64,000 nucleotides of DNA from an uncultured Chlorobiaceae bacterium. Its GTDB lineage: Bacteria > Bacteroidota > Chlorobiia > Chlorobiales > Chlorobiaceae. Below the pieces are notes generated by a model, which was not told the origin of the DNA, ran no database searches, and saw only the letters and a program-made list of their open reading frames with translations. Shown here piece by piece: positions 1-64,000 of the stretch (the stretch's first letter is position 1; the number at the start of each line of letters is the position of its first letter). The translations under genes and the position numbers were made by a program. The stretch is taken from assembly GCA_903882665.1 (NCBI GenBank), contig CAIRXW010000045.1, forward strand, positions 1 through 64,000, written 5' to 3'.

Positions 1-41
1 ACTTTGAGGCCCCTGCTTTTTCCATCAGTATCATCCCTCAT
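1..41 (-). CDS. Possible start of next gene of the integrative element (partial)
   Basis: An ATG at 41 on the minus strand overlaps the stop codon of the upstream HTH gene in an ATGA arrangement, and its frame stays open to the window edge (13 codons). A second ATG at 25, in another frame, has an AGGG box about eight bases upstream and also stays open. I cannot tell which is used. The overlap suggests an operon continuing leftward from the excisionase-like gene. Too short for a functional call. Confidence 0.25.
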   Translation of the reverse strand, partial: MRDDTDGKSRGLK

Positions 42-334
42 ACGCCCTCCTTTTTTTCAGTTTCCCCTTCAATCCATCCCGGAATTTCAGCAATCGGAAA
101 AAGCAACCTCCCCCCCGGCCCCTTGATATGCGGAATCTCACTATTCATGGTAAGCGCATAAATCCGGCTCTTGGATAAGCTGTAACCGTACACACTCTCC
201 ATGTACGACCGCAACGCCTCAACGGTAAAAAATTTCGGTTCCGGTTTCACCAAAAACTGCTCCGGAATTCGTACCGGTTTCTGTAAAAGCTCAACCTGTG
301 GTTTCATTTTTTTAGTCAATGTTTCTTGCTGCAT
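38..334 (-). CDS. Excisionase/AlpA-like small DNA-binding protein
   Basis: The product has 98 residues. Residues about 35-90 (FFTVEALRSYM, then LSKSRIYALTMNSEIPHI, GGRLLFPIAEIPGWI) look like the compact MerR/excisionase-type winged helix found in element-encoded excisionases and AlpA-like regulators: a helix-turn-helix, then a beta hairpin with GGRLLF, then a helix. The N-terminal 30 residues are basic and proline-containing. It lies about 590 bp downstream of, and on the same strand as, a tyrosine integrase. By analogy it would direct excision or regulate the element. The next frame overlaps its stop codon. No clear ribosome binding site precedes the start. The fold is read by eye; the role is inferred from context. 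Confidence 0.6.
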   Translation of the reverse strand: MQQETLTKKMKPQVELLQKPVRIPEQFLVKPEPKFFTVEALRSYMESVYGYSLSKSRIYALTMNSEIPHIKGPGGRLLFPIAEIPGWIEGETEKKEGV

Positions 335-398
335 TATATCTTATTTATTTGCCATGAAATACCTACTGTTTACTCTAAAAATAAAGAATAATCACTGA

Positions 399-870
399 GA
401 GAGTCATATGCAATAGTTTGGGGTGAGATAAAAACTTAAAGTGAAAAAAAATAAATACGTCACGTCAAACAGCGTTGTAAGCTCGTTTTTGTCATATTCT
501 AATACATAAAATTACGCTTAAAATCACGCTCAACATATACAGGCAATGCTTGCAACGTTGTTTAACATCGTGTAGAAAATCCACCATTGCGGACTTCTTC
601 TTTTTATTACACCATAAAAAACGTGATTATCACGTCTCGTTAATATTTTTTTTCTTAGAACAGAACAATATTTGAGAGAATTATTCATTTGCTCGAAATG
701 TTCCTGCTTTAAATCTTGCAATAAACCCGCATTGCCCTGCGCAAAACCCCCGTTTTCAAACCTCAGCAACGCACCCTGCTGGAAGTTTCTAGCGTCCGTT
801 ATGGTTACAATATCACTGCTTGCGTCCCCTCCGGCAATGGCATCTCACCCCCAATGCCTTATTTTCAGGC
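399..870. other. Non-coding or decayed stretch inside the integrative element
   Basis: A roughly 470-bp A+T-rich stretch between the integrase terminator and the excisionase-like gene. On the minus strand one frame is open from about 820 down to 530 and encodes a plausible-looking peptide (NGGFAQGNAGLLQDLKQEHF), but it has no good start codon: a TGA lies just upstream and the only internal start is TTG at 769. It may be the tail of a decayed element gene. I see no RNA gene or clear repeat here. Confidence 0.35.
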
Positions 871-897
871 AATAAAAAACCCGGCACAAACCGGGTT
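871..897 (-). terminator. Intrinsic terminator of the integrase gene
   Basis: A perfect 7-bp stem (AACCCGG at 878-884, CCGGGTT at 891-897) with a six-base loop. Read on the minus strand it is followed directly by TTTTTTATT (877-871). It begins 25 bp after the integrase stop codon, so it is placed to end that transcript. Confidence 0.85.
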
Positions 898-921
898 ATA
901 CAATAAAAATTTCCTTACCGC

Positions 922-2223
922 TCAAACCTCCAAAGCAAGCTCAACCGCCGTGAACTCCTTGCCATTGAACATATATTTTCCCTCCGCATTCAGCCCCAAT
1001 GAAAGAGCCTTGGCAACCTTTTCACCCTTTGCCTGAAGAGCTTCAGCAACGCTGCCCGGCTGAGTTGCAACGGCTGGCTGTGGCGGCACTATTTCCTCTT
1101 GTGTTGTTGCAATCATCTCTGGCAACAAGGCGACCGGTTGCGGCCTTGACGTTGACAACACAGCAATTCTCCCGACATCCGCCACCCGTTTTGAATCGGT
1201 CAATCGAGAATAGATTTGCGTTGTCGTTATGTTCTTGTGGCCCAGTTGCTTTCCGACCGCATAAAGATCTGAATCCGCCGATAACATGAGCGTTGCCATG
1301 GTGTGCCTCGCTGCATGAAAATGCAAACCCCATGATAACCCGGCATCCTTTCCCCACTGCGCAAGGACATCGCCAATCGTGTCACGGCATGGCAAAATAA
1401 ACACCTTGTCGCTGCCATCAGGAGCGAACAGAGTATGAAGGTTTTGTACCTCTTTAAGGATTGCTACCGCACTTTTTGAAAGTGGGCAATGTTCATACTG
1501 CCCGGTTTTTTTCTGCCGGTACTGAACAAACGGCGTACCATTCATAACAACAACCTGCGGCCAAGTCAATCGCTCAACATCAGACAACCGCAATCCAGAA
1601 AAGCATGAAAACAGGAAGGCAAATTTTACCATATCATCTTTGCAATAAAGCTTGTTGAGTAGCTCAAGCTCTTCAATGGTGCAAAAATGCCTCTCTATAT
1701 CAGTTTTCTTGATACCAGTAACCTTGCCAGTAAAATCTTCCCGGATATAACCCTCACGCCATGCGCGCTTTATTGCTGTTTTCAACACTCCCAGATAACT
1801 GCTCGCCGTATTCTGACAGATGGTATCACAATTCATCAAATGGTTCTTAAACTGCTCGAGCCACCCGGAATTAAGCGCTTCAAAAGGCACGACCGGCCCA
1901 GCAAAAGCAACAAGATGTTTCAGGGTGTTCGACTCAATCGTATATTTTTGTTTCTCCGTTATCGATCGGAAAAACTCCAAAAAATCAGCCCCCGACTTTG
2001 CCCGCCGACTGAACACCGCAGCCGCATCAAACTGCAAATCCTTCTCCATCTGCCTCGCCATATCCTGCGCCTGGGCTTTTGCCTCGTTGTATGCCTTCCT
2101 ATTTTTTGTATTTTCACGCAGCCCTGACTTCAAGGAGAACCGCCCATGATTTTTGTCGTAGACATCAAGGTAAAATGCGGTCTCACCTGAAGCCAATTTT
2201 CTCGCTCGAACATTTACACTCAT
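922..2223 (-). CDS. Tyrosine integrase of an integrative element
   Basis: A site-specific recombinase of the phage-integrase superfamily, 433 residues from the ATG at 2223. The longer frame reaching 2424 adds a hydrophobic, Cys-rich stretch unlike any integrase, so I reject that start. Residues about 1-75 look like an arm-type DNA-binding domain and 80-165 like a SAM-like core-binding domain. The catalytic domain follows: Arg212 in SGLRLSD, His303 and Arg306 in HAARHT, His329 in LGHKN, and Tyr338 in IYSRL as nucleophile. A C-terminal tail of about 95 residues, Pro/Gln-rich and then helical, is longer than usual. It resembles integrases of Bacteroidetes/Chlorobi genomic islands. The excisionase-like gene downstream and its own terminator indicate the end of an integrated element. 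No tRNA target is visible in the window. Confidence 0.92.
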   Translation of the reverse strand: MSVNVRARKLASGETAFYLDVYDKNHGRFSLKSGLRENTKNRKAYNEAKAQAQDMARQMEKDLQFDAAAVFSRRAKSGADFLEFFRSITEKQKYTIESNTLKHLVAFAGPVVPFEALNSGWLEQFKNHLMNCDTICQNTASSYLGVLKTAIKRAWREGYIREDFTGKVTGIKKTDIERHFCTIEELELLNKLYCKDDMVKFAFLFSCFSGLRLSDVERLTWPQVVVMNGTPFVQYRQKKTGQYEHCPLSKSAVAILKEVQNLHTLFAPDGSDKVFILPCRDTIGDVLAQWGKDAGLSWGLHFHAARHTMATLMLSADSDLYAVGKQLGHKNITTTQIYSRLTDSKRVADVGRIAVLSTSRPQPVALLPEMIATTQEEIVPPQPAVATQPGSVAEALQAKGEKVAKALSLGLNAEGKYMFNGKEFTAVELALEV

Positions 2224-2417
2224 TGCCGTTGTCTGTTTGTGTTCTAAAGCCGAATATCCTGTAACACGAACATCTTGTGTTTCAAAAACGTTACAAAAAA
2301 CGCAGTAATAAACCAAAATGAATAACAGTAAACAACAACAAGAAAAATAGGAAAAGTCTTCTTTTATAAGAAGATATGAAGGAAATAAAAGATATCGGTA
2401 AAGGATAAAATCAACTA

Positions 2418-2457
2418 CCGGCAAAAATTATTATCATGTCGCAAAAGTTTTTGCCGG
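2418..2457. repeat. Perfect 10-bp inverted repeat upstream of integrase and yjdM
   Basis: CCGGCAAAAA at 2418-2427 is repeated inverted as TTTTTGCCGG at 2448-2457 with 20 bp between. It sits between the divergent integrase and YjdM-like genes, right where the element should meet core chromosome. It could be a core recombination site, an operator or a transcribed hairpin; the sequence alone does not decide. Confidence 0.5.
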
Positions 2458-2479
2458 AAAATCTTGAAAAAGGAACACT

Positions 2480-2818
2480 ATGAGTGATTTGCCGAATTGT
2501 CCAAAATGTAACTCGGAATACACCTACGAGGTTGGTACCCTCTTGACCTGCCCTGAGTGTGCTCATGAATGGAGCAATTCGCCAGCCACTTTGTCGGCAA
2601 AAGCCCGAGTCTGGAAGGATGTGAATGGCACTATTTTGCAGGATGGTGATTCGGTGACGGTGATCAAGGATCTCAAGGTAAAGGGCTCGTCATCGGCGCT
2701 CAAGGGCGGCACGAAGGTGCGCAACATCCGCCTTATTGATGGTGATCATGATATTGACTGCAAGATCGAGGGCTTTGGAGCGATGCAATTGAAGTCGGAA
2801 TTTGTCAAGAAAGCCTGA
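2480..2818 (+). CDS. yjdM: YjdM/PhnA-family zinc-ribbon protein
   Basis: A 112-residue protein matching the full length of the YjdM (formerly PhnA) family. The N-terminus holds a zinc ribbon with two Cys pairs (CPKCNSEY at 7-14 and CPECAHEW at 24-31). The rest is the family's small beta-barrel ([16 protein letters not shown], then [17 protein letters not shown]). The family was once tied to phosphonate use, but its molecular role is unsettled. An AAAAGGAA box about eight bases upstream supports the ATG. It stands alone on the plus strand between the integrase and acylphosphatase genes and is probably the first core-chromosome gene after the element. Confidence 0.9.
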
Positions 2819-2835
2819 TACGATTCGTTATCTCT

Positions 2836-3111
2836 CTATATGATGACCTCAAATCGCTCAAGAGAGCTGTCGGGTTCTCGCTCTTCTTTCCGTATTGAGG
2901 TCACCATTGAGCGTGATGGCCCTCTTTTTGCCTGGCAGAGCAGCTCTTCGACGGCTTTTTCCGGGCCTTGTGCATCAATTTCCACAGTGCCGTCCAGACG
3001 ATTTTTTACCCAACCGCATAGCCTCAGCTCTTTTGCTTTTCGGTCGATAAACATCCTGAATCCGACACCTTGTACAGCACCTGTAACAATCAGGTGTACC
3101 CTTTTTTGCAT
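2836..3111 (-). CDS. acyP: Acylphosphatase
   Basis: A 91-residue acylphosphatase, which hydrolyses acyl phosphates such as carbamoyl or acetyl phosphate. The family signature VQGVGFRMFIDRKAKELRL is complete, with the phosphate-binding Arg, and the Asn of GWVKNRLDGTVEI is in place. I use the ATG at 3111, giving MQKRVHLIVTGAVQG as the usual family N-terminus; the frame stays open to 3243 but the extra residues are not family-like. The Shine-Dalgarno sequence is weak. It converges with yjdM with only 17 bp between the stop codons, so the two transcripts must overlap. Confidence 0.93.
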   Translation of the reverse strand: MQKRVHLIVTGAVQGVGFRMFIDRKAKELRLCGWVKNRLDGTVEIDAQGPEKAVEELLCQAKRGPSRSMVTSIRKEEREPDSSLERFEVII

Positions 3112-3249
3112 CAATATTGTTGGTTTTTGTTTTTTCTGAATGTGGTTTTTCAGTTTTAGAGCCGATCCTCTGTCTGGTAACAGTGACTTGTTTGAGCTTT
3201 GTCTGTATCTTGTATCGTATGGAATATAGGGAGCTGTGGCCATTACAAC

Positions 3250-3279
3250 AACAGGCCGCCCCCTGAAGAGCAGCCTGTT
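3250..3279 (-). terminator. Weak hairpin downstream of the DUF2934 gene
   Basis: AACAGGC at 3250-3256 pairs with GCCTGTT at 3273-3279 around a 16-base loop. On the minus strand it follows the DUF2934 stop codon by 24 bp, but only an interrupted run (TTGTTGTAAT) follows. It is a plausible but weak terminator. Confidence 0.4.
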
Positions 3280-3302
3280 AACATTGGTAAAGACAAAATG
3301 GT

Positions 3303-3449
3303 TCAGTTGTTAACATACTCTTCTGCTTCAAACCAGTCCTCCTTGTCTGCCCCGATTTTTTTGCCTTTCTCTTCCCAGAGGTAGTACGCCGCAAGTCTGA
3401 TCTGCTCTTCGTGCGATTCCGGGTTCGTATCGTTAGCTTTTTTTGACAT
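3303..3449 (-). CDS. DUF2934 small protein
   Basis: A 48-residue acidic protein. The pattern [17 protein letters not shown], then [11 protein letters not shown] is the full DUF2934 signature: one helix carrying I-R-x-x-A-Y-x-L-W-E, a short turn, then D-W-x-x-A-E. The family's function is unknown; the proteins are typically 40-90 residues and often lie near small stress-related genes. A longer frame over the same DNA encodes only low-complexity basic residues and is a shadow. A weak hairpin lies just downstream. Confidence 0.8.
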
Positions 3450-3773
3450 GGTTGTACTTGTTTTGGTGATTGGATGATGGTGATTGTTAAAAAAACACTT
3501 GTCAACGCAACAATATCATCAATAAAAAGGTGCCTGTAAATCCCATAGATGCGGGATATGGTCTGGTTATTATGGGTTAGCAACTCTTCGATAAAGGGGA
3601 TTCTGGTTTTGATGTCGCCCTTTTTTTACGCTGTTCTTGATATATTTTATGATATTGATGGTGCTGTTGCTTACTGCGGCATAGAGACAAAATTGGAGAA
3701 GGAGCTCTTGCGGCAAAACCGTTTTGATTGTGAGTGATTTTTTTATTCTCAAGAGAGATTAATTCTGCGTGTT
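3450..3773. other. Intergenic region upstream of alanine dehydrogenase
   Basis: 324 bp with no convincing gene. Two short overlapping frames of about 60 codons on opposite strands (3549-3752) have no recognisable motif or ribosome binding site. It should contain the promoters of the divergently oriented DUF2934 and ald genes; I cannot assign the boxes confidently. Confidence 0.4.
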
Positions 3774-4877
3774 ATGAATATCGGAATCCCAAGGGAAATA
3801 AAAGTAAAAGAGAACAGGGTCTCCTGCACTCCGGCAGGTGTTCGTCATCTTGTCAGCGCTGGTCACCATGTTGTTGTTGAGCGTGGAGCAGGCAACAAAA
3901 GCGGCTTCAGTGATGAAAAGTTCAAGCGCTCAGGTGCAATCATTGCCTCTTCGGCAAAGGAGGTCTGGAACAATGAGCTTATTGTGAAGGTCAAGGAGCC
4001 GCTTGCCGAGGAGTTTGCATTTTTCCGGGAGGGCCAGATCCTCTTTACCTTTCTTCACCTTGCCAGTGCGCCTGATCTTGCCCGTCATTTGATCAAGTCC
4101 AAAGAAACCGCTATTGCCTACGAAACGGTTGAGCATGGTGGGCGTCTGCCCTTGCTGGCGCCCATGAGCGAAGTTGCCGGAAAAATGAGCATTATCATGG
4201 GCGGTTTTTATCTCGCAATTCATCAGGGTGGTGAGGGGAAACTGCTTGGTGGCCTTCCGGGAGTACTTCCTGCCAAGGTGCTGATTCTTGGAGGTGGTTC
4301 TGCCGGGACAAATGCAGCAAGGGCTGCCGCAGGTCTCGGAGCAGAGGTTACCATCATGGAGATTAATCAGGAGCGATTGCGTGAACTCGACAATTTGCTG
4401 CCGCCCCAGGTGCATACTCTCTACGCCAACGAACAGAATCTTGAGGAGATGCTTGCTGATGTTGATTTGATTGTTGGTGCGGTGCTGGTGACCGGTGCAA
4501 GTGCGCCGAAACTGTTGACGCGATCCATGCTTCAAAAAATGAAGCCAGGGAGTGTGATTGTCGATATTGCCATCGACCAGGGCGGCTGCTTCGAAACATC
4601 ACATCCCACCACACACGAAAATCCCGTTTTTGTAGAAGAGGGGATTATCCATTACTGCGTTGCCAATATGCCAGCCGCCTATCCCCGTACCTCCACTGAC
4701 GGGCTCACGGGAGCGACACTTCCTTACATCAGAAGAATTGCGGATCTTGGTCTTGAAAGTGCCATGGTGATGGTTCCCGGACTTTCGGGAGGGCTCAATA
4801 TATGGAATGGAGTGGTGACCCATAAAGAGGTTGCCCGCTCACTTGGCCTGCCTTTTCATGATAACCCTTTTATTTGA
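3774..4877 (+). CDS. ald: Alanine dehydrogenase
   Basis: Catalyses the reversible NAD-dependent oxidative deamination of L-alanine to pyruvate and ammonia. The 367-residue length is typical. The family N-terminus is clear (IGIPREIKVKENRVSCTPAG), followed by the catalytic Lys region (IVKVKEP) and the AYETVE segment. The Rossmann nucleotide-binding motif is VLILGGGSAGTNAARAAAGLGA at about residue 170, and the C-terminal signature DGLTGATLPYI is present. It converges with the cysteine desulfurase gene across a shared hairpin. Cysteine desulfurases release alanine, so an alanine-consuming enzyme beside the sulfur compartment operon may be more than chance, but the genes are not co-transcribed. 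Confidence 0.95.
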   Translation: MNIGIPREIKVKENRVSCTPAGVRHLVSAGHHVVVERGAGNKSGFSDEKFKRSGAIIASSAKEVWNNELIVKVKEPLAEEFAFFREGQILFTFLHLASAPDLARHLIKSKETAIAYETVEHGGRLPLLAPMSEVAGKMSIIMGGFYLAIHQGGEGKLLGGLPGVLPAKVLILGGGSAGTNAARAAAGLGAEVTIMEINQERLRELDNLLPPQVHTLYANEQNLEEMLADVDLIVGAVLVTGASAPKLLTRSMLQKMKPGSVIVDIAIDQGGCFETSHPTTHENPVFVEEGIIHYCVANMPAAYPRTSTDGLTGATLPYIRRIADLGLESAMVMVPGLSGGLNIWNGVVTHKEVARSLGLPFHDNPFI

Positions 4878-4915
4878 AACAAGGAGCTGTACGAACAGGA
4901 TGGCTCCTTGTTTCA
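4875..4915. terminator. Bidirectional hairpin between ald and the cysteine desulfurase gene
   Basis: A perfect 13-bp stem (TGAAACAAGGAGC at 4875-4887, GCTCCTTGTTTCA at 4903-4915) with a 15-base loop. The left arm begins with the ald stop codon. The gene converging from the right ends 20 bp away, so the hairpin probably ends transcription from both sides, although the T-tracts are poor. Confidence 0.65.
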
Positions 4916-4934
4916 GATTTGGCAACGCATCACT

Positions 4935-7148
4935 CTATCGGCGCTGGATGTGGTTGATCACCTCCGCAAGCCGGTCGATCTCCTCTTTGGTATTGTAAAA
5001 GGCGAGTGATGGCCGTATGGTACCCTCAACACCGAAGCGTCGTAACGAGGGCTGGGAGCAGTGGTGGCCGGTACGGACAGCAATGCCTTCGCGGTCGAGC
5101 AGTTTGCCGACCTCTTCGTTGGGGAGATTGTTGAGTACAAAGGAGAGGACTCCCACCTTGTTGCGAGCGGTGCCGATCATGCGCAGTCCCGGAATACCCT
5201 TCAGGCGCTCGGTACCGTACTCGGTCAGTTCATGCTCATAGCGGGCGATGTTGTCGAGCCCTATTTTGCGCACATAGTCGAGTGCTGCTCCAAGACCGAT
5301 GGCGTCGCCGATGGAGGGTGTTCCGGCTTCAAATTTTGCCGGTGGCTCGTTGTAGATGGTCTCTTCGAACCGTACGTCCTGGATCATGTTGCCGCCACCT
5401 TGCCATGGGGGCATGAGCTCAAGCAGCTCCCGTTTGCCGTAGACTACGCCGATACCGGTCGGAGCAAAGATTTTATGGCCTGAAAAGACAAAGAAATCGG
5501 CATCGAGATCCTGAACGTTGACCGGGATATGGGCCACCGACTGGGCACCATCGATGAGTACTTTGGCGTCAAACCGCTTGGCCAACTGTATCATCTCTCT
5601 GACCGGAAGAATGGTGCCAAGGCCGTTGGATGCCTGGGTCAGCGAGACAAACTTTGTGCGGGGCCCGAGCAGTTTGGTGTACTCTTCCATGATGATTTCA
5701 CCCCGGTCGTTGACTGGCACAACCTTGATGCGTGCTCCTCTTTCGTGTGCAACCATCTGCCAGGGCACAATATTGGCGTGGTGCTCAAGAATGGAGAGCA
5801 CAATCTCGTCACCTGGCTGAAGGAACTTTCGTCCCCAGGTTTGCGCCACCAGATTAATCCCTTCGGTGGTGCCACGGACATAGATGATCTCTGTTGCGGA
5901 GCCTGCACCGATGAATTGCCGGATTTTCTCGCGGGCCCCTTCGTAGGCGTCGGTTGCGCGGGCGGCAAGGGTGTGTGCACCACGGTGGATGTTGGAGTTG
6001 TCGGTGGCGTAGAAGTGCGCAACGGCGTTGATGACGCTGAGTGGTTTCTGTGTTGTTGCGGCATTGTCGAACCAGACCAGATCTTTGCCGTGAATCTTTT
6101 GGTGCAGTACCGGAAAGTCCTTGCGTATGGTGGCGACGTTAAACCCTTCAGGCTGGTGCAGCGGTGGCTGCGGCTCACGCAGAAAATAGTAGGGCTCTGC
6201 GGGGACTGCGGGCAAACTGAAGGGCAACGGTCTGCTGCCCGGCGTTTGATGAGTTTCGTTTGGCCAGACCGGAGCTGGCGCTTTTCCGGGCAGTTCAGGC
6301 GGAGTAGGCGATGAGAGGTCAGCGGTTTCCGGGAAAGGGAGTTGTGAAACATCTCCTGATTGCAGGTTCGGTATACCGCGAAGGGAGCGAAATACGGCTT
6401 CCAGATCAGGGCTTCCCTGTTCCTGTTCAAACGTTCGGTAGAGCTGTGCGCCGTAGCATTGACCGTCCGCAGGTATGCCAGTCGAATTTGGCCGTTCGGG
6501 AAGCTGCTCCTGCAACTGGTTGGCGGAAAAAGCCTCAGGGGTGACAGCCTTCGGGGTCAGGCTCTGATGGGCAGTTGTTGTCGGTATGGGGTCTTGAGCC
6601 GCAGCATAGAGCAGGTTGAAGGAAAACTCATCTTCAGCAGGAAGACCGCCGTTCAGTGTGTTGAAAAATGGTGCAATGTTTTCAGCGTCATCCGGTTTCG
6701 ACGGCAGTGTACGCTGTATGAACTGGTCGAGTCCGTGTGAGCCATCCTTATTGTCGGAATAGTTCTGCTGTTCGGTCAGTTTATTGGCGTGATGGCCGAG
6801 TGGTTCCGGGTTTTTTTCTGGGGTGGCGGCAAGAAAATAGTAATCATGCTCTGGTTGAGCAGGGACTTCGTCAGAAAACCAGGGGAGAGCGGGGTGCTGG
6901 GGTAATTCTTGTGTCGGGAGATGATTGCCGCTATCCCATCTGCCCGGTTCATCGCCAGGAGATTTTTTATCACTTATGGATGCAGCAAGAGAGGATGGAG
7001 CATCTGCGGCATCGGTTTCATATCTTGGCGCAGTGCCAGCTTCAGGCAGTTCATTGAACAGACGGCTTGCAAGCTGTGCAATGAACACCGGACTGATGAT
7101 ATCACTTCCGATTCCTGGTATGTTTGGTTGCTCATGGTGATTTGGCAT
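4935..7148 (-). CDS. Encapsulin cargo cysteine desulfurase with long disordered N-terminal domain
   Basis: 737 residues. From about 335 it is a complete type II (SufS-like) cysteine desulfurase: VWFDNAATTQKP at 358-369, the PLP Lys559 in FSGHK, the catalytic Cys697 in RTGHHCSQPS, and RPSLAFYNT near the end. It converts L-cysteine to L-alanine and enzyme-bound persulfide. The first 335 residues have no desulfurase counterpart: rich in Pro, Ser, Glu and Gln, they look disordered, with short hydrophobic islands (DIISPVFIAQLASRLFNEL at 17-35) and a repeated Tyr-Tyr-Phe-Leu motif at 103-106 and 320-323. Long unstructured N-terminal domains of this kind load desulfurases into family 2 encapsulins. 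It is the last gene of the cysK-encapsulin-desulfurase operon, 84 bp behind the shell gene. Cargo identity is inference from family knowledge and adjacency. Confidence 0.93.
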   Translation of the reverse strand: MPNHHEQPNIPGIGSDIISPVFIAQLASRLFNELPEAGTAPRYETDAADAPSSLAASISDKKSPGDEPGRWDSGNHLPTQELPQHPALPWFSDEVPAQPEHDYYFLAATPEKNPEPLGHHANKLTEQQNYSDNKDGSHGLDQFIQRTLPSKPDDAENIAPFFNTLNGGLPAEDEFSFNLLYAAAQDPIPTTTAHQSLTPKAVTPEAFSANQLQEQLPERPNSTGIPADGQCYGAQLYRTFEQEQGSPDLEAVFRSLRGIPNLQSGDVSQLPFPETADLSSPTPPELPGKAPAPVWPNETHQTPGSRPLPFSLPAVPAEPYYFLREPQPPLHQPEGFNVATIRKDFPVLHQKIHGKDLVWFDNAATTQKPLSVINAVAHFYATDNSNIHRGAHTLAARATDAYEGAREKIRQFIGAGSATEIIYVRGTTEGINLVAQTWGRKFLQPGDEIVLSILEHHANIVPWQMVAHERGARIKVVPVNDRGEIIMEEYTKLLGPRTKFVSLTQASNGLGTILPVREMIQLAKRFDAKVLIDGAQSVAHIPVNVQDLDADFFVFSGHKIFAPTGIGVVYGKRELLELMPPWQGGGNMIQDVRFEETIYNEPPAKFEAGTPSIGDAIGLGAALDYVRKIGLDNIARYEHELTEYGTERLKGIPGLRMIGTARNKVGVLSFVLNNLPNEEVGKLLDREGIAVRTGHHCSQPSLRRFGVEGTIRPSLAFYNTKEEIDRLAEVINHIQRR

Positions 7149-7232
7149 AAGTACAAGAGTAATCTAAAGAGAGGGCCTCTTCCGTGAAACAGAATCAAGG
7201 GTCTCTCTCTTTAGTAGTTTATTGTCGCTGTT

Positions 7233-8690
7233 CTATTTTGTTTTAGGGGCTGTCTGGCGATTTTCGTAATCGTGATAGTAGCCCACTTCGACATTTTCAA
7301 GGATCGCCAGAGCATCATCGGTCAGGACGGCCAGTGATGAGTAGAGCGTAAGCAGATAGGAGGCGACGCCAAGTTTGTCGAGTCCCATAAGCCTTGCTGA
7401 AAGGCTTGGGCTGATCTCTCCGGGGATTCCGGCCTGATGCAGTCCAACGACACCCTGCTCATTTTCGCCGACACGGACGAGTATAATATTGGTTGTGCCG
7501 TGAGCTGATTTTTTGTTTTTGTTGATTTCAAGCTTGTCGCACGGAACAAGTGGTACGCCACGCCAGGTCAGGACAGGAGTTCCAAAGAGATTGATGGTCG
7601 GTGGAGGAACGCCGCGCCAGGTGCATTCGCGTTCGAAGGCTGCAATGGCTTTTGGGTGAGCGATAAAGAATGCCGGCTTTTTCCACACCTTGGTGAGCAA
7701 ATCGTCAAGGTCATCCGGTGTTGGTGTGCCGTAGCGGGTGCTGATGCGCTGGCCGGGATCGGCAGAATGAAGCAGGCCGAACTCCCGGTTGTTGATGAAT
7801 TCCCACTCCTGACGCTCCTTGATGCCTTCGATCGTCAGGCGCATCTGCTGCTCTATCTGGTTGTAGGGCTCATTGTAGAGGTCAGATACCCTCGTGTGGA
7901 CACGGACAACAGTCTGTATTGCCTGAAGCGAGTACTCTCGGGGTTTGTTGGAGTAATCGACATAGGTTTCCGGGATTTCGACATTTTCAGCGAAACCGGC
8001 AATAAGGTCAATGTGCTTTTCGCCATGTTTGTTGACCGTCGAGCGGATTTTAAGGTACTCTTCGACCGAAGCCTGAAAAGATTCCTTCAGTGACGGGGAT
8101 TCTTTGAAGAGCTTTTCGATATCGACGCTGGAGAGTGAGAAATAGGAACCAGGGGTAATGGTGCGGATGGTGACCGACGATGGCTTGTCGGAGACAAGGT
8201 CTTCTTCACCGAAATATTCACCCTCCGAAAGCAGGGCGATACGAAGATCCTCTCCGTGAAGCCCCTTGCTTAAAATTTCGACCTGGCCGTGAGCAATGAT
8301 AAAGATTTTATGGCGGTCTTCGCCTTCAAGGATCAGGGTGTTGCCAAGCCCGGCCTCTTCAAGCACAAACTTTCTTGCCAGGTTGCTGATGATTTCGTCA
8401 TCAAACGAAGCGAAGAGCGGAATGCTTTTCAGGGATTCCGGCTTGAATGATGCGATGCCTCTATGAAAATCAATGTCGATGCGCTCGGGTTTCTGCAGTT
8501 CGATCTTGGTGCGGTTGACGCGGTAGGTGCCGGATGAGACATGAACCCACGGGAGCAGCTTTAAGAGCCATCTCGGGGTTATGGAGTTCATCTGGGGAGC
8601 GGTTTTGGTTGTATTCGCCAGATTTCTTGCTACAGTGGTGGTTACACTGCGCTGTAATTGACTGTTTGGTTCCTGTTGTGCGTTTGACAT
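7233..8690 (-). CDS. Family 2B encapsulin shell protein with cNMP-binding-like domain
   Basis: 485 residues. The N-terminus has the family 2 extended arm with an SRPI-like LQRSVTTTVARNLANTTK at 12-29 and the helical start of the HK97 fold near 38-60. Residues about 85-215 are an inserted cyclic-nucleotide-binding-type beta roll (PLFASFDDEIISNLA, then GEDRHKIFIIAHGQVEI, EGEYFGEEDLV), which defines subfamily 2B. Residues 225-485 continue the HK97 shell fold (VVRVHTRVSDLYNEPYNQIE, then EWEFINN, GLHQAGIPGEISPSLSARLM). The usual phosphate-cassette Pro-Arg is replaced (DKPSSVTIRT), so nucleotide binding may be lost. The shell should self-assemble and enclose the neighbouring desulfurase. Known family 2 systems store elemental sulfur; that role here is inferred. 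Confidence 0.93.
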   Translation of the reverse strand: MSNAQQEPNSQLQRSVTTTVARNLANTTKTAPQMNSITPRWLLKLLPWVHVSSGTYRVNRTKIELQKPERIDIDFHRGIASFKPESLKSIPLFASFDDEIISNLARKFVLEEAGLGNTLILEGEDRHKIFIIAHGQVEILSKGLHGEDLRIALLSEGEYFGEEDLVSDKPSSVTIRTITPGSYFSLSSVDIEKLFKESPSLKESFQASVEEYLKIRSTVNKHGEKHIDLIAGFAENVEIPETYVDYSNKPREYSLQAIQTVVRVHTRVSDLYNEPYNQIEQQMRLTIEGIKERQEWEFINNREFGLLHSADPGQRISTRYGTPTPDDLDDLLTKVWKKPAFFIAHPKAIAAFERECTWRGVPPPTINLFGTPVLTWRGVPLVPCDKLEINKNKKSAHGTTNIILVRVGENEQGVVGLHQAGIPGEISPSLSARLMGLDKLGVASYLLTLYSSLAVLTDDALAILENVEVGYYHDYENRQTAPKTK

Positions 8691-8756
8691 GGTTGAGCTA
8701 TGGTTTAAAAGTTGTTGGTGAACAATGTGTTCTGAGCACCAAAAACGGCCTGTTTT

Positions 8757-9710
8757 TTAAATAATGACGGATTCATTTTCAAACTGGTAGAGGAGTGTCG
8801 AAAGATATCGCTCTCCGGTATCAGGCAGAATGACGACAATTCGTTTTCCCTTGTTCTCTTCGCGTTGAGCCAGTTGCAGGGCAGCGTAAACGGCGGCACC
8901 TGACGATATGCCGACAATAAGTCCTTCAGTTCTGGCAAGCTCACGACCGGTGCGCAGGGCATCTTCGTTTTTGACCGGGAAAATTTCATCAATAACCTCT
9001 TTGTTCAGGATATCGGGGAGAAACCCGGCGCCAATACCTTGTATTTTGTGTGGACCTGGTTTGCCGCCAGCAATAACCTGTGAGTCGAACGGCTCAACAG
9101 CGACAATTTTAATTTCAGGATTTCGCTGTTTGAGCACCTCTCCCACACCGGTAATGGTGCCGCCGGTTCCAACGCCGCTGACAAAAATATCGACGTTACC
9201 ATCGGTATCGTTCCATATCTCCAGGGCGGTTGTTGTTCGGTGAATTTCAGGATTTGCCGGGTTTTTGAACTGCTGCGGAATAAAGGAGTTCGGAAATTTT
9301 TCGTGCAGTTCATTGGCTTTTTTGATTGCGCCAAGCATTCCTTCTGATCCGGGCGTCAGAACCAGTTCGGCACCGAGAGCTTTGAGGAGGTTTCTGCGTT
9401 CAATACTCATCGTTTCAGGCATGGCAAGGATCAGGCGGTACCCTTTGGCAGCGGCAATAAAGGCCAGGGCAATGCCGGTATTGCCGCTTGTCGGCTCGAT
9501 GATGACACTCTCCTTGTTGATGAATCCCTGCTTTTCAGCATCTTCGATCATTGAAAAACCGATGCGATCCTTGACGCTGCCTCCGGGGTTGAAGTATTCG
9601 AGTTTGGCAATAATCGTTGCCTCGGCCTCATGTTCCCGACTGAAATTTCCCAGTTCAAGAAGAGGGGTGTTGCCGATAAGATCGGTCAACTTTTTTGCAA
9701 TACGTCCCAT
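8757..9710 (-). CDS. cysK: O-acetylserine sulfhydrylase (cysteine synthase)
   Basis: Makes L-cysteine from O-acetylserine and sulfide with PLP. The 317-residue length and motifs are classical: [10 protein letters not shown] with the PLP Lys47, the substrate-binding [13 protein letters not shown], the phosphate loop [11 protein letters not shown], and the C-terminal [12 protein letters not shown]. It is the promoter-proximal gene of a minus-strand run followed 66 bp later by the encapsulin and then the desulfurase. This links cysteine synthesis to cysteine desulfuration: sulfide could be fixed into cysteine and its sulfur deposited inside the shell. The ATG at 9710 gives the standard N-terminus ([16 protein letters not shown] at 9-24). 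Confidence 0.95.
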
Positions 9711-10061
9711 GTCTGGTGATTTTTAATAGGGATGTTGAAAATCTCTCAGTCACAATTGTTAATGATTTAATGGTGAACGGTATTGTTTTTATTTGGCATT
9801 TCCTAATCATTTTTTTTCTGATCGAGCCCGTCACTTTTACCTTATTTCCCTCATTTGCCTCTCACTTGCGCCGCTATCAGCGTATAAAAAAATATCTTTG
9901 TAAAGTGGGCAAAGAATGGTAGATTTTCGCCGGATTGACTGGTGAGTCTGAACGATTTGCATTTGCTTCGTTTCAATGCAGACAAGCGTCCCTGACCAGG
10001 TATTGAAAAAAGACCATAAGTTCGATGCCTCCCCTTTCTGTCTTGATATCAATGCCGGGTT
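9711..10061. other. Divergent promoter region, cysK / NRAMP-like transporter
   Basis: 350 bp between divergent operons, A+T-rich near cysK. No open frame here has a credible start or motif. It must hold promoters for both operons and the leader of the transporter mRNA. I looked for a known Mg2+ or Mn2+ riboswitch and recognised none. Confidence 0.4.
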
Positions 10062-11354
10062 TTGTCAACGTCCAACTCAACGGATATGGATTTTTTTTCC
10101 GTTCTCTACTACCGGTTCAAAAAAGTCTGGAAAGCCGTCCGCCTTTACCTTGTTATAGCAGGCCCTGGCCTTGTGGTGATGATCGCCGACAATGATGCTG
10201 GCGGTATTACAACTTATGCCGCTACGGGTGCCAAATACGGGTATCATCTGATATGGTTTTTGCTTCTTCTCATTCCAGTGGCCTATTATGTACAGGAGAT
10301 GACGGTGAGACTCGGAGCGGTGACCAAACGTGGACATGCCGAGGCAATTTTTGAAAGTTTCGGGGCTTTCTGGGGGTGGTTTTCACTGCTTGATCTCATG
10401 ATCGTTGACTGGCTGACGCTGGTTACTGAATTTGTGGGGATGACGGCAGCGCTCGGTATTTTTGGAGTTCCTGCCTGGTTGACCGTGATCGTCGTAGTTC
10501 TGCTCATGAGCATTATTGTGCTGAACGGGCGTTACTGGACATGGGAAAAGATTGCACTTGGATTCTGTCTGCTGAACCTGATCTATATTCCTGCGGCATT
10601 CATGGTTAACCCTTCACTTTCTGACATAGCCGGTCAGGGGCTTATTCCCAATCTTCCCGGCGGTCTTACCAATGAGCTTTTTTTTCTGCTCATGGCCAAT
10701 ATCGGCACCACCATTGCGCCGTGGATGCTCTTTTTCCAGCAAAGTTCAGTTGTTGACAAGGGATTGCAGGAAAAAGATATCAAGATGGGGAAGCTTGATA
10801 CGTTTATCGGCTCGATCATTACGGTTTCGATTGCGATTTTCATTGTGATTGTAACAGGAACCCTGTTGCATGGAACACCAATCGATGATGCCGCCACCGC
10901 AGCCAAGCTGTTGATGAAAACGAACCACTATGTTGGTGCTTTCATGGCCATAGGGCTTTTTGATGCCGGTCTGCTTGGGGCCATCTGCATATCGCTGGCA
11001 AGTTCCTGGGCCTTTGGTGAAATTTTTGGATGGGCCCACTCCCTGAATACCAAGGTGAAGGAAGCTCCCTGGTTTTATATCTCCTTTTTCATTACCCTGG
11101 CGACTGCCGGCGTTGTTCCCCTGATACCGGGCGCCCCGCTTGTGCTCATTACGCTTTTTGTCCAGGTTATTGCGGTCACGCTTTTGCCTGCAGCGCTGGT
11201 CTTTCTGATACTTTTGCTCAACGACAAAAAGACGATGGGGGAGTATGCCAATACCCGGTTGCAGAATATTGTCAGCACCATTATTGTTGTCTCAATTATC
11301 ATACTCTCAACCATGTACGGAGTCAGTGCACTTTTCCCAAATCTTTTCCAGTAA
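10062..11354 (+). CDS. NRAMP-related divalent metal transporter with altered metal site
   Basis: 430 residues from a TTG start, or 422 from the ATG at 10086; the choice is open. An integral membrane protein with about eleven hydrophobic segments and the SLC11/NRAMP architecture. Two binding-site helices depart from Mn/Fe transporters: TM1 reads NDAGG where canonical NRAMPs have DPGN, and TM6 reads APWM where they have MPHN. The TM1 Asp is kept, while the Asn and the metal-binding Met are lost. Loss of the sulfur ligand is the hallmark of NRAMP-related Mg2+ transporters (NRMTs), so Mg2+ is the best guess. Two genes follow at once: a one-helix peptide and an MgtE_N/CBS protein, consistent with magnesium. 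Substrate is inference; the transporter class is firm. Confidence 0.85.
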   Translation: MSTSNSTDMDFFSVLYYRFKKVWKAVRLYLVIAGPGLVVMIADNDAGGITTYAATGAKYGYHLIWFLLLLIPVAYYVQEMTVRLGAVTKRGHAEAIFESFGAFWGWFSLLDLMIVDWLTLVTEFVGMTAALGIFGVPAWLTVIVVVLLMSIIVLNGRYWTWEKIALGFCLLNLIYIPAAFMVNPSLSDIAGQGLIPNLPGGLTNELFFLLMANIGTTIAPWMLFFQQSSVVDKGLQEKDIKMGKLDTFIGSIITVSIAIFIVIVTGTLLHGTPIDDAATAAKLLMKTNHYVGAFMAIGLFDAGLLGAICISLASSWAFGEIFGWAHSLNTKVKEAPWFYISFFITLATAGVVPLIPGAPLVLITLFVQVIAVTLLPAALVFLILLLNDKKTMGEYANTRLQNIVSTIIVVSIIILSTMYGVSALFPNLFQ

Positions 11355-11366
11355 AGGTGTCAGGCC

Positions 11367-11543
11367 ATGAGGACAATCAACCAGTTTATCAACAAGATCC
11401 GTGAGATCAACCTGCGCTATGCCAAGCCAAAAGTCGAAATGTCGCGGGCGGTCAAAATCTCTTTGGCGGTACTCCGGGTTTATCTGTTTCTTCTGGTGGT
11501 GCTGATGATCTATAAATTCATAACGGTTATGAATGTTTTATAA
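11367..11543 (+). CDS. 58-residue single-helix membrane protein
   Basis: A 58-residue frame 12 bp after the transporter stop codon and 15 bp before the MgtE_N/CBS gene, all on one strand. The first 30 residues are basic and amphipathic (INKIREINLRYAKPKVEM), then one hydrophobic helix (ISLAVLRVYLFLLVVLMIY, 31-49) and a short tail. The topology and position suggest an accessory subunit of the transporter or a tether between it and the soluble partner. I recognise no family. Tight spacing and the clean fit of one helix support that it is real. Confidence 0.7.
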   Translation: MRTINQFINKIREINLRYAKPKVEMSRAVKISLAVLRVYLFLLVVLMIYKFITVMNVL

Positions 11544-11558
11544 AAAGGGAGACGATGA

Positions 11559-12809
11559 ATGGTTACTGTACTGGATCGTGAATTTTTTCTGAGCGAAATT
11601 GTTGGTCGCCGGATCTATCTCAAATCGAACTCAATCGGCAAGCTTAAAGATCTTGTTATTCAGGAGAATGCTGGCAAAATTCCTGAAGTAACCCACTTGC
11701 TTGTTCATCGCCCTTACGGTGATTCCCGCCTTTTGATTCCCTGGGAGAAAATCACCCTGATTTCAAATACGGAGATTGTTTCGGAAATTACCAGCACCGA
11801 AGGGTACGAACTTGACCCTCTCAATAACCACATTTTTCTGAAAGACTATATCCTCGACAAGAAAATTCTTGACATGGATGACCATGAAATTGAGGTGGTC
11901 TACGACGTAAAGCTTCTCTTTCAGAATGAACGGCTTTTTGTCAGCGAAGTGGATTTCAACCGTTTTCGCATTCTCCGCAGGATGGGCTTTAAAAAGCTTG
12001 CCAACTATCTTGCCCGATACAAGGAGGGCTCCAGCATTTCATGGCTCTATGTTCAGCCGCTGCCCGAAACCATTGGAAGCTTTGAGGGTAATGTGAAGCT
12101 CAATGTGCTCAAGGAAAATATCAATGACATCCATCCTGTTGATCTTGCCGATATTCTTGAAGAGCTGGAAGGGAATCAACGCCTGGCGGTCTTCAACGAG
12201 ATTGAACCGGAACTTGCCTCAGACACCCTCGAAGAGGTTGAGCCAAGGGTGCAGCGGGAACTGATTCGCTCCATGGAAAAAGTGCGGGCTGCCGGATTGA
12301 TCAACGAAATGAGCCCTGCACAGGTTGCCGGAATACTTTCAATACTGCCGGCTTCTGATGCCGATGAGATTATCGAATTTGTCGATAGTGAAAATAAGCA
12401 GAGGGTACAGCAGATCATCGACCAGCATGATGAAAACATTATGCTCTACTCTACCCAGAAGGTGATCAAACGGCCTGTCGAGACCATTGTCAAGGATGTC
12501 ATAGGCAATTATCGTGCGGTTGCCTGTGATATGGATGTTATCATGTATGTCTATGTCGTCGATACCCAGAATACTCTTCAGGGTGTTGTCGATATCAGGG
12601 AGCTGATTGAGGCTGACCCGGAGCAGACACTTGGTGAAATTATGACTGACAGTCTGATCACGCTGAACCCGGATGATACGCTTCATGATGCTGTTGACAT
12701 GTTTTTCCGTTACTCCTTCCGGGCAATCCCGATCACTGATGACAATGATTATCTGCTCGGTGTTGTCTCTTTTCATGATATCAAGGGAATCAAGCCCCGT
12801 CTGGATTAA
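11559..12809 (+). CDS. Soluble PRC-barrel / MgtE N-domain / CBS-pair protein
   Basis: 416 residues without a membrane segment. Residues 1-135 look like two PRC-barrel-type beta units (SNSIGKLKDLVIQ, then HEIEVVYDVKLLF). Residues about 188-290 are an MgtE N-terminal superhelical domain (DIHPVDLADILEELEG, then MSPAQVAGILSILPASDADEII). Residues 295-412 are a CBS pair (LGEIMTDSLITLNPDDTLHDAV, then FRAIPITDDNDYLLGVV). In MgtE these two modules sense Mg2+ and gate the fused channel; here the channel is missing and an NRAMP-like transporter lies just upstream. I infer a detached regulatory subunit. An AGGGAG box seven bases upstream fixes the ATG at 11559. Confidence 0.88.
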   Translation: MVTVLDREFFLSEIVGRRIYLKSNSIGKLKDLVIQENAGKIPEVTHLLVHRPYGDSRLLIPWEKITLISNTEIVSEITSTEGYELDPLNNHIFLKDYILDKKILDMDDHEIEVVYDVKLLFQNERLFVSEVDFNRFRILRRMGFKKLANYLARYKEGSSISWLYVQPLPETIGSFEGNVKLNVLKENINDIHPVDLADILEELEGNQRLAVFNEIEPELASDTLEEVEPRVQRELIRSMEKVRAAGLINEMSPAQVAGILSILPASDADEIIEFVDSENKQRVQQIIDQHDENIMLYSTQKVIKRPVETIVKDVIGNYRAVACDMDVIMYVYVVDTQNTLQGVVDIRELIEADPEQTLGEIMTDSLITLNPDDTLHDAVDMFFRYSFRAIPITDDNDYLLGVVSFHDIKGIKPRLD

Positions 12810-12851
12810 CTTGTTGACAAAACGTTGCTGTGAATGGCTTTGAACGATAAG

Positions 12852-13248
12852 ATGGGTCGTGCACTCCGGGCGGTAGCTTTACTTGAAGCCTGCAAAAAAC
12901 ATTCCAAAGATCTTTATAGAGGCATCCCGCAACCTGACGGATGCCCGTCTCCTGCTTCTGGCATTCTTTGCATGTTTATACTCCTCCATGCGGTTTGTTG
13001 AGGCTTATGGACTATGGTTCGCAAGGCGATGGGCGGAATGGTTTGCATTGTTAAGCGGATCAGTTTATTTGCCGGTTGAACTGTACGAGCTTGTAAAAGG
13101 TGTTACCTGGATCAAAATTGTGTTTATCTTGGTTAACTTTACTGTTGTGCTTTACATGGCCGTTATGCTCAAACGAAATGGAAAAAGGCATGCCGATAAT
13201 AAAACCGCTATCGGTGCCAATGGAGCTGACCGCCATGCAGGGAGTTAG
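12852..13248 (+). pseudogene. DUF2127 membrane protein gene, internally deleted and frameshifted
   Basis: From the ATG at 12852 the frame reads MGRALRAVALLEACK, the typical DUF2127 start, then runs into a wrong frame and stops near 12998. The other frame, open from 12877 to 13248, carries the remaining two thirds of the family: LTDARLLLLAFFACLYS, then RFVEAYGLWFARRWAEWFA, LSGSVYLPVELYEL and a last hydrophobic helix. The first transmembrane segment and the loop expected between the two parts (roughly 35 residues) are missing at the joint near 12893-12905. I read this as an internal deletion that also shifted the frame. A shortened protein from the TTG at 12883 is possible but would lack the first helix. 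Confidence 0.65.
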
Positions 13249-13300
13249 AGTCTCGTTTACCTATTGAAATAGCGAACTACAGGATCTTTTTTAGCAAGAT

Positions 13301-13882
13301 ATGATCGATACTCCACTATATCGAGAAGAGCAGCAGTTCAGTGATCAGGAGCTGGTTACAAAGACGATTAAAAACAAACAGGCATTCGCAGCGATTGTTG
13401 ATCGATATGAAGCCCCTCTTTTGCGATATATCTCCCGTCTTGGATGCAAGGAGACAAGCGTAGCGCGGGATCTGTTACAGGAGATATTTATTAAAACCTT
13501 TGTCCATCTCAATGACTATGACCATTCGCTTCAGTTTTCATCGTGGATCTACCGAATCGCACATAATGAAACAGTCAGTTATTTTCGAAAGGAAAAGAGC
13601 CGTCCGGGCGTACTAACGAGGGTAGAGGATTTTTTTCGTTTTGAAACTATTGCCGATGATGTAAGCTTAAGCGATCAGAAGGAGCAGCAGCATACCGTTT
13701 TGGAAATAAAGGAAGCAGTGGATCGGCTTGAGTCACGGTACCGGGAGGTTATTGTGCTGAAGTTTTTTGAAGAAAAATCCTACGAGGAGATCTCTGATAT
13801 TCTGCAAATTCCCCAGGGGACGGTTGCAACGCTTATCAGTCGGGCAAAGAAAAAAATCAAAATTTATCTTGAAAAGAGTTAG
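13301..13882 (+). CDS. ECF-type RNA polymerase sigma factor
   Basis: 193 residues, the usual ECF sigma length. Region 2 is at about 20-95 (FAAIVDRYEAPLLRYISRLG, then DLLQEIFIKTFVHL, FSSWIYRIAHNETVSYFRK), a short linker follows, and region 4 is at about 135-190 (LESRYREVIVLKFFEEKSYEEI, then IPQGTVATLISRAKKKI). It would direct RNA polymerase to stress or envelope promoters. The next gene begins 11 bp later and encodes a membrane protein, the place where anti-sigma factors usually sit. No clear Shine-Dalgarno is visible before the ATG. The target regulon cannot be told from here. Confidence 0.92.
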   Translation: MIDTPLYREEQQFSDQELVTKTIKNKQAFAAIVDRYEAPLLRYISRLGCKETSVARDLLQEIFIKTFVHLNDYDHSLQFSSWIYRIAHNETVSYFRKEKSRPGVLTRVEDFFRFETIADDVSLSDQKEQQHTVLEIKEAVDRLESRYREVIVLKFFEEKSYEEISDILQIPQGTVATLISRAKKKIKIYLEKS

Positions 13883-13893
13883 CGGTAAGATTC

Positions 13894-14682
13894 ATGCAGA
13901 ATGCGAGATCGGGATTTATCCTGGAAGAAATTGAAAAAAGAAAGGCTGTTTTGATTCCTCGCTGGCATTTTCTTGTCAAGCGGTTCGGGTTTTGGATGCT
14001 TGCGGCAATTTCGGTGCTCACCGGAGCCATATCTATGGCAACGGCCATGTATGTTTTTCTGGATCATGATTTTATTGAAGATCATGACTATATCAACCGT
14101 TTATTTATTGAGCGCCCGATCATTGCTGATGTTATTGCAAGTATACCCTATTTGTGGCTTGCCGCTCTTGCACTGTTTGTCCTGATTGCATTTTTCGGGT
14201 TTCGGCACACAAGAAAAGGTTACCGTTATTCCGCAACCAGGGTTATTGCGGCATCCCTCTTTGCAAGCCTTTTGCTTAGTGCTGCTCTTAACACCCTCGA
14301 TATTGGCCAGTATATCCACCGTTACCTTATCGAAAATGTTCATGTTTACAACAAACTGATATATGCCAATGAACAACGCTGGACGAATTCAGAAAGAGGA
14401 TTGCTTGGCGGGAAGGTCATTAAGATCGACAAGCATAGCCATTTTATTGTTTTAATGGACTTTGGCAAGGCTATCTGGAGCGTTGATGTCAGTAAAGCCG
14501 AGGTGCGTCCAAAAACACCGATTGCTCCGGGAAAATATCTGAAACTTACAGGAGTGAAAACAGGCAAAAGAACTTTTCAGGCACTTTCAATACAGGGTTG
14601 GGAGAAGAGATATCGCAAGCGGGCCCAACCGTCACAAAAAATAACCCCGACAAAGAATGATGCGGATACAAAAGTTATTTGA
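13894..14682 (+). CDS. Membrane protein co-transcribed with the sigma factor
   Basis: 262 residues. Three hydrophobic helices are visible: FGFWMLAAISVLTGAISMATA at about 30-50, LWLAALALFVLIAFFGF at about 86-102, and VIAASLFASLLLSAAL at about 113-128. A C-terminal domain of about 110 residues follows that is beta-rich and Lys-rich (VIKIDKHSHFIVLMDFGKAIWSVDVSKAEV). The 11-bp gap to the ECF sigma gene points to one operon, so an anti-sigma role is possible. However, the first 25 residues lack an obvious zinc-binding HxxxCxxC anti-sigma motif. I do not recognise the family. Confidence 0.65.
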   Translation: MQNARSGFILEEIEKRKAVLIPRWHFLVKRFGFWMLAAISVLTGAISMATAMYVFLDHDFIEDHDYINRLFIERPIIADVIASIPYLWLAALALFVLIAFFGFRHTRKGYRYSATRVIAASLFASLLLSAALNTLDIGQYIHRYLIENVHVYNKLIYANEQRWTNSERGLLGGKVIKIDKHSHFIVLMDFGKAIWSVDVSKAEVRPKTPIAPGKYLKLTGVKTGKRTFQALSIQGWEKRYRKRAQPSQKITPTKNDADTKVI

Positions 14683-14700
14683 TTTCAATGCGTTATTGTC

Positions 14701-15150
14701 TTTTCTGTGACTGTGGTGATTGTCTGAACGCTGTTCATTCCGGAATGAACAGAAATGCACAAGTAAACGAGCGGGTTGTATGTTTTTTGAAAGAAAGCGT
14801 TGCGTGGTGCGTAGTAATAAAGAGGAAGACAAATGAATGGCTTCTGTTTCGTTACTTGAAAACAAAAAATAATCTGAACTATGAAAAAGAATTTTATTGC
14901 TGGCGTTATCGTCTCTCTTGCAATGGTCGGAATGTTTGGTGGCGTCTCTTTTGCTGAAAGCGCAACGGCTGCGAAGGCTGGTGTAACGACAGAGGCAAAA
15001 GCAGATGCTCCTGTAGCTAAAAAGAAAGCACCGAAAAAGGTTTCCAAAAAGAAATCAGCAAAGAAAGCTGTGGCCAAAAAGGTGGCAGCCAAGACAGTGG
15101 CCGCTCCTGAAGCAGCCAAGTAAGATTTTGTAGTTGACAAAAAGCGCAAG
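14701..15150 (+). repeat. Direct repeat copy A (gene plus leader)
   Basis: About 450 bp repeated at 16519-16968, offset about 1817 bp. The copies share the entire 80-codon gene with few changes, about 180 bp of 5' leader, and some 20 bp after the stop codon. The 60 bases directly before the ATG are identical. The outer leader has drifted more, with small insertions. Confidence 0.9.
14881..15123 (+). CDS. Secreted Lys/Ala-rich histone H1-like peptide, copy A
   Basis: 80 residues. The N-terminus is a Sec signal peptide (KK, then FIAGVIVSLAMVGMFGG, then a likely cleavage after VSFA). The mature part of about 55 residues is low-complexity Lys/Ala/Val/Pro with KKKAPKKVSKKK and AKKAVAKKVAAKT, much like a histone H1 tail. 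The exported peptide should be strongly cationic, so it may bind lipopolysaccharide, peptidoglycan or extracellular DNA, or act as a counter-ion; none is demonstrated. No Shine-Dalgarno precedes the ATG; instead an 11-codon frame starting at 14836 ends nine bases before it, hinting at coupled translation. A near-identical copy lies at 16698. Confidence 0.75.
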   Translation: MKKNFIAGVIVSLAMVGMFGGVSFAESATAAKAGVTTEAKADAPVAKKKAPKKVSKKKSAKKAVAKKVAAKTVAAPEAAK

Positions 15151-15230
15151 ATAAGTGAGCATGGTTTGATTTCGAGAAGGACGATGAAGATGGATTATCA
15201 GGGTATGCTCATCTCTTTATTTGTATGGAA

Positions 15231-15254
15231 AGGCCGCTTCTTAGGGAGTGGCCT
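15231..15254 (+). terminator. Probable terminator after copy A
   Basis: AGGCCGC (15231-15237) pairs with GTGGCCT (15248-15254), allowing one G-T pair, around a ten-base loop. The bases after it (CTCTTATAACTATGTTTTATT) are T-rich but interrupted, so termination may be partial. Confidence 0.5.
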
Positions 15255-15396
15255 CTCTTATAACTATGTTTTATTACTATGCTTTTGTTCTGAACACTTT
15301 CCCCCCCAAAAAAAAACGGTGTAACAGGATTGTCCTGAAAACATCACGGTGAGAACGGTTTCCTCGCCATTAAACAAGCATGATAACAGGAGCATT

Positions 15397-15645
15397 ATGA
15401 TGAAAAAAAACATTTTGTTGTTTGTCGGAATTGCCGGAATGCTTCTTGGCGCTCCCCTTGCTGATGCCCAGGCAAAAGTCGGTGCACATGTTGGCAATGA
15501 AAGCGCTGACGGTCACAGCCGCGGCCACCATCATCAACGCCATTTTCATAAAAAGAGTCACAGGCATGTCGTGGAAAGCAAAAAACATCATGACATCAAG
15601 TCCCGTCATCATGATGCCCGACATGACCAGGGTGTGAAAAACTGA
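15397..15645 (+). CDS. Secreted His-rich small protein
   Basis: 82 residues from the ATG at 15397, chosen because AGGAG lies six bases upstream. A signal peptide (MMKKNILLFVGIAGMLLG, then likely cleavage after ADA) precedes a mature chain very rich in His, Lys and Arg (GHHHQRHFHKKSHRH, then SKKHHDIKSRHHDARH). Such clusters can bind Ni, Zn or Cu ions; the function is not known. A paralogue with the same signal peptide pattern lies at 34515. It sits between the two copies of the Lys/Ala-rich gene and ends in a strong terminator. Confidence 0.75.
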   Translation: MMKKNILLFVGIAGMLLGAPLADAQAKVGAHVGNESADGHSRGHHHQRHFHKKSHRHVVESKKHHDIKSRHHDARHDQGVKN

Positions 15646-15668
15646 TTTTATTATTGATGATGACCGTT

Positions 15669-15712
15669 GCAAGAGAGAGTTCCCGATAATCGGAGCTCCC
15701 TCTTGCTTTTTT
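15669..15712 (+). terminator. Strong intrinsic terminator
   Basis: A 14-bp stem with one mismatch and one G-T pair (arms about 15669-15682 and 15693-15706), followed at once by TTTTTT (15707-15712). It lies 24 bp after the His-rich gene. Confidence 0.85.
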
Positions 15713-15880
15713 ATTACATAGTTTTCGTTCTGATGAATTTCACTTTTTTTTCGGATCCATGTCGGGATCCTCAAGATGTGTCGCAATGCCGAAGAGGCTT
15801 ATGAAGAGGTCGTTTGATGAACATTCAAGGCCGTGAAGCGGTAAGCAGTTATTTCATTATAAAACAAAAATAAGAAGATT

Positions 15881-16471
15881 GTGGAAGAGGTGAATGATCT
15901 TCAGGAAAGGCTCGATCTTTCCATGGCTAAAAATCGCCTCAATAACTGGGTAGCTATCAGCGTTTCTCTTATTTCAGTATTCATGGCCATTACGAAAGTA
16001 AAGGACGACAATATTGTTCAGGCCATGCTCCAGACCAAGTCCGATGCTGTTGACACCTGGAATGAATACCAGTCGAAAAAGATCAAGCATCATATGGCTG
16101 AGCTGGGATTGAACCAGGTAAAGGCTCTGCAGGTGCTGGGGTATGGGAAGGTAAATGCTGAGCTGTCAGCCCAGCAGAACAATTATCAGACGGGCATTGC
16201 TCGTTATCAAAAAGAGGAAGGGAGTTTGATTTTGAAGGCAAAGTCGTTCGAAAAGCAATACGATGATCTTAACTTTCGCGATGACCAGTTCGACCTTTCT
16301 GATGCAACATTCTCCATTGCGTTGGCAATGCTTGCAATTACAGCTCTTACCGGAAAACGAAAACTTCTGTTATTGGCATGGCTCTTTACGGGTTTTGGAT
16401 TAGTCATGGGGCTTGCCGGGCTTATGGGGCTTGCGCTTCACCCAACCGCTCTGATCAAGCTGCTTTCGTAA
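15881..16471 (+). CDS. DUF4337-family membrane protein
   Basis: 196 residues from a GTG codon (EEVNDLQERLDLSM follows). The family pattern is clear: NNWVAISVSLISVFMAITKVKDDNIVQAM at about 21-49 (first helix and its conserved tail), a long soluble coiled-coil-like middle with SDAVDTWNEYQSKKIKHHMAE, and two C-terminal helices (ATFSIALAMLAITAL and LLAWLFTGFGLVMGLAGL). DUF4337 proteins are predicted inner-membrane proteins of unknown role. No good in-frame ATG is available upstream. It lies in the DNA between the two repeat copies. Confidence 0.8.
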   Translation: MEEVNDLQERLDLSMAKNRLNNWVAISVSLISVFMAITKVKDDNIVQAMLQTKSDAVDTWNEYQSKKIKHHMAELGLNQVKALQVLGYGKVNAELSAQQNNYQTGIARYQKEEGSLILKAKSFEKQYDDLNFRDDQFDLSDATFSIALAMLAITALTGKRKLLLLAWLFTGFGLVMGLAGLMGLALHPTALIKLLS

Positions 16472-16518
16472 GAATATCCGATGGTCACGACCTGATTTCC
16501 CGCACCGTGTATTTCGTT

Positions 16519-16968
16519 TTTTCTGTGACTCTGGTGATTGCCTGAACTGCTTTCTTCCTGGATGTACAGAAATGAAAAAGATAACGAGCGGGTTGTATAT
16601 TTTTTGAAAGAAAGTGAAATGCGACACGTAATAACAAACAGGAAGGCAAATGAATGGCTTCTGTTTCGTTACTTGAAAACAAAAAATAATCTGAACTATG
16701 AAAAAGAATTTTATTGCTGGCGTTATCGTTTCTCTTGCTATGGTCGGAATGTTTGGTGGCGTCTCTTTTGCTGAAAGCGCAACGGCTGCGAAGGCTGGTG
16801 TAACAACTGAGGCAAAAGCAGACGCTCCTGTAGCCAAAAAGAAAGCACCGAAAAAGGTTTCCAAAAAGAAATCAGTCAAGAAAGCAGTGGCCAAAAAGGC
16901 AGCAGCCAAGACAGTGGCCGCTCCTGAAGCAGCCAAGTAAGATTTTGTCATTAACAAAAAGCACAAGA
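16519..16968 (+). repeat. Direct repeat copy B (gene plus leader)
   Basis: Second copy of the 450-bp unit at 14701-15150. The left edge begins at TTTTCTGTGACT and the right edge is lost about 28 bp after the gene stop codon. Same orientation, so recombination between the copies would delete the His-rich and DUF4337 genes. Confidence 0.9.
16698..16940 (+). CDS. Secreted Lys/Ala-rich histone H1-like peptide, copy B
   Basis: 80 residues, differing from copy A at only two positions in the Lys-rich tail (KKSVKKAVAKKAAAKT against KKSAKKAVAKKVAAKT). Signal peptide and cleavage region are unchanged, while third-codon positions have several silent changes, so purifying selection on the protein seems likely. 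The leader and the lack of a Shine-Dalgarno match copy A. It ends about 115 bp before a solid terminator. Function is unknown. Confidence 0.75.
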   Translation: MKKNFIAGVIVSLAMVGMFGGVSFAESATAAKAGVTTEAKADAPVAKKKAPKKVSKKKSVKKAVAKKAAAKTVAAPEAAK

Positions 16969-17053
16969 GGGATAATGGCCGTTTGACTGGTATAGAAGAT
17001 GACAGATGACGATTACATGATGAGTGCGGTTATTGCTCTTTTTTGTTGAAAAG

Positions 17054-17076
17054 CCCCTTCATGAGGAGGGGTTTTT
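17054..17076 (+). terminator. Intrinsic terminator after copy B
   Basis: CCCCTTC (17054-17060) pairs with GGAGGGG (17065-17071) around ATGA, followed by TTTTT. It closes the plus-strand transcript before the convergent waaA gene. Confidence 0.8.
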
Positions 17077-17171
17077 CTTCTCCCCGGAAAAAGGGGGACG
17101 TAGTTGATATTGTGTACTTCCTTTTCAATGGAGCATATTTTCGATATGCTCTGCTCAGTCAAACAATCGGG

Positions 17172-18461
17172 TCAACAGCATATTCGTTCGTCGTAGTAAT
17201 GCTCAATACCCGCTGTTATTATCGTCGTAGCACCGATGTTTTCCTGAACGAATGCCACAGCCTTCTGTCCGATTTTTTCTCTTTGGAGAGTATTGGTTGT
17301 CAGGGTTTTCAGGGCAGCAGCAAGTTCTTTCTGATCGTGAATGACGGTAGCGCCGCCTGCAGCAACAAGGCCTTCTGCTTCGGGGGAGTTGTGGTAGCGG
17401 GGGCCGAAGAGTACCGGAATGCCGTGGACTGCCGGTTCAAGGGTGTTATGCACATTGACCCCGAATCCGCCTCCCACATAGGCCATAGATGCGAGTGAAT
17501 AGAGTTCTGCAAGATAGCCGGTCTGGTCGATGACGAGAATCTGTCGTTCAGGATCGAATGTTTCGTTCATGGTTGATATCGGCACAAAATCAAGCGAACG
17601 GCTTTGAAGCTCATGGTAAAGTTGCGCCATCTTTTCGGGATGTACCTCATGCGGTACCAGAAGAAGCGACGGTTTTACCTCAAGCTTCTGCCATGCAGCA
17701 AGAAGCAGAAGCTCATCTTTTTCCCAGACACTTCCGGCAATCAGTACCGTGCGGTTTTCAAACAACGGTTTCAGGTGGTCAATCCTCTCGAAGTTCCTGC
17801 TTCGCCGAAAGACCTGGTCAAATCTCGAATCACCTGCGGTTTCTGCATGTTGGTAATTGAATATCTGCCGGAATGCAAGCGTATCTTGTTTTGATACGGT
17901 ATAGATGCGGTCGAAGAGGTGAAAAATGTTTTTGTAAAAACCTCTCAGCAGGGGGTTGAAGTAGGTTGAACCATGCTGAAGTACTGCTGCGGCAAGGATC
18001 AGCGTTATGCCGTATCTTTTTGCCTCAAGGAGATGGTTTGGCCAGAAGTCGTAGCGCATGAGAAGAAGCAGGTCGGGCTTGACGAGCGAGAGCAGTCGTT
18101 TTGCATTCTCCTGGGTATCGGCCGGAAGGTAGAAGACGACGGAAGCATCAGGGAAGTTTTTTCGGGCATTGTAGCCTGAATCAGAAAGAAAAGAGACAAA
18201 AAGAGTAATTTCCGGGTGCTTCTCTTTCAGTGCAGCAATGATCGGACGAGCCTGTTCAAATTCACCGACTGATGCAGCATGAACCCATAACCGGAAGGAG
18301 GAGTGGGGGAGTTTGTGGACTTGTTGCTCCAGCTTTTTGAAGAGGCTTCTCCTTACCCTGAAAAAAGTCTGAAGTTTGGGGTGCAGGGCTCTGAAGAGTT
18401 TTGCTGTACCGAGGAGCGTGGGGAATAGTCGGGTGTAGAAGGAGAGGGCAAATCCATTCAT
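17172..18461 (-). CDS. waaA: 3-deoxy-D-manno-octulosonic acid (Kdo) transferase
   Basis: 429 residues from the ATG at 18461. Transfers Kdo from CMP-Kdo to lipid A precursor at the inner membrane, so the organism builds lipopolysaccharide. Typical features: an N-terminal hydrophobic anchor (GFALSFYTRLFPTLLGTAKL), the acceptor-side motif WVHAASVGEFEQARPII, the segment LMRYDFWPNHLLEAKRYGI, the Rossmann C-domain with VLIAGSVWEKDE, and the nucleotide site GIPVLFGPRYHNSPEA near the end. The upstream 27 in-frame codons carry no family similarity, so I reject that longer start. It is convergent with the Lys-rich peptide gene. Confidence 0.93.
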   Translation of the reverse strand: MNGFALSFYTRLFPTLLGTAKLFRALHPKLQTFFRVRRSLFKKLEQQVHKLPHSSFRLWVHAASVGEFEQARPIIAALKEKHPEITLFVSFLSDSGYNARKNFPDASVVFYLPADTQENAKRLLSLVKPDLLLLMRYDFWPNHLLEAKRYGITLILAAAVLQHGSTYFNPLLRGFYKNIFHLFDRIYTVSKQDTLAFRQIFNYQHAETAGDSRFDQVFRRSRNFERIDHLKPLFENRTVLIAGSVWEKDELLLLAAWQKLEVKPSLLLVPHEVHPEKMAQLYHELQSRSLDFVPISTMNETFDPERQILVIDQTGYLAELYSLASMAYVGGGFGVNVHNTLEPAVHGIPVLFGPRYHNSPEAEGLVAAGGATVIHDQKELAAALKTLTTNTLQREKIGQKAVAFVQENIGATTIITAGIEHYYDERICC

Positions 18462-18603
18462 AATGATAGTATTCTTTCTCATAAATATGACGAAAGGTAA
18501 TAAAAAGTCACCCGCAGTGCAGTGCCACGTTCCTCTTTTCACGAAAAAATTGTAAAATTATTGAAAGCTGAAAATTTTTTAACAAAATTATCAATCAATT
18601 CTG

Positions 18604-19029
18604 ATGATTTGCAGGTGCTGGATTGTTTGTATGCTCGCTCTCTTCTGTGCGGCAACTCCCTGTGGAGCGTTGGCGGTGAGTCGTTCTCACGCGGATTTTC
18701 ATACTCCTTCGCCGGGCAGTGCTGAACGCATGCAGTTGCTTGATGTCATGCGCTCGAAGGTCGCAGAACTTCATGGTTTTGATGTGGTGTTTGTGGTTAA
18801 GAGGATGGACATCTCAAAAGGGTGGGCGTGGGTACATACCCTTCCGCGTTCGAGGGATGGTCGGAGCCGGTATGAGGATTTTTACGCACTTCTCCATAAA
18901 AGCAACGGAAGATGGAGGATTGCAGATATACCCTGTACTGAACCCGATAATCCGGAGTGCATCGACAGTCCTGATTATTTTCGCCGTCTCAGGCAACGGT
19001 TTCCCGCAATGCCGGATTTTGGCAAATAA
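18604..19029 (+). CDS. Exported protein of unknown function
   Basis: 141 residues. A hydrophobic Cys-containing N-terminus (CWIVCMLALFCAATPCGALA) fits a signal peptide. The mature part of about 115 residues is a small alpha+beta domain (VMRSKVAELHGFDVVFVVKRM, then WAWVHTLPRSRDG, YEDFYALLHKSNGRWRIADI) with two Cys in CTEPDNPEC. The Trp-rich beta pattern resembles small exported domains annotated only as hypothetical. No Shine-Dalgarno is visible; an alternative ATG at 18631 shortens the leader. It is divergent from waaA and is followed by a 270-bp gap. Confidence 0.6.
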   Translation: MICRCWIVCMLALFCAATPCGALAVSRSHADFHTPSPGSAERMQLLDVMRSKVAELHGFDVVFVVKRMDISKGWAWVHTLPRSRDGRSRYEDFYALLHKSNGRWRIADIPCTEPDNPECIDSPDYFRRLRQRFPAMPDFGK

Positions 19030-19298
19030 ATTCGCTTTTGGTAAAAAAAAACATACATTGCTGACGTTTTAAATGCGTGGTGAATATGCTAAGAAAGGAC
19101 GTCGGGAAATCCAGTGGTCGCAGTGACTGACTGTTTCCTGCGTTTGTGACGATACGATGGCACTCAGCGTTGTCTGAAGTTGTCAGGGTGTTTTCGGTTG
19201 ATGAGAACTCTTCTTCATTTTTTTCTTTCCTGCATTGCTGCCACTCTCGCCTCGTACGAGGCTCTTTTTTATCAATGTTCCGGAAAAGGAAAATTACA

Positions 19299-21101
19299 AT
19301 GAAAGAACAGCAATTATTGCCGAAGGATTTTCTCGGCCTTCAACTCGCAGAACCCTTAATGAGGGCACTTGCCGATGTCGGGTATGAAAACCCTACTCCA
19401 ATTCAGGCTCAGACAATTCCCCTTATTCTCAGTGGACGTGATGTCCTCGGGCAGGCACAGACCGGCACAGGAAAAACGGCCGCTTTTGCCTTACCAATTC
19501 TCTCCAATATCGACCTTGAACATGCCGAGCCCCAGGCGCTTGTGCTTGCCCCGACAAGGGAGCTTGCCATACAGGTTGCTGAGGCATTTCAGCGTTACGC
19601 CGAACATCTCAAGGGTTTTCATGTTGTCCCTATTTATGGTGGTCAGGATTACGGTATTCAGCTTCGCATGCTCCGGCGTGGTGTGCATGTTATAGTCGGT
19701 ACACCTGGTCGTGTCATGGATCACATGCGTCGCGGCTCACTCAATCTTGCATCGCTGAAATGCCTGGTGCTTGATGAGGCCGATGAAATGCTTCGCATGG
19801 GATTTATTGATGATGTTGAGTGGATCCTTGACCAGACCCCGAAAGGTCGTCAGGTCGCTCTTTTTTCGGCAACCATGCCGTCGGTGATCCGTCGCATTGC
19901 CCAGAAGTATCTGAACAATCCTGCGGAAGTGACCATACAGACAAAGACCACAACGGTTGACACCATTCGTCAGCGTTACTGGATTGTTGGTGGAAGTCAC
20001 AAGATCGACATTCTGACCAGAATTCTTGAAGTTGAGCCATTTGACGGTATGCTCATTTTTGTGCGCACAAAAACCATGACGCTTGAACTTGCCGAAAAAC
20101 TTCAGGCAAGGGGATATGGTGCAGCCGCCCTGAACGGCGATATGGCCCAGAACCAGCGTGAACGCACGGTTGAGCAACTTAAAAACGGAGCACTAAGCAT
20201 TGTTATTGCAACCGATGTTGCCGCACGAGGTCTTGATGTTGAACGCATCAGCCATGTAATCAATTACGATATTCCTTCCGATACCGAATCTTATGTGCAC
20301 CGCATTGGCCGTACCGGCCGTGCCGGACGTACCGGTGATGCCATCCTGTTTGTCTCTCCAAGAGAGAAAAACATGCTCTACTCCATTGAGCGGGCAACCC
20401 ATAGCCGCATTGAGCTGATGGAGCTTCCGACAACGGAGGTCATTAACAACAAGAGGATTGCAAAGTTCAATCAGCGAATTACCGATACTATTGCCGCTGA
20501 AGATCTTGGATTTTTTACAACCCTTATTGAGCAGTACTGTCATGAGCATGATGTGCCTGCGCTTGAAGCTGCTGCCGCACTTGCCTCTATGGTTCAGGGC
20601 GAAACGCCGCTTCTTTTATCCAACAAACCTGAGAAAAGGTCTCATGACGATCGGGATGGAGCTGGCAGGGATCGCGGCTTCGACAGAGAGCGGAGTTCAG
20701 AGAGGGATCGTGGTCCTGCGAGGAAAAAAAGCAGGGGAGAGACCTATGGCGATGAAGGTAAACAGAGGTACCGTCTTGAAGTTGGTAGTGAGCATGGTGT
20801 GAAAGCGGGCAATATTCTTGGCGCTATCCTCAACGAGGTGGGTCTTGATCCCGAATCGGTTGGCCATATCTCTATCAATGACAGCTACAGCACGGTCGAA
20901 CTGCCGCAGGGTATGCCGGACAATGTTTTTCATGAACTGAGAACCGTCAGGGTCTGTGGTCGTCAACTGCGGTTGAGTAAAATGGAAGATCAGGAGCGCG
21001 AGTCGCCTTACAGCCCGAAAAAGAGTTTCAAGAAGCCCTTTAAACCGGCAGGAAAAGAGACAACATTTTTTACTGGCGCCAAAAAGAAGCATAAGGGTTA
21101 A
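19299..21101 (+). CDS. deaD: DEAD-box RNA helicase (DeaD/CsdA type)
   Basis: 600 residues from the ATG at 19299, preceded by AAAAGGA at eight bases; the 51 residues encoded upstream are not helicase-like. All motifs are present in order: GYENPTPIQAQTIP (Q motif), AQTGTGKT (I), PTRELAIQV (Ia), GTPGRVMDH (Ib), LDEADEML (II), SATMP (III), then ATDVAARGLDVERI (V) and HRIGRTGRAG (VI). After about residue 460 comes a charged linker, a DbpA-type RNA-binding domain (YRLEVGSEHGVKAGNILGAI) and a basic tail. It acts in ribosome assembly and cold-stress RNA unwinding. A roughly 270-bp leader without genes precedes it, as is common for cold-regulated helicases. A good terminator follows. Confidence 0.95.
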   Translation: MKEQQLLPKDFLGLQLAEPLMRALADVGYENPTPIQAQTIPLILSGRDVLGQAQTGTGKTAAFALPILSNIDLEHAEPQALVLAPTRELAIQVAEAFQRYAEHLKGFHVVPIYGGQDYGIQLRMLRRGVHVIVGTPGRVMDHMRRGSLNLASLKCLVLDEADEMLRMGFIDDVEWILDQTPKGRQVALFSATMPSVIRRIAQKYLNNPAEVTIQTKTTTVDTIRQRYWIVGGSHKIDILTRILEVEPFDGMLIFVRTKTMTLELAEKLQARGYGAAALNGDMAQNQRERTVEQLKNGALSIVIATDVAARGLDVERISHVINYDIPSDTESYVHRIGRTGRAGRTGDAILFVSPREKNMLYSIERATHSRIELMELPTTEVINNKRIAKFNQRITDTIAAEDLGFFTTLIEQYCHEHDVPALEAAAALASMVQGETPLLLSNKPEKRSHDDRDGAGRDRGFDRERSSERDRGPARKKSRGETYGDEGKQRYRLEVGSEHGVKAGNILGAILNEVGLDPESVGHISINDSYSTVELPQGMPDNVFHELRTVRVCGRQLRLSKMEDQERESPYSPKKSFKKPFKPAGKETTFFTGAKKKHKG

Positions 21102-21125
21102 ACCGGATAGTTCTGTTTTTTGATT

Positions 21126-21156
21126 AAGGCGGGGAATTTTTCCCTGCCTTTTTTTT
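21126..21156 (+). terminator. Intrinsic terminator of deaD
   Basis: AGGCGGGGA (21127-21135) pairs with TCCCTGCCT (21141-21149) with one G-T pair, and a run of eight T follows. It lies 25 bp after the helicase stop codon. Confidence 0.9.
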
Positions 21157-21204
21157 GTTCAATTTCGTAACAGGCTTGGAAAATCGGGAGTCGGGGATAA
21201 AACT

Positions 21205-22593
21205 ATGGAACTTCAATTTTACGGCGCAACGGAGAGGGTGACCGGTTCATGTCACATCCTCAGGGTAAATGGATTTACGGTTTTGCTTGATTGCGGTCTC
21301 ATACAGGGCTCACCTGCTGACGAGGCTCTCAATAAAAAACCATTTCCTTTTGAGCCTGCCATGATTGATGCTGTCGTATTGAGTCACGGCCATATCGACC
21401 ACTCCGGTCGTATCCCTTATCTTGTTAAACAGGGGTTCAGGGGAGCTGTTTATACGCAACAGGCGACGGTTGATCTGTGCAGGGTATTGCTGCTTGATTC
21501 GGCATCACTTGCCGAGAGGGATGCCGAGTATCGCCGGAAGCACCCGTTAACTCGGCATGATCATCATGCGGAGCCGCTTTATACCCGTGAAGATGTGGTT
21601 CGTGCGCTTCGTACCCTTACCGGTCTCTCTTACCACGAAAAGCGGGAAATTCTTCCGGGAATCACCATTCGCTTCAGCGATGCCGGTCATATTCTCGGTT
21701 CTGCTCTTGTTGAGTTATGGCTAAAGGAAGATGGTGTGGCAAGAAAAGTTGTATTCAGTGGTGATGTAGGGCAGTACGGTTCGCCGATTCTCAATGATCC
21801 CGAAACTATTGAGAGAGCTGATGCAGTCATCCTTGAGAGCACCTACGGGGACCGTCTGCATCGGGATATCAAGCTTACCCTGGCTGAAATAGGAGGGATT
21901 ATCCGATCAGCGAGCACCGGGCATGGCAATATTATCATTCCGGCCTTTTCGATTGGCAGAAGTCAGGAACTTCTCTATCTCTTTGGCCTCTATTACGATG
22001 AGTGGGGGCTTGATCGCTGGCAGGTTTATCTTGACAGCCCGATGGCTATCGAAGCCAGCCGTATCTACTGGGATTATCCTGAACTTCATGATAAGGAAGC
22101 GGTTGCCTTCCGTCACGACAAAAAGATGATGCCTCGTCTGAAAAACCTTCATTTTACTGCCAGGGTTGAGCAGTCGCAGGCAATCAATGCCATTAAAAGT
22201 GGCGCCATCATTATCGCCGGAAGCGGCATGTGCAATGGAGGCAGGATACTGCACCATCTCAAGCACCATATACAGCGTCCAGAGTGCTGCCTGATCATGA
22301 CAGGTTTTCAGGCTGAAGGAACACTTGGTCGCTCGATTGTCAATGGTGACAGGGAGGTGGTTATTCATGGCAGGAGTTACCCGGTCAAGGCAACGGTTCA
22401 TACCATTGGCGGGTTGTCGGCGCATGGCGACCAGAATGACCTTTTGCGCTGGATGAGCAGGTTTGAAAGTGACCCTGAGGTTTTTGTCGTGCATGGCGAC
22501 GAGCCGGTCAAAAAAATTTTCAGCAGTGCGCTTGAAGAACATCTTGGCCTGAAGGCGACGATTCCAAAGCCGGGTGAGATTATTTCGTTTTGA
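21205..22593 (+). CDS. Metallo-beta-lactamase / beta-CASP RNA nuclease
   Basis: 462 residues. Zinc-site motifs of the MBL fold are in place: SHGHIDHSGRIPY (HxHxDH) near residue 72, FSDAGHILGSALVEL, the Asp of FSGDVGQYG, and AHGDQNDLLRW near residue 405. The beta-CASP insert contains IPAFSIGRSQELLY and ESTYGDRLH. This is the archaeal/bacterial Ysh1-like exonuclease family, which trims or cuts RNA. It directly follows the helicase terminator and is followed 40 bp later by a DUF2721 gene. No Shine-Dalgarno stands out, but the N-terminus MELQFYGATERVTGSCHIL is typical of the family. Confidence 0.92.
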   Translation: MELQFYGATERVTGSCHILRVNGFTVLLDCGLIQGSPADEALNKKPFPFEPAMIDAVVLSHGHIDHSGRIPYLVKQGFRGAVYTQQATVDLCRVLLLDSASLAERDAEYRRKHPLTRHDHHAEPLYTREDVVRALRTLTGLSYHEKREILPGITIRFSDAGHILGSALVELWLKEDGVARKVVFSGDVGQYGSPILNDPETIERADAVILESTYGDRLHRDIKLTLAEIGGIIRSASTGHGNIIIPAFSIGRSQELLYLFGLYYDEWGLDRWQVYLDSPMAIEASRIYWDYPELHDKEAVAFRHDKKMMPRLKNLHFTARVEQSQAINAIKSGAIIIAGSGMCNGGRILHHLKHHIQRPECCLIMTGFQAEGTLGRSIVNGDREVVIHGRSYPVKATVHTIGGLSAHGDQNDLLRWMSRFESDPEVFVVHGDEPVKKIFSSALEEHLGLKATIPKPGEIISF

Positions 22594-22632
22594 TGATGAC
22601 GATCGTATTTTTTTTCTACAAACAAGGATGTT

Positions 22633-23112
22633 ATGTCAGTTACTTCGTTCAAAGAGCTTGTTCCTATTCTTCAAACCGCAATCGGTCCGATGATTCTCAT
22701 CTCCGGTCTCGGTCTTCTGCTTCTTACCATGACCAACAGGCTTGGTCGTATTATCGACCGCTCCCGCTCACTGCTCGACAATCTTGAATCCTATCCTGAG
22801 ACCTACATTATCAGGATAAACAAGGAGGTTGCCATTCTTTGGAAACGGGCACGCTATATCCGTATTTCTATTCTCCTTGCTTGTATGACCTGCCTTGGAG
22901 CCTCATTGCTGATCATGATGCTGTTTCTCAGTGCGCTTATCAATATCGATCTGCCGATGCTCTTGTCGGCGATATTTATTCTCAGTATGCTTTGCCTGAG
23001 TTTTTCACTGCTCTTTTTCCTTGCTGATGTTAACATGACTCTTTCAGCCCTGAAAATAGAGATGGAGAGCCACGACAGGAAAAGGCTGATCATCGAGACA
23101 AAGGGATACTGA
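22633..23112 (+). CDS. DUF2721 inner-membrane protein
   Basis: 159 residues with the DUF2721 pattern: a first helix in LQTAIGPMILISGLGLLLLTMTNRLGRIIDRSR, a soluble stretch with KEVAILWKRARYI, and two more helices (SILLACMTCLGASLLIMMLFL and LLSAIFILSMLCLSFSLLFFL). Function of the family is unknown. It probably shares a transcript with the nuclease gene 39 bp upstream and converges with the XerD-like recombinase with a 13-bp gap. Confidence 0.85.
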   Translation: MSVTSFKELVPILQTAIGPMILISGLGLLLLTMTNRLGRIIDRSRSLLDNLESYPETYIIRINKEVAILWKRARYIRISILLACMTCLGASLLIMMLFLSALINIDLPMLLSAIFILSMLCLSFSLLFFLADVNMTLSALKIEMESHDRKRLIIETKGY

Positions 23113-23125
23113 ACCCCGGAAATGC

Positions 23126-24040
23126 TCATCCCCTCGGATGAAAGCTTTTATGTACCTCTTTGATGAATGAGCGGTCGATATGCGTGTAGATCTGTGTGGT
23201 GACGATGGAGCGGTGTCCGAGCATCTCCTGAACGGCGCGAAGATCGGCTCCGCCCTCAAGAAGATGGGTGGCGAAGGTATGGCGGAAGGTATGCGGGCTG
23301 ATATTTTTTTCAATTCCGGCCATGAGGGCATATTTTTGCACCATGGTAAAGAGCGCCATGCGTGAAAGTTTTATGCCGCGTGCATTGAGAAAGAGGTAAT
23401 CATCGGAGTTGCGCTGTACCAGTGCAAGACGAAGTTCGGCCTGGTATCGCCGTATCCATGCGATGGCGGAACTCCCGACGGGCACAAGTCTCTCTTTTGC
23501 CCCCTTGCCGAAAATTCTCACAAAACCTGCATCAAGATAGAGACTTTGCTGCCGGATGTTGATGAGTTCACTCACTCTGACGCCCGTTGCGTAAAGGAGT
23601 TCAAGCATTGCCTTGTCCCGAAGATCATATTTGCCGGGAGGGTTTTGCGCATCAGGGGCCGCGAGCAGGCGTATGATCTCCTCAACCGTCAGGACACTTG
23701 GCAGGTAGTGTGCTTTTTTGGGTTGATGGATGTTTTCCGCCGGGTTTGTGCCGAGTGCGTGTTCGAGTACCAGAAATTTATGAAACGAGCGTATCGCAGA
23801 GATGTTTCTCGCTATTGAGCTTGCTTCAAGGCCAATGGCGTAAAGCTCACCCATAAACTCCTCAATATGGTGGGTTTTGATAACCTCCATCGCTCTTGAA
23901 TGTTGCTGCATGAAGAGCAGGTAGCGCCTGAGATCGTTGCTGTACGACTCCCGGGTATTTGCCGAAAAGTTGCGCTCGATGAGCATATAGTTCAGGAAAC
24001 TCCCAAGAGCGCTCCGGTAGTCATGATGCAGCATCTCCAT
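23126..24040 (-). CDS. xerD: XerD-like tyrosine recombinase
   Basis: 304 residues from the ATG at 24040, the usual Xer length. It has the N-terminal core-binding domain (LGSFLNYMLIERNFSANTRESY) and the catalytic set: Arg in YATGVRVSELI, Lys in GKGAKERLVPVG, His and Arg in SPHTFRHTFATHLLEGG, His in MLGHRSIVTTQIY, and the nucleophile Tyr in QIYTHID. Xer recombinases resolve chromosome dimers at dif. It starts four bases after the rsmB stop codon, and its AGAGGG ribosome site lies within the last rsmB codons, so the two are coupled. The longer in-frame extension lies inside rsmB and is rejected. Housekeeping, distinct from the element integrase at 922. Confidence 0.92.
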   Translation of the reverse strand: MEMLHHDYRSALGSFLNYMLIERNFSANTRESYSNDLRRYLLFMQQHSRAMEVIKTHHIEEFMGELYAIGLEASSIARNISAIRSFHKFLVLEHALGTNPAENIHQPKKAHYLPSVLTVEEIIRLLAAPDAQNPPGKYDLRDKAMLELLYATGVRVSELINIRQQSLYLDAGFVRIFGKGAKERLVPVGSSAIAWIRRYQAELRLALVQRNSDDYLFLNARGIKLSRMALFTMVQKYALMAGIEKNISPHTFRHTFATHLLEGGADLRAVQEMLGHRSIVTTQIYTHIDRSFIKEVHKSFHPRG

Positions 24041-24044
24041 GCCG

Positions 24045-25382
24045 TTACCCTCTTGTCTTCCGCAGTCGCTGGCAGAAGCCACCATCAAAACCTGGATGCT
24101 CACCTGGCAGGGTAAGGATTGCGCCACACCCATTATCGCCCTGTCTGAATGGCTCCGGGAGATGCCCACCAATGGGATCAATAATAAAATCGGAGTTTTT
24201 TTGCAGAAATGAGTAGACTTGCATGCTGTTTTCCTCAGGTTCAATGGAGCAGGTTGCATAGACCAGAATGCCATCCTCTTCGAGCAGTTCTGCGGCATGA
24301 TCAAGCAGTTCCGCCTGCAGTATCCGGAGTTCACGGAGAGTTTCGGGGTTCAGTTTCCATCGCAGTTCAGCGCGCCGTCCAAGGACTCCGGTTCCCGTAC
24401 AGGGAGCGTCGAGCAGGATAGCGTCGGGACGGATGCCGGGCGTAAAGCTTCGCGCATCCTCTGCTACGGTGCGGATGATGGTGATACCGAGCGCTTCGGC
24501 GTGAGCCTCTGTTTTTGCAAGTTTCTGTTTATAGCGGTCAACAGCGGTAATTTGACCACTGTTGTTCATCAGCTCAGCCATGAAGGTGGCTTTTCCTCCC
24601 GGCGCTGCGCACAGGTCGAGCACATTGCTGCCCGGAGCAGGATTGAGCAGCAGGCAGGCAAGCGCCTGTGTCGGGTTCTGAACGGTGAGGCGTCCATCGA
24701 TCACTGCGGGTTCAAAAGAGCTGAAATCCTTTGAGAGAAAGAAGTTTTCAATGCCGCACTCTTCATGGGTCACAGCCGCCATGGTCGGGTCGGAGAAAAG
24801 CTCTCCTGCCGAACTCTTCAATCGGTTGATCCTGAACCCAAAAGAGGGAAACTGGTTGTTATAAAGGAGGAGGGCCTCACACTTTTCCCGACCATAAGCC
24901 TTCATCCACCGTTCAACGAGCCATTGCGGGTGCGAGTACTTCACGGCGAGCTGCTCTTCAGTGTTTTTCTCCTTCAGCCACTCATCAAGGGCGGCGCTTT
25001 GGGGGGTGATTTTTCTCAACACACCGTTGACCAGTTTCGACATCCTCTCACCCTTGTATTTTCTGGCAAGTTTCACGCATTCGTTGACGGCGGCCCAGTC
25101 GGGAACCTTGCTGAGGAAGATGATTTGATAGACTCCAAGGCGGAGAATGTTTTTCATGACCGGCGCGGCCTTTTCAAGATTATGGTGGTAGAACCGTCCG
25201 ATAATGAAATCAAGCTGAAGCCGATAGCGCAAAACCCCGTTGACCAGCCCTGTGGTGAGTGCCCGGTCAATACGGTTCAGTGCAGAGTGCTGCAGAGCGT
25301 GGTGCAGGATCTGGTCAGACCGCTGTTTTCCGGTTTCAAGTGACTGCAGGACATGCAATGCCAGTTCTCGTGCTGTGGTCAT
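24045..25382 (-). CDS. rsmB: 16S rRNA (cytosine-C5) methyltransferase RsmB
   Basis: 445 residues. Methylates C967 of 16S rRNA using SAM. The first 140 residues are a NusB-like RNA-binding domain (ARELALHVLQSLETGKQRSDQILHHAL is its start). The catalytic domain has the SAM motif LDLCAAPGGKATFMAEL, LLDAPCTGTGVLGRR with the release Cys, and ATCSIEPEENSMQV with the catalytic Cys. Start is fixed by the typical N-terminus. It is head-to-head with the SAM-riboswitch/metX unit and coupled to xerD downstream. Confidence 0.93.
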   Translation of the reverse strand: MTTARELALHVLQSLETGKQRSDQILHHALQHSALNRIDRALTTGLVNGVLRYRLQLDFIIGRFYHHNLEKAAPVMKNILRLGVYQIIFLSKVPDWAAVNECVKLARKYKGERMSKLVNGVLRKITPQSAALDEWLKEKNTEEQLAVKYSHPQWLVERWMKAYGREKCEALLLYNNQFPSFGFRINRLKSSAGELFSDPTMAAVTHEECGIENFFLSKDFSSFEPAVIDGRLTVQNPTQALACLLLNPAPGSNVLDLCAAPGGKATFMAELMNNSGQITAVDRYKQKLAKTEAHAEALGITIIRTVAEDARSFTPGIRPDAILLDAPCTGTGVLGRRAELRWKLNPETLRELRILQAELLDHAAELLEEDGILVYATCSIEPEENSMQVYSFLQKNSDFIIDPIGGHLPEPFRQGDNGCGAILTLPGEHPGFDGGFCQRLRKTRG

Positions 25383-25490
25383 GGGTAATCATTAAAAACA
25401 ATTAAAATACATTGGCCCTTCAGGCTGTTTGTAAAATACTATTCCCTGTTGTAGATTAATGAAACTAAATGTTCTTTTCAAGATTTCAAG

Positions 25491-25600
25491 CTGTCATCGA
25501 GAAAGGTGGAGGGACTGGCCCTGAGAAGCCTTGGCAACCGTCATTACCACAATGAGCGGTGCCAATTCCATCCCGGAATAATGGCCGGGAATGATGATGG
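25491..25600 (+). ncRNA. SAM-I riboswitch in the metX leader
   Basis: The conserved SAM-I core is easily read: GAGAAAGGTGGAGGGACTGG (25499-25518), the bases CCCTGAGAAGCCTTGGCAACC right after it, and the distal GGTGCCAATTCC at 25558-25569. The closing P1 helix forms between 25491-25498 (CTGTCATC) and 25593-25600 (GATGATGG), eight pairs including two G-U. Binding of S-adenosylmethionine to this class normally turns off downstream methionine genes; the next gene is metX. The aptamer lies 240 bp before the metX start. A possible expression-platform hairpin (GTTACC near 25671, GGTAAC near 25692) lies between, but no clean T-run terminator was found, so the mode of control is open. Confidence 0.9.
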
Positions 25601-25840
25601 TATGCATGCCTTTCTTCCGGGTTCATACCTCTCTTCAGATATTTTCCTGTAACTTGTTACTTGTTTACGGGTTACCTTCTGTTTCGGGAGCGGTAACGCT
25701 TTCCATTCACCAGAGTGCCACTTTTTGACATCTGACGGAGTTCCCCCTTCGATTTGGTAGAGCTCTCTCCTGCACCGAGAGCATATCAATACGATCAAGG
25801 CCGTTTTTGAACAAGCTATTGCAAAACTGACACGAAGCGC

Positions 25841-26917
25841 ATGAGAGCATATACGGAGATGATTTCCGAAAAAACGCACTACTTCGATACAAAGAAACCC
25901 TTTGTGACTGAGTTTGGGGAGATGCTTCCTTCGGTGCGGGTTGCCTACAGAACCTGGGGAACGCTGAATGAGCGCAAAGACAATGTGGTGCTTGTCTGCC
26001 AGGCCCTTACCGGTTCTGCTGATGCGGATGGCTGGTGGGAAGGAATGTTTTCGCAAGGAGGTGCTTTTGATGAAAGTGTGGATTTCATCATCTGCAGTAA
26101 TGTGCTTGGCAGTTGCTATGGAACGACAGGTCCGACCTCGCTCAATCCTCTTACCGGCCGCCATTACGGCCCTGATTTTCCACTGATCACGATCAGGGAC
26201 ATGGTTGAGGTGCAACGACTTTTGCTTGCGGGACTGGGTATTGATCGCGTAAAGATTGCTGTAGGAGCCTCTCTTGGCGGCATGCAGGTTCTTGAGTGGG
26301 GGGCTCTCTATCCTGATATTGTTCAAGCTCTTATGCCGATGGGCGCTTCCGGTCGTCACTCGGCCTGGTGCATAGCGCAGAGCGAAGCCCAACGGCAGGC
26401 TATCTATGCCGACCGCGACTGGAACGATGGATGGTACGAAGATGGTCATCCTCCCGCAAGAGGTCTTGCAGCGGCCAGGATGATGGCCATGTGCACCTAC
26501 CGGAGTTTCGAAAACTTTCAGACACGGTTTGGCCGGGAGTTGCATCACGGCACCATCTTTAAGGCGGAGAGCTATCTGCACCATCAGGGCCGTAAACTGG
26601 TCGAGCGTTTTGATGCCAACAGCTACGTCACCCTGACCAAAGCGATGGATATGCACGATCTTGGTCGGGGCAGGGCAGGTTACGAAGAGGTTTTGCGCTC
26701 CATTCACCTTCCTGCGGAAATCCTCTCTATCAATTCCGATGTGCTCTATCCGAAAGAGGAGCAGGAGGAGCTTGCCCGGTATATGCCGAAATCAAATATT
26801 CTTTACCTCGATGAACCATACGGCCATGACGCTTTTCTTATTGATGTTGAAAAGGTGAGCCGTATGGTCAGGGATTTTCTGGATGGGAGGACTTTGCAGG
26901 CTCAAGTTGTGGCCTGA
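25841..26917 (+). CDS. metX: Homoserine O-acetyltransferase
   Basis: 358 residues. Transfers an acyl group (acetyl, or succinyl in some members) to L-homoserine, the committed step of methionine synthesis. An alpha/beta hydrolase fold with nucleophile Ser144 in [14 protein letters not shown], Asp300 in [11 protein letters not shown] and His329 in [10 protein letters not shown], plus the family segment [15 protein letters not shown]. The SAM-I riboswitch in its leader supports the methionine role. An alternative ATG at 25859 removes six residues. Its 3' end overlaps the convergent serS gene by 16 bp. A long opposite-strand frame over the same DNA is a shadow. Confidence 0.95.
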
Positions 26918-28203
26918 GTGATCTCGTCAAACCTCGTGTAGTGGCGCAAAACCTCAGGAACCATGACAGAGCCTGCCGGAGTCTGGTAGTGCTCAAGCAG
27001 GGAGACCATAAGCCGGGAGGTTGCCAGACCGGAACCATTCAGGGTGTGCACGAACTCCGGCTTTGCGTTGCTCTCCGGCTTGAAGCGGATGTTGGCGCGC
27101 CGTGCCTGGTAATCCTCAAAGTTTGAACAGCTTGATGCTTCAAGATATTTTTGTTCAGCCGGTGACCAGACTTCGATGTCATAACATTTTGTTGCATTGG
27201 CACTGATGTCGCCGCTGCAGAGTAAAAGCACCCGATAAGGTATTTTAAGGGCTGTGAGAATTGCTTCGGCGTTTTCTCGAATCGTTTCAAGCGCTTCGTA
27301 TGACTCTTCCGGGCGGGTGAACTTTACCATCTCCACCTTGTTGAATTGGTGTACCCTGAGGAAGCCCCTGGTATCCTTGCCATAGCTTCCCGCCTCGCGA
27401 CGGAAACAGGCTGAATAGGCCGCATAGGAGATTGGAAGTGCCTTGGTATCCACCATTTCGCCCCGGTGCAGATTGGTTACCGGCACCTCTGCTGTTGGAA
27501 TGGCGTAGAGATCATCCTCCTCCATGTGGTAGACCTGATCGGCGAATTTCGGCCACTGCCCGGTTCCCCTGAGTGACTCCTGATTGACAAGAAATGGGGG
27601 AAAGACTTCGGTATAGCCATGACGCTCGGTATGGCAGTCAAGCATGAAGTTGATCAGTGCGCGTTCAAGGCGCGCTCCTTTTCCCATGTAGACAGGAAAT
27701 CCTGCTCCGCAAACCTTTGCTCCCCGTTCAAAATCAAGAATCCCGAGAGATTTACCCAGTTCAAGGTGGTTTTTGACCGGAAAATCAAGATGGTGGGTAA
27801 AAGCTACCGGTTCCCTGAAGAGCTGGTTATCGTCAGCGGAACGCCCGGCAGGAACGGATGGATGCAGCTTGTTGGGGAGCCCCAGAAGAATTGTCTCAAT
27901 CTTTTTTTCAATAGAACCAAGTTCTGCATCCATGCGTGTAATTTCGCCAGGCGCAATTATGTTCAAGGTGATCTGGGCTTCGAGGTCAAGACCACTGATT
28001 CCTCTTCTTTTCATGTCAGCAATCTCTTTTGATCGCTTGTTGCGCAGCGCTTTCAGATCATCTGATTCCCTTACTAGTGTCTTGCGCTGATCTTCCAGCT
28101 TAAGAAGCTCGTTGATTTTTGGTTCCTCGGAGGCAAGTTGGCGCTTGTGCAGCATTGTGACAACTTCTTCCGGATTCTGGCGAATATAGTTGATATCAAG
28201 CAT
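26902..28203 (-). CDS. serS: Seryl-tRNA synthetase
   Basis: 433 residues, class II aminoacyl-tRNA synthetase. The N-terminal long coiled-coil arm that holds tRNA-Ser is visible at about 25-110 (many charged heptads). Motif 2 is around [22 protein letters not shown] and motif 3 is [19 protein letters not shown]. The active-site segment [16 protein letters not shown] is typical. It is followed upstream on the same strand, 18 bp away, by the yqeY gene, so the two are probably co-transcribed (yqeY first). Confidence 0.95.
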
Positions 28204-28221
28204 GATGGTGAAGAAAGTGGG

Positions 28222-28680
28222 TTAGACTGAAAGCAGTGATTTGACGATTTCCTGAACTTTTGTGCCGTCAGCTTTACCTTTGAGTGCTTTCATGGCCTGG
28301 CCCATGACTTTGCCGATATCTTTCATTGATGTTGCGCCTGTTTTTGTAACAATATCTTCTATAATGGCCCTCAGGTCATCATCGGAAACCGGCTCCGGTA
28401 GATACTCTTCGATAACGGTGAGTTCCGAGAGCTCTGTTGCGGCCAGGTCGGGACGGTTGCCAGCAGTGAACTGCTCGATGGCATCCCGCCGTTTTTTTGC
28501 AAGGCTGACGAGCACTTCAATCTCCTGCTCCTCACTCAGTACCCCCTTGCCGGCAACACGGATGGAGACCTCTTTTTCAAGGAGCGTTGCCCGAATGGAA
28601 CGGATGGCGTTCAGACGGGTTTTGTCGCCGCTTTTCATTGAATTTTTCAGATCCAGGTCTATTTTTTCTTTCAGACTCAT
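28222..28680 (-). CDS. yqeY: GatB/YqeY-domain protein
   Basis: 152 residues covering the full YqeY family: LKEKIDLDLKNSMKSGDKTRLNAIRSI at the start, EQFTAGNRPDLAATELSEL in the middle, and GKVMGQAMKALKGKADGTKV at the end. The domain resembles the tRNA-binding tail of the GatB amidotransferase subunit. Its location directly before serS fits a role in tRNA aminoacylation quality, but the family's activity is not settled. Confidence 0.9.
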   Translation of the reverse strand: MSLKEKIDLDLKNSMKSGDKTRLNAIRSIRATLLEKEVSIRVAGKGVLSEEQEIEVLVSLAKKRRDAIEQFTAGNRPDLAATELSELTVIEEYLPEPVSDDDLRAIIEDIVTKTGATSMKDIGKVMGQAMKALKGKADGTKVQEIVKSLLSV

Positions 28681-28768
28681 GGTTGTTGGTGCTCAAAAGT
28701 TTATTTAAAAAGAAGAATCTGCAAAGTACAGGAAAAAAAGCGGCTTTCCCACAAGAGCTTTTGCTTTG

Positions 28769-29500
28769 TTATTCATTGATATCGCCGCAAACCGGTCTGA
28801 GTACAAGCTCTTCAACCGATGTTCGTTGTGGCATGAAATAGGCGCCGACAACAGGGCCTGCAATATCTTCAGGCTTCATCATGACGGATTTCATGGCATC
28901 GGGAACCTCGCCCCACATCGGCGTGTAAACCGCACCGGGCATGACATTGGTAATGCGGACGTTGCATGTTTTTGCATAGAGCCGCATTACCTCAACCAGC
29001 CCTTTCTGAGCAAACTTTGACATGCAGTAGATCGAAGAGCTCTTGAATGCCATCTCTGCCGCAATGGAGGTGATAAAGAAAATATGGCCAGACCTTTTCT
29101 TTTCCATGATCGCAAAAACTCTCTGTGTAAGGAAAAAGGTACCCTTGAGGTTTGTTGACATTGTATAATCAAAATCCTCCTCGGTCATTTCTTCGAGTGG
29201 CTTAAAGCGCCCGACTCCGGCATTGTTGATCAGGCAATCAATCGAGCCATAACGCTCAAGAGTCGTGCTGACGAGACGCTCAATCTGGGTGGTATTGGCA
29301 ATGTCCACCTGAAAAATATCTGCAGTCGCCCCAAAAGAGCGGCATTCGGCGGCAATTGACTCCAGATCGGAAATGGTTCTTGATACAAGGATCAGGGCGG
29401 GCTCAAACCCCTTCTGCATTCCTGCTGCCCGGGCAAATTCAAGGGCAATGGCCCTGCCGATTCCCTTGCCTGCACCGGTGATGATGATAATCTGTTTCAT
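28769..29500 (-). CDS. Short-chain dehydrogenase/reductase
   Basis: 243 residues, a classical SDR. The cofactor motif TGAGKGIGRAIALEF is at the N-terminus, NNAGVGRF is near residue 90, the catalytic Ser is in FITSIAAE, and the catalytic Tyr/Lys are in YCMSK. The fold is NAD(P)-dependent; the substrate is not readable from sequence, although it resembles sepiapterin reductase/FabG-like members. It appears to be a single gene: about 90 bp separate it from yqeY downstream and a 214-bp gap lies upstream. Confidence 0.88.
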   Translation of the reverse strand: MKQIIIITGAGKGIGRAIALEFARAAGMQKGFEPALILVSRTISDLESIAAECRSFGATADIFQVDIANTTQIERLVSTTLERYGSIDCLINNAGVGRFKPLEEMTEEDFDYTMSTNLKGTFFLTQRVFAIMEKKRSGHIFFITSIAAEMAFKSSSIYCMSKFAQKGLVEVMRLYAKTCNVRITNVMPGAVYTPMWGEVPDAMKSVMMKPEDIAGPVVGAYFMPQRTSVEELVLRPVCGDINE

Positions 29501-29714
29501 TTTTTTTCTGGGTACCTTTTTTTTGCTTCATAATAAGAAGTCTTGCTACGCTTATCAGGTGGTGTCAAGAATGTAATGCTTCGGTGTGTTTTTTTTGCAA
29601 AAACGAAATAAGTGAGAAAAAATTTATATATTTGCAGCATAAATAAATTGCGGGTGCGTGCTGTTCCTCGATGCACTGCGTATTCTCCAAAAATGGTAAA
29701 TTTTCAGGTTTATC

Positions 29715-29969
29715 ATGGCGATAAGTAAGGTTAAATGGTTTGATGGCAAAAAAGGCTATGGCTTTCTTTTGAATCCAGAGGGCGGCGAGGATATTTTTGT
29801 CCATTTTTCCGCCATCCAGTCCGATCAGAATTTCAAGGTACTGAACCAGGATGCCGATGTAGATTTTGAACTCGACAAAACGCAGAAAGGGCTTCAGGCA
29901 AGAAATGTTCGTGAAATTTCTCAGAACGACCAGGGAAATTCCGCGACTCCCCAGTTGTCGTTTGGCTGA
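29715..29969 (+). CDS. Cold-shock domain protein
   Basis: 84 residues. A five-strand OB fold with both RNA-binding motifs: KGYGFL (RNP1) and DIFVHF (RNP2), and the WFDGKKG lead-in. It binds single-stranded RNA or DNA. The C-terminus has a short polar tail. A leader of more than 150 bp without genes lies upstream, as usual for cold-shock mRNAs. It converges with radC with 10 bp between stop codons. Confidence 0.93.
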
Positions 29970-29979
29970 AGAGCAGCTC

Positions 29980-30648
29980 TCAAAGAAGGCCGCTTTCCCG
30001 AAAGCTGAACCATCCCGTTTTGCCGGTGATGATATGGTCGAGCAGGTCGATCTGGATGACGGTACTTGCCTTTTTGAGGAGTTCCGTGACCTGTTTGTCG
30101 GCGCTGCTTGGTTCCGTATCGCCTGAAGGGTGGTTATGCACCAGAATAATGGCGTGTGAGCTCTCTTTTATTGCCGCTTTGAAAACCTCCCGTGGGTGAA
30201 TGAGGGCTGCGTTGAGTGTTCCAACAGAGACAAGTTCGGTTTTGGTGATCTGGTTTTTGGTGTTCAGGTGGAGCACAAAAAGATGCTCCTTTGTTTCATC
30301 CGGAACCCGACCAGACATATATTCGAAAATATCGCTTGCTGCCTGAATTTTTTTATTCTGGTTTCGGCTGTAATGGAGTCGCTTGTTCAGTTCGAAGACT
30401 GCAACGATCTGCATTGCTTTTGCCTTTCCGATTCCCTTGACCTCCTGGAGCTCCTTGATCGTTATATCTGAAAGTTTTTCAAGAGTATAGCGGGCTATAA
30501 TTTCGTTGCAAATATCGACAATATTGATGTTTTTTGTTCCCGTGCGCAGGATAATGGCAAGGAGCTCAGCCGGGCTGAGTGAATTGGCTCCGCTTCGCAA
30601 AAAACGCTCTCTCGGCCTGTTTTCAGGGTCAAAATCATGGATTCGCAT
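29980..30648 (-). CDS. radC: RadC-family JAMM-domain protein
   Basis: 222 residues, the normal length. The N-terminal helix-hairpin-helix part contains [26 protein letters not shown] and [21 protein letters not shown]. The C-terminal JAMM/MPN+ metalloprotease-like fold carries [14 protein letters not shown] (HxHxxxxxxxxxxD). The biochemical role is unproven; the name comes from an early link with DNA repair that was later withdrawn. It is preceded by a 138-bp gap to the queD-like gene. Confidence 0.93.
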
Positions 30649-30786
30649 TGCTCACTCTCTCTTGTTGGCGTTGAACACTTTTTACTCTCTCGGTAATAAA
30701 AGTGTATCGCTTCAACGTAAAGAAAAAGAGGGAGAAGTGAAAATGCTTCTTTTGCGGCTTTGTTCAGGTATTGGAGAGATGTGAGG

Positions 30787-31218
30787 TTACTCGCCTTCAA
30801 AATCAGCCCAATTGTTCGGCGTTTCATACCATCTGAGCTGTTTAAGCGTGACTCCTTCCGGCAGGCGGTGCCGAAGCTGGTTGAACGCCCACTTTGCAAG
30901 GCACTCGGCCGTTGGCGGCTCATCGGTAACCAGCACCCGTGAATTGCGCTTCATGATAAAGTCGAGATCTTCATGATCCTCTTTCCACACCGCAAATCCG
31001 TGGTCGAGCTTGTCGTGAATCTGCTCCACCATGATCTCTTTTAAAAACTTGAAATCCATCACCATTCCCTCCTCTCCGTCACCCTTGCGCTCAATCAGCC
31101 TCCCTTCGACCGTGGCAACAACCACCCCGCGGTGTCCGTGCAACTGGTTGCAGAAGGAAAAGCTGTTCGGAAGTGTATGGCCGTAATCAATTTCGATTTT
31201 TCGTGAAATGCGCATCAT
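30787..31218 (-). CDS. queD: 6-pyruvoyl-tetrahydropterin synthase / QueD family protein
   Basis: 143 residues from the ATG at 31218 (a second ATG follows at once at 31215). Residues show the pterin synthase fold: an N-terminal zinc-binding His (IDYGHTLPN), the catalytic Cys and two zinc His in CNQLHGHRG, VMDFKFLKEIM, the catalytic LDHGFAV, and PTAECLAKWAFNQL with the substrate-binding Glu. This is the 6-carboxytetrahydropterin synthase step of queuosine or 7-deazaguanine synthesis, or a pterin-making relative; no other que gene is nearby to decide. Confidence 0.85.
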   Translation of the reverse strand: MMRISRKIEIDYGHTLPNSFSFCNQLHGHRGVVVATVEGRLIERKGDGEEGMVMDFKFLKEIMVEQIHDKLDHGFAVWKEDHEDLDFIMKRNSRVLVTDEPPTAECLAKWAFNQLRHRLPEGVTLKQLRWYETPNNWADFEGE

Positions 31219-31341
31219 TGTCTTGGTATTCTCTTTTCCGGTTTCTCTCTGGCTTTGGCAAAGTGTACGCAAAATATTGCGGTTTCGCCAATTCACCGCT
31301 TTTTTTGTTTTCTTGTGCGCGGAGTTGTGATGCCGTTGCGT

Positions 31342-34008
31342 TTATTGAGAAAGTTTGACAATGGTATAGCCAGCCTCCTTCAGCAAGCGGGGAATATTTT
31401 CTGAAACCTGGGAGAGCCGTTTATCTTTTTCCTCTTTCGGCAGTCGTTCCCAGTCAACGAGCAGTGCGTGACGTTTTTTCTCTTTGTTGGTCTGAAAGGC
31501 AAATTTCCACCCATCCTTGAGTTTGGTATCCATCCATCGTTCGTGTTCAAGTATAGCCATCTCTTTGATTTCCGGTATCAGGAATTCAGCCGGTTGTTCA
31601 TTATTGCGCATTGGAACAATGGCGTAGCCAAAGGCTGCAAGTTTATTGGGAATATCGCGGACGATGGCACGATTTTTTTCCTTTTTGTGGGCCGAGAGCT
31701 CTCTGTAGGTTACCAGTGAACTGTGTTTTTTCGGTTCGGCTTTGTCATCAGTAACATCTCCCCATACATATCCCTGACTTTTAAGGTTGTTGTAAAACAA
31801 TTGGTGGTTAAGTTTGGCCAATTTTTCGAGCAACTCTTCATTGAGTTCCAGGTGATGAACCATCGCTATAAAGGAGTGAGGATCAACATGCAGTTCAAGT
31901 TGTTCTTCGGGAGGCAGGTAGGAACGGTTGAAATGCGTTGCGTTGCCAAGACGGCTCATGGCAACAATTGCCTCCATTGAGCGCGATCCATGTCGATAGC
32001 TCTCAACCCGGAGAAATGCGCGCATGATTCCTGTGTCGATACGGAGTATGCGATTTTTGTCGAATAGCTGGGGAGTAAGCCGCTCGAACAGTGACCGAAG
32101 GAGAAGCGCCCGACGGACAATGAAATAGGGGTCATCGCGACCTTCAGCGAGTTGCGGATTCGGGCCAAGCACATTGAGAAAGCCCTTCAGCCGGCTCAGG
32201 AAGTCCGGGGCTTTGGCTTCAACAAGCTCTCTCTGCTTTTTTGATTTTGTAAAGGAGTCGAGACTTGAAGAGGTGCCACCAGCAAAAACAAAAATAGCTT
32301 TTCCGATTGGGTGGGTTAGCTGCCCTTGCTGAAATTCACCATCCTGCATTGGCGCAAGAAAGAAGCGCAGCCATCCGAGTTTTTTGCCATCAAGTGATGA
32401 GTCGAACTCATCCCAGAATGCCAACGGTATTTTACCCGATAAGGCCACATCACGAATTTGATGAAAGGCATCGATCAGGTCAGCAGGGCTTTTGAACTGT
32501 GAGAGATTAAAAGTATGTGTTTTCTCTGCAATTTTTTTTTCAGGACTGGCTGCTTTGGCAATTTGTTTGACGGCAAAGGATTTTCCTGAACCGGGAGGGC
32601 CAAAAACAGCGATCGAAATAGGTCGATCTTCCTGCTGATTGCAATATTCTGAAATCAGGCTGTGAATGCTTCTGAGTGACTCAATCTCCTGACGATCCAC
32701 GGTGACCAGTTCTCCGAATTCTCCGATTGGAATGTTTTTCAGAGCGGCTTTTGCTCCTTGAAGGACGATGCGCCGACTTAACTCTTCAAGGTCATCATAA
32801 TAACGATCCCTGAGGATTGTCCAGGATGATGGCTGCGATTGTTGTTCCGCGTCACGTGTCGGGCACTCGGCAACGGCAAGCGGCATCTTTTCATCCTTCA
32901 ACTGCGTAATGACACGGTCAATCGGAAAGCGCAGACGAGTTGAAGAGTCGGTACCGCCATCATACCCGATTTTGTGGAGATGACGCATTGCCAGTACGCC
33001 AGCCTGGATTCCTTTGATAAGGTCAGGCTTGTTATTGGCAATGATAATCTCGCGCACAATTCCTGTTACCAATACCGATGTTTTGCCAATAATCTCTCCT
33101 TTCCCTGCCGGCCATTCACGTTCCATGTGCAGTGGATCAAAAAGGAGTTGGGAGCGTTCATGTTTTTTAACTCCCGGAAGAAGCAGTGCTCCGGTAGGGC
33201 CGAATGAAACGACCGTGAAGGCTGAATTGGTCAGGCTGTTAATCATGGGATTGTGGGTCAGTTCCCAAATCAGTTCTTGCGCGGTTTTTTCCCATGAAAT
33301 CTGTGCGCTGACCTGAATGGCTGACTCTCGCAAATCGTTAATGCTCAAAACGACAATAAGGCGATCGGAAAAGTTGGATAAAAGATGATCCCATAAGGCA
33401 CCCTCCGCAATTGGTTGCGACATCTTGACAATAACCCATGGCGCTTTTTGGTTACTGCCCGGGTGAGTAATCGCTTTTGGCCAGTGAGATGGTTGATCCC
33501 TGAAGCCAAGGTTACTGTCATCGATCACGATAATATCCGGATTTTCCGGGCCAGACAAAGCGTCGTCTACTCCAGATTTTTCCATGGCGATTTTGGAAGA
33601 GCGGTCAAGACCGAGAAAGCGTTCAACCCGCCAGATAACGGTTTCGGGAGCATCCTTGTCGTGGTATGGAGCCCAGACAGAGTAACAGTGGTAGTAGCCA
33701 GGGTCGTATGGATCAATCGTTTTTGCCGAGGTTGTGTGGGTTGTTGTAACTTCAACCGCAAAGGGCAGATCGTCCCTGAGTTGAGCGGTCATGGATGTAA
33801 CCAGATCAGCCAGAAGAGCGGCGCTGCCATGTTGCCAGCTCATTCGGCACAGGAGAGCAGCACTGCCATGCTGCCAGCTCATTCGGCAACTGTCTCCACC
33901 AGTCCAGTCAGTTAACTCGTTTGATTCGCTGGATATATGCGCGATATTCCAGTCAATTGTCACGTCACCGGTAACAAACACCGAGAGAGGATCGTTCTTT
34001 ATTTGCAT
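31342..34008 (-). CDS. AAA+ ATPase with tandem C-terminal RyR domains
   Basis: 888 residues, no signal peptide or membrane segment. The first 400 residues open like a sugar-kinase-type Rossmann fold (VFVTGDVTIDWNIAHI, then DIIVIDDSNLGFRDQP) but I cannot name it. The central AAA+ domain has Walker A GPPGSGKSF at about 468-476, Walker B PLAFWDEFDSS near 533, and a sensor-1-like IFVFAGGTSSS. The C-terminus holds two RyR modules: about 728-812 (FYNNLKSQGYVWGD, then LAAFGYAIVPM) and about 813-888 (ILEHERWMDTKLKDGWKF, then VDWERLPKEEK, LLKEAGYTIVKL). Bacterial RyR domains are associated with predicted nucleotide- or NAD-sensing systems, often linked to conflict or stress. It stands alone, with 500 bp of upstream non-coding DNA. 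Confidence 0.85.
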   Translation of the reverse strand: MQIKNDPLSVFVTGDVTIDWNIAHISSESNELTDWTGGDSCRMSWQHGSAALLCRMSWQHGSAALLADLVTSMTAQLRDDLPFAVEVTTTHTTSAKTIDPYDPGYYHCYSVWAPYHDKDAPETVIWRVERFLGLDRSSKIAMEKSGVDDALSGPENPDIIVIDDSNLGFRDQPSHWPKAITHPGSNQKAPWVIVKMSQPIAEGALWDHLLSNFSDRLIVVLSINDLRESAIQVSAQISWEKTAQELIWELTHNPMINSLTNSAFTVVSFGPTGALLLPGVKKHERSQLLFDPLHMEREWPAGKGEIIGKTSVLVTGIVREIIIANNKPDLIKGIQAGVLAMRHLHKIGYDGGTDSSTRLRFPIDRVITQLKDEKMPLAVAECPTRDAEQQSQPSSWTILRDRYYDDLEELSRRIVLQGAKAALKNIPIGEFGELVTVDRQEIESLRSIHSLISEYCNQQEDRPISIAVFGPPGSGKSFAVKQIAKAASPEKKIAEKTHTFNLSQFKSPADLIDAFHQIRDVALSGKIPLAFWDEFDSSLDGKKLGWLRFFLAPMQDGEFQQGQLTHPIGKAIFVFAGGTSSSLDSFTKSKKQRELVEAKAPDFLSRLKGFLNVLGPNPQLAEGRDDPYFIVRRALLLRSLFERLTPQLFDKNRILRIDTGIMRAFLRVESYRHGSRSMEAIVAMSRLGNATHFNRSYLPPEEQLELHVDPHSFIAMVHHLELNEELLEKLAKLNHQLFYNNLKSQGYVWGDVTDDKAEPKKHSSLVTYRELSAHKKEKNRAIVRDIPNKLAAFGYAIVPMRNNEQPAEFLIPEIKEMAILEHERWMDTKLKDGWKFAFQTNKEKKRHALLVDWERLPKEEKDKRLSQVSENIPRLLKEAGYTIVKLSQ
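33816..33893. repeat. In-frame 39-bp tandem duplication inside the AAA-RyR gene
   Basis: Two 39-bp units (33816-33854 and 33855-33893) with three mismatches in the first 34 bases. In the protein they give the 13-residue segment CRMSWQHGSAALL twice, at about residues 41-66. Being 3 x 13, the duplication keeps the frame. The upstream part of the protein reads normally, so it is probably a recent slippage event. Confidence 0.85.
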
Positions 34009-34514
34009 GGTCAGTAAAATTGGATTTTGAGAAAATCTGCTGACTTCAGCGAAACGTTATCGTTCAGATTATTCGGAAGTAATGACTTGAAAGCATGGAG
34101 TTGTGCGAATACCAAAAAGATCAAGATTATTATTATTTCGGAAGGTTCAAAAACTAGCACACTTTAAGACAAGAGAAAGAGTAAAATATAAGAGCTGAAC
34201 GTAGACCGTTCTGTTTAAAATAGTAAATAATCCGAAATTAGTTTTGTGATCTTCCGCGTGAGCTTTTTGTGCTACTCCTCTTCTGTGCACAATCGGAGAG
34301 TTGGGTAAGCGCGAAACGGAGGCAGCCTTGACTTGCAAGAGGAGTGAAAAAATGGGGCAAAACCAGGTTTATAATTATTTTTGTTTTTGTGTGTTAATGG
34401 TGTACTTTTTCTTAAAGGGTATAGATGTTATTGAAGTTTTTTTCAAAGCCGGTTTAGTTTGCTGTCGGTTTATATAGCTCAATCTTTGGTAACAAATTTA
34501 ACAGGATAATAACG
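34009..34514. other. 506-bp intergenic region upstream of the AAA-RyR and His-rich genes
   Basis: Divergent promoter region with no confident gene. A perfect 9-bp inverted repeat (ACTCCTCTT at 34274-34282, AAGAGGAGT at 34337-34345) is present. A 41-codon frame at 34352-34477 has a GAGGAG box upstream and encodes a hydrophobic Cys-containing peptide; it may be a real small membrane peptide, but I hold it as unproven. Confidence 0.4.
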
Positions 34515-34769
34515 ATGAAAAAGAAGATCTGGTTGGTTTTGGGAGTTGCAGGTATGCTTCTCGGTATTCCCCATGTCGATGCTCCTGCAGTAGTCAAGGT
34601 TAAGATTGGAGTAAGGGCTAATGTCGGGGTTGGAAGGGCACACCATCATCATCGTAATTCCCGATATATTCAATCCCGTCGATACCGCGATGAAAGACGG
34701 CGTCAGCGCGACTTTGAGTATCGCAGACATCATCAACATCCTAAAAGTGGCATAACTATAAAGCTTTAA
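34515..34769 (+). CDS. Secreted His/Arg-rich small protein (paralogue of 15397)
   Basis: 84 residues. The signal peptide (KKKIWLVLGVAGMLLGIP, then likely cleavage after VDA) is nearly the same as that of the His-rich protein at 15397. The mature chain starts with valine-rich VVKVKIGVRANVGVG and then becomes basic and His-rich (AHHHHRNSR, then RRYRDERRRQRDFEYRRHHQH). Metal or polyanion binding is possible but not shown. An ACAGGATAA box precedes the ATG by about ten bases. Confidence 0.7.
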   Translation: MKKKIWLVLGVAGMLLGIPHVDAPAVVKVKIGVRANVGVGRAHHHHRNSRYIQSRRYRDERRRQRDFEYRRHHQHPKSGITIKL

Positions 34770-34895
34770 TTGTCTTTCGCTGTTGTGCTGTTTTCAGGCA
34801 TTCATATCGTAAATCTTGGATGTTTCTGTGGTAAAGGTTGTGCAGGGCTTGATTGCTAGTAATGGTTTTTTCTAATTCTAAAATTAAAGGAACTG

Positions 34896-35045
34896 ATGAA
34901 AAAGATAATTATTGCCGCTCTTGTTTTTTTGTTTGCCGGTTGCGCCTCTTATTCGCATGAGAACTCCGGTCGTGACAAGCATTCTCCTCATCATGAAGAG
35001 GGCAGGGATGGCGGTGACAGGGAGCACCCGGGTATAAGAAGGTAA
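34896..35045 (+). CDS. Small lipoprotein
   Basis: 49 residues, starting at an ATG preceded by AAAGGAA. The first 16 residues are a lipoprotein signal (KKIIIAALVFLFAGC) with a clear lipobox LFAGC, giving lipid-anchored Cys16. The mature part of about 33 residues is charged, with His and Gly (HENSGRDKHSPHHEEGRDGG). Role unknown. It is close behind the His-rich gene and ahead of a strong terminator, so the two probably share a transcript. Confidence 0.75.
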   Translation: MKKIIIAALVFLFAGCASYSHENSGRDKHSPHHEEGRDGGDREHPGIRR

Positions 35046-35063
35046 AACCGTTCATGTGTGGCG

Positions 35064-35098
35064 CACAAAGCCCCGGGCAACTCTGCCGGGGCTTTGTG
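35064..35098 (+). terminator. Strong hairpin terminator
   Basis: CACAAAGCCCCGG (35064-35076) pairs perfectly with CCGGGGCTTTGTG (35086-35098) around a nine-base loop, 19 bp after the lipoprotein stop codon. It has no long T-run, but the stem is very stable and symmetric, so it may act in both directions. Confidence 0.75.
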
Positions 35099-35191
35099 GT
35101 GTGCATGATGGAAATAACCGGGAAGATGAGTTTGATGAAGGATCATCATCAGAATCATCAGGTTTGATGCGGTGCCAAAATCTTTCCGGTG

Positions 35192-35539
35192 TTATGGCCG
35201 ATTCCAGATTGAGCCTCCGAAGCCGCCGGTTTTATAGGTGGCAGTTGCTTTATTCGGGGTATCCAGACGAAGGATCAAGACTCCCTCTGACATGATTGAG
35301 CCTTTGGGAACATCCGCCCAGCGGAGAATGATCTGGTTCCCATCAATATAGCCTGATGCGACATTCGACCATGCCGGACCAGTTGGAGAGCGCTCTCCAA
35401 ACCAGAAAACCTCTTTTCCGAGTTGCCTCAGGTAATAGCTTCCTCCGTCATTACAACTCCACCTGCCGGTAAGATCGGCGAAAGCAAGAGAAGGGAGCGA
35501 GAAGATGACAAGAAAAAGCAGCGTTTTCAATTGTTTCAT
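35192..35539 (-). CDS. Exported small protein of unknown function
   Basis: 115 residues from the ATG at 35539, chosen because GGAGGTAATC lies immediately upstream; 22 further in-frame codons are not signal-like. A signal peptide (KQLKTLLFLVIFSLPSLAFA) is followed by a small beta-rich domain beginning DLTGRWSCNDGGSYYLRQLG, which resembles the opening of lipocalin-like exported domains, and ending with FGGSIWNRP. It is likely periplasmic. No partner is visible, and it does not share a transcript with tpsB. Confidence 0.75.
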   Translation of the reverse strand: MKQLKTLLFLVIFSLPSLAFADLTGRWSCNDGGSYYLRQLGKEVFWFGERSPTGPAWSNVASGYIDGNQIILRWADVPKGSIMSEGVLILRLDTPNKATATYKTGGFGGSIWNRP

Positions 35540-35854
35540 GATTACCTCCAGGGTTGTTGTTGGGAAAACGGGAGGACGTAACCCCCCGAAAAGGTACTGC
35601 GCCATTCTGACAGCAAGGGAGTATGAAAAATAGCCACAGTGCAGCGTATGATCATAGATGAAGAGACCGATAAAACTACTATTCGACCCTCAACGGTCAC
35701 AAAGGCCCTAATCACAGCGAAGGGCTTCGTAATAAGTGCTGAAGAAAAAAACTCTCTTCAATTATAAAAAAAACAGACAGATTACGCAATTTTTTTCTCT
35801 CACAGGGCATTTTCCCTTTTGCAGGTATCTTGTGTACTTTTTGCGGATTATGTT
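35540..35854. other. Intergenic region between small exported protein and tpsB
   Basis: 315 bp holding the promoter of the exported protein gene and the 3' flank of tpsB. No supported gene, RNA or strong hairpin seen. A+T-rich block near 35736-35830. Confidence 0.4.
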
Positions 35855-37543
35855 TCAAAACTGTTTTACCGCCTGGACAAAAATCATGGGGGTGTCGGTC
35901 GGGTTGCTCTCACCGGCGATTTTCCATGCGCATGTTGCCTGCAGGCTATAGTTGCTGACATTGAACCATTTCATGCCGAAACCTGCTCCGGTAAGGTTGC
36001 GGGTGTTCGTCTCGCCATCGGCGGTGGGGTTGGCATGAAGAAGGGCGTAGCCATGGTCAACAAATGCGCTGAGTTGCAGTGTGCCGGGTAGTTCTCCGAG
36101 AGAGCCAGGCAGGTAACGCAGTTCGGTTGTTGCGACAACACCCTTGTCGGCGTATGATTCACCTCTTTGCCATGCACGTACCGCACTCGGTCCACCGAGG
36201 GAGAGTTGTTCCGAGCTGGTCAGGTTTTTGCTGGCCCACTGGCCATAGGCTCCCGCATAGAGAGAGAACCCGTGAGTGATGCTCTGGCTGCGCCCAAGAG
36301 CCATGGTAATTTTCGAATAACCACCGTTGGTGTGCAGCCCGGTTGGTGCCTGGTCCATTGAAAGCGCTTCGGAATTGTTAATATCGAGGCGCCCTCCGAC
36401 GAAACCAAGCGAGAGTGAGGTTGAACCGCCGTCCAGAAAGTCGTCCCTTTGGACAACGGTAAGGCCTGCCTGCCAGGAGAGGCTTTGACGGCTGTTTCTG
36501 AGTGGTATGCTCTCCATCCGGTCGTTAAGGATGCTGCGTTCTCCGGCAACGGTTGCATTCACGATCAGGTTTCTCTGGCGTATGAGCGGCTGGGTAACCC
36601 CAAGAGTCAGGTCGTGTCCATTACCGTCAGCGTTCAATGGTTCAAATAATCCTCCCAACTGGTAGCTCACATAGCTATAGTTCACTCCTATCCTGGTTCC
36701 AGAGCGTGTTACCGGTATTGCATAGCCAGCCTGTATATTACGCAGATCTCCGGTTGTCGATGCCTGCAAGCGCAGGGTGAACTGATCTCCAAGATGAAGG
36801 GGTGAGTAGAGTTCCATGGTGCCGCCAGCGTGATTCTCTCCGGTTGCATGGTTCCCGAAGTTGTCGAGGTCGAGTGAAAAGCTGTAGGGGCGGCCTTCGG
36901 TGACTTCAAGGGTTGCCTGTGTTGTGCCGGGTCTGGATCCTGGCTCGAGCAGAATGCGGGACGAGATATTGGGGAGTTCATTGACTCTCATCACCATAGA
37001 GGTAAGGGATCCCTCTTCAAGAGGTTGCTCGCGGGGTACCTCGTTGGCACGGCTTTCCAAAAGAGACTTCCGCATTCTTGTGTCAACTGGTTTTGTCTCC
37101 ACAACTATTTTTTCCAGGAGACCTTCAACGACCTCAATGACAAGGGGTTCGCCTGGTTTTACCGTTTGTGGCGGGAAATAAAGTGAAGCGAGGAAATACC
37201 CTTTTTCCCGGTAAGCATTGGTGATTGCTGCGGTGGCATCATTCAGCCCGCTGAACGTCATTTCTTTACCGATGCAGCCCGACATAAGTGCTGAAAGCTC
37301 GTCACTCGAAAAGAGTGTGTTGCCAACAAACGTAAAACCCGTTACCTTGATCAGGGTACTGCCTTCAGTCTGTTTATTTTGTGTAACCGGACGTTGAAAA
37401 GTCGGAGCCTCTTTTTGCGGCTCAAGGGATGGCGGGGGAGTACTCTCCCTGAGAAAGCGGCCAGCATCAGGAACATCAGCAGCAAAAGCGCTGCCTGCTG
37501 TAACGGCTGATGCGAAGAGGAGTATTTTCAGTGATGCCGTCAT
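35855..37543 (-). CDS. Two-partner secretion outer-membrane transporter (TpsB)
   Basis: 562 residues from the ATG at 37543, with GGAG six bases upstream. The signal peptide (LKILLFASAVTAGSAFA) is followed by a Pro-rich stretch, POTRA domains at about 75-220 (IKVTGFTFVGNTLFSSDEL is the first) and a 16-strand barrel. The barrel starts with YSFSLDLDNFGNHATGENHAGG, its lid-lock loop region has GGPSAVRAWQRGE (VRAW where most TpsB have VRGY/F), and the chain ends in Phe. It exports the adjacent TpsA. The gene follows tpsA by about 70 bp on the same strand. Confidence 0.92.
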   Translation of the reverse strand: MTASLKILLFASAVTAGSAFAADVPDAGRFLRESTPPPSLEPQKEAPTFQRPVTQNKQTEGSTLIKVTGFTFVGNTLFSSDELSALMSGCIGKEMTFSGLNDATAAITNAYREKGYFLASLYFPPQTVKPGEPLVIEVVEGLLEKIVVETKPVDTRMRKSLLESRANEVPREQPLEEGSLTSMVMRVNELPNISSRILLEPGSRPGTTQATLEVTEGRPYSFSLDLDNFGNHATGENHAGGTMELYSPLHLGDQFTLRLQASTTGDLRNIQAGYAIPVTRSGTRIGVNYSYVSYQLGGLFEPLNADGNGHDLTLGVTQPLIRQRNLIVNATVAGERSILNDRMESIPLRNSRQSLSWQAGLTVVQRDDFLDGGSTSLSLGFVGGRLDINNSEALSMDQAPTGLHTNGGYSKITMALGRSQSITHGFSLYAGAYGQWASKNLTSSEQLSLGGPSAVRAWQRGESYADKGVVATTELRYLPGSLGELPGTLQLSAFVDHGYALLHANPTADGETNTRNLTGAGFGMKWFNVSNYSLQATCAWKIAGESNPTDTPMIFVQAVKQF

Positions 37544-37616
37544 GGTGAACTCCATAAAATTTATGTACAAGTGAGTGCATACCGGGATGACAACCGGGAA
37601 CATTTTTTTGAGGTTA

Positions 37617-40600
37617 TTATCCGATTTTTATCACCAGAATCGATCGTGTCTGGTCACCAAACTGGTCTTTGGCGATCAGTTCTACCCGGTAAATACCTTT
37701 CGCCTCTTTTGGTGCTTTTCCGATTATGACCTTTCTATCCAAATCAAACGTCATCCAGGAGGGTATTGATGAACCATTGACCGACTGCACTTGAAGGGAG
37801 ATAACCGCGTCAGGATTGCTGTGGCGGAACAAACTGACAGGGAGAGGGAAAATAAAGAAAGCATCAGCATCTTCCGGCACCTCTATCGTGTTGACAGCAA
37901 GAAAACCACTCTTGTCTGGCCTTTTTATGGCGGTATAACATGATCTTTGCTGGATTATATTGCTTTTGCTGATGGCGCTGATTGCCCGATTAAAGCTGTT
38001 TACAATACTTTCTCCGGTCAGCACGCTCCGCCCACACTGCTGTGCATCAGTCAGCCAGCTCACTGTCGGATCGTTCAGGCGAGGAATACCGATGGAGATA
38101 AAGCCGTCACCGGATTCGCTTACATCAAGAGGTGGGTAGTTGCTGTAGCTTGTTCCATAGTGACGAAAGTCGGCTGTCAGTCCACCCTTGATGATTGCGT
38201 CGGGATTTGCTGAATAGAGTAACCATCGAGCTGTTCCTGCGGTGGAGAGTATAGCATCGGCACTGTTGATGAAATCCTGACCAGCAAGAATAATGCTGCT
38301 GCCGCTTGAGGCGTTCGCAGTGAGAGATCCTGATGCAAGGGTAATGCCGGAACCGGCTGTAGGCCCCGAGTTCACGGCGCTGATGGTGCCAGCAGTGATG
38401 GTGCGCAAAGTGACCTCACCGCTCTCCCTGTTGCTGTTGCCTGCTCCGTCGCGCAGTTCGATGGTCACCTCTCCTGATCCTGCGTCGATGGTTGTGCCTG
38501 GGGCCATGGTGATTGCCGCCTTGCCCGCCGTACGCCCGGCGTCAACGACTCCGTTTGCCTGCCTGTCGTTGGATACCATGGTCAGGTTGCCGTTGCCGGT
38601 TGTGATATTTGCATTGATCAGAATGCTTTTCCCGGCATTCAGTTCAAGATTGCCGCCACTGCCCAGTGGGTTAGTGGCAAGAATAGCTGAATTGATGATG
38701 ATATCGTTATTGGCCTTCAGGATGACACGATCCCCTGCATTGAGCAGTGCGGTTATCTGGCCAGGAGTGAAGCTGTTGTCCTTATCAGGATTGAAGGAGT
38801 ACTCCTGCTGCAACGGGTCATGCTCAGTGATTGGTGTAAAAATATCGACTTTGCCGGTTTTGTTTGACCAGTTAGAAGAGCTGACAACGAAACTTCCGTT
38901 CATGCTGCCCGCAGTGAGCGGTGTAATGCCGCCAATACCCAGTTGATCCTCTTTATTGGAGCCCAGCAGACTGTTCGAAGAACTGATCTCCCCGGCCGTG
39001 CTTCCGAGTCCACTCAGCCAGGTTATTGCGCCCGCGTTGGTGATGGAGCCATTGTTCCATAGTGGCGAAGAGACGACGTAGCGGCCGTCTGGCAGGGCAG
39101 TCACTGTTCCAACATGATCGCCTGTTTTTGATCCTACCAGACTGTTGGTGGAGCTTATTGCTCCGACAGTACCGCTCAGACCATCTCCCCAGGTTACCGC
39201 ACCGGCATTCGCGGTAGTCCCCTTGTCCCATTCCGTTGAAGAAATGACATAATTGCCATTCATCAAAGCAGTTACCTTGTTCGATCCTGAAGCATCCGAT
39301 CCGGCATAGTCATTTTTGGTTGATCCCACCAGACTGTTGGCGGCGTTGATCACCCCTACGGTGCCACCGACACCACTTCCCCAGGTTATCGCCCCCGCAT
39401 CGGTGGCTGAATCATTATCAAAAAATGGCGAGCTAACCACAAAATTCCCGTTCGTTAGGGGTGTTATGTTTAAGCGGGCGCCATCATTTGTTGTTGAACC
39501 GATCAGACTGTTGGTTTTGCTTATCGCCCCGACAGATCCAAGACCATTACCCCAGGTCACAGCTCCGACGTCGGCGGTCAACCCATTGTCCCAATTAGGC
39601 GAAGCAATAACGTAACATCCGTTGGTCAGCGCCGTGACCGTTGAGCCAAGAGCATCCTTTGTCGTTGAACCAACCAGACTGTTAGTCGCGCTGATTTTCC
39701 CGACAGTACCGCCGACTCCACTGCCCCAGGTTACCGCTCCTGCGTCGGTGGCTGAACCATTGTCCCATTCGGGGGAGTTGACAACGAAATGGCCATTGGC
39801 CAGTGCCGTAACATGAGATGACGCAAGGTCACCGGGCGCAGAACCAACCAGACTGTTTGCTGCGCTTATCGTTCCCCCCGTACCGCTGACACCATCTCCC
39901 CATGTTATGGCACCTGCGTCCGTGGTTGCCCCATTGTCCCAGTTTGCGGAAGTAACCACGTAGTTTCCGTTGGTCAATGCTGTTACCTCTCCTCCAACCT
40001 TGTCCTCTTTTTGTGAACCGACGAGGCTTTTCGCCGCGCTGATTGTCCCGACGGCACCGGTGGCTCCATTCACCAGGGTCACCATACCCGCATTGGTGAG
40101 TGAACCATTGTCCCAGTTCGGCGCGCTTATGACGTAATTGCCGTTCTTAAGTGCTGTTACGCTACCAACCTGATCACCTGTTTTTGTGCCGACCAGGCTG
40201 TTTGCAGCGCTTATTGCTCCAGTGGTGCCAGCAAAACCATCACCCCATGTCACCGCTCCGGCATTGGCGATTGATCCCTTGTCCCATAGCAAGGTGGAGA
40301 CGACGTAATTTCCATTACTCAGAGCAGTTACAGTTCCAGTCTTATCGTTTTTGCTGGAACCGGTGAGACTCTTTGTTGCATTTATTACCCCGACCGTACC
40401 GCCGAGTCCATTTCCCCAGGTAACCGCGCCGGCATCGGTAGCGGCACCGTTGTCCCATCCTGGAGTGCTGATCACGTAATTATTGTTTGTCAGTGCAATT
40501 ACACGCGATGAGGCGCCATCATTGGCTGAAGAGCCTACCAGGCTGTTGGTTTCGGAGACTATCCCGCTGATACCGGTGGTTCCATCGATCCAGGTGACTG

Positions 40601-42398
40601 CACCGGCATCAGCCTGACCCGCATTCGACCATTGATGTGTTAAGGTGACCGCATTGTTGTTGCTGCCGAGGGCTGTCACCATCTCTCCTACAAGGTCATT
40701 GGGGTTAGAACCGCAGAGCACTGAGAGCAAGGTGCCATCAGGCTTGTAGAGTCTGACCGCACCAGCATCAGTTGCAACAAAGTCGTCGAGGGGGCTGGCA
40801 ACAAGAATATTGCCGTTGCCCAGTTCAAGGATGGTGCCGGAGCCATGCTCGTCGCCTGTCGAAGGGTTTGTGTCAGGCAGCGCAATAATGGAGAAGAGTG
40901 GGATAAAGGTATTGGCATCAATGGTGATGTTTTGCGGATCAAGCAGCAGGAAGCCATTTTCACCATGAGGTGCGCCCGTCACGACCTGACCGGAGAGGGT
41001 GAGCTTCTTATGACTTGATATTTCGACTTTTCCTCCGTTGCCACTGTCACGGCCTCCACTTGTCTCTATGGCACCGGCAAAGGAGGTGGAAGCTTCTGAC
41101 CAGAGTACCACAGTACCGCCGTTGCCGTTTTCAAGGGCATTAGCTGTCAGTATGCTGGATTTTGTCACCGTGGTGGTTGCTGCATTAGCCAGAGAGCCAT
41201 CTTTGCCCTGCCAGCCACCACCGATAAAGATGTCGCCTCCTCCTCTCTGGCCATCAGATGTTATCCGGGCTCCGGCGAGGAGTGTTTGTGGTGCTGTGAG
41301 GCTGATCTGGCCGCCCTCTCCGGCACGGCCGTTTGCACTGAGTGTTCCGGAGAGGTAGAGGCCTCCTCCGGCATTGATGTGTATCTGGCCGCCAGTGTTA
41401 CCATCGGCCGACATCTTGCTTGCAGCAGTCTGCTCAACACTTCCGGCTGCATCGATTTGTATGGTGCCGCCTCTTGTGCTGCCCTCTGCACTCCATTTTC
41501 CGGCATCGACAAGATTGTTCCCTCTGGCCTTGATGCCGGAAGCGGTGAACGAACCGGTGTTGATGATGGTGCCGCCTTCGATCACGATGCTGCCATCGCG
41601 TTCTGTCATGCTGGCAGCACGTATGGTGCCACTGTTATTAACCACTGACGCAAGCAGTTCTCTGGCTGCCGGCGCGGTAATCACCACCGTTCCGCCATCG
41701 GCTTCAATTATTCCACTGTTCTCAATCCGGGCGTTATAGGCGCATTTGTCAACTTTGATCGCCACCAGTCCGCCGGGGTCAATGTTGATCGTAATTTTCT
41801 CGCCGTCGACCATTCCGGTTGTTCCTTTGGTGGTGACAAGGGTTCCACTGTTTGTGATGGTACTCGCTCCGATCAGCGCAATAAATCCTCCATTCACCAG
41901 CCCCTTGTTAACCACTGAAACTGTCGGGCCATTCTGGTAAAAGCTGTATTTTCCGGAGAGAAAGTCGCTGTCGCTTATTGCAAGAGTGGAGGCCACCAGC
42001 CCTCCAACATTGACGCTGGCCCCGGGAGCAAAAAGAATGCCATTCGGGTTCACCAGAAAGATTCGTCCGTTTGCTATCAGTGTACCGAATATTTCAGAAG
42101 TATCGTTTCCTGTAACCCGGTTGAGCAGGATTGCGCGGGTGTCGGGCTGGGCAATGTTGACCACTTCACCTCGGTCAATCCCAAAGGAGCTCCAGTTGAT
42201 GATAGCGCTGTTGCTTTTCTGCTCAATCCGCATTGCTGTGGTCGATGGCGTACTGATTGTCGCCTGCCCTGCAGCTACCACCCCCTCTATGGGCAGGGCA
42301 AAAGCGCAATAACCTGTCAGCAATGAGAGTGTCACAACAGCAGTCGCAATCCAGCTATCTCTGGCATTGCTCCCGATACGGCGACAGGCGGAGTTCAT
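37617..42398 (-). CDS. Filamentous-haemagglutinin-type exoprotein (TpsA) with internal repeats
   Basis: 1593 residues. An extended signal region (SWIATAVVTLSLLTGYCAFA) precedes the TPS secretion domain (about 36-280) with the hallmark LVNPNGILFAPGA and RILLNRV-like beta-helix strands. A beta-helix stalk follows to about 510 (many SG-x-GGxI turns). Next come roughly ten repeats of about 57 residues at about 570-1180, a further beta-helical stretch, and a C-terminal Ig-like/cadherin-like domain (IPSWMTFDLDRKVIIGKAP, then IYRVELIAKDQFG). No enzymatic toxin tail is seen, so an adhesin or matrix role is more likely. It is secreted through the partner barrel encoded just downstream. Confidence 0.92.
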   Translation of the reverse strand: MNSACRRIGSNARDSWIATAVVTLSLLTGYCAFALPIEGVVAAGQATISTPSTTAMRIEQKSNSAIINWSSFGIDRGEVVNIAQPDTRAILLNRVTGNDTSEIFGTLIANGRIFLVNPNGILFAPGASVNVGGLVASTLAISDSDFLSGKYSFYQNGPTVSVVNKGLVNGGFIALIGASTITNSGTLVTTKGTTGMVDGEKITINIDPGGLVAIKVDKCAYNARIENSGIIEADGGTVVITAPAARELLASVVNNSGTIRAASMTERDGSIVIEGGTIINTGSFTASGIKARGNNLVDAGKWSAEGSTRGGTIQIDAAGSVEQTAASKMSADGNTGGQIHINAGGGLYLSGTLSANGRAGEGGQISLTAPQTLLAGARITSDGQRGGGDIFIGGGWQGKDGSLANAATTTVTKSSILTANALENGNGGTVVLWSEASTSFAGAIETSGGRDSGNGGKVEISSHKKLTLSGQVVTGAPHGENGFLLLDPQNITIDANTFIPLFSIIALPDTNPSTGDEHGSGTILELGNGNILVASPLDDFVATDAGAVRLYKPDGTLLSVLCGSNPNDLVGEMVTALGSNNNAVTLTHQWSNAGQADAGAVTWIDGTTGISGIVSETNSLVGSSANDGASSRVIALTNNNYVISTPGWDNGAATDAGAVTWGNGLGGTVGVINATKSLTGSSKNDKTGTVTALSNGNYVVSTLLWDKGSIANAGAVTWGDGFAGTTGAISAANSLVGTKTGDQVGSVTALKNGNYVISAPNWDNGSLTNAGMVTLVNGATGAVGTISAAKSLVGSQKEDKVGGEVTALTNGNYVVTSANWDNGATTDAGAITWGDGVSGTGGTISAANSLVGSAPGDLASSHVTALANGHFVVNSPEWDNGSATDAGAVTWGSGVGGTVGKISATNSLVGSTTKDALGSTVTALTNGCYVIASPNWDNGLTADVGAVTWGNGLGSVGAISKTNSLIGSTTNDGARLNITPLTNGNFVVSSPFFDNDSATDAGAITWGSGVGGTVGVINAANSLVGSTKNDYAGSDASGSNKVTALMNGNYVISSTEWDKGTTANAGAVTWGDGLSGTVGAISSTNSLVGSKTGDHVGTVTALPDGRYVVSSPLWNNGSITNAGAITWLSGLGSTAGEISSSNSLLGSNKEDQLGIGGITPLTAGSMNGSFVVSSSNWSNKTGKVDIFTPITEHDPLQQEYSFNPDKDNSFTPGQITALLNAGDRVILKANNDIIINSAILATNPLGSGGNLELNAGKSILINANITTGNGNLTMVSNDRQANGVVDAGRTAGKAAITMAPGTTIDAGSGEVTIELRDGAGNSNRESGEVTLRTITAGTISAVNSGPTAGSGITLASGSLTANASSGSSIILAGQDFINSADAILSTAGTARWLLYSANPDAIIKGGLTADFRHYGTSYSNYPPLDVSESGDGFISIGIPRLNDPTVSWLTDAQQCGRSVLTGESIVNSFNRAISAISKSNIIQQRSCYTAIKRPDKSGFLAVNTIEVPEDADAFFIFPLPVSLFRHSNPDAVISLQVQSVNGSSIPSWMTFDLDRKVIIGKAPKEAKGIYRVELIAKDQFGDQTRSILVIKIG
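38850..40690 (-). repeat. Ten-fold 57-residue repeat block in tpsA
   Basis: A run of about ten full 171-bp units plus degenerate ends. The consensus reads V-T-A-L-x-N-G-N-Y-V-V-S-S-P-x-W-D-N-G, then TDAGAVTWGxGxGGT, then ISxxNSLVGSxxxD. The pattern with GNYVV and NAGAVTW matches a repeat of unknown function common in bacterial exoproteins (I believe DUF5650). Individual units differ enough that the block is old rather than freshly amplified. Confidence 0.88.
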
Positions 42399-42678
42399 CA
42401 GGTTCCCTGTTGATTAGTGTAATAGTATGATTGATACTGTGCTATAATTACAAAAATACGGTGAAAATACAAAACAGGATGAGAGTTATTTGGCTTTTTT
42501 TTGTGATGTCAGCAGTACAGCGGAGTTCTCTTTCCTCTTCAACTCTCAAGGAGTTTATGCGTTTGTTGTTTTTCCAGAAGGGATTACAGGTAAAACCGGT
42601 CTGACACAGCCCTTTTTGGAGAAGAAACCAGTTGCTGGTCACTTACCTGCAAAGAGGGCGCGTCAAAAGGTCAGAGTG

Positions 42679-43872
42679 TCAGGATTGAAAGGTGTTGCGG
42701 ATATGTTCCCGGTAAAGATCAAGGCGCTGGCGAATTTCATTCAAGTGATCGCCGCCGAGTTTTTCAAGCAGTGCATTGGCGATGACCGGGGCCAGAACAG
42801 CCTCGGCTACGACACCGGCAGCGGGTACTGCGCAGGTGTCGCTCCGCTCAAAGCGTGAAGGGGTGGGTTGCAGGGTTTCAACATCAAAGGATTGCAGGGG
42901 AGTGACCAGCGAAGAGATTGGCTTCATGGCTGCCCGCAAGTGGATGGTCTGCCCGCTCGACATGCTCCCTTCAAGGCCGCCAGCACGGTTGGTTTTTCTG
43001 CTCACCCCCTCTTTTGCCGAGAGGTGAAATTCGTCGTGTACCTGAGAGCCTGGCTTTCCTGCATTTTCGAAGGCTGTACCGATCTCAACACCCTTGATGG
43101 CCTGGATTGAGATGATCGCTGCTGCAAGCGCAGCATCGAGACGCCGGTCGTGCTGTACATAGCTGCCGAATCCGGGAGGGACACCGGTGATAAAGATTTC
43201 GATGATTCCCCCAAGGGTGTCTCCCTTTTCACTGGCTGCATCTATAGCCGAAAGAGCTTGTGCTTCAGTCGCTTTTCCGAGCATGCGAACTGGCGAAAGA
43301 TCGGCATGGCGTGAGACGGCTTCAGCCCCTTCGTGCAGGAGTGCGGCAAGCTTCTCATCAGGGGAGGGCTCTGCTGCCGATCCAATGGCTGATATGTAGC
43401 TGCCGATTTCAATGCCGAGTGCCTTGAGAAGCATCCGTGCAAGTGTCCCTGCGGCCACTCTTGCGGCAGTTTCGCGCGCTGATGAGCGTTCAATGACCGG
43501 GCGGATATCGTCAAAATCATATTTAATCCGTCCAGCAAGGTCAGCATGGCCCGGTCTTGGAATGGTTATTTTTGCACACTTTTCATCGGGTTTCTGAAAC
43601 TGGGCCATGGTGGTTGTCCAGTTGTCCCAGTCGCGGTTTTTGATCACGAGCGAAATGGGGGAACCGATGGTTTTGCCGAACCGGATGCCGGAGAGCACCT
43701 CTGCCTGATCGCTCTCAATTTTCATGCGTCCGCCGCGGCCATGCCCCTGCTGACGGCGGGCCAACTGGCGGTTGATCTCTTCAAGTGTGATGGTTACGCC
43801 AGCCGGCATGCCTTCCACTATGGCCGAAAGCGCCGGTCCGTGCGACTCTCCCGCAGTAAAGTATCGTATCAT
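42679..43872 (-). CDS. aroC: Chorismate synthase
   Basis: 397 residues. Converts 5-enolpyruvylshikimate 3-phosphate to chorismate with reduced FMN. Signatures: GESHGPALSAIVEGMPAG at the start, RRQQGHGRGGRMKIESD, the ERSSARETAARVAAG segment, and GGLEGSMSSGQTIHLRAAMKPISS. No partner genes of the shikimate pathway are adjacent. It lies downstream of hemB on the same strand with an 85-bp gap that contains a hairpin. Confidence 0.95.
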   Translation of the reverse strand: MIRYFTAGESHGPALSAIVEGMPAGVTITLEEINRQLARRQQGHGRGGRMKIESDQAEVLSGIRFGKTIGSPISLVIKNRDWDNWTTTMAQFQKPDEKCAKITIPRPGHADLAGRIKYDFDDIRPVIERSSARETAARVAAGTLARMLLKALGIEIGSYISAIGSAAEPSPDEKLAALLHEGAEAVSRHADLSPVRMLGKATEAQALSAIDAASEKGDTLGGIIEIFITGVPPGFGSYVQHDRRLDAALAAAIISIQAIKGVEIGTAFENAGKPGSQVHDEFHLSAKEGVSRKTNRAGGLEGSMSSGQTIHLRAAMKPISSLVTPLQSFDVETLQPTPSRFERSDTCAVPAAGVVAEAVLAPVIANALLEKLGGDHLNEIRQRLDLYREHIRNTFQS

Positions 43873-43888
43873 TTTATTTAACAGTACA

Positions 43889-43924
43889 ATGCCCGGCTGC
43901 GTAATCTACCCTGCAGCCCGGCAT
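43889..43924 (-). terminator. Hairpin between hemB and aroC
   Basis: ATGCCCGGCTGC (43889-43900) pairs with GCAGCCCGGCAT (43913-43924), 12 positions with one mismatch, around a 12-base loop. It sits between the hemB stop codon and the aroC start. It lacks a T-run, so it may attenuate rather than end the transcript. Confidence 0.5.
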
Positions 43925-43957
43925 TCGTGAAATGGAGTGCTCTTTTCAGAGAGAGGG

Positions 43958-44965
<1,008 letters not shown>

Positions 44966-45055
44966 TTAAAAAAGCTGAAAATACGAAAATCCATGAACAT
45001 CGTGAAGCTTTTCGCTGAGCCAATATATCGTTTCTGCAGTCCTGAACAGAAAAGG

Positions 45056-46207
45056 TTACAGCAGAAAGCTCATCATGATGCCTGCAGCGAGGGCTGAACC
45101 AATGATACCGGCAACATTCGGAGCCATGGCATGCATGAGCAGATGATTGTCTGGGTCAGCTTTCAGTCCCTCAAGTTGCACAATGCGGGCGCTTTCAGGC
45201 ACAGCAGCAACACCTGCGGCACCGATCAGCGGATTGATTTTGTTCTCTCCGGATAGAAAAAGGTTCATGAACTTGGCAAACAGGATTCCGCCGGCCGTTG
45301 AGAACATAAATGCCGTTGCGCCAAGGATGAAAATAAGCGCAGAACTATGAGTCAGAAATGTTGTTGCTTGTGTTGACGCGCCGATGGTAACGCCAAGAAC
45401 GATGGTGACCATGTCGATCATGGCATTTTTGGCCGTATCGGCAAGCCGTTTGGTGACCATTGATTCCTTGAGCAGATTGCCCAGAAAAAGCATACCGAGA
45501 AGCGGCAGGGAGCCGGGAGCGATAAATCCGGTCAGGAGCAGGCCGAAAACGGGGAACATCACTTTTTCGATTTTGGTAACCGAACGCGGCGGTTTCATTT
45601 TGATTCTGCGCTCTTTTTTTGTTGTCAACAAGCGCATGATTGGCGGCTGTATAAGCGGAACAAGCGCCATGTAGGTGTAGGCAGCAATGGCGATGGAACC
45701 GACGAGATGCGGAGCGAGCCGGGAGGAGAGAAAGATTGCTGTCGGGCCATCAGCACCGCCGATGATGCCGATTGATGCGGATTCGGGATTGGTAAATCCG
45801 AGGGAGATAGCGCCGAGATAGGTCATGAAAATACCGAGTTGCGCTGCCCCTCCGAGCAGGATAAGCTTCGGATTTGAAATCAGCGGCGAAAAATCGGTCA
45901 TAGCTCCGATTCCGAGAAAAATCAGGGGAGGAAAAATTCCTTTGAGCACTCCCTGATAGAGATAATTCATGACGCTCCCATCCTGATAGATACCGAGTGC
46001 CATGCCGCCATGCTCAATAAACGGGATATTGCCGATCAGAATTCCAAAACCGATCGGAACAAGAAGAATTGGTTGATATTCATAGCGGATGGCCAGATAG
46101 ATAAAAACCATTCCGACAAGAATCATCAAAAGGTGTCCCAGTGTTGCATTGGCAAAACCGGAATACCCGAAAAGCTGTACAAGTTCGTCCATAATGGTGT
46201 TATTCAA
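45056..46207 (-). CDS. oadB: Na+-translocating decarboxylase beta subunit
   Basis: 383 residues, membrane carboxybiotin decarboxylase and Na+ pump subunit of the oxaloacetate/methylmalonyl-CoA/glutaconyl-CoA decarboxylase family. About nine hydrophobic segments; signature GIGAMTDFSPLISNPKLILLGGAAQLGIF, and the Na+-site region SIGIIGGADGPTAIFLSSRLAP with the conserved Asp. The C-terminal NPLIGAAGVAAVPESARI is typical. It is the last gene of the four-gene operon and overlaps the biotin-carrier gene by eight bases. Confidence 0.95.
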   Translation of the reverse strand: MNNTIMDELVQLFGYSGFANATLGHLLMILVGMVFIYLAIRYEYQPILLVPIGFGILIGNIPFIEHGGMALGIYQDGSVMNYLYQGVLKGIFPPLIFLGIGAMTDFSPLISNPKLILLGGAAQLGIFMTYLGAISLGFTNPESASIGIIGGADGPTAIFLSSRLAPHLVGSIAIAAYTYMALVPLIQPPIMRLLTTKKERRIKMKPPRSVTKIEKVMFPVFGLLLTGFIAPGSLPLLGMLFLGNLLKESMVTKRLADTAKNAMIDMVTIVLGVTIGASTQATTFLTHSSALIFILGATAFMFSTAGGILFAKFMNLFLSGENKINPLIGAAGVAAVPESARIVQLEGLKADPDNHLLMHAMAPNVAGIIGSALAAGIMMSFLL

Positions 46208-46619
46208 TTTCGATCAGGATATCGCCCTGCATAACGGTGTCACCTACCGCTACCTTGACCGTCTTGACGGTACCGGCTTTTTCTGCAAAAATATTGTTTT
46301 CCATTTTCATGGCTTCCAGTACAAGAATGGGCTCTTCGAGTTTTACTTTGGAGCCGGGCTGGACCATGAGGGCAATAATGGTACCCGGCAGCGGTGCCTT
46401 TACGATGCTCAGCCCAGGGATGTTGAGTGGTTGAGGCGGTTTTAACGGAGTCGGAGGTGTATAGCGGACCAGCTTCGGGGTCTGCGGTCTTTTGATCTCC
46501 TGGCCAAGCTCAACCTGATAGGAAGTACCGTTAACTTCGATCTCGGCACTGTTCTCCTCAATGGATTTTATTTCAACATTGTAGCGGTTTCCGCCGATCG
46601 TGAATTTATATTTTCTCAT
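46200..46619 (-). CDS. Biotin carboxyl carrier subunit
   Basis: 139 residues. The N-terminal half folds as a short beta segment (YKFTIGGNRYNVEIKSI) followed by a Pro-rich hinge (PKLVRYTPPTPLKPPQ). The C-terminal biotinyl domain starts near 72 and holds VLEAMKMENNI with biotinylated Lys105. It shuttles carboxybiotin from the transferase to the membrane beta subunit. It overlaps the previous gene by four bases (ATGA) and the next by eight, which points to translational coupling. Confidence 0.93.
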   Translation of the reverse strand: MRKYKFTIGGNRYNVEIKSIEENSAEIEVNGTSYQVELGQEIKRPQTPKLVRYTPPTPLKPPQPLNIPGLSIVKAPLPGTIIALMVQPGSKVKLEEPILVLEAMKMENNIFAEKAGTVKTVKVAVGDTVMQGDILIEIE

Positions 46620-46996
46620 CCTTGAAACCCTTTGAAATTAATGACATTGTAGATTTTTGAATTCCAGGGCGAGTAGCTTTTGCCGACCTTCCTTATCGTC
46701 AGAATTGCCGTCTCCTGATCGTGGAGCTCATCAAGATAGAGCGAGATTGCCATACCGATGGCCGCACTGACCTCTCCGGGAATCATGTTTCCTGCCAGGG
46801 CTTTTTTGGTCTCGTCACCCTTGTCGTCAAATTTTCTTCTGACATTCCAGGAGAGAATTTTTGGTATCACGCTGAAGAGCAGCGCGAGGAGGAAGAAAGA
46901 AAGAAAGACGACACAGTATCCTGTGACTGCCAGTGCCAGATGCTGGCTGTGGATTGCCGAGAGATTGACCGGAAAATATTGAATGATCGACATCAT
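46616..46996 (-). CDS. oadG: OadG-family gamma subunit
   Basis: 126 residues with one N-terminal transmembrane helix (LALAVTGYCVVFLSFFLLALLFSVIP at about 20-45) and a hydrophilic rest. Gamma subunits hold the decarboxylase complex together. It begins 13 bp after the large-subunit gene and ends in ATGA overlap with the biotin carrier. The C-terminal part here is longer than in classical OadG and contains EVSAAIGMAISLYLDEL, a feature of the propionyl/methylmalonyl version. Confidence 0.85.
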   Translation of the reverse strand: MMSIIQYFPVNLSAIHSQHLALAVTGYCVVFLSFFLLALLFSVIPKILSWNVRRKFDDKGDETKKALAGNMIPGEVSAAIGMAISLYLDELHDQETAILTIRKVGKSYSPWNSKIYNVINFKGFQG

Positions 46997-47009
46997 GGTT
47001 TTTTTCGGT

Positions 47010-48551
47010 TTACAATGGTAGGGTCGAGTGCTTTTTGGGAGGATTTTGATCTTTTTTGGTCAAGAGCGTCTGAAGGGCTCGGATTATCCTGAAACGGGTA
47101 TTGCGTGGTTCGATGATATCGTCGATGTAACCATATTTTGCCGCCTCGTATGGATTGGAGAATTTTTCACGATACTCAGCAGCATTGTCAGCAACAAATT
47201 TGGCACGCTCGTTTGCATCTTCGATGGCATTCAGATCCCTGTTGTAAAGCACCTCAATGGCGCCTATCGGTCCCATGACGGCAATTTCGGCTGTTGGCCA
47301 TGCATAGTTGACATCTCCGCGAAGGTGCTTGGAGCTCATGACGATGTATGCTCCACCGTATGCTTTTCGCAGGATGATGGTGATTTTCGGTACCGTGGCC
47401 TCTGCATAGGCAAAAATCAGTTTTGCACCATTTGTGATAATGCCGTCAAACTCCTGGGCACTGCCGGGAAGAAAACCGGGAACATCCACAAGGGTGACGA
47501 TGGGAATGTTGAAGGCGTCGCAGAATCGGACAAACCTTGCCGCCTTACATGATGCGTTAATGTCAAGACACCCGGCGAGGTAGTTGGGCTGATTGGCGAC
47601 GATACCGGTGGATATGCCGTTGAAGGTGACAAAGCCGATAACAATGTTTCTTGCATATTGCCTCTGTACTTCGAGAAACTCTCCGTTATCGGCAATCGAA
47701 TGGATAACATCCTTGATGTCGTAAGGGATGGACGGCTTTTCGGGTATGATCGAGTTCAGCTTTTCGTCAAGTCGGTCGGCCGGATCGTCACAAATGGCAA
47801 GAGGCGGTTCCTCAAGATTGTTCTGCGGCAGATAGCTTAGCAGCTTTTTGATCAACAGGATTCCTTCGGTTTCATCTGCACCGACAAAATGGGTGACACC
47901 TGATTTTGTAGCATGAACCGAAGCGCCTCCAAGATCCTCGTCGGTGATGCTCTCTCCGGTAACGGTTTTTACAACTTTCGGACCGGTGACAAACATATGA
48001 CTGGTTTTTTCTACCATGACCACGAAATCAGTAAGCGCAGGAGAGTAGACCGCGCCGCCCGCACAGGGTCCGAAAATGGCCGATATCTGGGGAATGACTC
48101 CTGATGCCATGACATTTCTCTGGAAAATATTTCCATAACCGGCAAGGCTTCTTACTCCTTCCTGGATTCTTGCTCCGCCGCTGTCATTGATTCCGATGAA
48201 AGGCGCACCGACTTTCATTGCAAGGTCCATCACCTTGCAGATTTTCAGTGCGTTGGTTTCTGAAAGCGAACCGCCAAGAACGGTAAAATCCTGAGAGAAT
48301 AGATAGACAAGACGTCCATCAATGGTACCGTGACCGGTAATGACTCCGTCTGAAAGAAAGTTTTGCTTGTCAAGGCCGAAATCAGTTGTCCTGTGCGAGA
48401 CAAACATGTCATATTCTTCAAAACTGCCTTCGTCAAGCAGCAGATTGAGGCGTTCGCGAGCCGTAAACTTGCCCTTTTTATGCTGTGCATCTATGCGTTT
48501 TTCTCCGCCTCCAAGGCGGGCTTTTTCGCGTTCGGCAATCAAGCGTTTCAT
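47010..48551 (-). CDS. mmdA: Carboxyltransferase subunit (methylmalonyl-CoA decarboxylase alpha / propionyl-CoA carboxylase beta family)
   Basis: 513 residues. The N-terminus [20 protein letters not shown] and the CoA-binding halves are typical: [39 protein letters not shown] and [16 protein letters not shown] in the N-half; [20 protein letters not shown] and [18 protein letters not shown] in the C-half. Transfers CO2 between acyl-CoA and biotin. With the beta, gamma and biotin subunits it forms a Na+-coupled enzyme: decarboxylating methylmalonyl-CoA to pump Na+, or in reverse carboxylating propionyl-CoA without ATP. First gene of the operon. Confidence 0.95.
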
Positions 48552-48701
48552 TGTGTTTTACGATATTGATTAACTAACTTGTCGGGCGAAAGTTGCTTTT
48601 CAGGTGTTTGTCCGGGGTTAAGCTGGAGTGCCGTATACGCAGCTCTTTTTAACTCTCTCTCTTTTTACGTGCAACAAGATATTAAAAGAAAAGATAAAAC
48701 G

Positions 48702-49469
48702 ATGACTCCAGATCTTCAGTTTGCCATTGAATTGGCTGAACAGGCCGGTCAGTTGACCCTTAACTATTTTTCAAGCAAATCGTTGCAGGTTTTTACCAAA
48801 AGGGATGCAACCCCGGTTACCGAGGCCGATCGGAAAGCCGAAGAGCTCATAAGGGATGCAATTACATCCCGCTATCCGCAGGATGGTGTGCTTGGCGAGG
48901 AATTTGAAGAGCGCCCCTCCGGCAATAACCGTCGCTGGATTATTGACCCGATTGATGGCACCAAGGCCTTTATTCACGGAGTCCCGCTTTACGGTGTGAT
49001 GATTGCCCTTGAGATTGATGGATTCATGCAGCTTGGCGTTGTTCATTTTCCTGCGCTTGGCGAACTCTATTATGCTGAACAGGGAGGCGGGGCATTTCTC
49101 AACGAATCGCCGATAGCCGTCTCTTCCATTTCTGATATCAAAGATGCAACGGTTCTTTATACGGAAAGAGAGTATCTGCTCGACCCGTTATCTCACCATC
49201 CTGTAGACCTGCTTCGCCAGCAAGCAGGGCTTGTGCGAGGATGGGGCGACTGTTATGGCCACATGCTTGTTGCCTCCGGACGTGCGGAAGTTTCGGTCGA
49301 TAAAATCATGAGCCCCTGGGATTGTGCGGCGCTCATTCCCATCGTGACCGAAGCGGGAGGGTGTTGTTTTGATTACCGGGGAAAAACGACAATATTAGGA
49401 GAAGGGCTGGTCAGCGCAAACCGCGCTATTGGCAAAGGGCTGCTTGATGACATCGCAAACCATCTATAA
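48702..49469 (+). CDS. Inositol-monophosphatase-family phosphatase (histidinol-phosphatase-like)
   Basis: 255 residues from the ATG at 48702; upstream in-frame residues do not match the family. Metal and catalytic motifs of the Mg2+-dependent IMPase family are present: VTEADRKAEELI, LGEEFEER, WIIDPIDGTKAFIHGVP and SPWDCAALIPIVTEAGG. In several bacteria this branch dephosphorylates histidinol phosphate (HisN), and sequence alone does not separate that from inositol phosphate or PAP hydrolysis. It is divergent from the decarboxylase operon, with a short coupled gene following. Confidence 0.85.
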   Translation: MTPDLQFAIELAEQAGQLTLNYFSSKSLQVFTKRDATPVTEADRKAEELIRDAITSRYPQDGVLGEEFEERPSGNNRRWIIDPIDGTKAFIHGVPLYGVMIALEIDGFMQLGVVHFPALGELYYAEQGGGAFLNESPIAVSSISDIKDATVLYTEREYLLDPLSHHPVDLLRQQAGLVRGWGDCYGHMLVASGRAEVSVDKIMSPWDCAALIPIVTEAGGCCFDYRGKTTILGEGLVSANRAIGKGLLDDIANHL

Positions 49470-49478
49470 CCACTCTTG

Positions 49479-49982
49479 ATGACAACAGTACTGCTTATCG
49501 TAATAGTTGTATTGCTGCTTGTAGTTCTTGCCCTGCTGTATACTGGATGGCCGGGCCGGGAGCAGAAGGAGATTGAAGAGATTGGCCGGGAGCTTCGCAG
49601 GGAGCTTGCCCAGCAACGAGCCGATTCGGTTCAGTTTTTTCATGCCATGCGTATGGAACTGGATGACTCCCTGCGGGAGACGCTGGAGCTGAAACTCGAT
49701 GCTAATGCGGCATTAAACTGCCAATCACATAACAGACGAAAAAAACAGGTTGCTGCACAGTCGCAAGATCTTTCGCAAACCGAATCACAGGTGGTAGAAA
49801 GCGATGAAAAAACAGCAGTTGAAGAACGTCAGCTTGGGCTGTTTTCCGGAGCACTTCCTCAGCAAAAGCAGGAGACGACAGCTCCATTGGATGCGGTTCC
49901 AGTCAAAGCGGCAGCAAATTTCACCTGCGCTATCGACGATATTCCGGATATTGATTCACTCAATGATCTGGACGACCTTTGA
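49479..49982 (+). CDS. Membrane-anchored acidic protein of unknown function
   Basis: 167 residues from the ATG at 49479 (a TTG one codon earlier is the alternative). One N-terminal transmembrane helix (VLLIVIVVLLLVVLALLYTGW), then a probable coiled coil (EQKEIEEIGRELRRELAQQRADSVQFFHAMRMELDD) and a low-complexity acidic/Gln tail ending DIPDIDSLNDLDDL. It begins 9 bp after the phosphatase gene, so the two are one transcript. Topology and coiled coil recall RmuC-like N-termini, but the nuclease domain is missing. I do not name a family. Confidence 0.65.
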   Translation: MTTVLLIVIVVLLLVVLALLYTGWPGREQKEIEEIGRELRRELAQQRADSVQFFHAMRMELDDSLRETLELKLDANAALNCQSHNRRKKQVAAQSQDLSQTESQVVESDEKTAVEERQLGLFSGALPQQKQETTAPLDAVPVKAAANFTCAIDDIPDIDSLNDLDDL

Positions 49983-50238
49983 GCATGCGTTTATACAGAG
50001 TCCTGTTCCCTTTCCATTCCGGATTACACGTTGGTACTCCCATTGGGCTTGTTTGAAAACACAGGGCAACATACCACTCAAAGTGTGCTATCATGCTTAG
50101 CCGGAAATTCTCATCAGTTCCCTTCTTCTGAGTAAAATATTGGATGTGTTTAATTCGATTAGATTAAAAAAATAGTCGTAATTGGTTTGTTTTGTTACAT
50201 TACTGATGATGTAATTTGCGCGAATATACCTATTCAAT

Positions 50239-50964
50239 ATGAGTTATCTTGCTTCATTTGTCAGGAAGATCATCGTTGTAGAAGATGACTCTCTCTTTCG
50301 TGACAGCCTTGTTCACTATCTGAAGCTTCAAAATTTTGAGGTAACCGGAGTCGGGTCGGCGCTCGACCTTTACAAAATGATTGCTCGTGAGCCGTTTGCT
50401 ATAGCAATCCTTGATCTATCTTTGCCTGATCAGGATGGGCTTGTGATTACGAAATATCTTAGAATCAATACCGATAGTCGAATTATTTTGCTGCTGCCGA
50501 GTCTATTTGTAGAGAACCTGATTGATGGCTATAATGCCGGGGCGGATATATGCCTTGGTAAGCCGATTGATTGCAGAGTGCTGGCTACGGCTGTTAGCAA
50601 TATTATAAAGAGACTTGAAGATGGACATGGGTACTCAGCCAAGAAGGAGGTGACGCCTCCAAGAGGGATATGGATACTTGTTCCTGAGGAGTGGTTGTTA
50701 ATAACTCCTGAAGGCAACAAGTTGCATCTTACTTCGAAAGAGTATGCCTTTCTCAACCGCCTTGCAGAAGAACCTCAAGTCATAGTTTTGCGCGAATCCC
50801 TTCTTAAAAGCCTTGGATACGAGCAGAGTGAGTGTGGAAATAGGTCACTCGAATCGCTTGTCTACCGTCTCCGCAAAAAAATCTCCCCAACTCTTGATAC
50901 CCCGATTAAAAACGCCAACGGATCGGGATACATCTTTGCTGCATCAATAGAATTGCACTCCTGA
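50239..50964 (+). CDS. Orphan OmpR-type response regulator
   Basis: 241 residues. The receiver domain (about 10-125) has the acidic pocket VVEDD, phosphoacceptor Asp59 in AILDLSLPDQDG and Lys108 in CLGKPID. The C-terminal winged helix (about 145-235) carries KLHLTSKEYAFLNRLAEEP, then GNRSLESLVYRLRKKISP and NANGSGYIFAA, the usual OmpR DNA-binding pattern. No histidine kinase lies within the window. The next operon, the large DUF6603 cluster, begins 390 bp downstream on the same strand, making it a candidate regulator of that cluster. Confidence 0.9.
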   Translation: MSYLASFVRKIIVVEDDSLFRDSLVHYLKLQNFEVTGVGSALDLYKMIAREPFAIAILDLSLPDQDGLVITKYLRINTDSRIILLLPSLFVENLIDGYNAGADICLGKPIDCRVLATAVSNIIKRLEDGHGYSAKKEVTPPRGIWILVPEEWLLITPEGNKLHLTSKEYAFLNRLAEEPQVIVLRESLLKSLGYEQSECGNRSLESLVYRLRKKISPTLDTPIKNANGSGYIFAASIELHS

Positions 50965-51356
50965 AATTAACGTGCAATGTGATTTGGTGATAAAATGTGA
51001 GAAAAAATTGATTGATTTTTTTTTGGTTTTGACGTACCTTGGCAGTATCAAGCAGTGAGCGGAGGTTGCAACGTAACGTTGTGGATCATCCTGCGCAAAT
51101 CGGGTAATCGGAAAAAGAGAGTTATAAGAGAAGGTTTCTATCCTGTCTGTCACCTTGCGAATTGCCGAGCCTGTTGGCCAGTTCTGACTGGCTCCATTCG
51201 GAAATTGGTCGATTGAAAATTGAGTTGGAAAACAAGTAAAGTGCATGAAAACCAGGCGTTACAGTACAGAGCCAGATTATCTGTATCCTGAATCAGGCCG
51301 CTGTGATCGGAAGTAAGGTATCAGCGATTCAAGAATTTTTAAGGAGGAAAATAGTC
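50965..51356 (+). other. Leader of the DUF6603 operon
   Basis: 392 bp without a gene: A+T-rich start with a T-run (GATTTTTTTTTGG), a short palindrome (see 51069-51081), and AAGGAGGAAAATAGTC just before the first gene. A TTGACG hexamer near 51028 could be a -35 box, but no matching -10 was confirmed. Confidence 0.5.
51069..51081. promoter_or_regulatory. Palindrome in front of the DUF6603 operon, possible operator
   Basis: CAACG-TAA-CGTTG, a perfect five-base inverted repeat with a three-base spacer, about 275 bp before the first start codon and about 105 bp after the response regulator stop codon. OmpR-type regulators usually prefer direct repeats, so a link to that protein is uncertain. Confidence 0.3.
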
Positions 51357-54300
51357 ATGAAAGATAACCAAAGCGGTCTGAAATTGGTGTATGGAATCAA
51401 TCCCGATTCCGTGATTATCTCCAATGATCCGGCCAATCCGGAAATCAACAAACTTGTGTTTAACATTGCCAATCCCGAACAAGCTCCGTCAAGGCAGTTG
51501 ATCAATAAGAAGCAGCTCACGCCGGAGGACGACCTTCCCACCTATGACGAGGAGCCTAAAGAAAACAATCTTTCCTGGTTCTGGATATGGTTCCCTTGGG
51601 GTTCGGAACAGGGCGATCTGGCCACCAGTGAAGCGAGCCAAAACATCACGGTTTCCCCCTCTTCGGATAACGGCAAATGGTATTGCAAGCAATATAGCAG
51701 CAGCACAATAGGCACCTATTGGATTTTGTTTCCCAAGGAAGACATTACCCTGTCCCCCAAGGAATCGGTTTCTTTTGAGATCACGAACGTAATCTCAAAT
51801 AACATTGCCGGTATGAGTTATATGTACATCCAGAATAAACAGATTCTTGATTATGAGGACGAAGCAAGAAACAAAATAGTATGGAAATATGCCCGGGTCG
51901 CCATAAAATCCCTGACAGTAACCCCAAACCCCGCAGTGCTCAAAAAGGGAATTGCGCAGGTTCAAATTTGCTGGGAAGCGAATGATTTCACCTCCCTGAC
52001 GTTACTCCCTTTTTATCAGGATGTGACGAACAGTAAAAGTTATACCGCTCAACTCAAGAAGGGCACTGAGATTACTTTGCTGGCCCTCGGTAAGGGTCAG
52101 GACAACATGGCAACAAAATCAGTCACCGCGAACATACTGGCGGTCGTAAACTCTTTTAGGGGGGTTCCTCAAGCCGTTTATTACAAAGATTTTCCGCATG
52201 AGGTCAAATTGATCTGGGATGTTGATACTCTTGAAAATGTGTATTTACAAAACAGTATAGACGACTATAAAGAGTCAGTATCGTCGTCGGGCGTGATGCA
52301 GAAAACCATCAGTCAACCGCAGATGTGGTCGATTTTCCCGAATAATTCCGAAGATTATTGCACATTAAAAAGGGAAGTGCTGATCGATGCCTTCAAGATC
52401 AGTTTCGGTCAAACGAGCATCGATTTTTATCCGGCAGGGATCGCAGCCTCTCCAGATTCTCAATTAATAGCAGTTTGCGACTCTGAAAACAACCATGTTG
52501 TGCTGCTCAACACCCTTACCTACGATACAAGCACAAAACCAGTTTCCGTGGGAGAGTGTCCGGTAGCTGTGCGTTTTTCAAACGGCGGTGATTTTTTGTT
52601 TACGATCAACAAAACCGGTAAGTCCGTCACCGTTGTTTCTTACCATTACAATACTATCCCTCCTATCGATATTTTGCTCGACGGAGAGCCAAAGGGCCTC
52701 GTTGTGTCGCCGGATGATGAATACCTCTTTGTGAGTGTAGATAAGGGGGCTGATCAAGCCGGAGAGTTGGTCATCCTGAAGAAATCCATGACGGGGTATA
52801 AGCTGAATCAGACCATTCCCGTAGGTAAAAACCCTGCAGGTCTCGAAGTGGCGCCTTCAGGTGCGCAGGTCTATGTCACCAGTCCGAATGACAATTCATT
52901 GGCCGTGGTGGGATACAGCCCTATTGATGGTGAATTTTCTTTTATCCGGAATATTGAAGGGTTGCAAAGCAATCCGGTTGATGTGGCCGTGGGCGGCATG
53001 GATGGCGAGACCCTTCTGATCGTATGCAAGGGGAGCAACAAAGTCATTATTGTGGATCACGATGACAGGGGCGGATCGCCTCGGCAGGAAATTCAAACCG
53101 GTGCGTCTCCCTGTGCGATCATCACCACACTGGACAACTCCATTGCGTTTGTCGTGAATACTGGCGACTGCAGCTTGACGATGATCGGCTGTTATCAGGG
53201 CTTGGGTAAGTGCAGGTTACTGGAACAATCGGTCAAAGTTGGGAATAATCCCGCCTGTATCGCCCTGTCGGCGGACGGAACCATGGGATTTGTGTCCAGC
53301 CCAGATCGAAAACAGCTCGATATCCTGAACATGGTTCAGTACGAAATGCTCAATAAACCGGTGACCGTCGGGAATGCTCCGACGGATGTGGCGGTCACGT
53401 CGGACGGCAAGTGTGTGGTTGTGTGGCATAATGCGTACATCTCGATGGGGCAAGTGCCATATTCCAAAGGGCTTGATATTTACAATATCTTGTCCGGAAC
53501 CGTAACGCCCAAACTGCAGAAATACGACGTAATCAAATACGTGAATCACCCGGATGCCGCTCTCCCAAAAGGGTTTGCTATTGCCAAAGGCCAGAATTTC
53601 ATCCTGGTACTCGACACGAGTAACTATTCCGTTGAACTCATGATACCCGTGCCGGATGACGATGGAAGCAAGCCCGTTCCGATTGATATCTCGCTTTCTG
53701 CGGATGGAAAATCGCTTTACCTTCTGACCGCAGACAAGAATGGGCTGTGCGCCCTGCTGGTGTATGATTGTGATGCGGGAAAGAATCGTTACACACCGGC
53801 GCTGGCAAGCCTCGAATTGTTCACTTCCGCCCAAAGTTCCAATATCATCTTGCTTGAGAAAACGCATGACGGCTCGCATCTGTTTGTCTTGAATGCCATT
53901 GAACGCAAAATATATGTTGTGATCAGGAGTGAACAGGGAGAGTACCAACTCAACACGAAGCAGATAACACTGAATGATGCCATCGGCAATTGTTTAATCG
54001 CGTCTCCCGATAACAAGTCTCTCTACATATTAACAAAACTCGGTATGCATTCCGGTTTCAGCGTGGTAGATATCGACGAACTGAAAATAAAGGAGATCCC
54101 GACCCCAGCCTCCTGGGAATCGATCAGCAATCTGCAAAATATGCTCTTGTCACCCGATGGGCAAAAGCTGTTTGTGACGGATGCGGATATTGCAGGCATC
54201 AGGATTGTCGATACCTCCTCATTCCGTATTGTACAGACCATACAGTGGCAAAAGGATTTGCGATACCCCATGGGCATCGCTATGTCGCAGGATGCATCCA

Positions 54301-54368
54301 GATTGTTTATAGCCGGACTGAACAGCAACAATCTGGCGCAAATCAATCAAATTTCGGAACAATCATAA
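51357..54368 (+). CDS. Large YVTN-type beta-propeller protein, first gene of DUF6603 cluster
   Basis: 1003 residues from the ATG at 51357 (AAGGAGG nine bases upstream); 18 more in-frame codons are non-coding. The N-terminal 170 residues form an unclassified beta domain (SGLKLVYGINPDSVIISND, then LSWFWIWFPWG). An Ig-like region follows at about 180-270 (IKSLTVTPNPAVLKKGIAQVQICWEAND). From about 360 to the end are repeated propeller blades (PAGIAASPDSQLIAVCDSEN, then PVAVRFSNGGDFLFTINKTGK, GLVVSPDDEYLFVSVD), of the 40-45-residue surface-layer YVTN/YncE kind. There is no signal peptide, so it acts in the cytoplasm or leaves by a special route. Function is unknown; it probably scaffolds the products of the next genes. 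Confidence 0.75.
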   Translation: MKDNQSGLKLVYGINPDSVIISNDPANPEINKLVFNIANPEQAPSRQLINKKQLTPEDDLPTYDEEPKENNLSWFWIWFPWGSEQGDLATSEASQNITVSPSSDNGKWYCKQYSSSTIGTYWILFPKEDITLSPKESVSFEITNVISNNIAGMSYMYIQNKQILDYEDEARNKIVWKYARVAIKSLTVTPNPAVLKKGIAQVQICWEANDFTSLTLLPFYQDVTNSKSYTAQLKKGTEITLLALGKGQDNMATKSVTANILAVVNSFRGVPQAVYYKDFPHEVKLIWDVDTLENVYLQNSIDDYKESVSSSGVMQKTISQPQMWSIFPNNSEDYCTLKREVLIDAFKISFGQTSIDFYPAGIAASPDSQLIAVCDSENNHVVLLNTLTYDTSTKPVSVGECPVAVRFSNGGDFLFTINKTGKSVTVVSYHYNTIPPIDILLDGEPKGLVVSPDDEYLFVSVDKGADQAGELVILKKSMTGYKLNQTIPVGKNPAGLEVAPSGAQVYVTSPNDNSLAVVGYSPIDGEFSFIRNIEGLQSNPVDVAVGGMDGETLLIVCKGSNKVIIVDHDDRGGSPRQEIQTGASPCAIITTLDNSIAFVVNTGDCSLTMIGCYQGLGKCRLLEQSVKVGNNPACIALSADGTMGFVSSPDRKQLDILNMVQYEMLNKPVTVGNAPTDVAVTSDGKCVVVWHNAYISMGQVPYSKGLDIYNILSGTVTPKLQKYDVIKYVNHPDAALPKGFAIAKGQNFILVLDTSNYSVELMIPVPDDDGSKPVPIDISLSADGKSLYLLTADKNGLCALLVYDCDAGKNRYTPALASLELFTSAQSSNIILLEKTHDGSHLFVLNAIERKIYVVIRSEQGEYQLNTKQITLNDAIGNCLIASPDNKSLYILTKLGMHSGFSVVDIDELKIKEIPTPASWESISNLQNMLLSPDGQKLFVTDADIAGIRIVDTSSFRIVQTIQWQKDLRYPMGIAMSQDASRLFIAGLNSNNLAQINQISEQS

Positions 54369-54385
54369 CATTTGGAGGTAAAATC

Positions 54386-55423
54386 ATGAGTTACGAAGGT
54401 ATTTTTATTCGCGATTATGTTGGCGAAACACCGGATTCCACCACCGGCACCAGTTGGACGTGCTCGCCGGATATTATTTGTACGGGCCCAAAGGTGCTTG
54501 ATGATCCGTCAGCATTTACGAACAAAAGCAATTATGATCAGGGATTGCCTAATATCGCCAACCAAACCCCTTTGCAACAGAACAATGTTTATATCAGGGG
54601 CATCAATGTGAGCAACCAGCCTCGGACGGCCGTAATCTATTTCTACTATGTGGATACCAGCATTGTCCTGTGGCCTCAAAACTGGAAGACTGTAGATATC
54701 CAGTATAATAATGCGCAGCAAAACTGGGTAAAAGTGAGCGTTGATACGTTGAATCAGATTGTCGGTACTAATCCCCCTTTTCTCTGGAGACCTCCCAGGC
54801 AGGGTATTCATTATTGCCTTGTTGCCTGGGTGAAAAATGGGGAGGATCAGGATACACCGCCCGAACTTTATAAGATTGGAGCTGTTAATGATATGGCAAA
54901 CTTTATTCTAACCCATAAAAATATTGGTTGGCGCAATACAGTCGAAGTTGACGGAACGCAACCAACTATCCAGGATACGGCACCGATTATCGGCCCGCAT
55001 GATGGCGGTATTTTAAACATCGGTGTCCAGTGCGATAACTTGCCTAAGGATGGAACCATATCTTTCACGGTGCCTGGACCAGACCCAGAAAACAGCATTA
55101 ATTTTATTGACAGGCCGATTATTAGTGAGAACTATGCGCCGACATTAAAGGTGCAATGGCCTGCGAATTTCAATTCGACCCTGACGTTTACTTATAAAAA
55201 AGGAAAAAAAGATCCGCCGGATGGTGCAAACATTATTCCCTTAGTTGGCACACGGGGAACCGGCAGCGATTTCATCGAGCATGTTAAAACCATTGCGCCG
55301 AATCGACTGACCAATGTGCATTTTTATGGTCACGCCAAGGATTTTCATAAAGAAATGAATATGAATGTCCCTCCGCAACATCTGTTTATTGTGGGCTCTG
55401 TGCCGTTTAAACTTAAAAAATAG
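54386..55423 (+). CDS. Beta-rich protein, second gene of DUF6603 cluster
   Basis: 345 residues from the ATG at 54386 (GGAGG eight bases upstream, 17 bp after the previous stop codon). It begins YEGIFIRDYVGETPDSTTG, then NVYIRGINVSNQPRTAVIYFYYVD (an Ig-like or CARDB-like strand pattern), and a second beta domain near 190-300 with ILNIGVQCDNLPKDGTISF. Few helices, no signal peptide or membrane segment. It may be a structural partner of the propeller protein. I recognise no named family. Confidence 0.65.
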   Translation: MSYEGIFIRDYVGETPDSTTGTSWTCSPDIICTGPKVLDDPSAFTNKSNYDQGLPNIANQTPLQQNNVYIRGINVSNQPRTAVIYFYYVDTSIVLWPQNWKTVDIQYNNAQQNWVKVSVDTLNQIVGTNPPFLWRPPRQGIHYCLVAWVKNGEDQDTPPELYKIGAVNDMANFILTHKNIGWRNTVEVDGTQPTIQDTAPIIGPHDGGILNIGVQCDNLPKDGTISFTVPGPDPENSINFIDRPIISENYAPTLKVQWPANFNSTLTFTYKKGKKDPPDGANIIPLVGTRGTGSDFIEHVKTIAPNRLTNVHFYGHAKDFHKEMNMNVPPQHLFIVGSVPFKLKK

Positions 55424-55490
55424 AGATTGGGGGTTCGGGGTTATACAGAATGCGGAACAAATCTTCTGAAATTGACAGAGGGGGTAGAGC

Positions 55491-57290
55491 ATGATCTTTT
55501 TTATCATCGCCAGTGGCAACAGAAAAACTGAAACAAACACCGGGGATTATAGTTCAATCACAGCCAGCGCACCCGTTAAGAAACCTGAGATAGGGACGCC
55601 GGTTGACCTGATTTCATGGAATGAAGTTCCGGAATATAGTGACCTCGCGAAGCTCACGTTTGCCGTGCTGGCCGAGGCCCAAAAAGATTGGGTTTGCAAG
55701 GATATCTGCAAACAGGCGCTGGATCAGTACGGCATTGATCCTTTCTTGACGCAATGCGATGGTATCAATCTGAAAAAGGAAACCATGAAAACAATCCGCG
55801 ACAAGATCTTTTTCCAGTGGGCGCATCCCATGATTGGCAATATCGGTAATTCGCCCCAGGTAAGGCCGCAACTCTATTGTTATCAGTATTATAAAAACTG
55901 GGATAACTGCGCATGCATCGATGAGTTCACTAAGAAAAAAATCAACGACCTCTACAAAACTCTGGACCCGATGAACCGGTCTGCCAGGGATCAGGTGCGC
56001 ATCTGTTACAGCATCACGGAGTTGACGAGAGCCATTATCGGAGAGATTACGTCGGTCTCATCCAGACGGCTCGACAAAATCTTCGCACTGCAGTTATGCA
56101 AGAGCAAGACGTTGAAAGCACAACAGATCGAATTGATCACAAGAATCATTACTAAAATATCTACAACGCTGAAACAGAATTTTTCTTCATCAGAGAAGAG
56201 TGGATTTAAGTGTACAGAATATCTCAAATATTTCATGCCGGATGTTCTTAAACTGAAGATAGATGCCCAGTGGTATCTCTACGAGCAGCTTATAAACATT
56301 GCCACGGGCGACCAGTACAAGATCACATCAAAATATACTCCAACAGTTGAAGAGAATACAATCATTAATGCCGTGACCGATAACGTCTGGAAAAAATTTC
56401 CTGATCCGATAAAGTGCGCCATATTAATAAACTCATTCAGGAGAATTGTGGGAGTTATCGAAGGTCCGAAAAAGTACTCCATGGGTATAAAAGACCCGAT
56501 AAAGATTACCAATTTTTTTGTTCCGTACAAACTTTGCGAAGCTGCAAGCAATAGCCACGTGCCCGCAATCTTCTTTGTTGCAAAATCCAAAAGAAGTTTG
56601 ACACATAGTTGGAATCGAGACGAATATCATCTTGGGACTATAACCTATCGCCATTATCTGATGCATTTATGGGGTGGGCCGTCCGGCCATGGCACCGGGA
56701 ACGTGGCGTTTGTAAAGAAGGAGCTTGGTGCGGATTTAAAACCTGAAGAACCGAATATCATATTGACGGGTTTGTTTGCCTTCTGGCGCTTGTATTACGA
56801 CAAACGAATCAGTGTAGTGCATACGCTTGCTGAAACCATGGAGGGCTCACTCTCCTTCTCCGGGTATACCGAAACATCGAAAATCGCAGTTTTGAGCAAA
56901 ATCCCTGACGTCACGGATGACGATGCCTATGAGATTACCGAAAAATGCTCCCTGAATGGAAAACCGGAAAATTACAATTTTGTGGATCCGATAAAGATCA
57001 TGAGGACCCTGAAAAAGGAATACTATAAATTTGAGGCAGGTAAGGTTAGTCATGAAGTGGCGTTTACAAACCTGCAAGAACAATGTGATGGCCTGCGAAC
57101 AGAGTTGACGGGAGCAGACTACAATTACCATGTGCCTCAATGGACGAAGGATTTGAGCGATAAAACCGGCATGAGCGTTCAAAGTTTTGCCTATTCGGAA
57201 ACCAATACCCGGGACACGTTGGCCCGAACCCTTTTAGAGTGCGCTGGTGCGAATGCTAATTTAAGTATGCTGATGCGAATGCTCTGTTAA
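55491..57290 (+). CDS. Cys-rich 599-residue protein of unknown fold, third gene of DUF6603 cluster
   Basis: 599 residues, with GAGGGGGTAG before the ATG and 67 bp from the previous stop codon. Largely helical, with about 16 Cys spread over the chain (KDICKQAL, YYKNWDNCACID, FKCTEYL, RMLC), high for a cytoplasmic protein. A segment at about 380-450 reads SWNRDEYHLGTITYRHYLMHLWGGPSGHGTGN, with several His and a Gly-Pro-rich turn; it could be a catalytic or binding site, but I cannot assign one. No signal peptide or membrane segment. Unrecognised. Confidence 0.65.
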   Translation: MIFFIIASGNRKTETNTGDYSSITASAPVKKPEIGTPVDLISWNEVPEYSDLAKLTFAVLAEAQKDWVCKDICKQALDQYGIDPFLTQCDGINLKKETMKTIRDKIFFQWAHPMIGNIGNSPQVRPQLYCYQYYKNWDNCACIDEFTKKKINDLYKTLDPMNRSARDQVRICYSITELTRAIIGEITSVSSRRLDKIFALQLCKSKTLKAQQIELITRIITKISTTLKQNFSSSEKSGFKCTEYLKYFMPDVLKLKIDAQWYLYEQLINIATGDQYKITSKYTPTVEENTIINAVTDNVWKKFPDPIKCAILINSFRRIVGVIEGPKKYSMGIKDPIKITNFFVPYKLCEAASNSHVPAIFFVAKSKRSLTHSWNRDEYHLGTITYRHYLMHLWGGPSGHGTGNVAFVKKELGADLKPEEPNIILTGLFAFWRLYYDKRISVVHTLAETMEGSLSFSGYTETSKIAVLSKIPDVTDDDAYEITEKCSLNGKPENYNFVDPIKIMRTLKKEYYKFEAGKVSHEVAFTNLQEQCDGLRTELTGADYNYHVPQWTKDLSDKTGMSVQSFAYSETNTRDTLARTLLECAGANANLSMLMRMLC

Positions 57291-57409
57291 GTTTTACTAT
57301 TCAAACATTAACCAAAAAATGAAATAATCCCCACAATCTTTTCTCCAGAAAGAGAAGCTAACAGGGAAATCCATACGTGATGGTTGATTGAAAAACAAGG
57401 GGAAAAACA

Positions 57410-60400
57410 ATGGAATCGAAAACATTATCTGACCTCTATAAAAAATTGTCTGCACAGGGGGAAAACATCGTTCTTGACAAGGATGCGATGGGCTCGGCCA
57501 TGGTCGACCAATGGACAGAGTTGTTGCATCGCGACTCGTTTCAACTCTCTTCGGTGGCGCTCTCGACTCCTGACGAAACGGGTAATTTTACGGTGAGCGG
57601 CTCATCGGAGTTAATGAAATTCGGCAAAGTGACTCTGGACTTCGATTTCTTTGTAGCCTTCAGCGATTCAGATGCGCAAATCGAGACGTTGCAGTGCGTA
57701 ATAAGACCGGCATCCACGTTTAACACATGGAACCTGACGAACGATTTTCCGGACATGCCTGGTTATGTGGATTATTCAGCAGTTGAGCAGGGGCTTCAAA
57801 CCTCGTTTTTAACATTAATCGAGTTCAAGGATCTCTCCTTCCGGTTTTCTTCATTTGATTTTTCTTTGAATGGATCGACAGGGAAATCCACAAGCTATAA
57901 GGGAGAAGCAGCCATTGATGGCGAGAAACTTAAGGAGGGTATCAATTTTGGCGCAACAATCGACACGAACGGCGATTTCTGGAAAACCGTGAAGCAGATC
58001 ACCGGAGAGTTGGGGAAGATGCAGCTCTTTGCGCACATCATGGACGACCGGGGAGCGCTCTCCTTTGAAGCTGGGGCTAACCTGAACTACGTATTCAAGA
58101 TTTCTGACGGTTTGAGCGTGACCCTGAAAAAACTGATGATCAGCAGCGGATTAAATAATAACTCGCTCCAATCGCCGACCTTTTCCCTTATGTCCGAAAT
58201 CGCAGCGATCCAGCCGCCGCTCGAACTGGAAATAGACCTGGACATCGGCAGATCATGGATTCACTTCTTCGGTTTTTTCGAGGAGGGGCGCGTGTTAACC
58301 CTGACAGACATTGCCTCGAAACTCGGCATGAAGGGGCTGGAGATCGACAAATTACTGCCAACAGGTTCAACAGTGGAATCGTTCGGCCAATTTGGCCTGA
58401 AAGATTTCAACCTGGAGATGGAGCTTTCTCCAGTCAACGTGAAAGAGCTGGCCTTTACCATCTCCACGTCAAAACCCTGGGTAATTATAAATAACCAGGT
58501 CCGCATTCAAGCCTGGCTCAGGGTCAGCGTAACCAATCCCTTTGATACGGCGCAACGAAAAGCGCAACTGGAAATTCTTGGCATATGGAAACTTGGTCAA
58601 ACGGATTTCTACCTCTATGCCTTGCCACTCAGCGGCGAGGTGTCGGCCATAATGGAGGAGGGCAAAACCCTCGACGTTGGTGCACTCACCAAACTCTTGT
58701 TGCCGGGCATCACCTTGCCGAGCATCGAACTGGAGAAGATGTCCTTTATTGCCAATTTTTTGAGCAACACCTATTATGTGCAATTGGCAGCGAAGACGGG
58801 TCTTTCCTTTGATCTTGGCTTCTGCAAGCTCGGAATTTCGGAGGTCGGGTTCTCCTGCTTTTATAACGGCAACAAGTTGCAGGACTTGAATATCGGCGGA
58901 ACGCTCTGTCTCGGTGGCCTGATTTTCGACGTGGAAGGCGATTACAAGGACACGGACAAATGTGAGCTGCATGGCGGCATCCGCTCGGATACGAAAATCA
59001 ATTTTGGAGATTTTTATAACAGCCTTGTAAGCGATCTGGGCATCCCGGAGGCGAAATTGCCCGCCACTATTCCTCCACAATACCTTTCTGTGGAAATCGG
59101 CGGGATGTTTGTGGATTACAAGTCAAAGGATAATGATTTCATCGCCTACGTTGACCTGATTAACCCGTTCCAGATCTCCGAGAAATTCAAAATCGATGAA
59201 ATTGCTATAAGACTTCATTTTACCTCGAAGGGTCTTGCAGATGCTGTTGTGAAAATGCAACTGAGTGTGCTCTCCGTTAACATCATTCTTGAGCTTGATT
59301 ATGATCAAGCGAAAAAGGAGTGGAAATTTATTGGAGGCACGAAACAGGATCAGAAAATTCAGATTGGCGAACTTGCTACAGATCTTCTTAATAAGTTCGG
59401 GTGTAGTGTTGAAATTCCTGACATGATCCAAGGGCTCGTGGTCAAGAATATTCAGGTCATATTCAACACTTCGACAGAGGGGCAGGAATTTTCCTTCTCA
59501 TGCCAAGGCAGCATGCCGATAGAGGGAAAAGAACTTGATCTTTCCGTTGGTCTGAATTTCTCCAGGAAAGACAGGAAGTACACATTTGACATAACAGGTC
59601 AGCTTCATATAGATCCTTTAACCTTCACGATAGAATTTGAGCATAAAAACACTCAGAATATTCTTGCGGCTATTGCCAAGGAAAATCCACCGTTAACAAT
59701 TGCTTTACATGATGTGATTTCAAAGCTGAGCGATGAGGCGGGGCAGCTCATACCGAAAAGTCTTGAAATCAGCTTGAAGGATGCTTTTTTTATCCTGGCC
59801 AAAGAAACCAAAGGAGAAAACGCCGGGGGGTTCAATATTCTGTTCGGCATCGATATTGGCTCGCAGATTGACATCTCCACATTACCGGTCATCGGCAGCT
59901 TGTTTGACGCAGGCACAAAAATAGGCTTTGATGATTTACAGGCGGTCGTCTCCACCAAACCGGTGAGCGATACGCTCTACGCAAGCATACAGGAGGTGTT
60001 ACAAAAATCCAAAACCAAACTTCAACCGGACTCTCTTCCAGATACCGGGCTATATATCTCCGCCATATTCAACCTTGGAGAGATCAAGCCAAAACTTACG
60101 TTGCCGATTCTTAAAAAGGCCCCGAAATCTGTTAATGCAACCCTGCCGGTGCTGCTTGGTGCACCCGATGATTCGGAGGGTTTGCAAAAAATCCACTGGA
60201 ACGATATCAATAAAACGATAGGTCCGATTGAATTGCGTCGTGTGGGTGTTGGTTTGCAAACCAAAACGGCAAATAGTGAGCTTACCTTTGCTGTTGATAT
60301 CAGTGTGGTCAAGTCCGGATTTGAGTTAGATCTGATCGGTTTGTGGATTGGCATCAATGTCAATAAACCTTTCGCGAGCATTCCGGATTTCGGTTTGCAT

Positions 60401-62395
60401 GGCGTGAATGTGGCTTTCAGTCAGCCGCCGATCGAATTTAACGGGGGATTGCTTTATGTCAATCCGGCAGGTCACGGCTATACATGGGAAATCAATGGGC
60501 AGTTGATTATAAAATATGGCGAATATGGCCTCTTTGGTGTGGGTTCTTATGCTCAACCGGATACTGAAAACTGGCCGTTTAAAAACGTTCCGGTACTTCC
60601 ATCTTTCTTTGCCTTTCTCATGGTTTCTGCGCCAATTGGCGGGCCGCCATATCTCTATCTGAGCGGATTGGCCGGTGGGTTCGGATTTAACCGAAGTTTG
60701 AAGGTGCCGCAAGCGAGTGAATTGTTGAGTTTTCCGCTGGTGCAGGGTGCATTGGGATCGGGTGATCTTAAGGCGGGAATGAACGCCGATGCGGCGCTGA
60801 CCGCCATGAATACCTGGGTGCCGCCCAAGCCAAATGATTTCTGGCTGGCCATAGGAATGGCCGTCGGCTCATGCCATATCCTCGATGCGTTTGTGATGGT
60901 GACCGCAGTGTTCGGCGCTGATTTCGAGTTGGCCGTCATCGGCCTTGCCACTGCGGATATTCCCACAAAAGAATCCTCTGAGTTGCTGGCTCACCTGGAG
61001 CTGGCCTTGGTCGGCAACTTCAATCCGATGCATGGCGCCATTGAGATTACGGGTGCGCTCACCTCTACGTCGTATCTGTTTGTGCCGCAGTGTAAATTGA
61101 CTGGTGGATTCGCCTACTGCATTTGGATGGAAAAGGGCAATTTTCTGGTCAGCATTGGTGGATACTCACCAGCGTTCAAGAAACCTGATTATTACCCGGT
61201 ACTTCAGCATGTGGGCATCAACTGCAAATTATCTGAATACCTTGTATTGCAGGGAGGCGCTTATTATGCGTTTACCCCTTCCTGCGCGATGGCCGGGGGT
61301 GAGCTGAATCTCGACTTTCATTTCAGCGCAATCCATGCATGGCTGACTGCGCATGCCGATTTTCTGTTGGAATGGCTGCCCTTCCATTATGATATAGGGA
61401 TCGGTGTATCAATCGGCGTAGCCATAAAAATTGATTTCTGGTTCGTTCATAAAACCATAAAGCTTGAAGTAGGTGCAGATATTCATATGTGGGGACCAAG
61501 CTTTGCCGGTGAAGCGAAAGTGCATTTGTGGATCGTGTCGTTTACTATTGGCTTTGGAGAGAACGCCAATAAAATACCTCCTCGTTTGTCATGGGATCAA
61601 TTTTACGATGTTTTGCTTGCTGGTGGGGATAAAAAGACGATCAATACATTGAGGGCTGAATCCGGTAACGCTTCAATTAACGCTATCACTGTCAAAGAGG
61701 GTTTACTGAGCGGTGTGCGGCAACCAGGTAAAGAGGATTACTGGATTGTCAATCCGGATAAATTCGTTTTTGAAACCAGCTCGGCCGTGCCCTCTAATCA
61801 CCTGACATTCAATGGAAACGATGTCCCGCTCAGCAATCACAACACACAATTCGGCGTTCGCCCGATGGGTCAAACAAGCATGGACTCGAAGCATCAAGTG
61901 TGGTTTGAGAGACAACTCATGAACGGGACATGGGTTCCTCTCGCGGGCGACCAGATCGGTTATGACATTTCGACCGGGAATCTACCGGAAGCTAACTGGG
62001 CAGATACACCGCTTACAAGGCCGGGCGCAGGCACGGTGGATAATGTTCCGGTTGGCATGATATTTGCCTTAAAACCCCAAACTTACTATGTGCTGCCGCC
62101 GACTGGCGAAGTGGATACAAGTATTTTTATGTTCGAAGCCTCTTCACTCATCTTTGCGTGGGGAGCTAAGCAAGCCCCAAAAAATCCTGTCTGCACGGAT
62201 CCACCCATGATCAAATTAAAAGAAACCCTTATGTCCGACACGGTAAAAGCCAAACGATCCAAACTGTTGGATGAACTCAACGGAAATAATTTTAATCTCT
62301 TAACCAAAATCAACCTGGACGTGTTTGCTGATTCGGCTGAGAATATCCTGCAATCAGCGCCTCAAATATTTGAACTTGGAGCGGTGGAGGAATAA
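57410..62395 (+). CDS. Giant DUF6603-domain protein, fourth gene of cluster
   Basis: 1661 residues; AAGGGG lies seven bases before the ATG. No signal peptide. The first 870 residues are a series of amphipathic beta segments (GSSELMKFGKVTLDFDFFVAF, then ISSGLNNNSLQSPTFSLMSEI) with hydrophobic alternation, resembling long beta-sheet grooves or barrels. The DUF6603 core is at about 944-1390, with GVGLQTKTANSELTFAVDIS, the Pro-rich GGPPYLYLSGLAGGFGFNR, NPMHGAIEITGALTSTSYLFV and WGPSFAGEAKVHLWIVSFTIGF. The tail of 270 residues includes WIVNPDKFVFETSSAVPSN. DUF6603 occurs in bacteria and fungi with no assigned function. The alternating pattern suggests a lipid- or membrane-binding surface, but that is inference. 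Confidence 0.8.
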   Translation: MESKTLSDLYKKLSAQGENIVLDKDAMGSAMVDQWTELLHRDSFQLSSVALSTPDETGNFTVSGSSELMKFGKVTLDFDFFVAFSDSDAQIETLQCVIRPASTFNTWNLTNDFPDMPGYVDYSAVEQGLQTSFLTLIEFKDLSFRFSSFDFSLNGSTGKSTSYKGEAAIDGEKLKEGINFGATIDTNGDFWKTVKQITGELGKMQLFAHIMDDRGALSFEAGANLNYVFKISDGLSVTLKKLMISSGLNNNSLQSPTFSLMSEIAAIQPPLELEIDLDIGRSWIHFFGFFEEGRVLTLTDIASKLGMKGLEIDKLLPTGSTVESFGQFGLKDFNLEMELSPVNVKELAFTISTSKPWVIINNQVRIQAWLRVSVTNPFDTAQRKAQLEILGIWKLGQTDFYLYALPLSGEVSAIMEEGKTLDVGALTKLLLPGITLPSIELEKMSFIANFLSNTYYVQLAAKTGLSFDLGFCKLGISEVGFSCFYNGNKLQDLNIGGTLCLGGLIFDVEGDYKDTDKCELHGGIRSDTKINFGDFYNSLVSDLGIPEAKLPATIPPQYLSVEIGGMFVDYKSKDNDFIAYVDLINPFQISEKFKIDEIAIRLHFTSKGLADAVVKMQLSVLSVNIILELDYDQAKKEWKFIGGTKQDQKIQIGELATDLLNKFGCSVEIPDMIQGLVVKNIQVIFNTSTEGQEFSFSCQGSMPIEGKELDLSVGLNFSRKDRKYTFDITGQLHIDPLTFTIEFEHKNTQNILAAIAKENPPLTIALHDVISKLSDEAGQLIPKSLEISLKDAFFILAKETKGENAGGFNILFGIDIGSQIDISTLPVIGSLFDAGTKIGFDDLQAVVSTKPVSDTLYASIQEVLQKSKTKLQPDSLPDTGLYISAIFNLGEIKPKLTLPILKKAPKSVNATLPVLLGAPDDSEGLQKIHWNDINKTIGPIELRRVGVGLQTKTANSELTFAVDISVVKSGFELDLIGLWIGINVNKPFASIPDFGLHGVNVAFSQPPIEFNGGLLYVNPAGHGYTWEINGQLIIKYGEYGLFGVGSYAQPDTENWPFKNVPVLPSFFAFLMVSAPIGGPPYLYLSGLAGGFGFNRSLKVPQASELLSFPLVQGALGSGDLKAGMNADAALTAMNTWVPPKPNDFWLAIGMAVGSCHILDAFVMVTAVFGADFELAVIGLATADIPTKESSELLAHLELALVGNFNPMHGAIEITGALTSTSYLFVPQCKLTGGFAYCIWMEKGNFLVSIGGYSPAFKKPDYYPVLQHVGINCKLSEYLVLQGGAYYAFTPSCAMAGGELNLDFHFSAIHAWLTAHADFLLEWLPFHYDIGIGVSIGVAIKIDFWFVHKTIKLEVGADIHMWGPSFAGEAKVHLWIVSFTIGFGENANKIPPRLSWDQFYDVLLAGGDKKTINTLRAESGNASINAITVKEGLLSGVRQPGKEDYWIVNPDKFVFETSSAVPSNHLTFNGNDVPLSNHNTQFGVRPMGQTSMDSKHQVWFERQLMNGTWVPLAGDQIGYDISTGNLPEANWADTPLTRPGAGTVDNVPVGMIFALKPQTYYVLPPTGEVDTSIFMFEASSLIFAWGAKQAPKNPVCTDPPMIKLKETLMSDTVKAKRSKLLDELNGNNFNLLTKINLDVFADSAENILQSAPQIFELGAVEE

Positions 62396-62398
62396 ATC

Positions 62399-63895
62399 AT
62401 GGGAGATCTGAAAACACAAAAAATGAAATTTCTACAGTCATGCACGCCTGTGCTGGATGACGGCGAATATCGCATTCGGGTGGGTCAGGTCGTTAATCTG
62501 GCCACGACAGGCAAAGAGATCCCTGAAAAAACACAGTTATTCTCAGTGAAAGGGCCGCGATATTCTCTGGACCCGGGCAGCATTGATTCAATGTTTCCTC
62601 CGTCGAATACTTCAGGATTTTATGGTAATTGCCTGCCGCATATCATCCTGAAAAGAAAAACATTGCCTTGGGAGCGTGTTGTTTTTAAAGGCAAAACTGC
62701 TGTGCGCATAGAGGCGGATGTGCAAGCGGCGGATGTCATACCCTGGCTGGCTGTGCTTACATTCGACTCCAAAGAAGCGCCTGTCATCGAGAAGAAGACA
62801 GCCAATGATATATTGAACCCTGGGGCAAATGTGGTTTCCGGCAATCTTGCACCGGACACGCATGTGGGCGAATCGACAACCACGCCATGCTTAACCATTG
62901 ATGTGCCCTCTCCATTATTTAATGCAATCATGCCAAATCTGGATGAGCTGCCTTATTTATCGCATGTGCGTTCTGTGGATATGGATTATAAAAAAAGTGA
63001 TGGCAGCACTGACGGTTATTATTCGCTCGTCATCGGTAACCGGTTGCCTCTGGCTTCGGGTGATGGTGAAAAAAATGTTTCGCTTCTTGTATCACTTGAG
63101 GGGCTTGGCGAACATATACCGGGCGGTTCACAACAGATCACGGATAAAAATACTTGCATACGAATGATCGTATTGGCGATTTGGGAGTATTCGGCAATCG
63201 CTGATAAATTCGATTTCAAAAAACTGCTGGAAAATCTTTCACCGGCCACCACGCTGAAAATAGAATCGCCGCCAAATGCAGGCGCCGAAATGAAGGCCGC
63301 GCTGGATATGGGCTATACGGCGATGAATCATCACTTGAGAGATGGCGAGCAAACTGCCTCCTGGTATCGAGGGCCTCTCGTTCCACTTAAAGTGGATGTA
63401 AAGAAGCCGGAAGCCAAAGAGAATGCGGATGCACTGTATAAGTATAATCCCGATAACGGGTTGTTCGATATTTCTTATGCCGCCGCATGGCAGATTGGCC
63501 GTTTGCTGGCGTTGAAGAATAAGAATTTTGCCATTGCGTTGTTTCAGTGGCGAAGAGGAAACAATCAAAAAGCCGCCTTCAATAACATGATGAATATTCT
63601 GAAAGTCAAATTACCCAATATTGTGGCGCATGATGAGGAGAGGATCAATATGATTGGCGGTTCGCTTCTGCACGAGCTTACCCTGAATTATATGCAAAAT
63701 GATCTGGGGCAGAAAATGAGGCCTGGTGCCAAAGATAACACCGGCCTGCTCGGTAAATATGGCGATCCAGCCGGACTGATCAAGCATGGCTCCAAATATC
63801 CCGGTTTGCTTTCCATTGAGGCTCTTGAAAAAATTGTGGCATCAGGCAGCGATATTGTTGAGAAAATCGTACAGGAAGCGAGGGAGGATGCATAA
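62399..63895 (+). CDS. 498-residue protein, fifth gene of DUF6603 cluster
   Basis: 498 residues, beginning three bases after the stop codon of the giant gene (GGAGG within its last codons is the ribosome site). Several well-formed segments suggest a conserved family: FSVKGPRYSLDPGSIDSMFPP and GNCLPHIILKRKTLPWERVVF in the first 120 residues, VIPWLAVLTFDS near 115, and ISYAAAWQIGRLLALKNKNFAIALFQWRRG near 360-390. I recall similar proteins next to DUF6603 in other bacteria, but no function. It overlaps the next start codon by one base. No membrane or signal segments. Confidence 0.7.
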   Translation: MGDLKTQKMKFLQSCTPVLDDGEYRIRVGQVVNLATTGKEIPEKTQLFSVKGPRYSLDPGSIDSMFPPSNTSGFYGNCLPHIILKRKTLPWERVVFKGKTAVRIEADVQAADVIPWLAVLTFDSKEAPVIEKKTANDILNPGANVVSGNLAPDTHVGESTTTPCLTIDVPSPLFNAIMPNLDELPYLSHVRSVDMDYKKSDGSTDGYYSLVIGNRLPLASGDGEKNVSLLVSLEGLGEHIPGGSQQITDKNTCIRMIVLAIWEYSAIADKFDFKKLLENLSPATTLKIESPPNAGAEMKAALDMGYTAMNHHLRDGEQTASWYRGPLVPLKVDVKKPEAKENADALYKYNPDNGLFDISYAAAWQIGRLLALKNKNFAIALFQWRRGNNQKAAFNNMMNILKVKLPNIVAHDEERINMIGGSLLHELTLNYMQNDLGQKMRPGAKDNTGLLGKYGDPAGLIKHGSKYPGLLSIEALEKIVASGSDIVEKIVQEAREDA

Positions 63896-64000
63896 TGAAT
63901 ACATGGGTGTCAAGAAAAGAACAGCTTATGATGAAACCGGATTCGGGAAATAGCGCCGATCAACCGATTCCTGACATCATTACGAAATGGATTGCGAGAA
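63895..64000 (+). CDS. Sixth gene of DUF6603 cluster (partial, cut by window end)
   Basis: The ATG at 63895 shares its A with the TAA stop of the previous gene (TAATG), with GGGAGGATGC upstream. The frame stays open to the end: 35 residues including WVSRKEQLMMKPDSGNSADQPI. Translation-coupled to the 498-residue gene. Too short to identify. Confidence 0.75.
   Translation, partial: MNTWVSRKEQLMMKPDSGNSADQPIPDIITKWIAR

Follow-up and report, generated by a model that had tools for sequence, protein, structure and literature searches.

Organization of the locus

The window, that is, the whole stretch of 64,000 nucleotides analysed here, derives from a Chlorobium-like genome. An ORF check of this stretch identified three genes arranged head to tail on the plus strand: a gene for an NRMT-type SLC11 transporter (10086..11354), a small ORF encoding a protein of 58 aa (11367..11543) and a gene for a soluble protein of 416 aa that combines PRC-barrel, MgtE_N and CBS domains (11559..12809), hereafter called the sensor. 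Because the intergenic gaps measure 12 and 15 bases, we regard the three genes as a single operon. Hydropathy analysis predicted 11 membrane segments for the transporter, one for the small protein and none for the sensor.

The transporter frame is readable from a TTG at 10062 to position 11354, with an alternative ATG at 10086. The ATG is probably the true start, since homology to the proteins of Proteobacteria begins around residue 9. Upstream of the operon, an alignment of Chlorobiaceae sequences pointed to a predicted promoter-like pair on the plus strand (TTTGTA - 17 - TAGATT, 9897..9925), which relatives have in common in the form TTTGTA-17-TAAATT. A search of the window operon found neither an M-box nor any other Rfam family, and the M-box was also not found in 11 related loci; among NRMTs, this riboswitch precedes the genes of some members only.

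A gene for a DUF2127 membrane protein (12883-13248) lies directly 3' of the operon and was considered as a further part of the system. It is present in only 7 of the 80 nearest loci, all from near relatives, and is probably unrelated to it. Other features of the window were recorded on their own account. The region 4935-8690 encodes a 737-aa protein with a SufS-like cysteine desulfurase end and a long, probably disordered N-terminal part; it is a probable encapsulin cargo and adjoins a type 2A encapsulin shell (7233-8690) that is SrpI-like and contains a cyclic-nucleotide-binding domain. A gene of the PALP family (cysteine-synthase-like, 8757-9710) is located near the encapsulin, and a SAM-I (S-box) riboswitch scoring 86.6 bits is found at 25491-25600 on the plus strand.

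The transporter and its MgtE-like neighbour

The transporter belongs to the SLC11/Nramp family (PF01566, 260 bits against a cut-off of 29.8). Its metal-site motifs are DAGG in helix 1 and TTIA, within GTTIAPWM, in helix 6, which corresponds to DxxG-TxxA, the NRMT signature described by Ramanadane et al. 2022 (PMC8806188). Among relatives of solved structure, the best match is EleNRMT (7qia, E 6e-67, versus 4e-18 for MntH), with identical motif letters. EleNRMT carries out an uncoupled, proton-free transport of Mg2+ and Mn2+ and has an affinity of about 100 uM for Mn2+ and about 400 uM for Mg2+, Mn2+ being bound more tightly. These data agree with the preliminary description, in which the protein had been taken for an NRAMP-related transporter of the Mg2+ type. 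The loss of the Met and Asn ligands proposed there also holds, as judged from DAGG and TTIA; one correction is that the Met of APWM is a different residue from the ligand Met, lying three residues past the ligand position, which is occupied by Ala.

Two further genes of the NRAMP family are present in the same genome, one of the MntH type (DPGN/ALVM) and one of a distant type (DPSG/TTIS). The NRAMP-like type with DPSG and GTTISPYLF occurs in several Chlorobium genomes (L120, L119, L123, L124, L125; contig C3 in the genome of the window) and is neither MntH nor NRMT. A divergent branch (L136, L137) has the metal site ENDGPSM / GATVTPWM and a separate small helix gene, with no adjacent sensor.

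The sensor shows Pfam matches to PRC, MgtE_N and CBS, and neither a match to the channel domain PF01769 nor a hydrophobic segment, so that the channel-less sensor proposed at the outset is indeed encoded here. It matches the cytosolic domain of Thermus thermophilus MgtE (2yvy) in PDB sequence (E 9.5e-24) and in fold (Foldseek E 1.3e-18 for an AF2 model of pLDDT 76). It ends nine residues past the D247 equivalent, so that the plug helix, which carries E258 and D259 in MgtE, is absent. We compared the cytosolic Mg2+ ligands of MgtE as listed in PMC5882242: at E59, D91, D95, D226 and D247, the window sensor has D, A, G, S and D. The E59 position (D222 in the window) is acidic in 30 of 34 relatives and D247, retained as D407, is kept in 29 of them. 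The D95 position, Gly in the window, is Asp in 25/34 and acidic in 26/34, whereas D91 is lost in all 34 and D226 in most. The sensor shares with MgtE (2yvy, 2yvx) the MgtE_N and CBS domains, the fold, D247 and an acidic residue at the E59 position, but it differs by the missing channel and plug helix, the added N-terminal PRC-barrel and the loss of D91 and D226, to which D95 is added in the window. Sensing of Mg2+ may have been altered, or the ligand may be a nucleotide. Because several Mg2+ ligands have been lost along with the plug helix, its role in gating is one that we infer.

The association with a transporter other than MgtE, also proposed initially, is conserved: the sensor adjoins in every one of the 80 nearest loci with sufficient contig. 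In more distant operons the order is either transporter-small gene-sensor, as in the window (L131, L132, L182 and plasmid pPSV, L191), or transporter-sensor-small gene (L114, L115, L183), and four loci have the transporter and the small gene without an adjacent sensor (L136, L137, L192, L197). The pairing as such is already published. According to Shin et al. 2014 (PMC4072509), an MgtE-N-like gene adjoins most NrmT genes, and feedback control was suggested. It is also reported there that the NrmT transporters of Clostridium acetobutylicum rescue Mg2+ uptake without need for the neighbour, and that NrmT of Acidobacterium capsulatum, which has an MgtE-like neighbour, is mainly a Mn2+ transporter, with full rescue for Mn2+ and poor rescue for Mg2+; co-expression of the neighbour had no effect. 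The main text of that paper mentions neither a one-helix gene nor PRC, and the "small protein" it refers to is the MgtE-like gene.

A conserved one-helix protein and its fused counterpart

The small protein has one hydrophobic segment (residues 31-49) and is predicted to be oriented N-in. Its consensus (alignment A2) reads KIxxINxRYxxPxIxMSxxVxxxLxxLRxYLxxLVxLxxYKF. The gene lies directly downstream of the transporter gene in 80/80 nearest loci, from Chlorobiaceae and several classes of Proteobacteria, with transporters 74-99% identical to that of the window, and it is under purifying selection (median pairwise dN/dS 0.13). These two results rule out a chance ORF and bear out the one-helix protein that had been noticed behind the transporter. 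In the Bacteroidota sample, where a window-type transporter was defined by an E below 1e-170 and the small protein by a clear hit, the genomes with one were the genomes with the other (33/33). Twenty Chlorobium genomes without the small protein have other NRAMP types or none, with the exception of a contig-edge fragment in G079, and in G114 both genes are present in two copies. No family was found for the small protein in Pfam or NCBIfam; its profile gave no match in the PDB and a single marginal one in PHROG (E 0.011). The gene is often missing from annotation, and on the Citrobacter plasmid pPSV it is present but unannotated.

The related transporter of Actinomycetota, Bacillota and many Pseudomonadota has two additional hydrophobic segments, the last of which carries the same motif (LRxYL ... 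K). An hhalign comparison of the small-protein family with these fused tails gave a probability of 95.1% (E 3.2e-8, 36 gapless columns). All 10 tails tested scored 10.7-22.3 bits against the small-protein HMM; with the same HMM, 2000 shuffles reached at most 10.3, the second-highest score being 7.2, and 1005 windows taken elsewhere in these transporters reached at most 5.9. On this sequence evidence, which exceeds the controls, the small protein is homologous to the C-terminal helix of the fused NRMTs. The topology points the same way. The 11-helix protein starts inside and ends outside; fusing an N-in helix to it therefore needs exactly one connecting helix, and exactly one appears to be present, as judged from hydropathy and charge. 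Fusion of the small protein to the sensor was not seen in the examined loci. For a fused NRMT, the model obtained with AF2 (pLDDT 46) was too poor to locate the packing of the helix.

A maximum-likelihood tree was built from 51 transporters. Its 31 helix-bearing members (17 with a separate and 14 with a fused helix) form one clade (support 96/90), within which the fused proteins group firmly (100/100) and those with a separate helix weakly (81/53). The classic NRMTs group with EleNRMT (98/91), and EleNRMT is not sister to the window clade in this tree; deep placements are uncertain owing to the long branches of MntH and EleNRMT. The simplest reading would be that the helix arose once and that a single fusion or fission followed. 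In the classic loci examined, the sensor gene lies upstream of the transporter gene and no helix gene was found within 900 bases; EleNRMT was placed in this group from its protein sequence. As far as the loci and sequences examined show, classic NRMTs, EleNRMT included, have no helix, so that the helix should be dispensable for NRMT transport in general.

The system of the window thus shares with NrmT/NRMT (C. acetobutylicum CA_C0685, EleNRMT) the DxxG-TxxA signature, the Nramp fold family and an adjacent soluble gene resembling the cytosolic domain of MgtE, but differs by the one-helix gene or fused C-terminal helix of its clade, by the order transporter-helix-sensor and by the absence of an M-box at the window. 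Single-helix small proteins are known to modulate transporters, for example MgtS acting on MgtA, and KdpF. The resemblance is that a short protein of one helix is encoded together with an ion transporter or acts on it, a likeness in which we claim no sequence relation; unlike them, the small protein has a homologous counterpart fused within its own transporter family. No description of this conserved and sometimes fused helix was met in the literature searched, and it appears to be new.

Substrate and possible role of the operon

Within the genus Chlorobium, we compared 25 genomes that contain the operon with 19 that do not. The MgtE channel domain is missing from 8/25 of the former and 1/19 of the latter, and CorA from 14/25 and 1/19, respectively. 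One or the other is missing from 18/25 versus 2/19 (Fisher p 5.6e-5, with shared ancestry ignored). Both are missing from four genomes, all operon-bearing, one of which (G137) has an MgtA pump. In the remaining three (G090, G173, G197; 98-100% complete), MgtE, CorA and MgtA all fall below the cut-off, the P-type ATPases score far under that for MgtA and no other recognised Mg2+ importer was found. These three bacteria make bacteriochlorophyll and therefore need Mg2+. Both the loss pattern and the importer-less genomes lend indirect support to Mg2+ import by the operon. Further afield, an M-box riboswitch (148 bits, L195:1488-1660) is present on a plasmid of Mycolicibacterium aubagnense, about 0.9 kb upstream of a sensor and fused-NRMT pair, and in this gene group mgtC is the next gene but one, further downstream. 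An MgtA-like P-type ATPase gene was also observed in another genome (G010, contig C2:39499-44362), where it precedes the NRMT gene by about 1 kb. Conjugative plasmids of Citrobacter freundii (L191:5220-5450) and Serratia marcescens (L203) carry the window-type NRMT operon, with a transporter 78% identical, next to genes for a heavy-metal P-type ATPase and an ArsR-type regulator and to transposases.

We consider it reasonably probable that the operon encodes a three-part system for the import of divalent metal, made of an NRMT, a bound helix subunit and a detached cytosolic gate. The 11-helix NRMT would import Mg2+, and probably also Mn2+, without proton coupling, like EleNRMT. The 58-residue protein would be a dedicated subunit, its single N-in helix packing on the transporter and corresponding to the extra helix at the C-terminus of the sister-clade proteins. 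The PRC/MgtE_N/CBS protein would read cytosolic Mg2+ and/or a nucleotide and brake import in the replete cell. It would dock on the transporter, on the small protein or on both; in the small protein, the conserved cytosolic segment KIxxINxRYxxPxIxMS is a likely docking place.

The nature of the metal may be questioned. Import of Mn2+ or another transition metal, with an MgtE-like partner responding to that metal, would fit the complementation by A. capsulatum NrmT reported by Shin et al., the tighter binding of Mn2+ by EleNRMT and the neighbours of the enterobacterial plasmid copies. It accounts poorly for the loss of MgtE and CorA mainly in operon-bearing genomes, three of them near-complete and devoid of another recognised Mg2+ importer, for the M-box upstream of a related operon and for the MntH-type NRAMP that the genome of the window already possesses, and we regard it as unlikely. 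The possibility that the sensor acts apart from the transporter, for example as a metal buffer, as a chaperone or in nucleotide sensing, deserves slightly more weight, though it too seems rather improbable. The sole co-expression experiment, with the A. capsulatum pair in the same study, gave no effect; the sensor has lost half of the Mg2+ ligands of MgtE and has no plug helix for signal transfer, and the CBS domains of MgtE bind ATP (PMC5529423). Against this stand the conserved adjacency of the sensor gene, upstream or downstream, in every arrangement in which it occurs and the persistence among the relatives of D247 and of acidic residues at the E59 and D95 positions.

It is very unlikely that the one-helix protein serves as a membrane anchor of the sensor rather than as a transporter subunit. 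Its gene does sit between those of the transporter and the sensor, and its cytosolic segment, which includes the IN-R motif, is most pronounced in sensor-containing operons; yet the gene is kept in the four loci without an adjacent sensor, the fusions found are to the transporter, and classic NRMT operons have a sensor without any helix. The preliminary description had seen in the small protein a possible link to the sensor. It was right that this is a real component, but it is probably first of all a part of the transporter and not only a link, because its helix is fused to the transporter C-terminus in the sister clade and its gene is retained in sensor-less operons. Comparisons of genes and genomes thus make the small protein a probable missing part of the transporter within the three-part import system.

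More generally, and with less confidence, we propose that a whole branch of the SLC11/NRAMP superfamily possesses a dedicated auxiliary helix of single origin, either a separate subunit of 50-70 residues or a fused C-terminal domain, that links the transporter with a detachable gate of the MgtE type. If true, a stoichiometric subunit would be known for an SLC11 transporter for the first time, judging by the literature searched, and the Mg2+ feedback of MgtE would exist in a modular version acting on a transporter of unrelated fold. NRMTs have so far been studied alone, and in the clade of the window such pieces may lack a subunit. Should the helix be a true subunit, assays of transport or regulation made without it would be incomplete, and the question raised by Shin et al. 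on the role of the MgtE-like gene would become testable with the right third component. The sensor module would then be detachable from one transporter fold and reusable on another.
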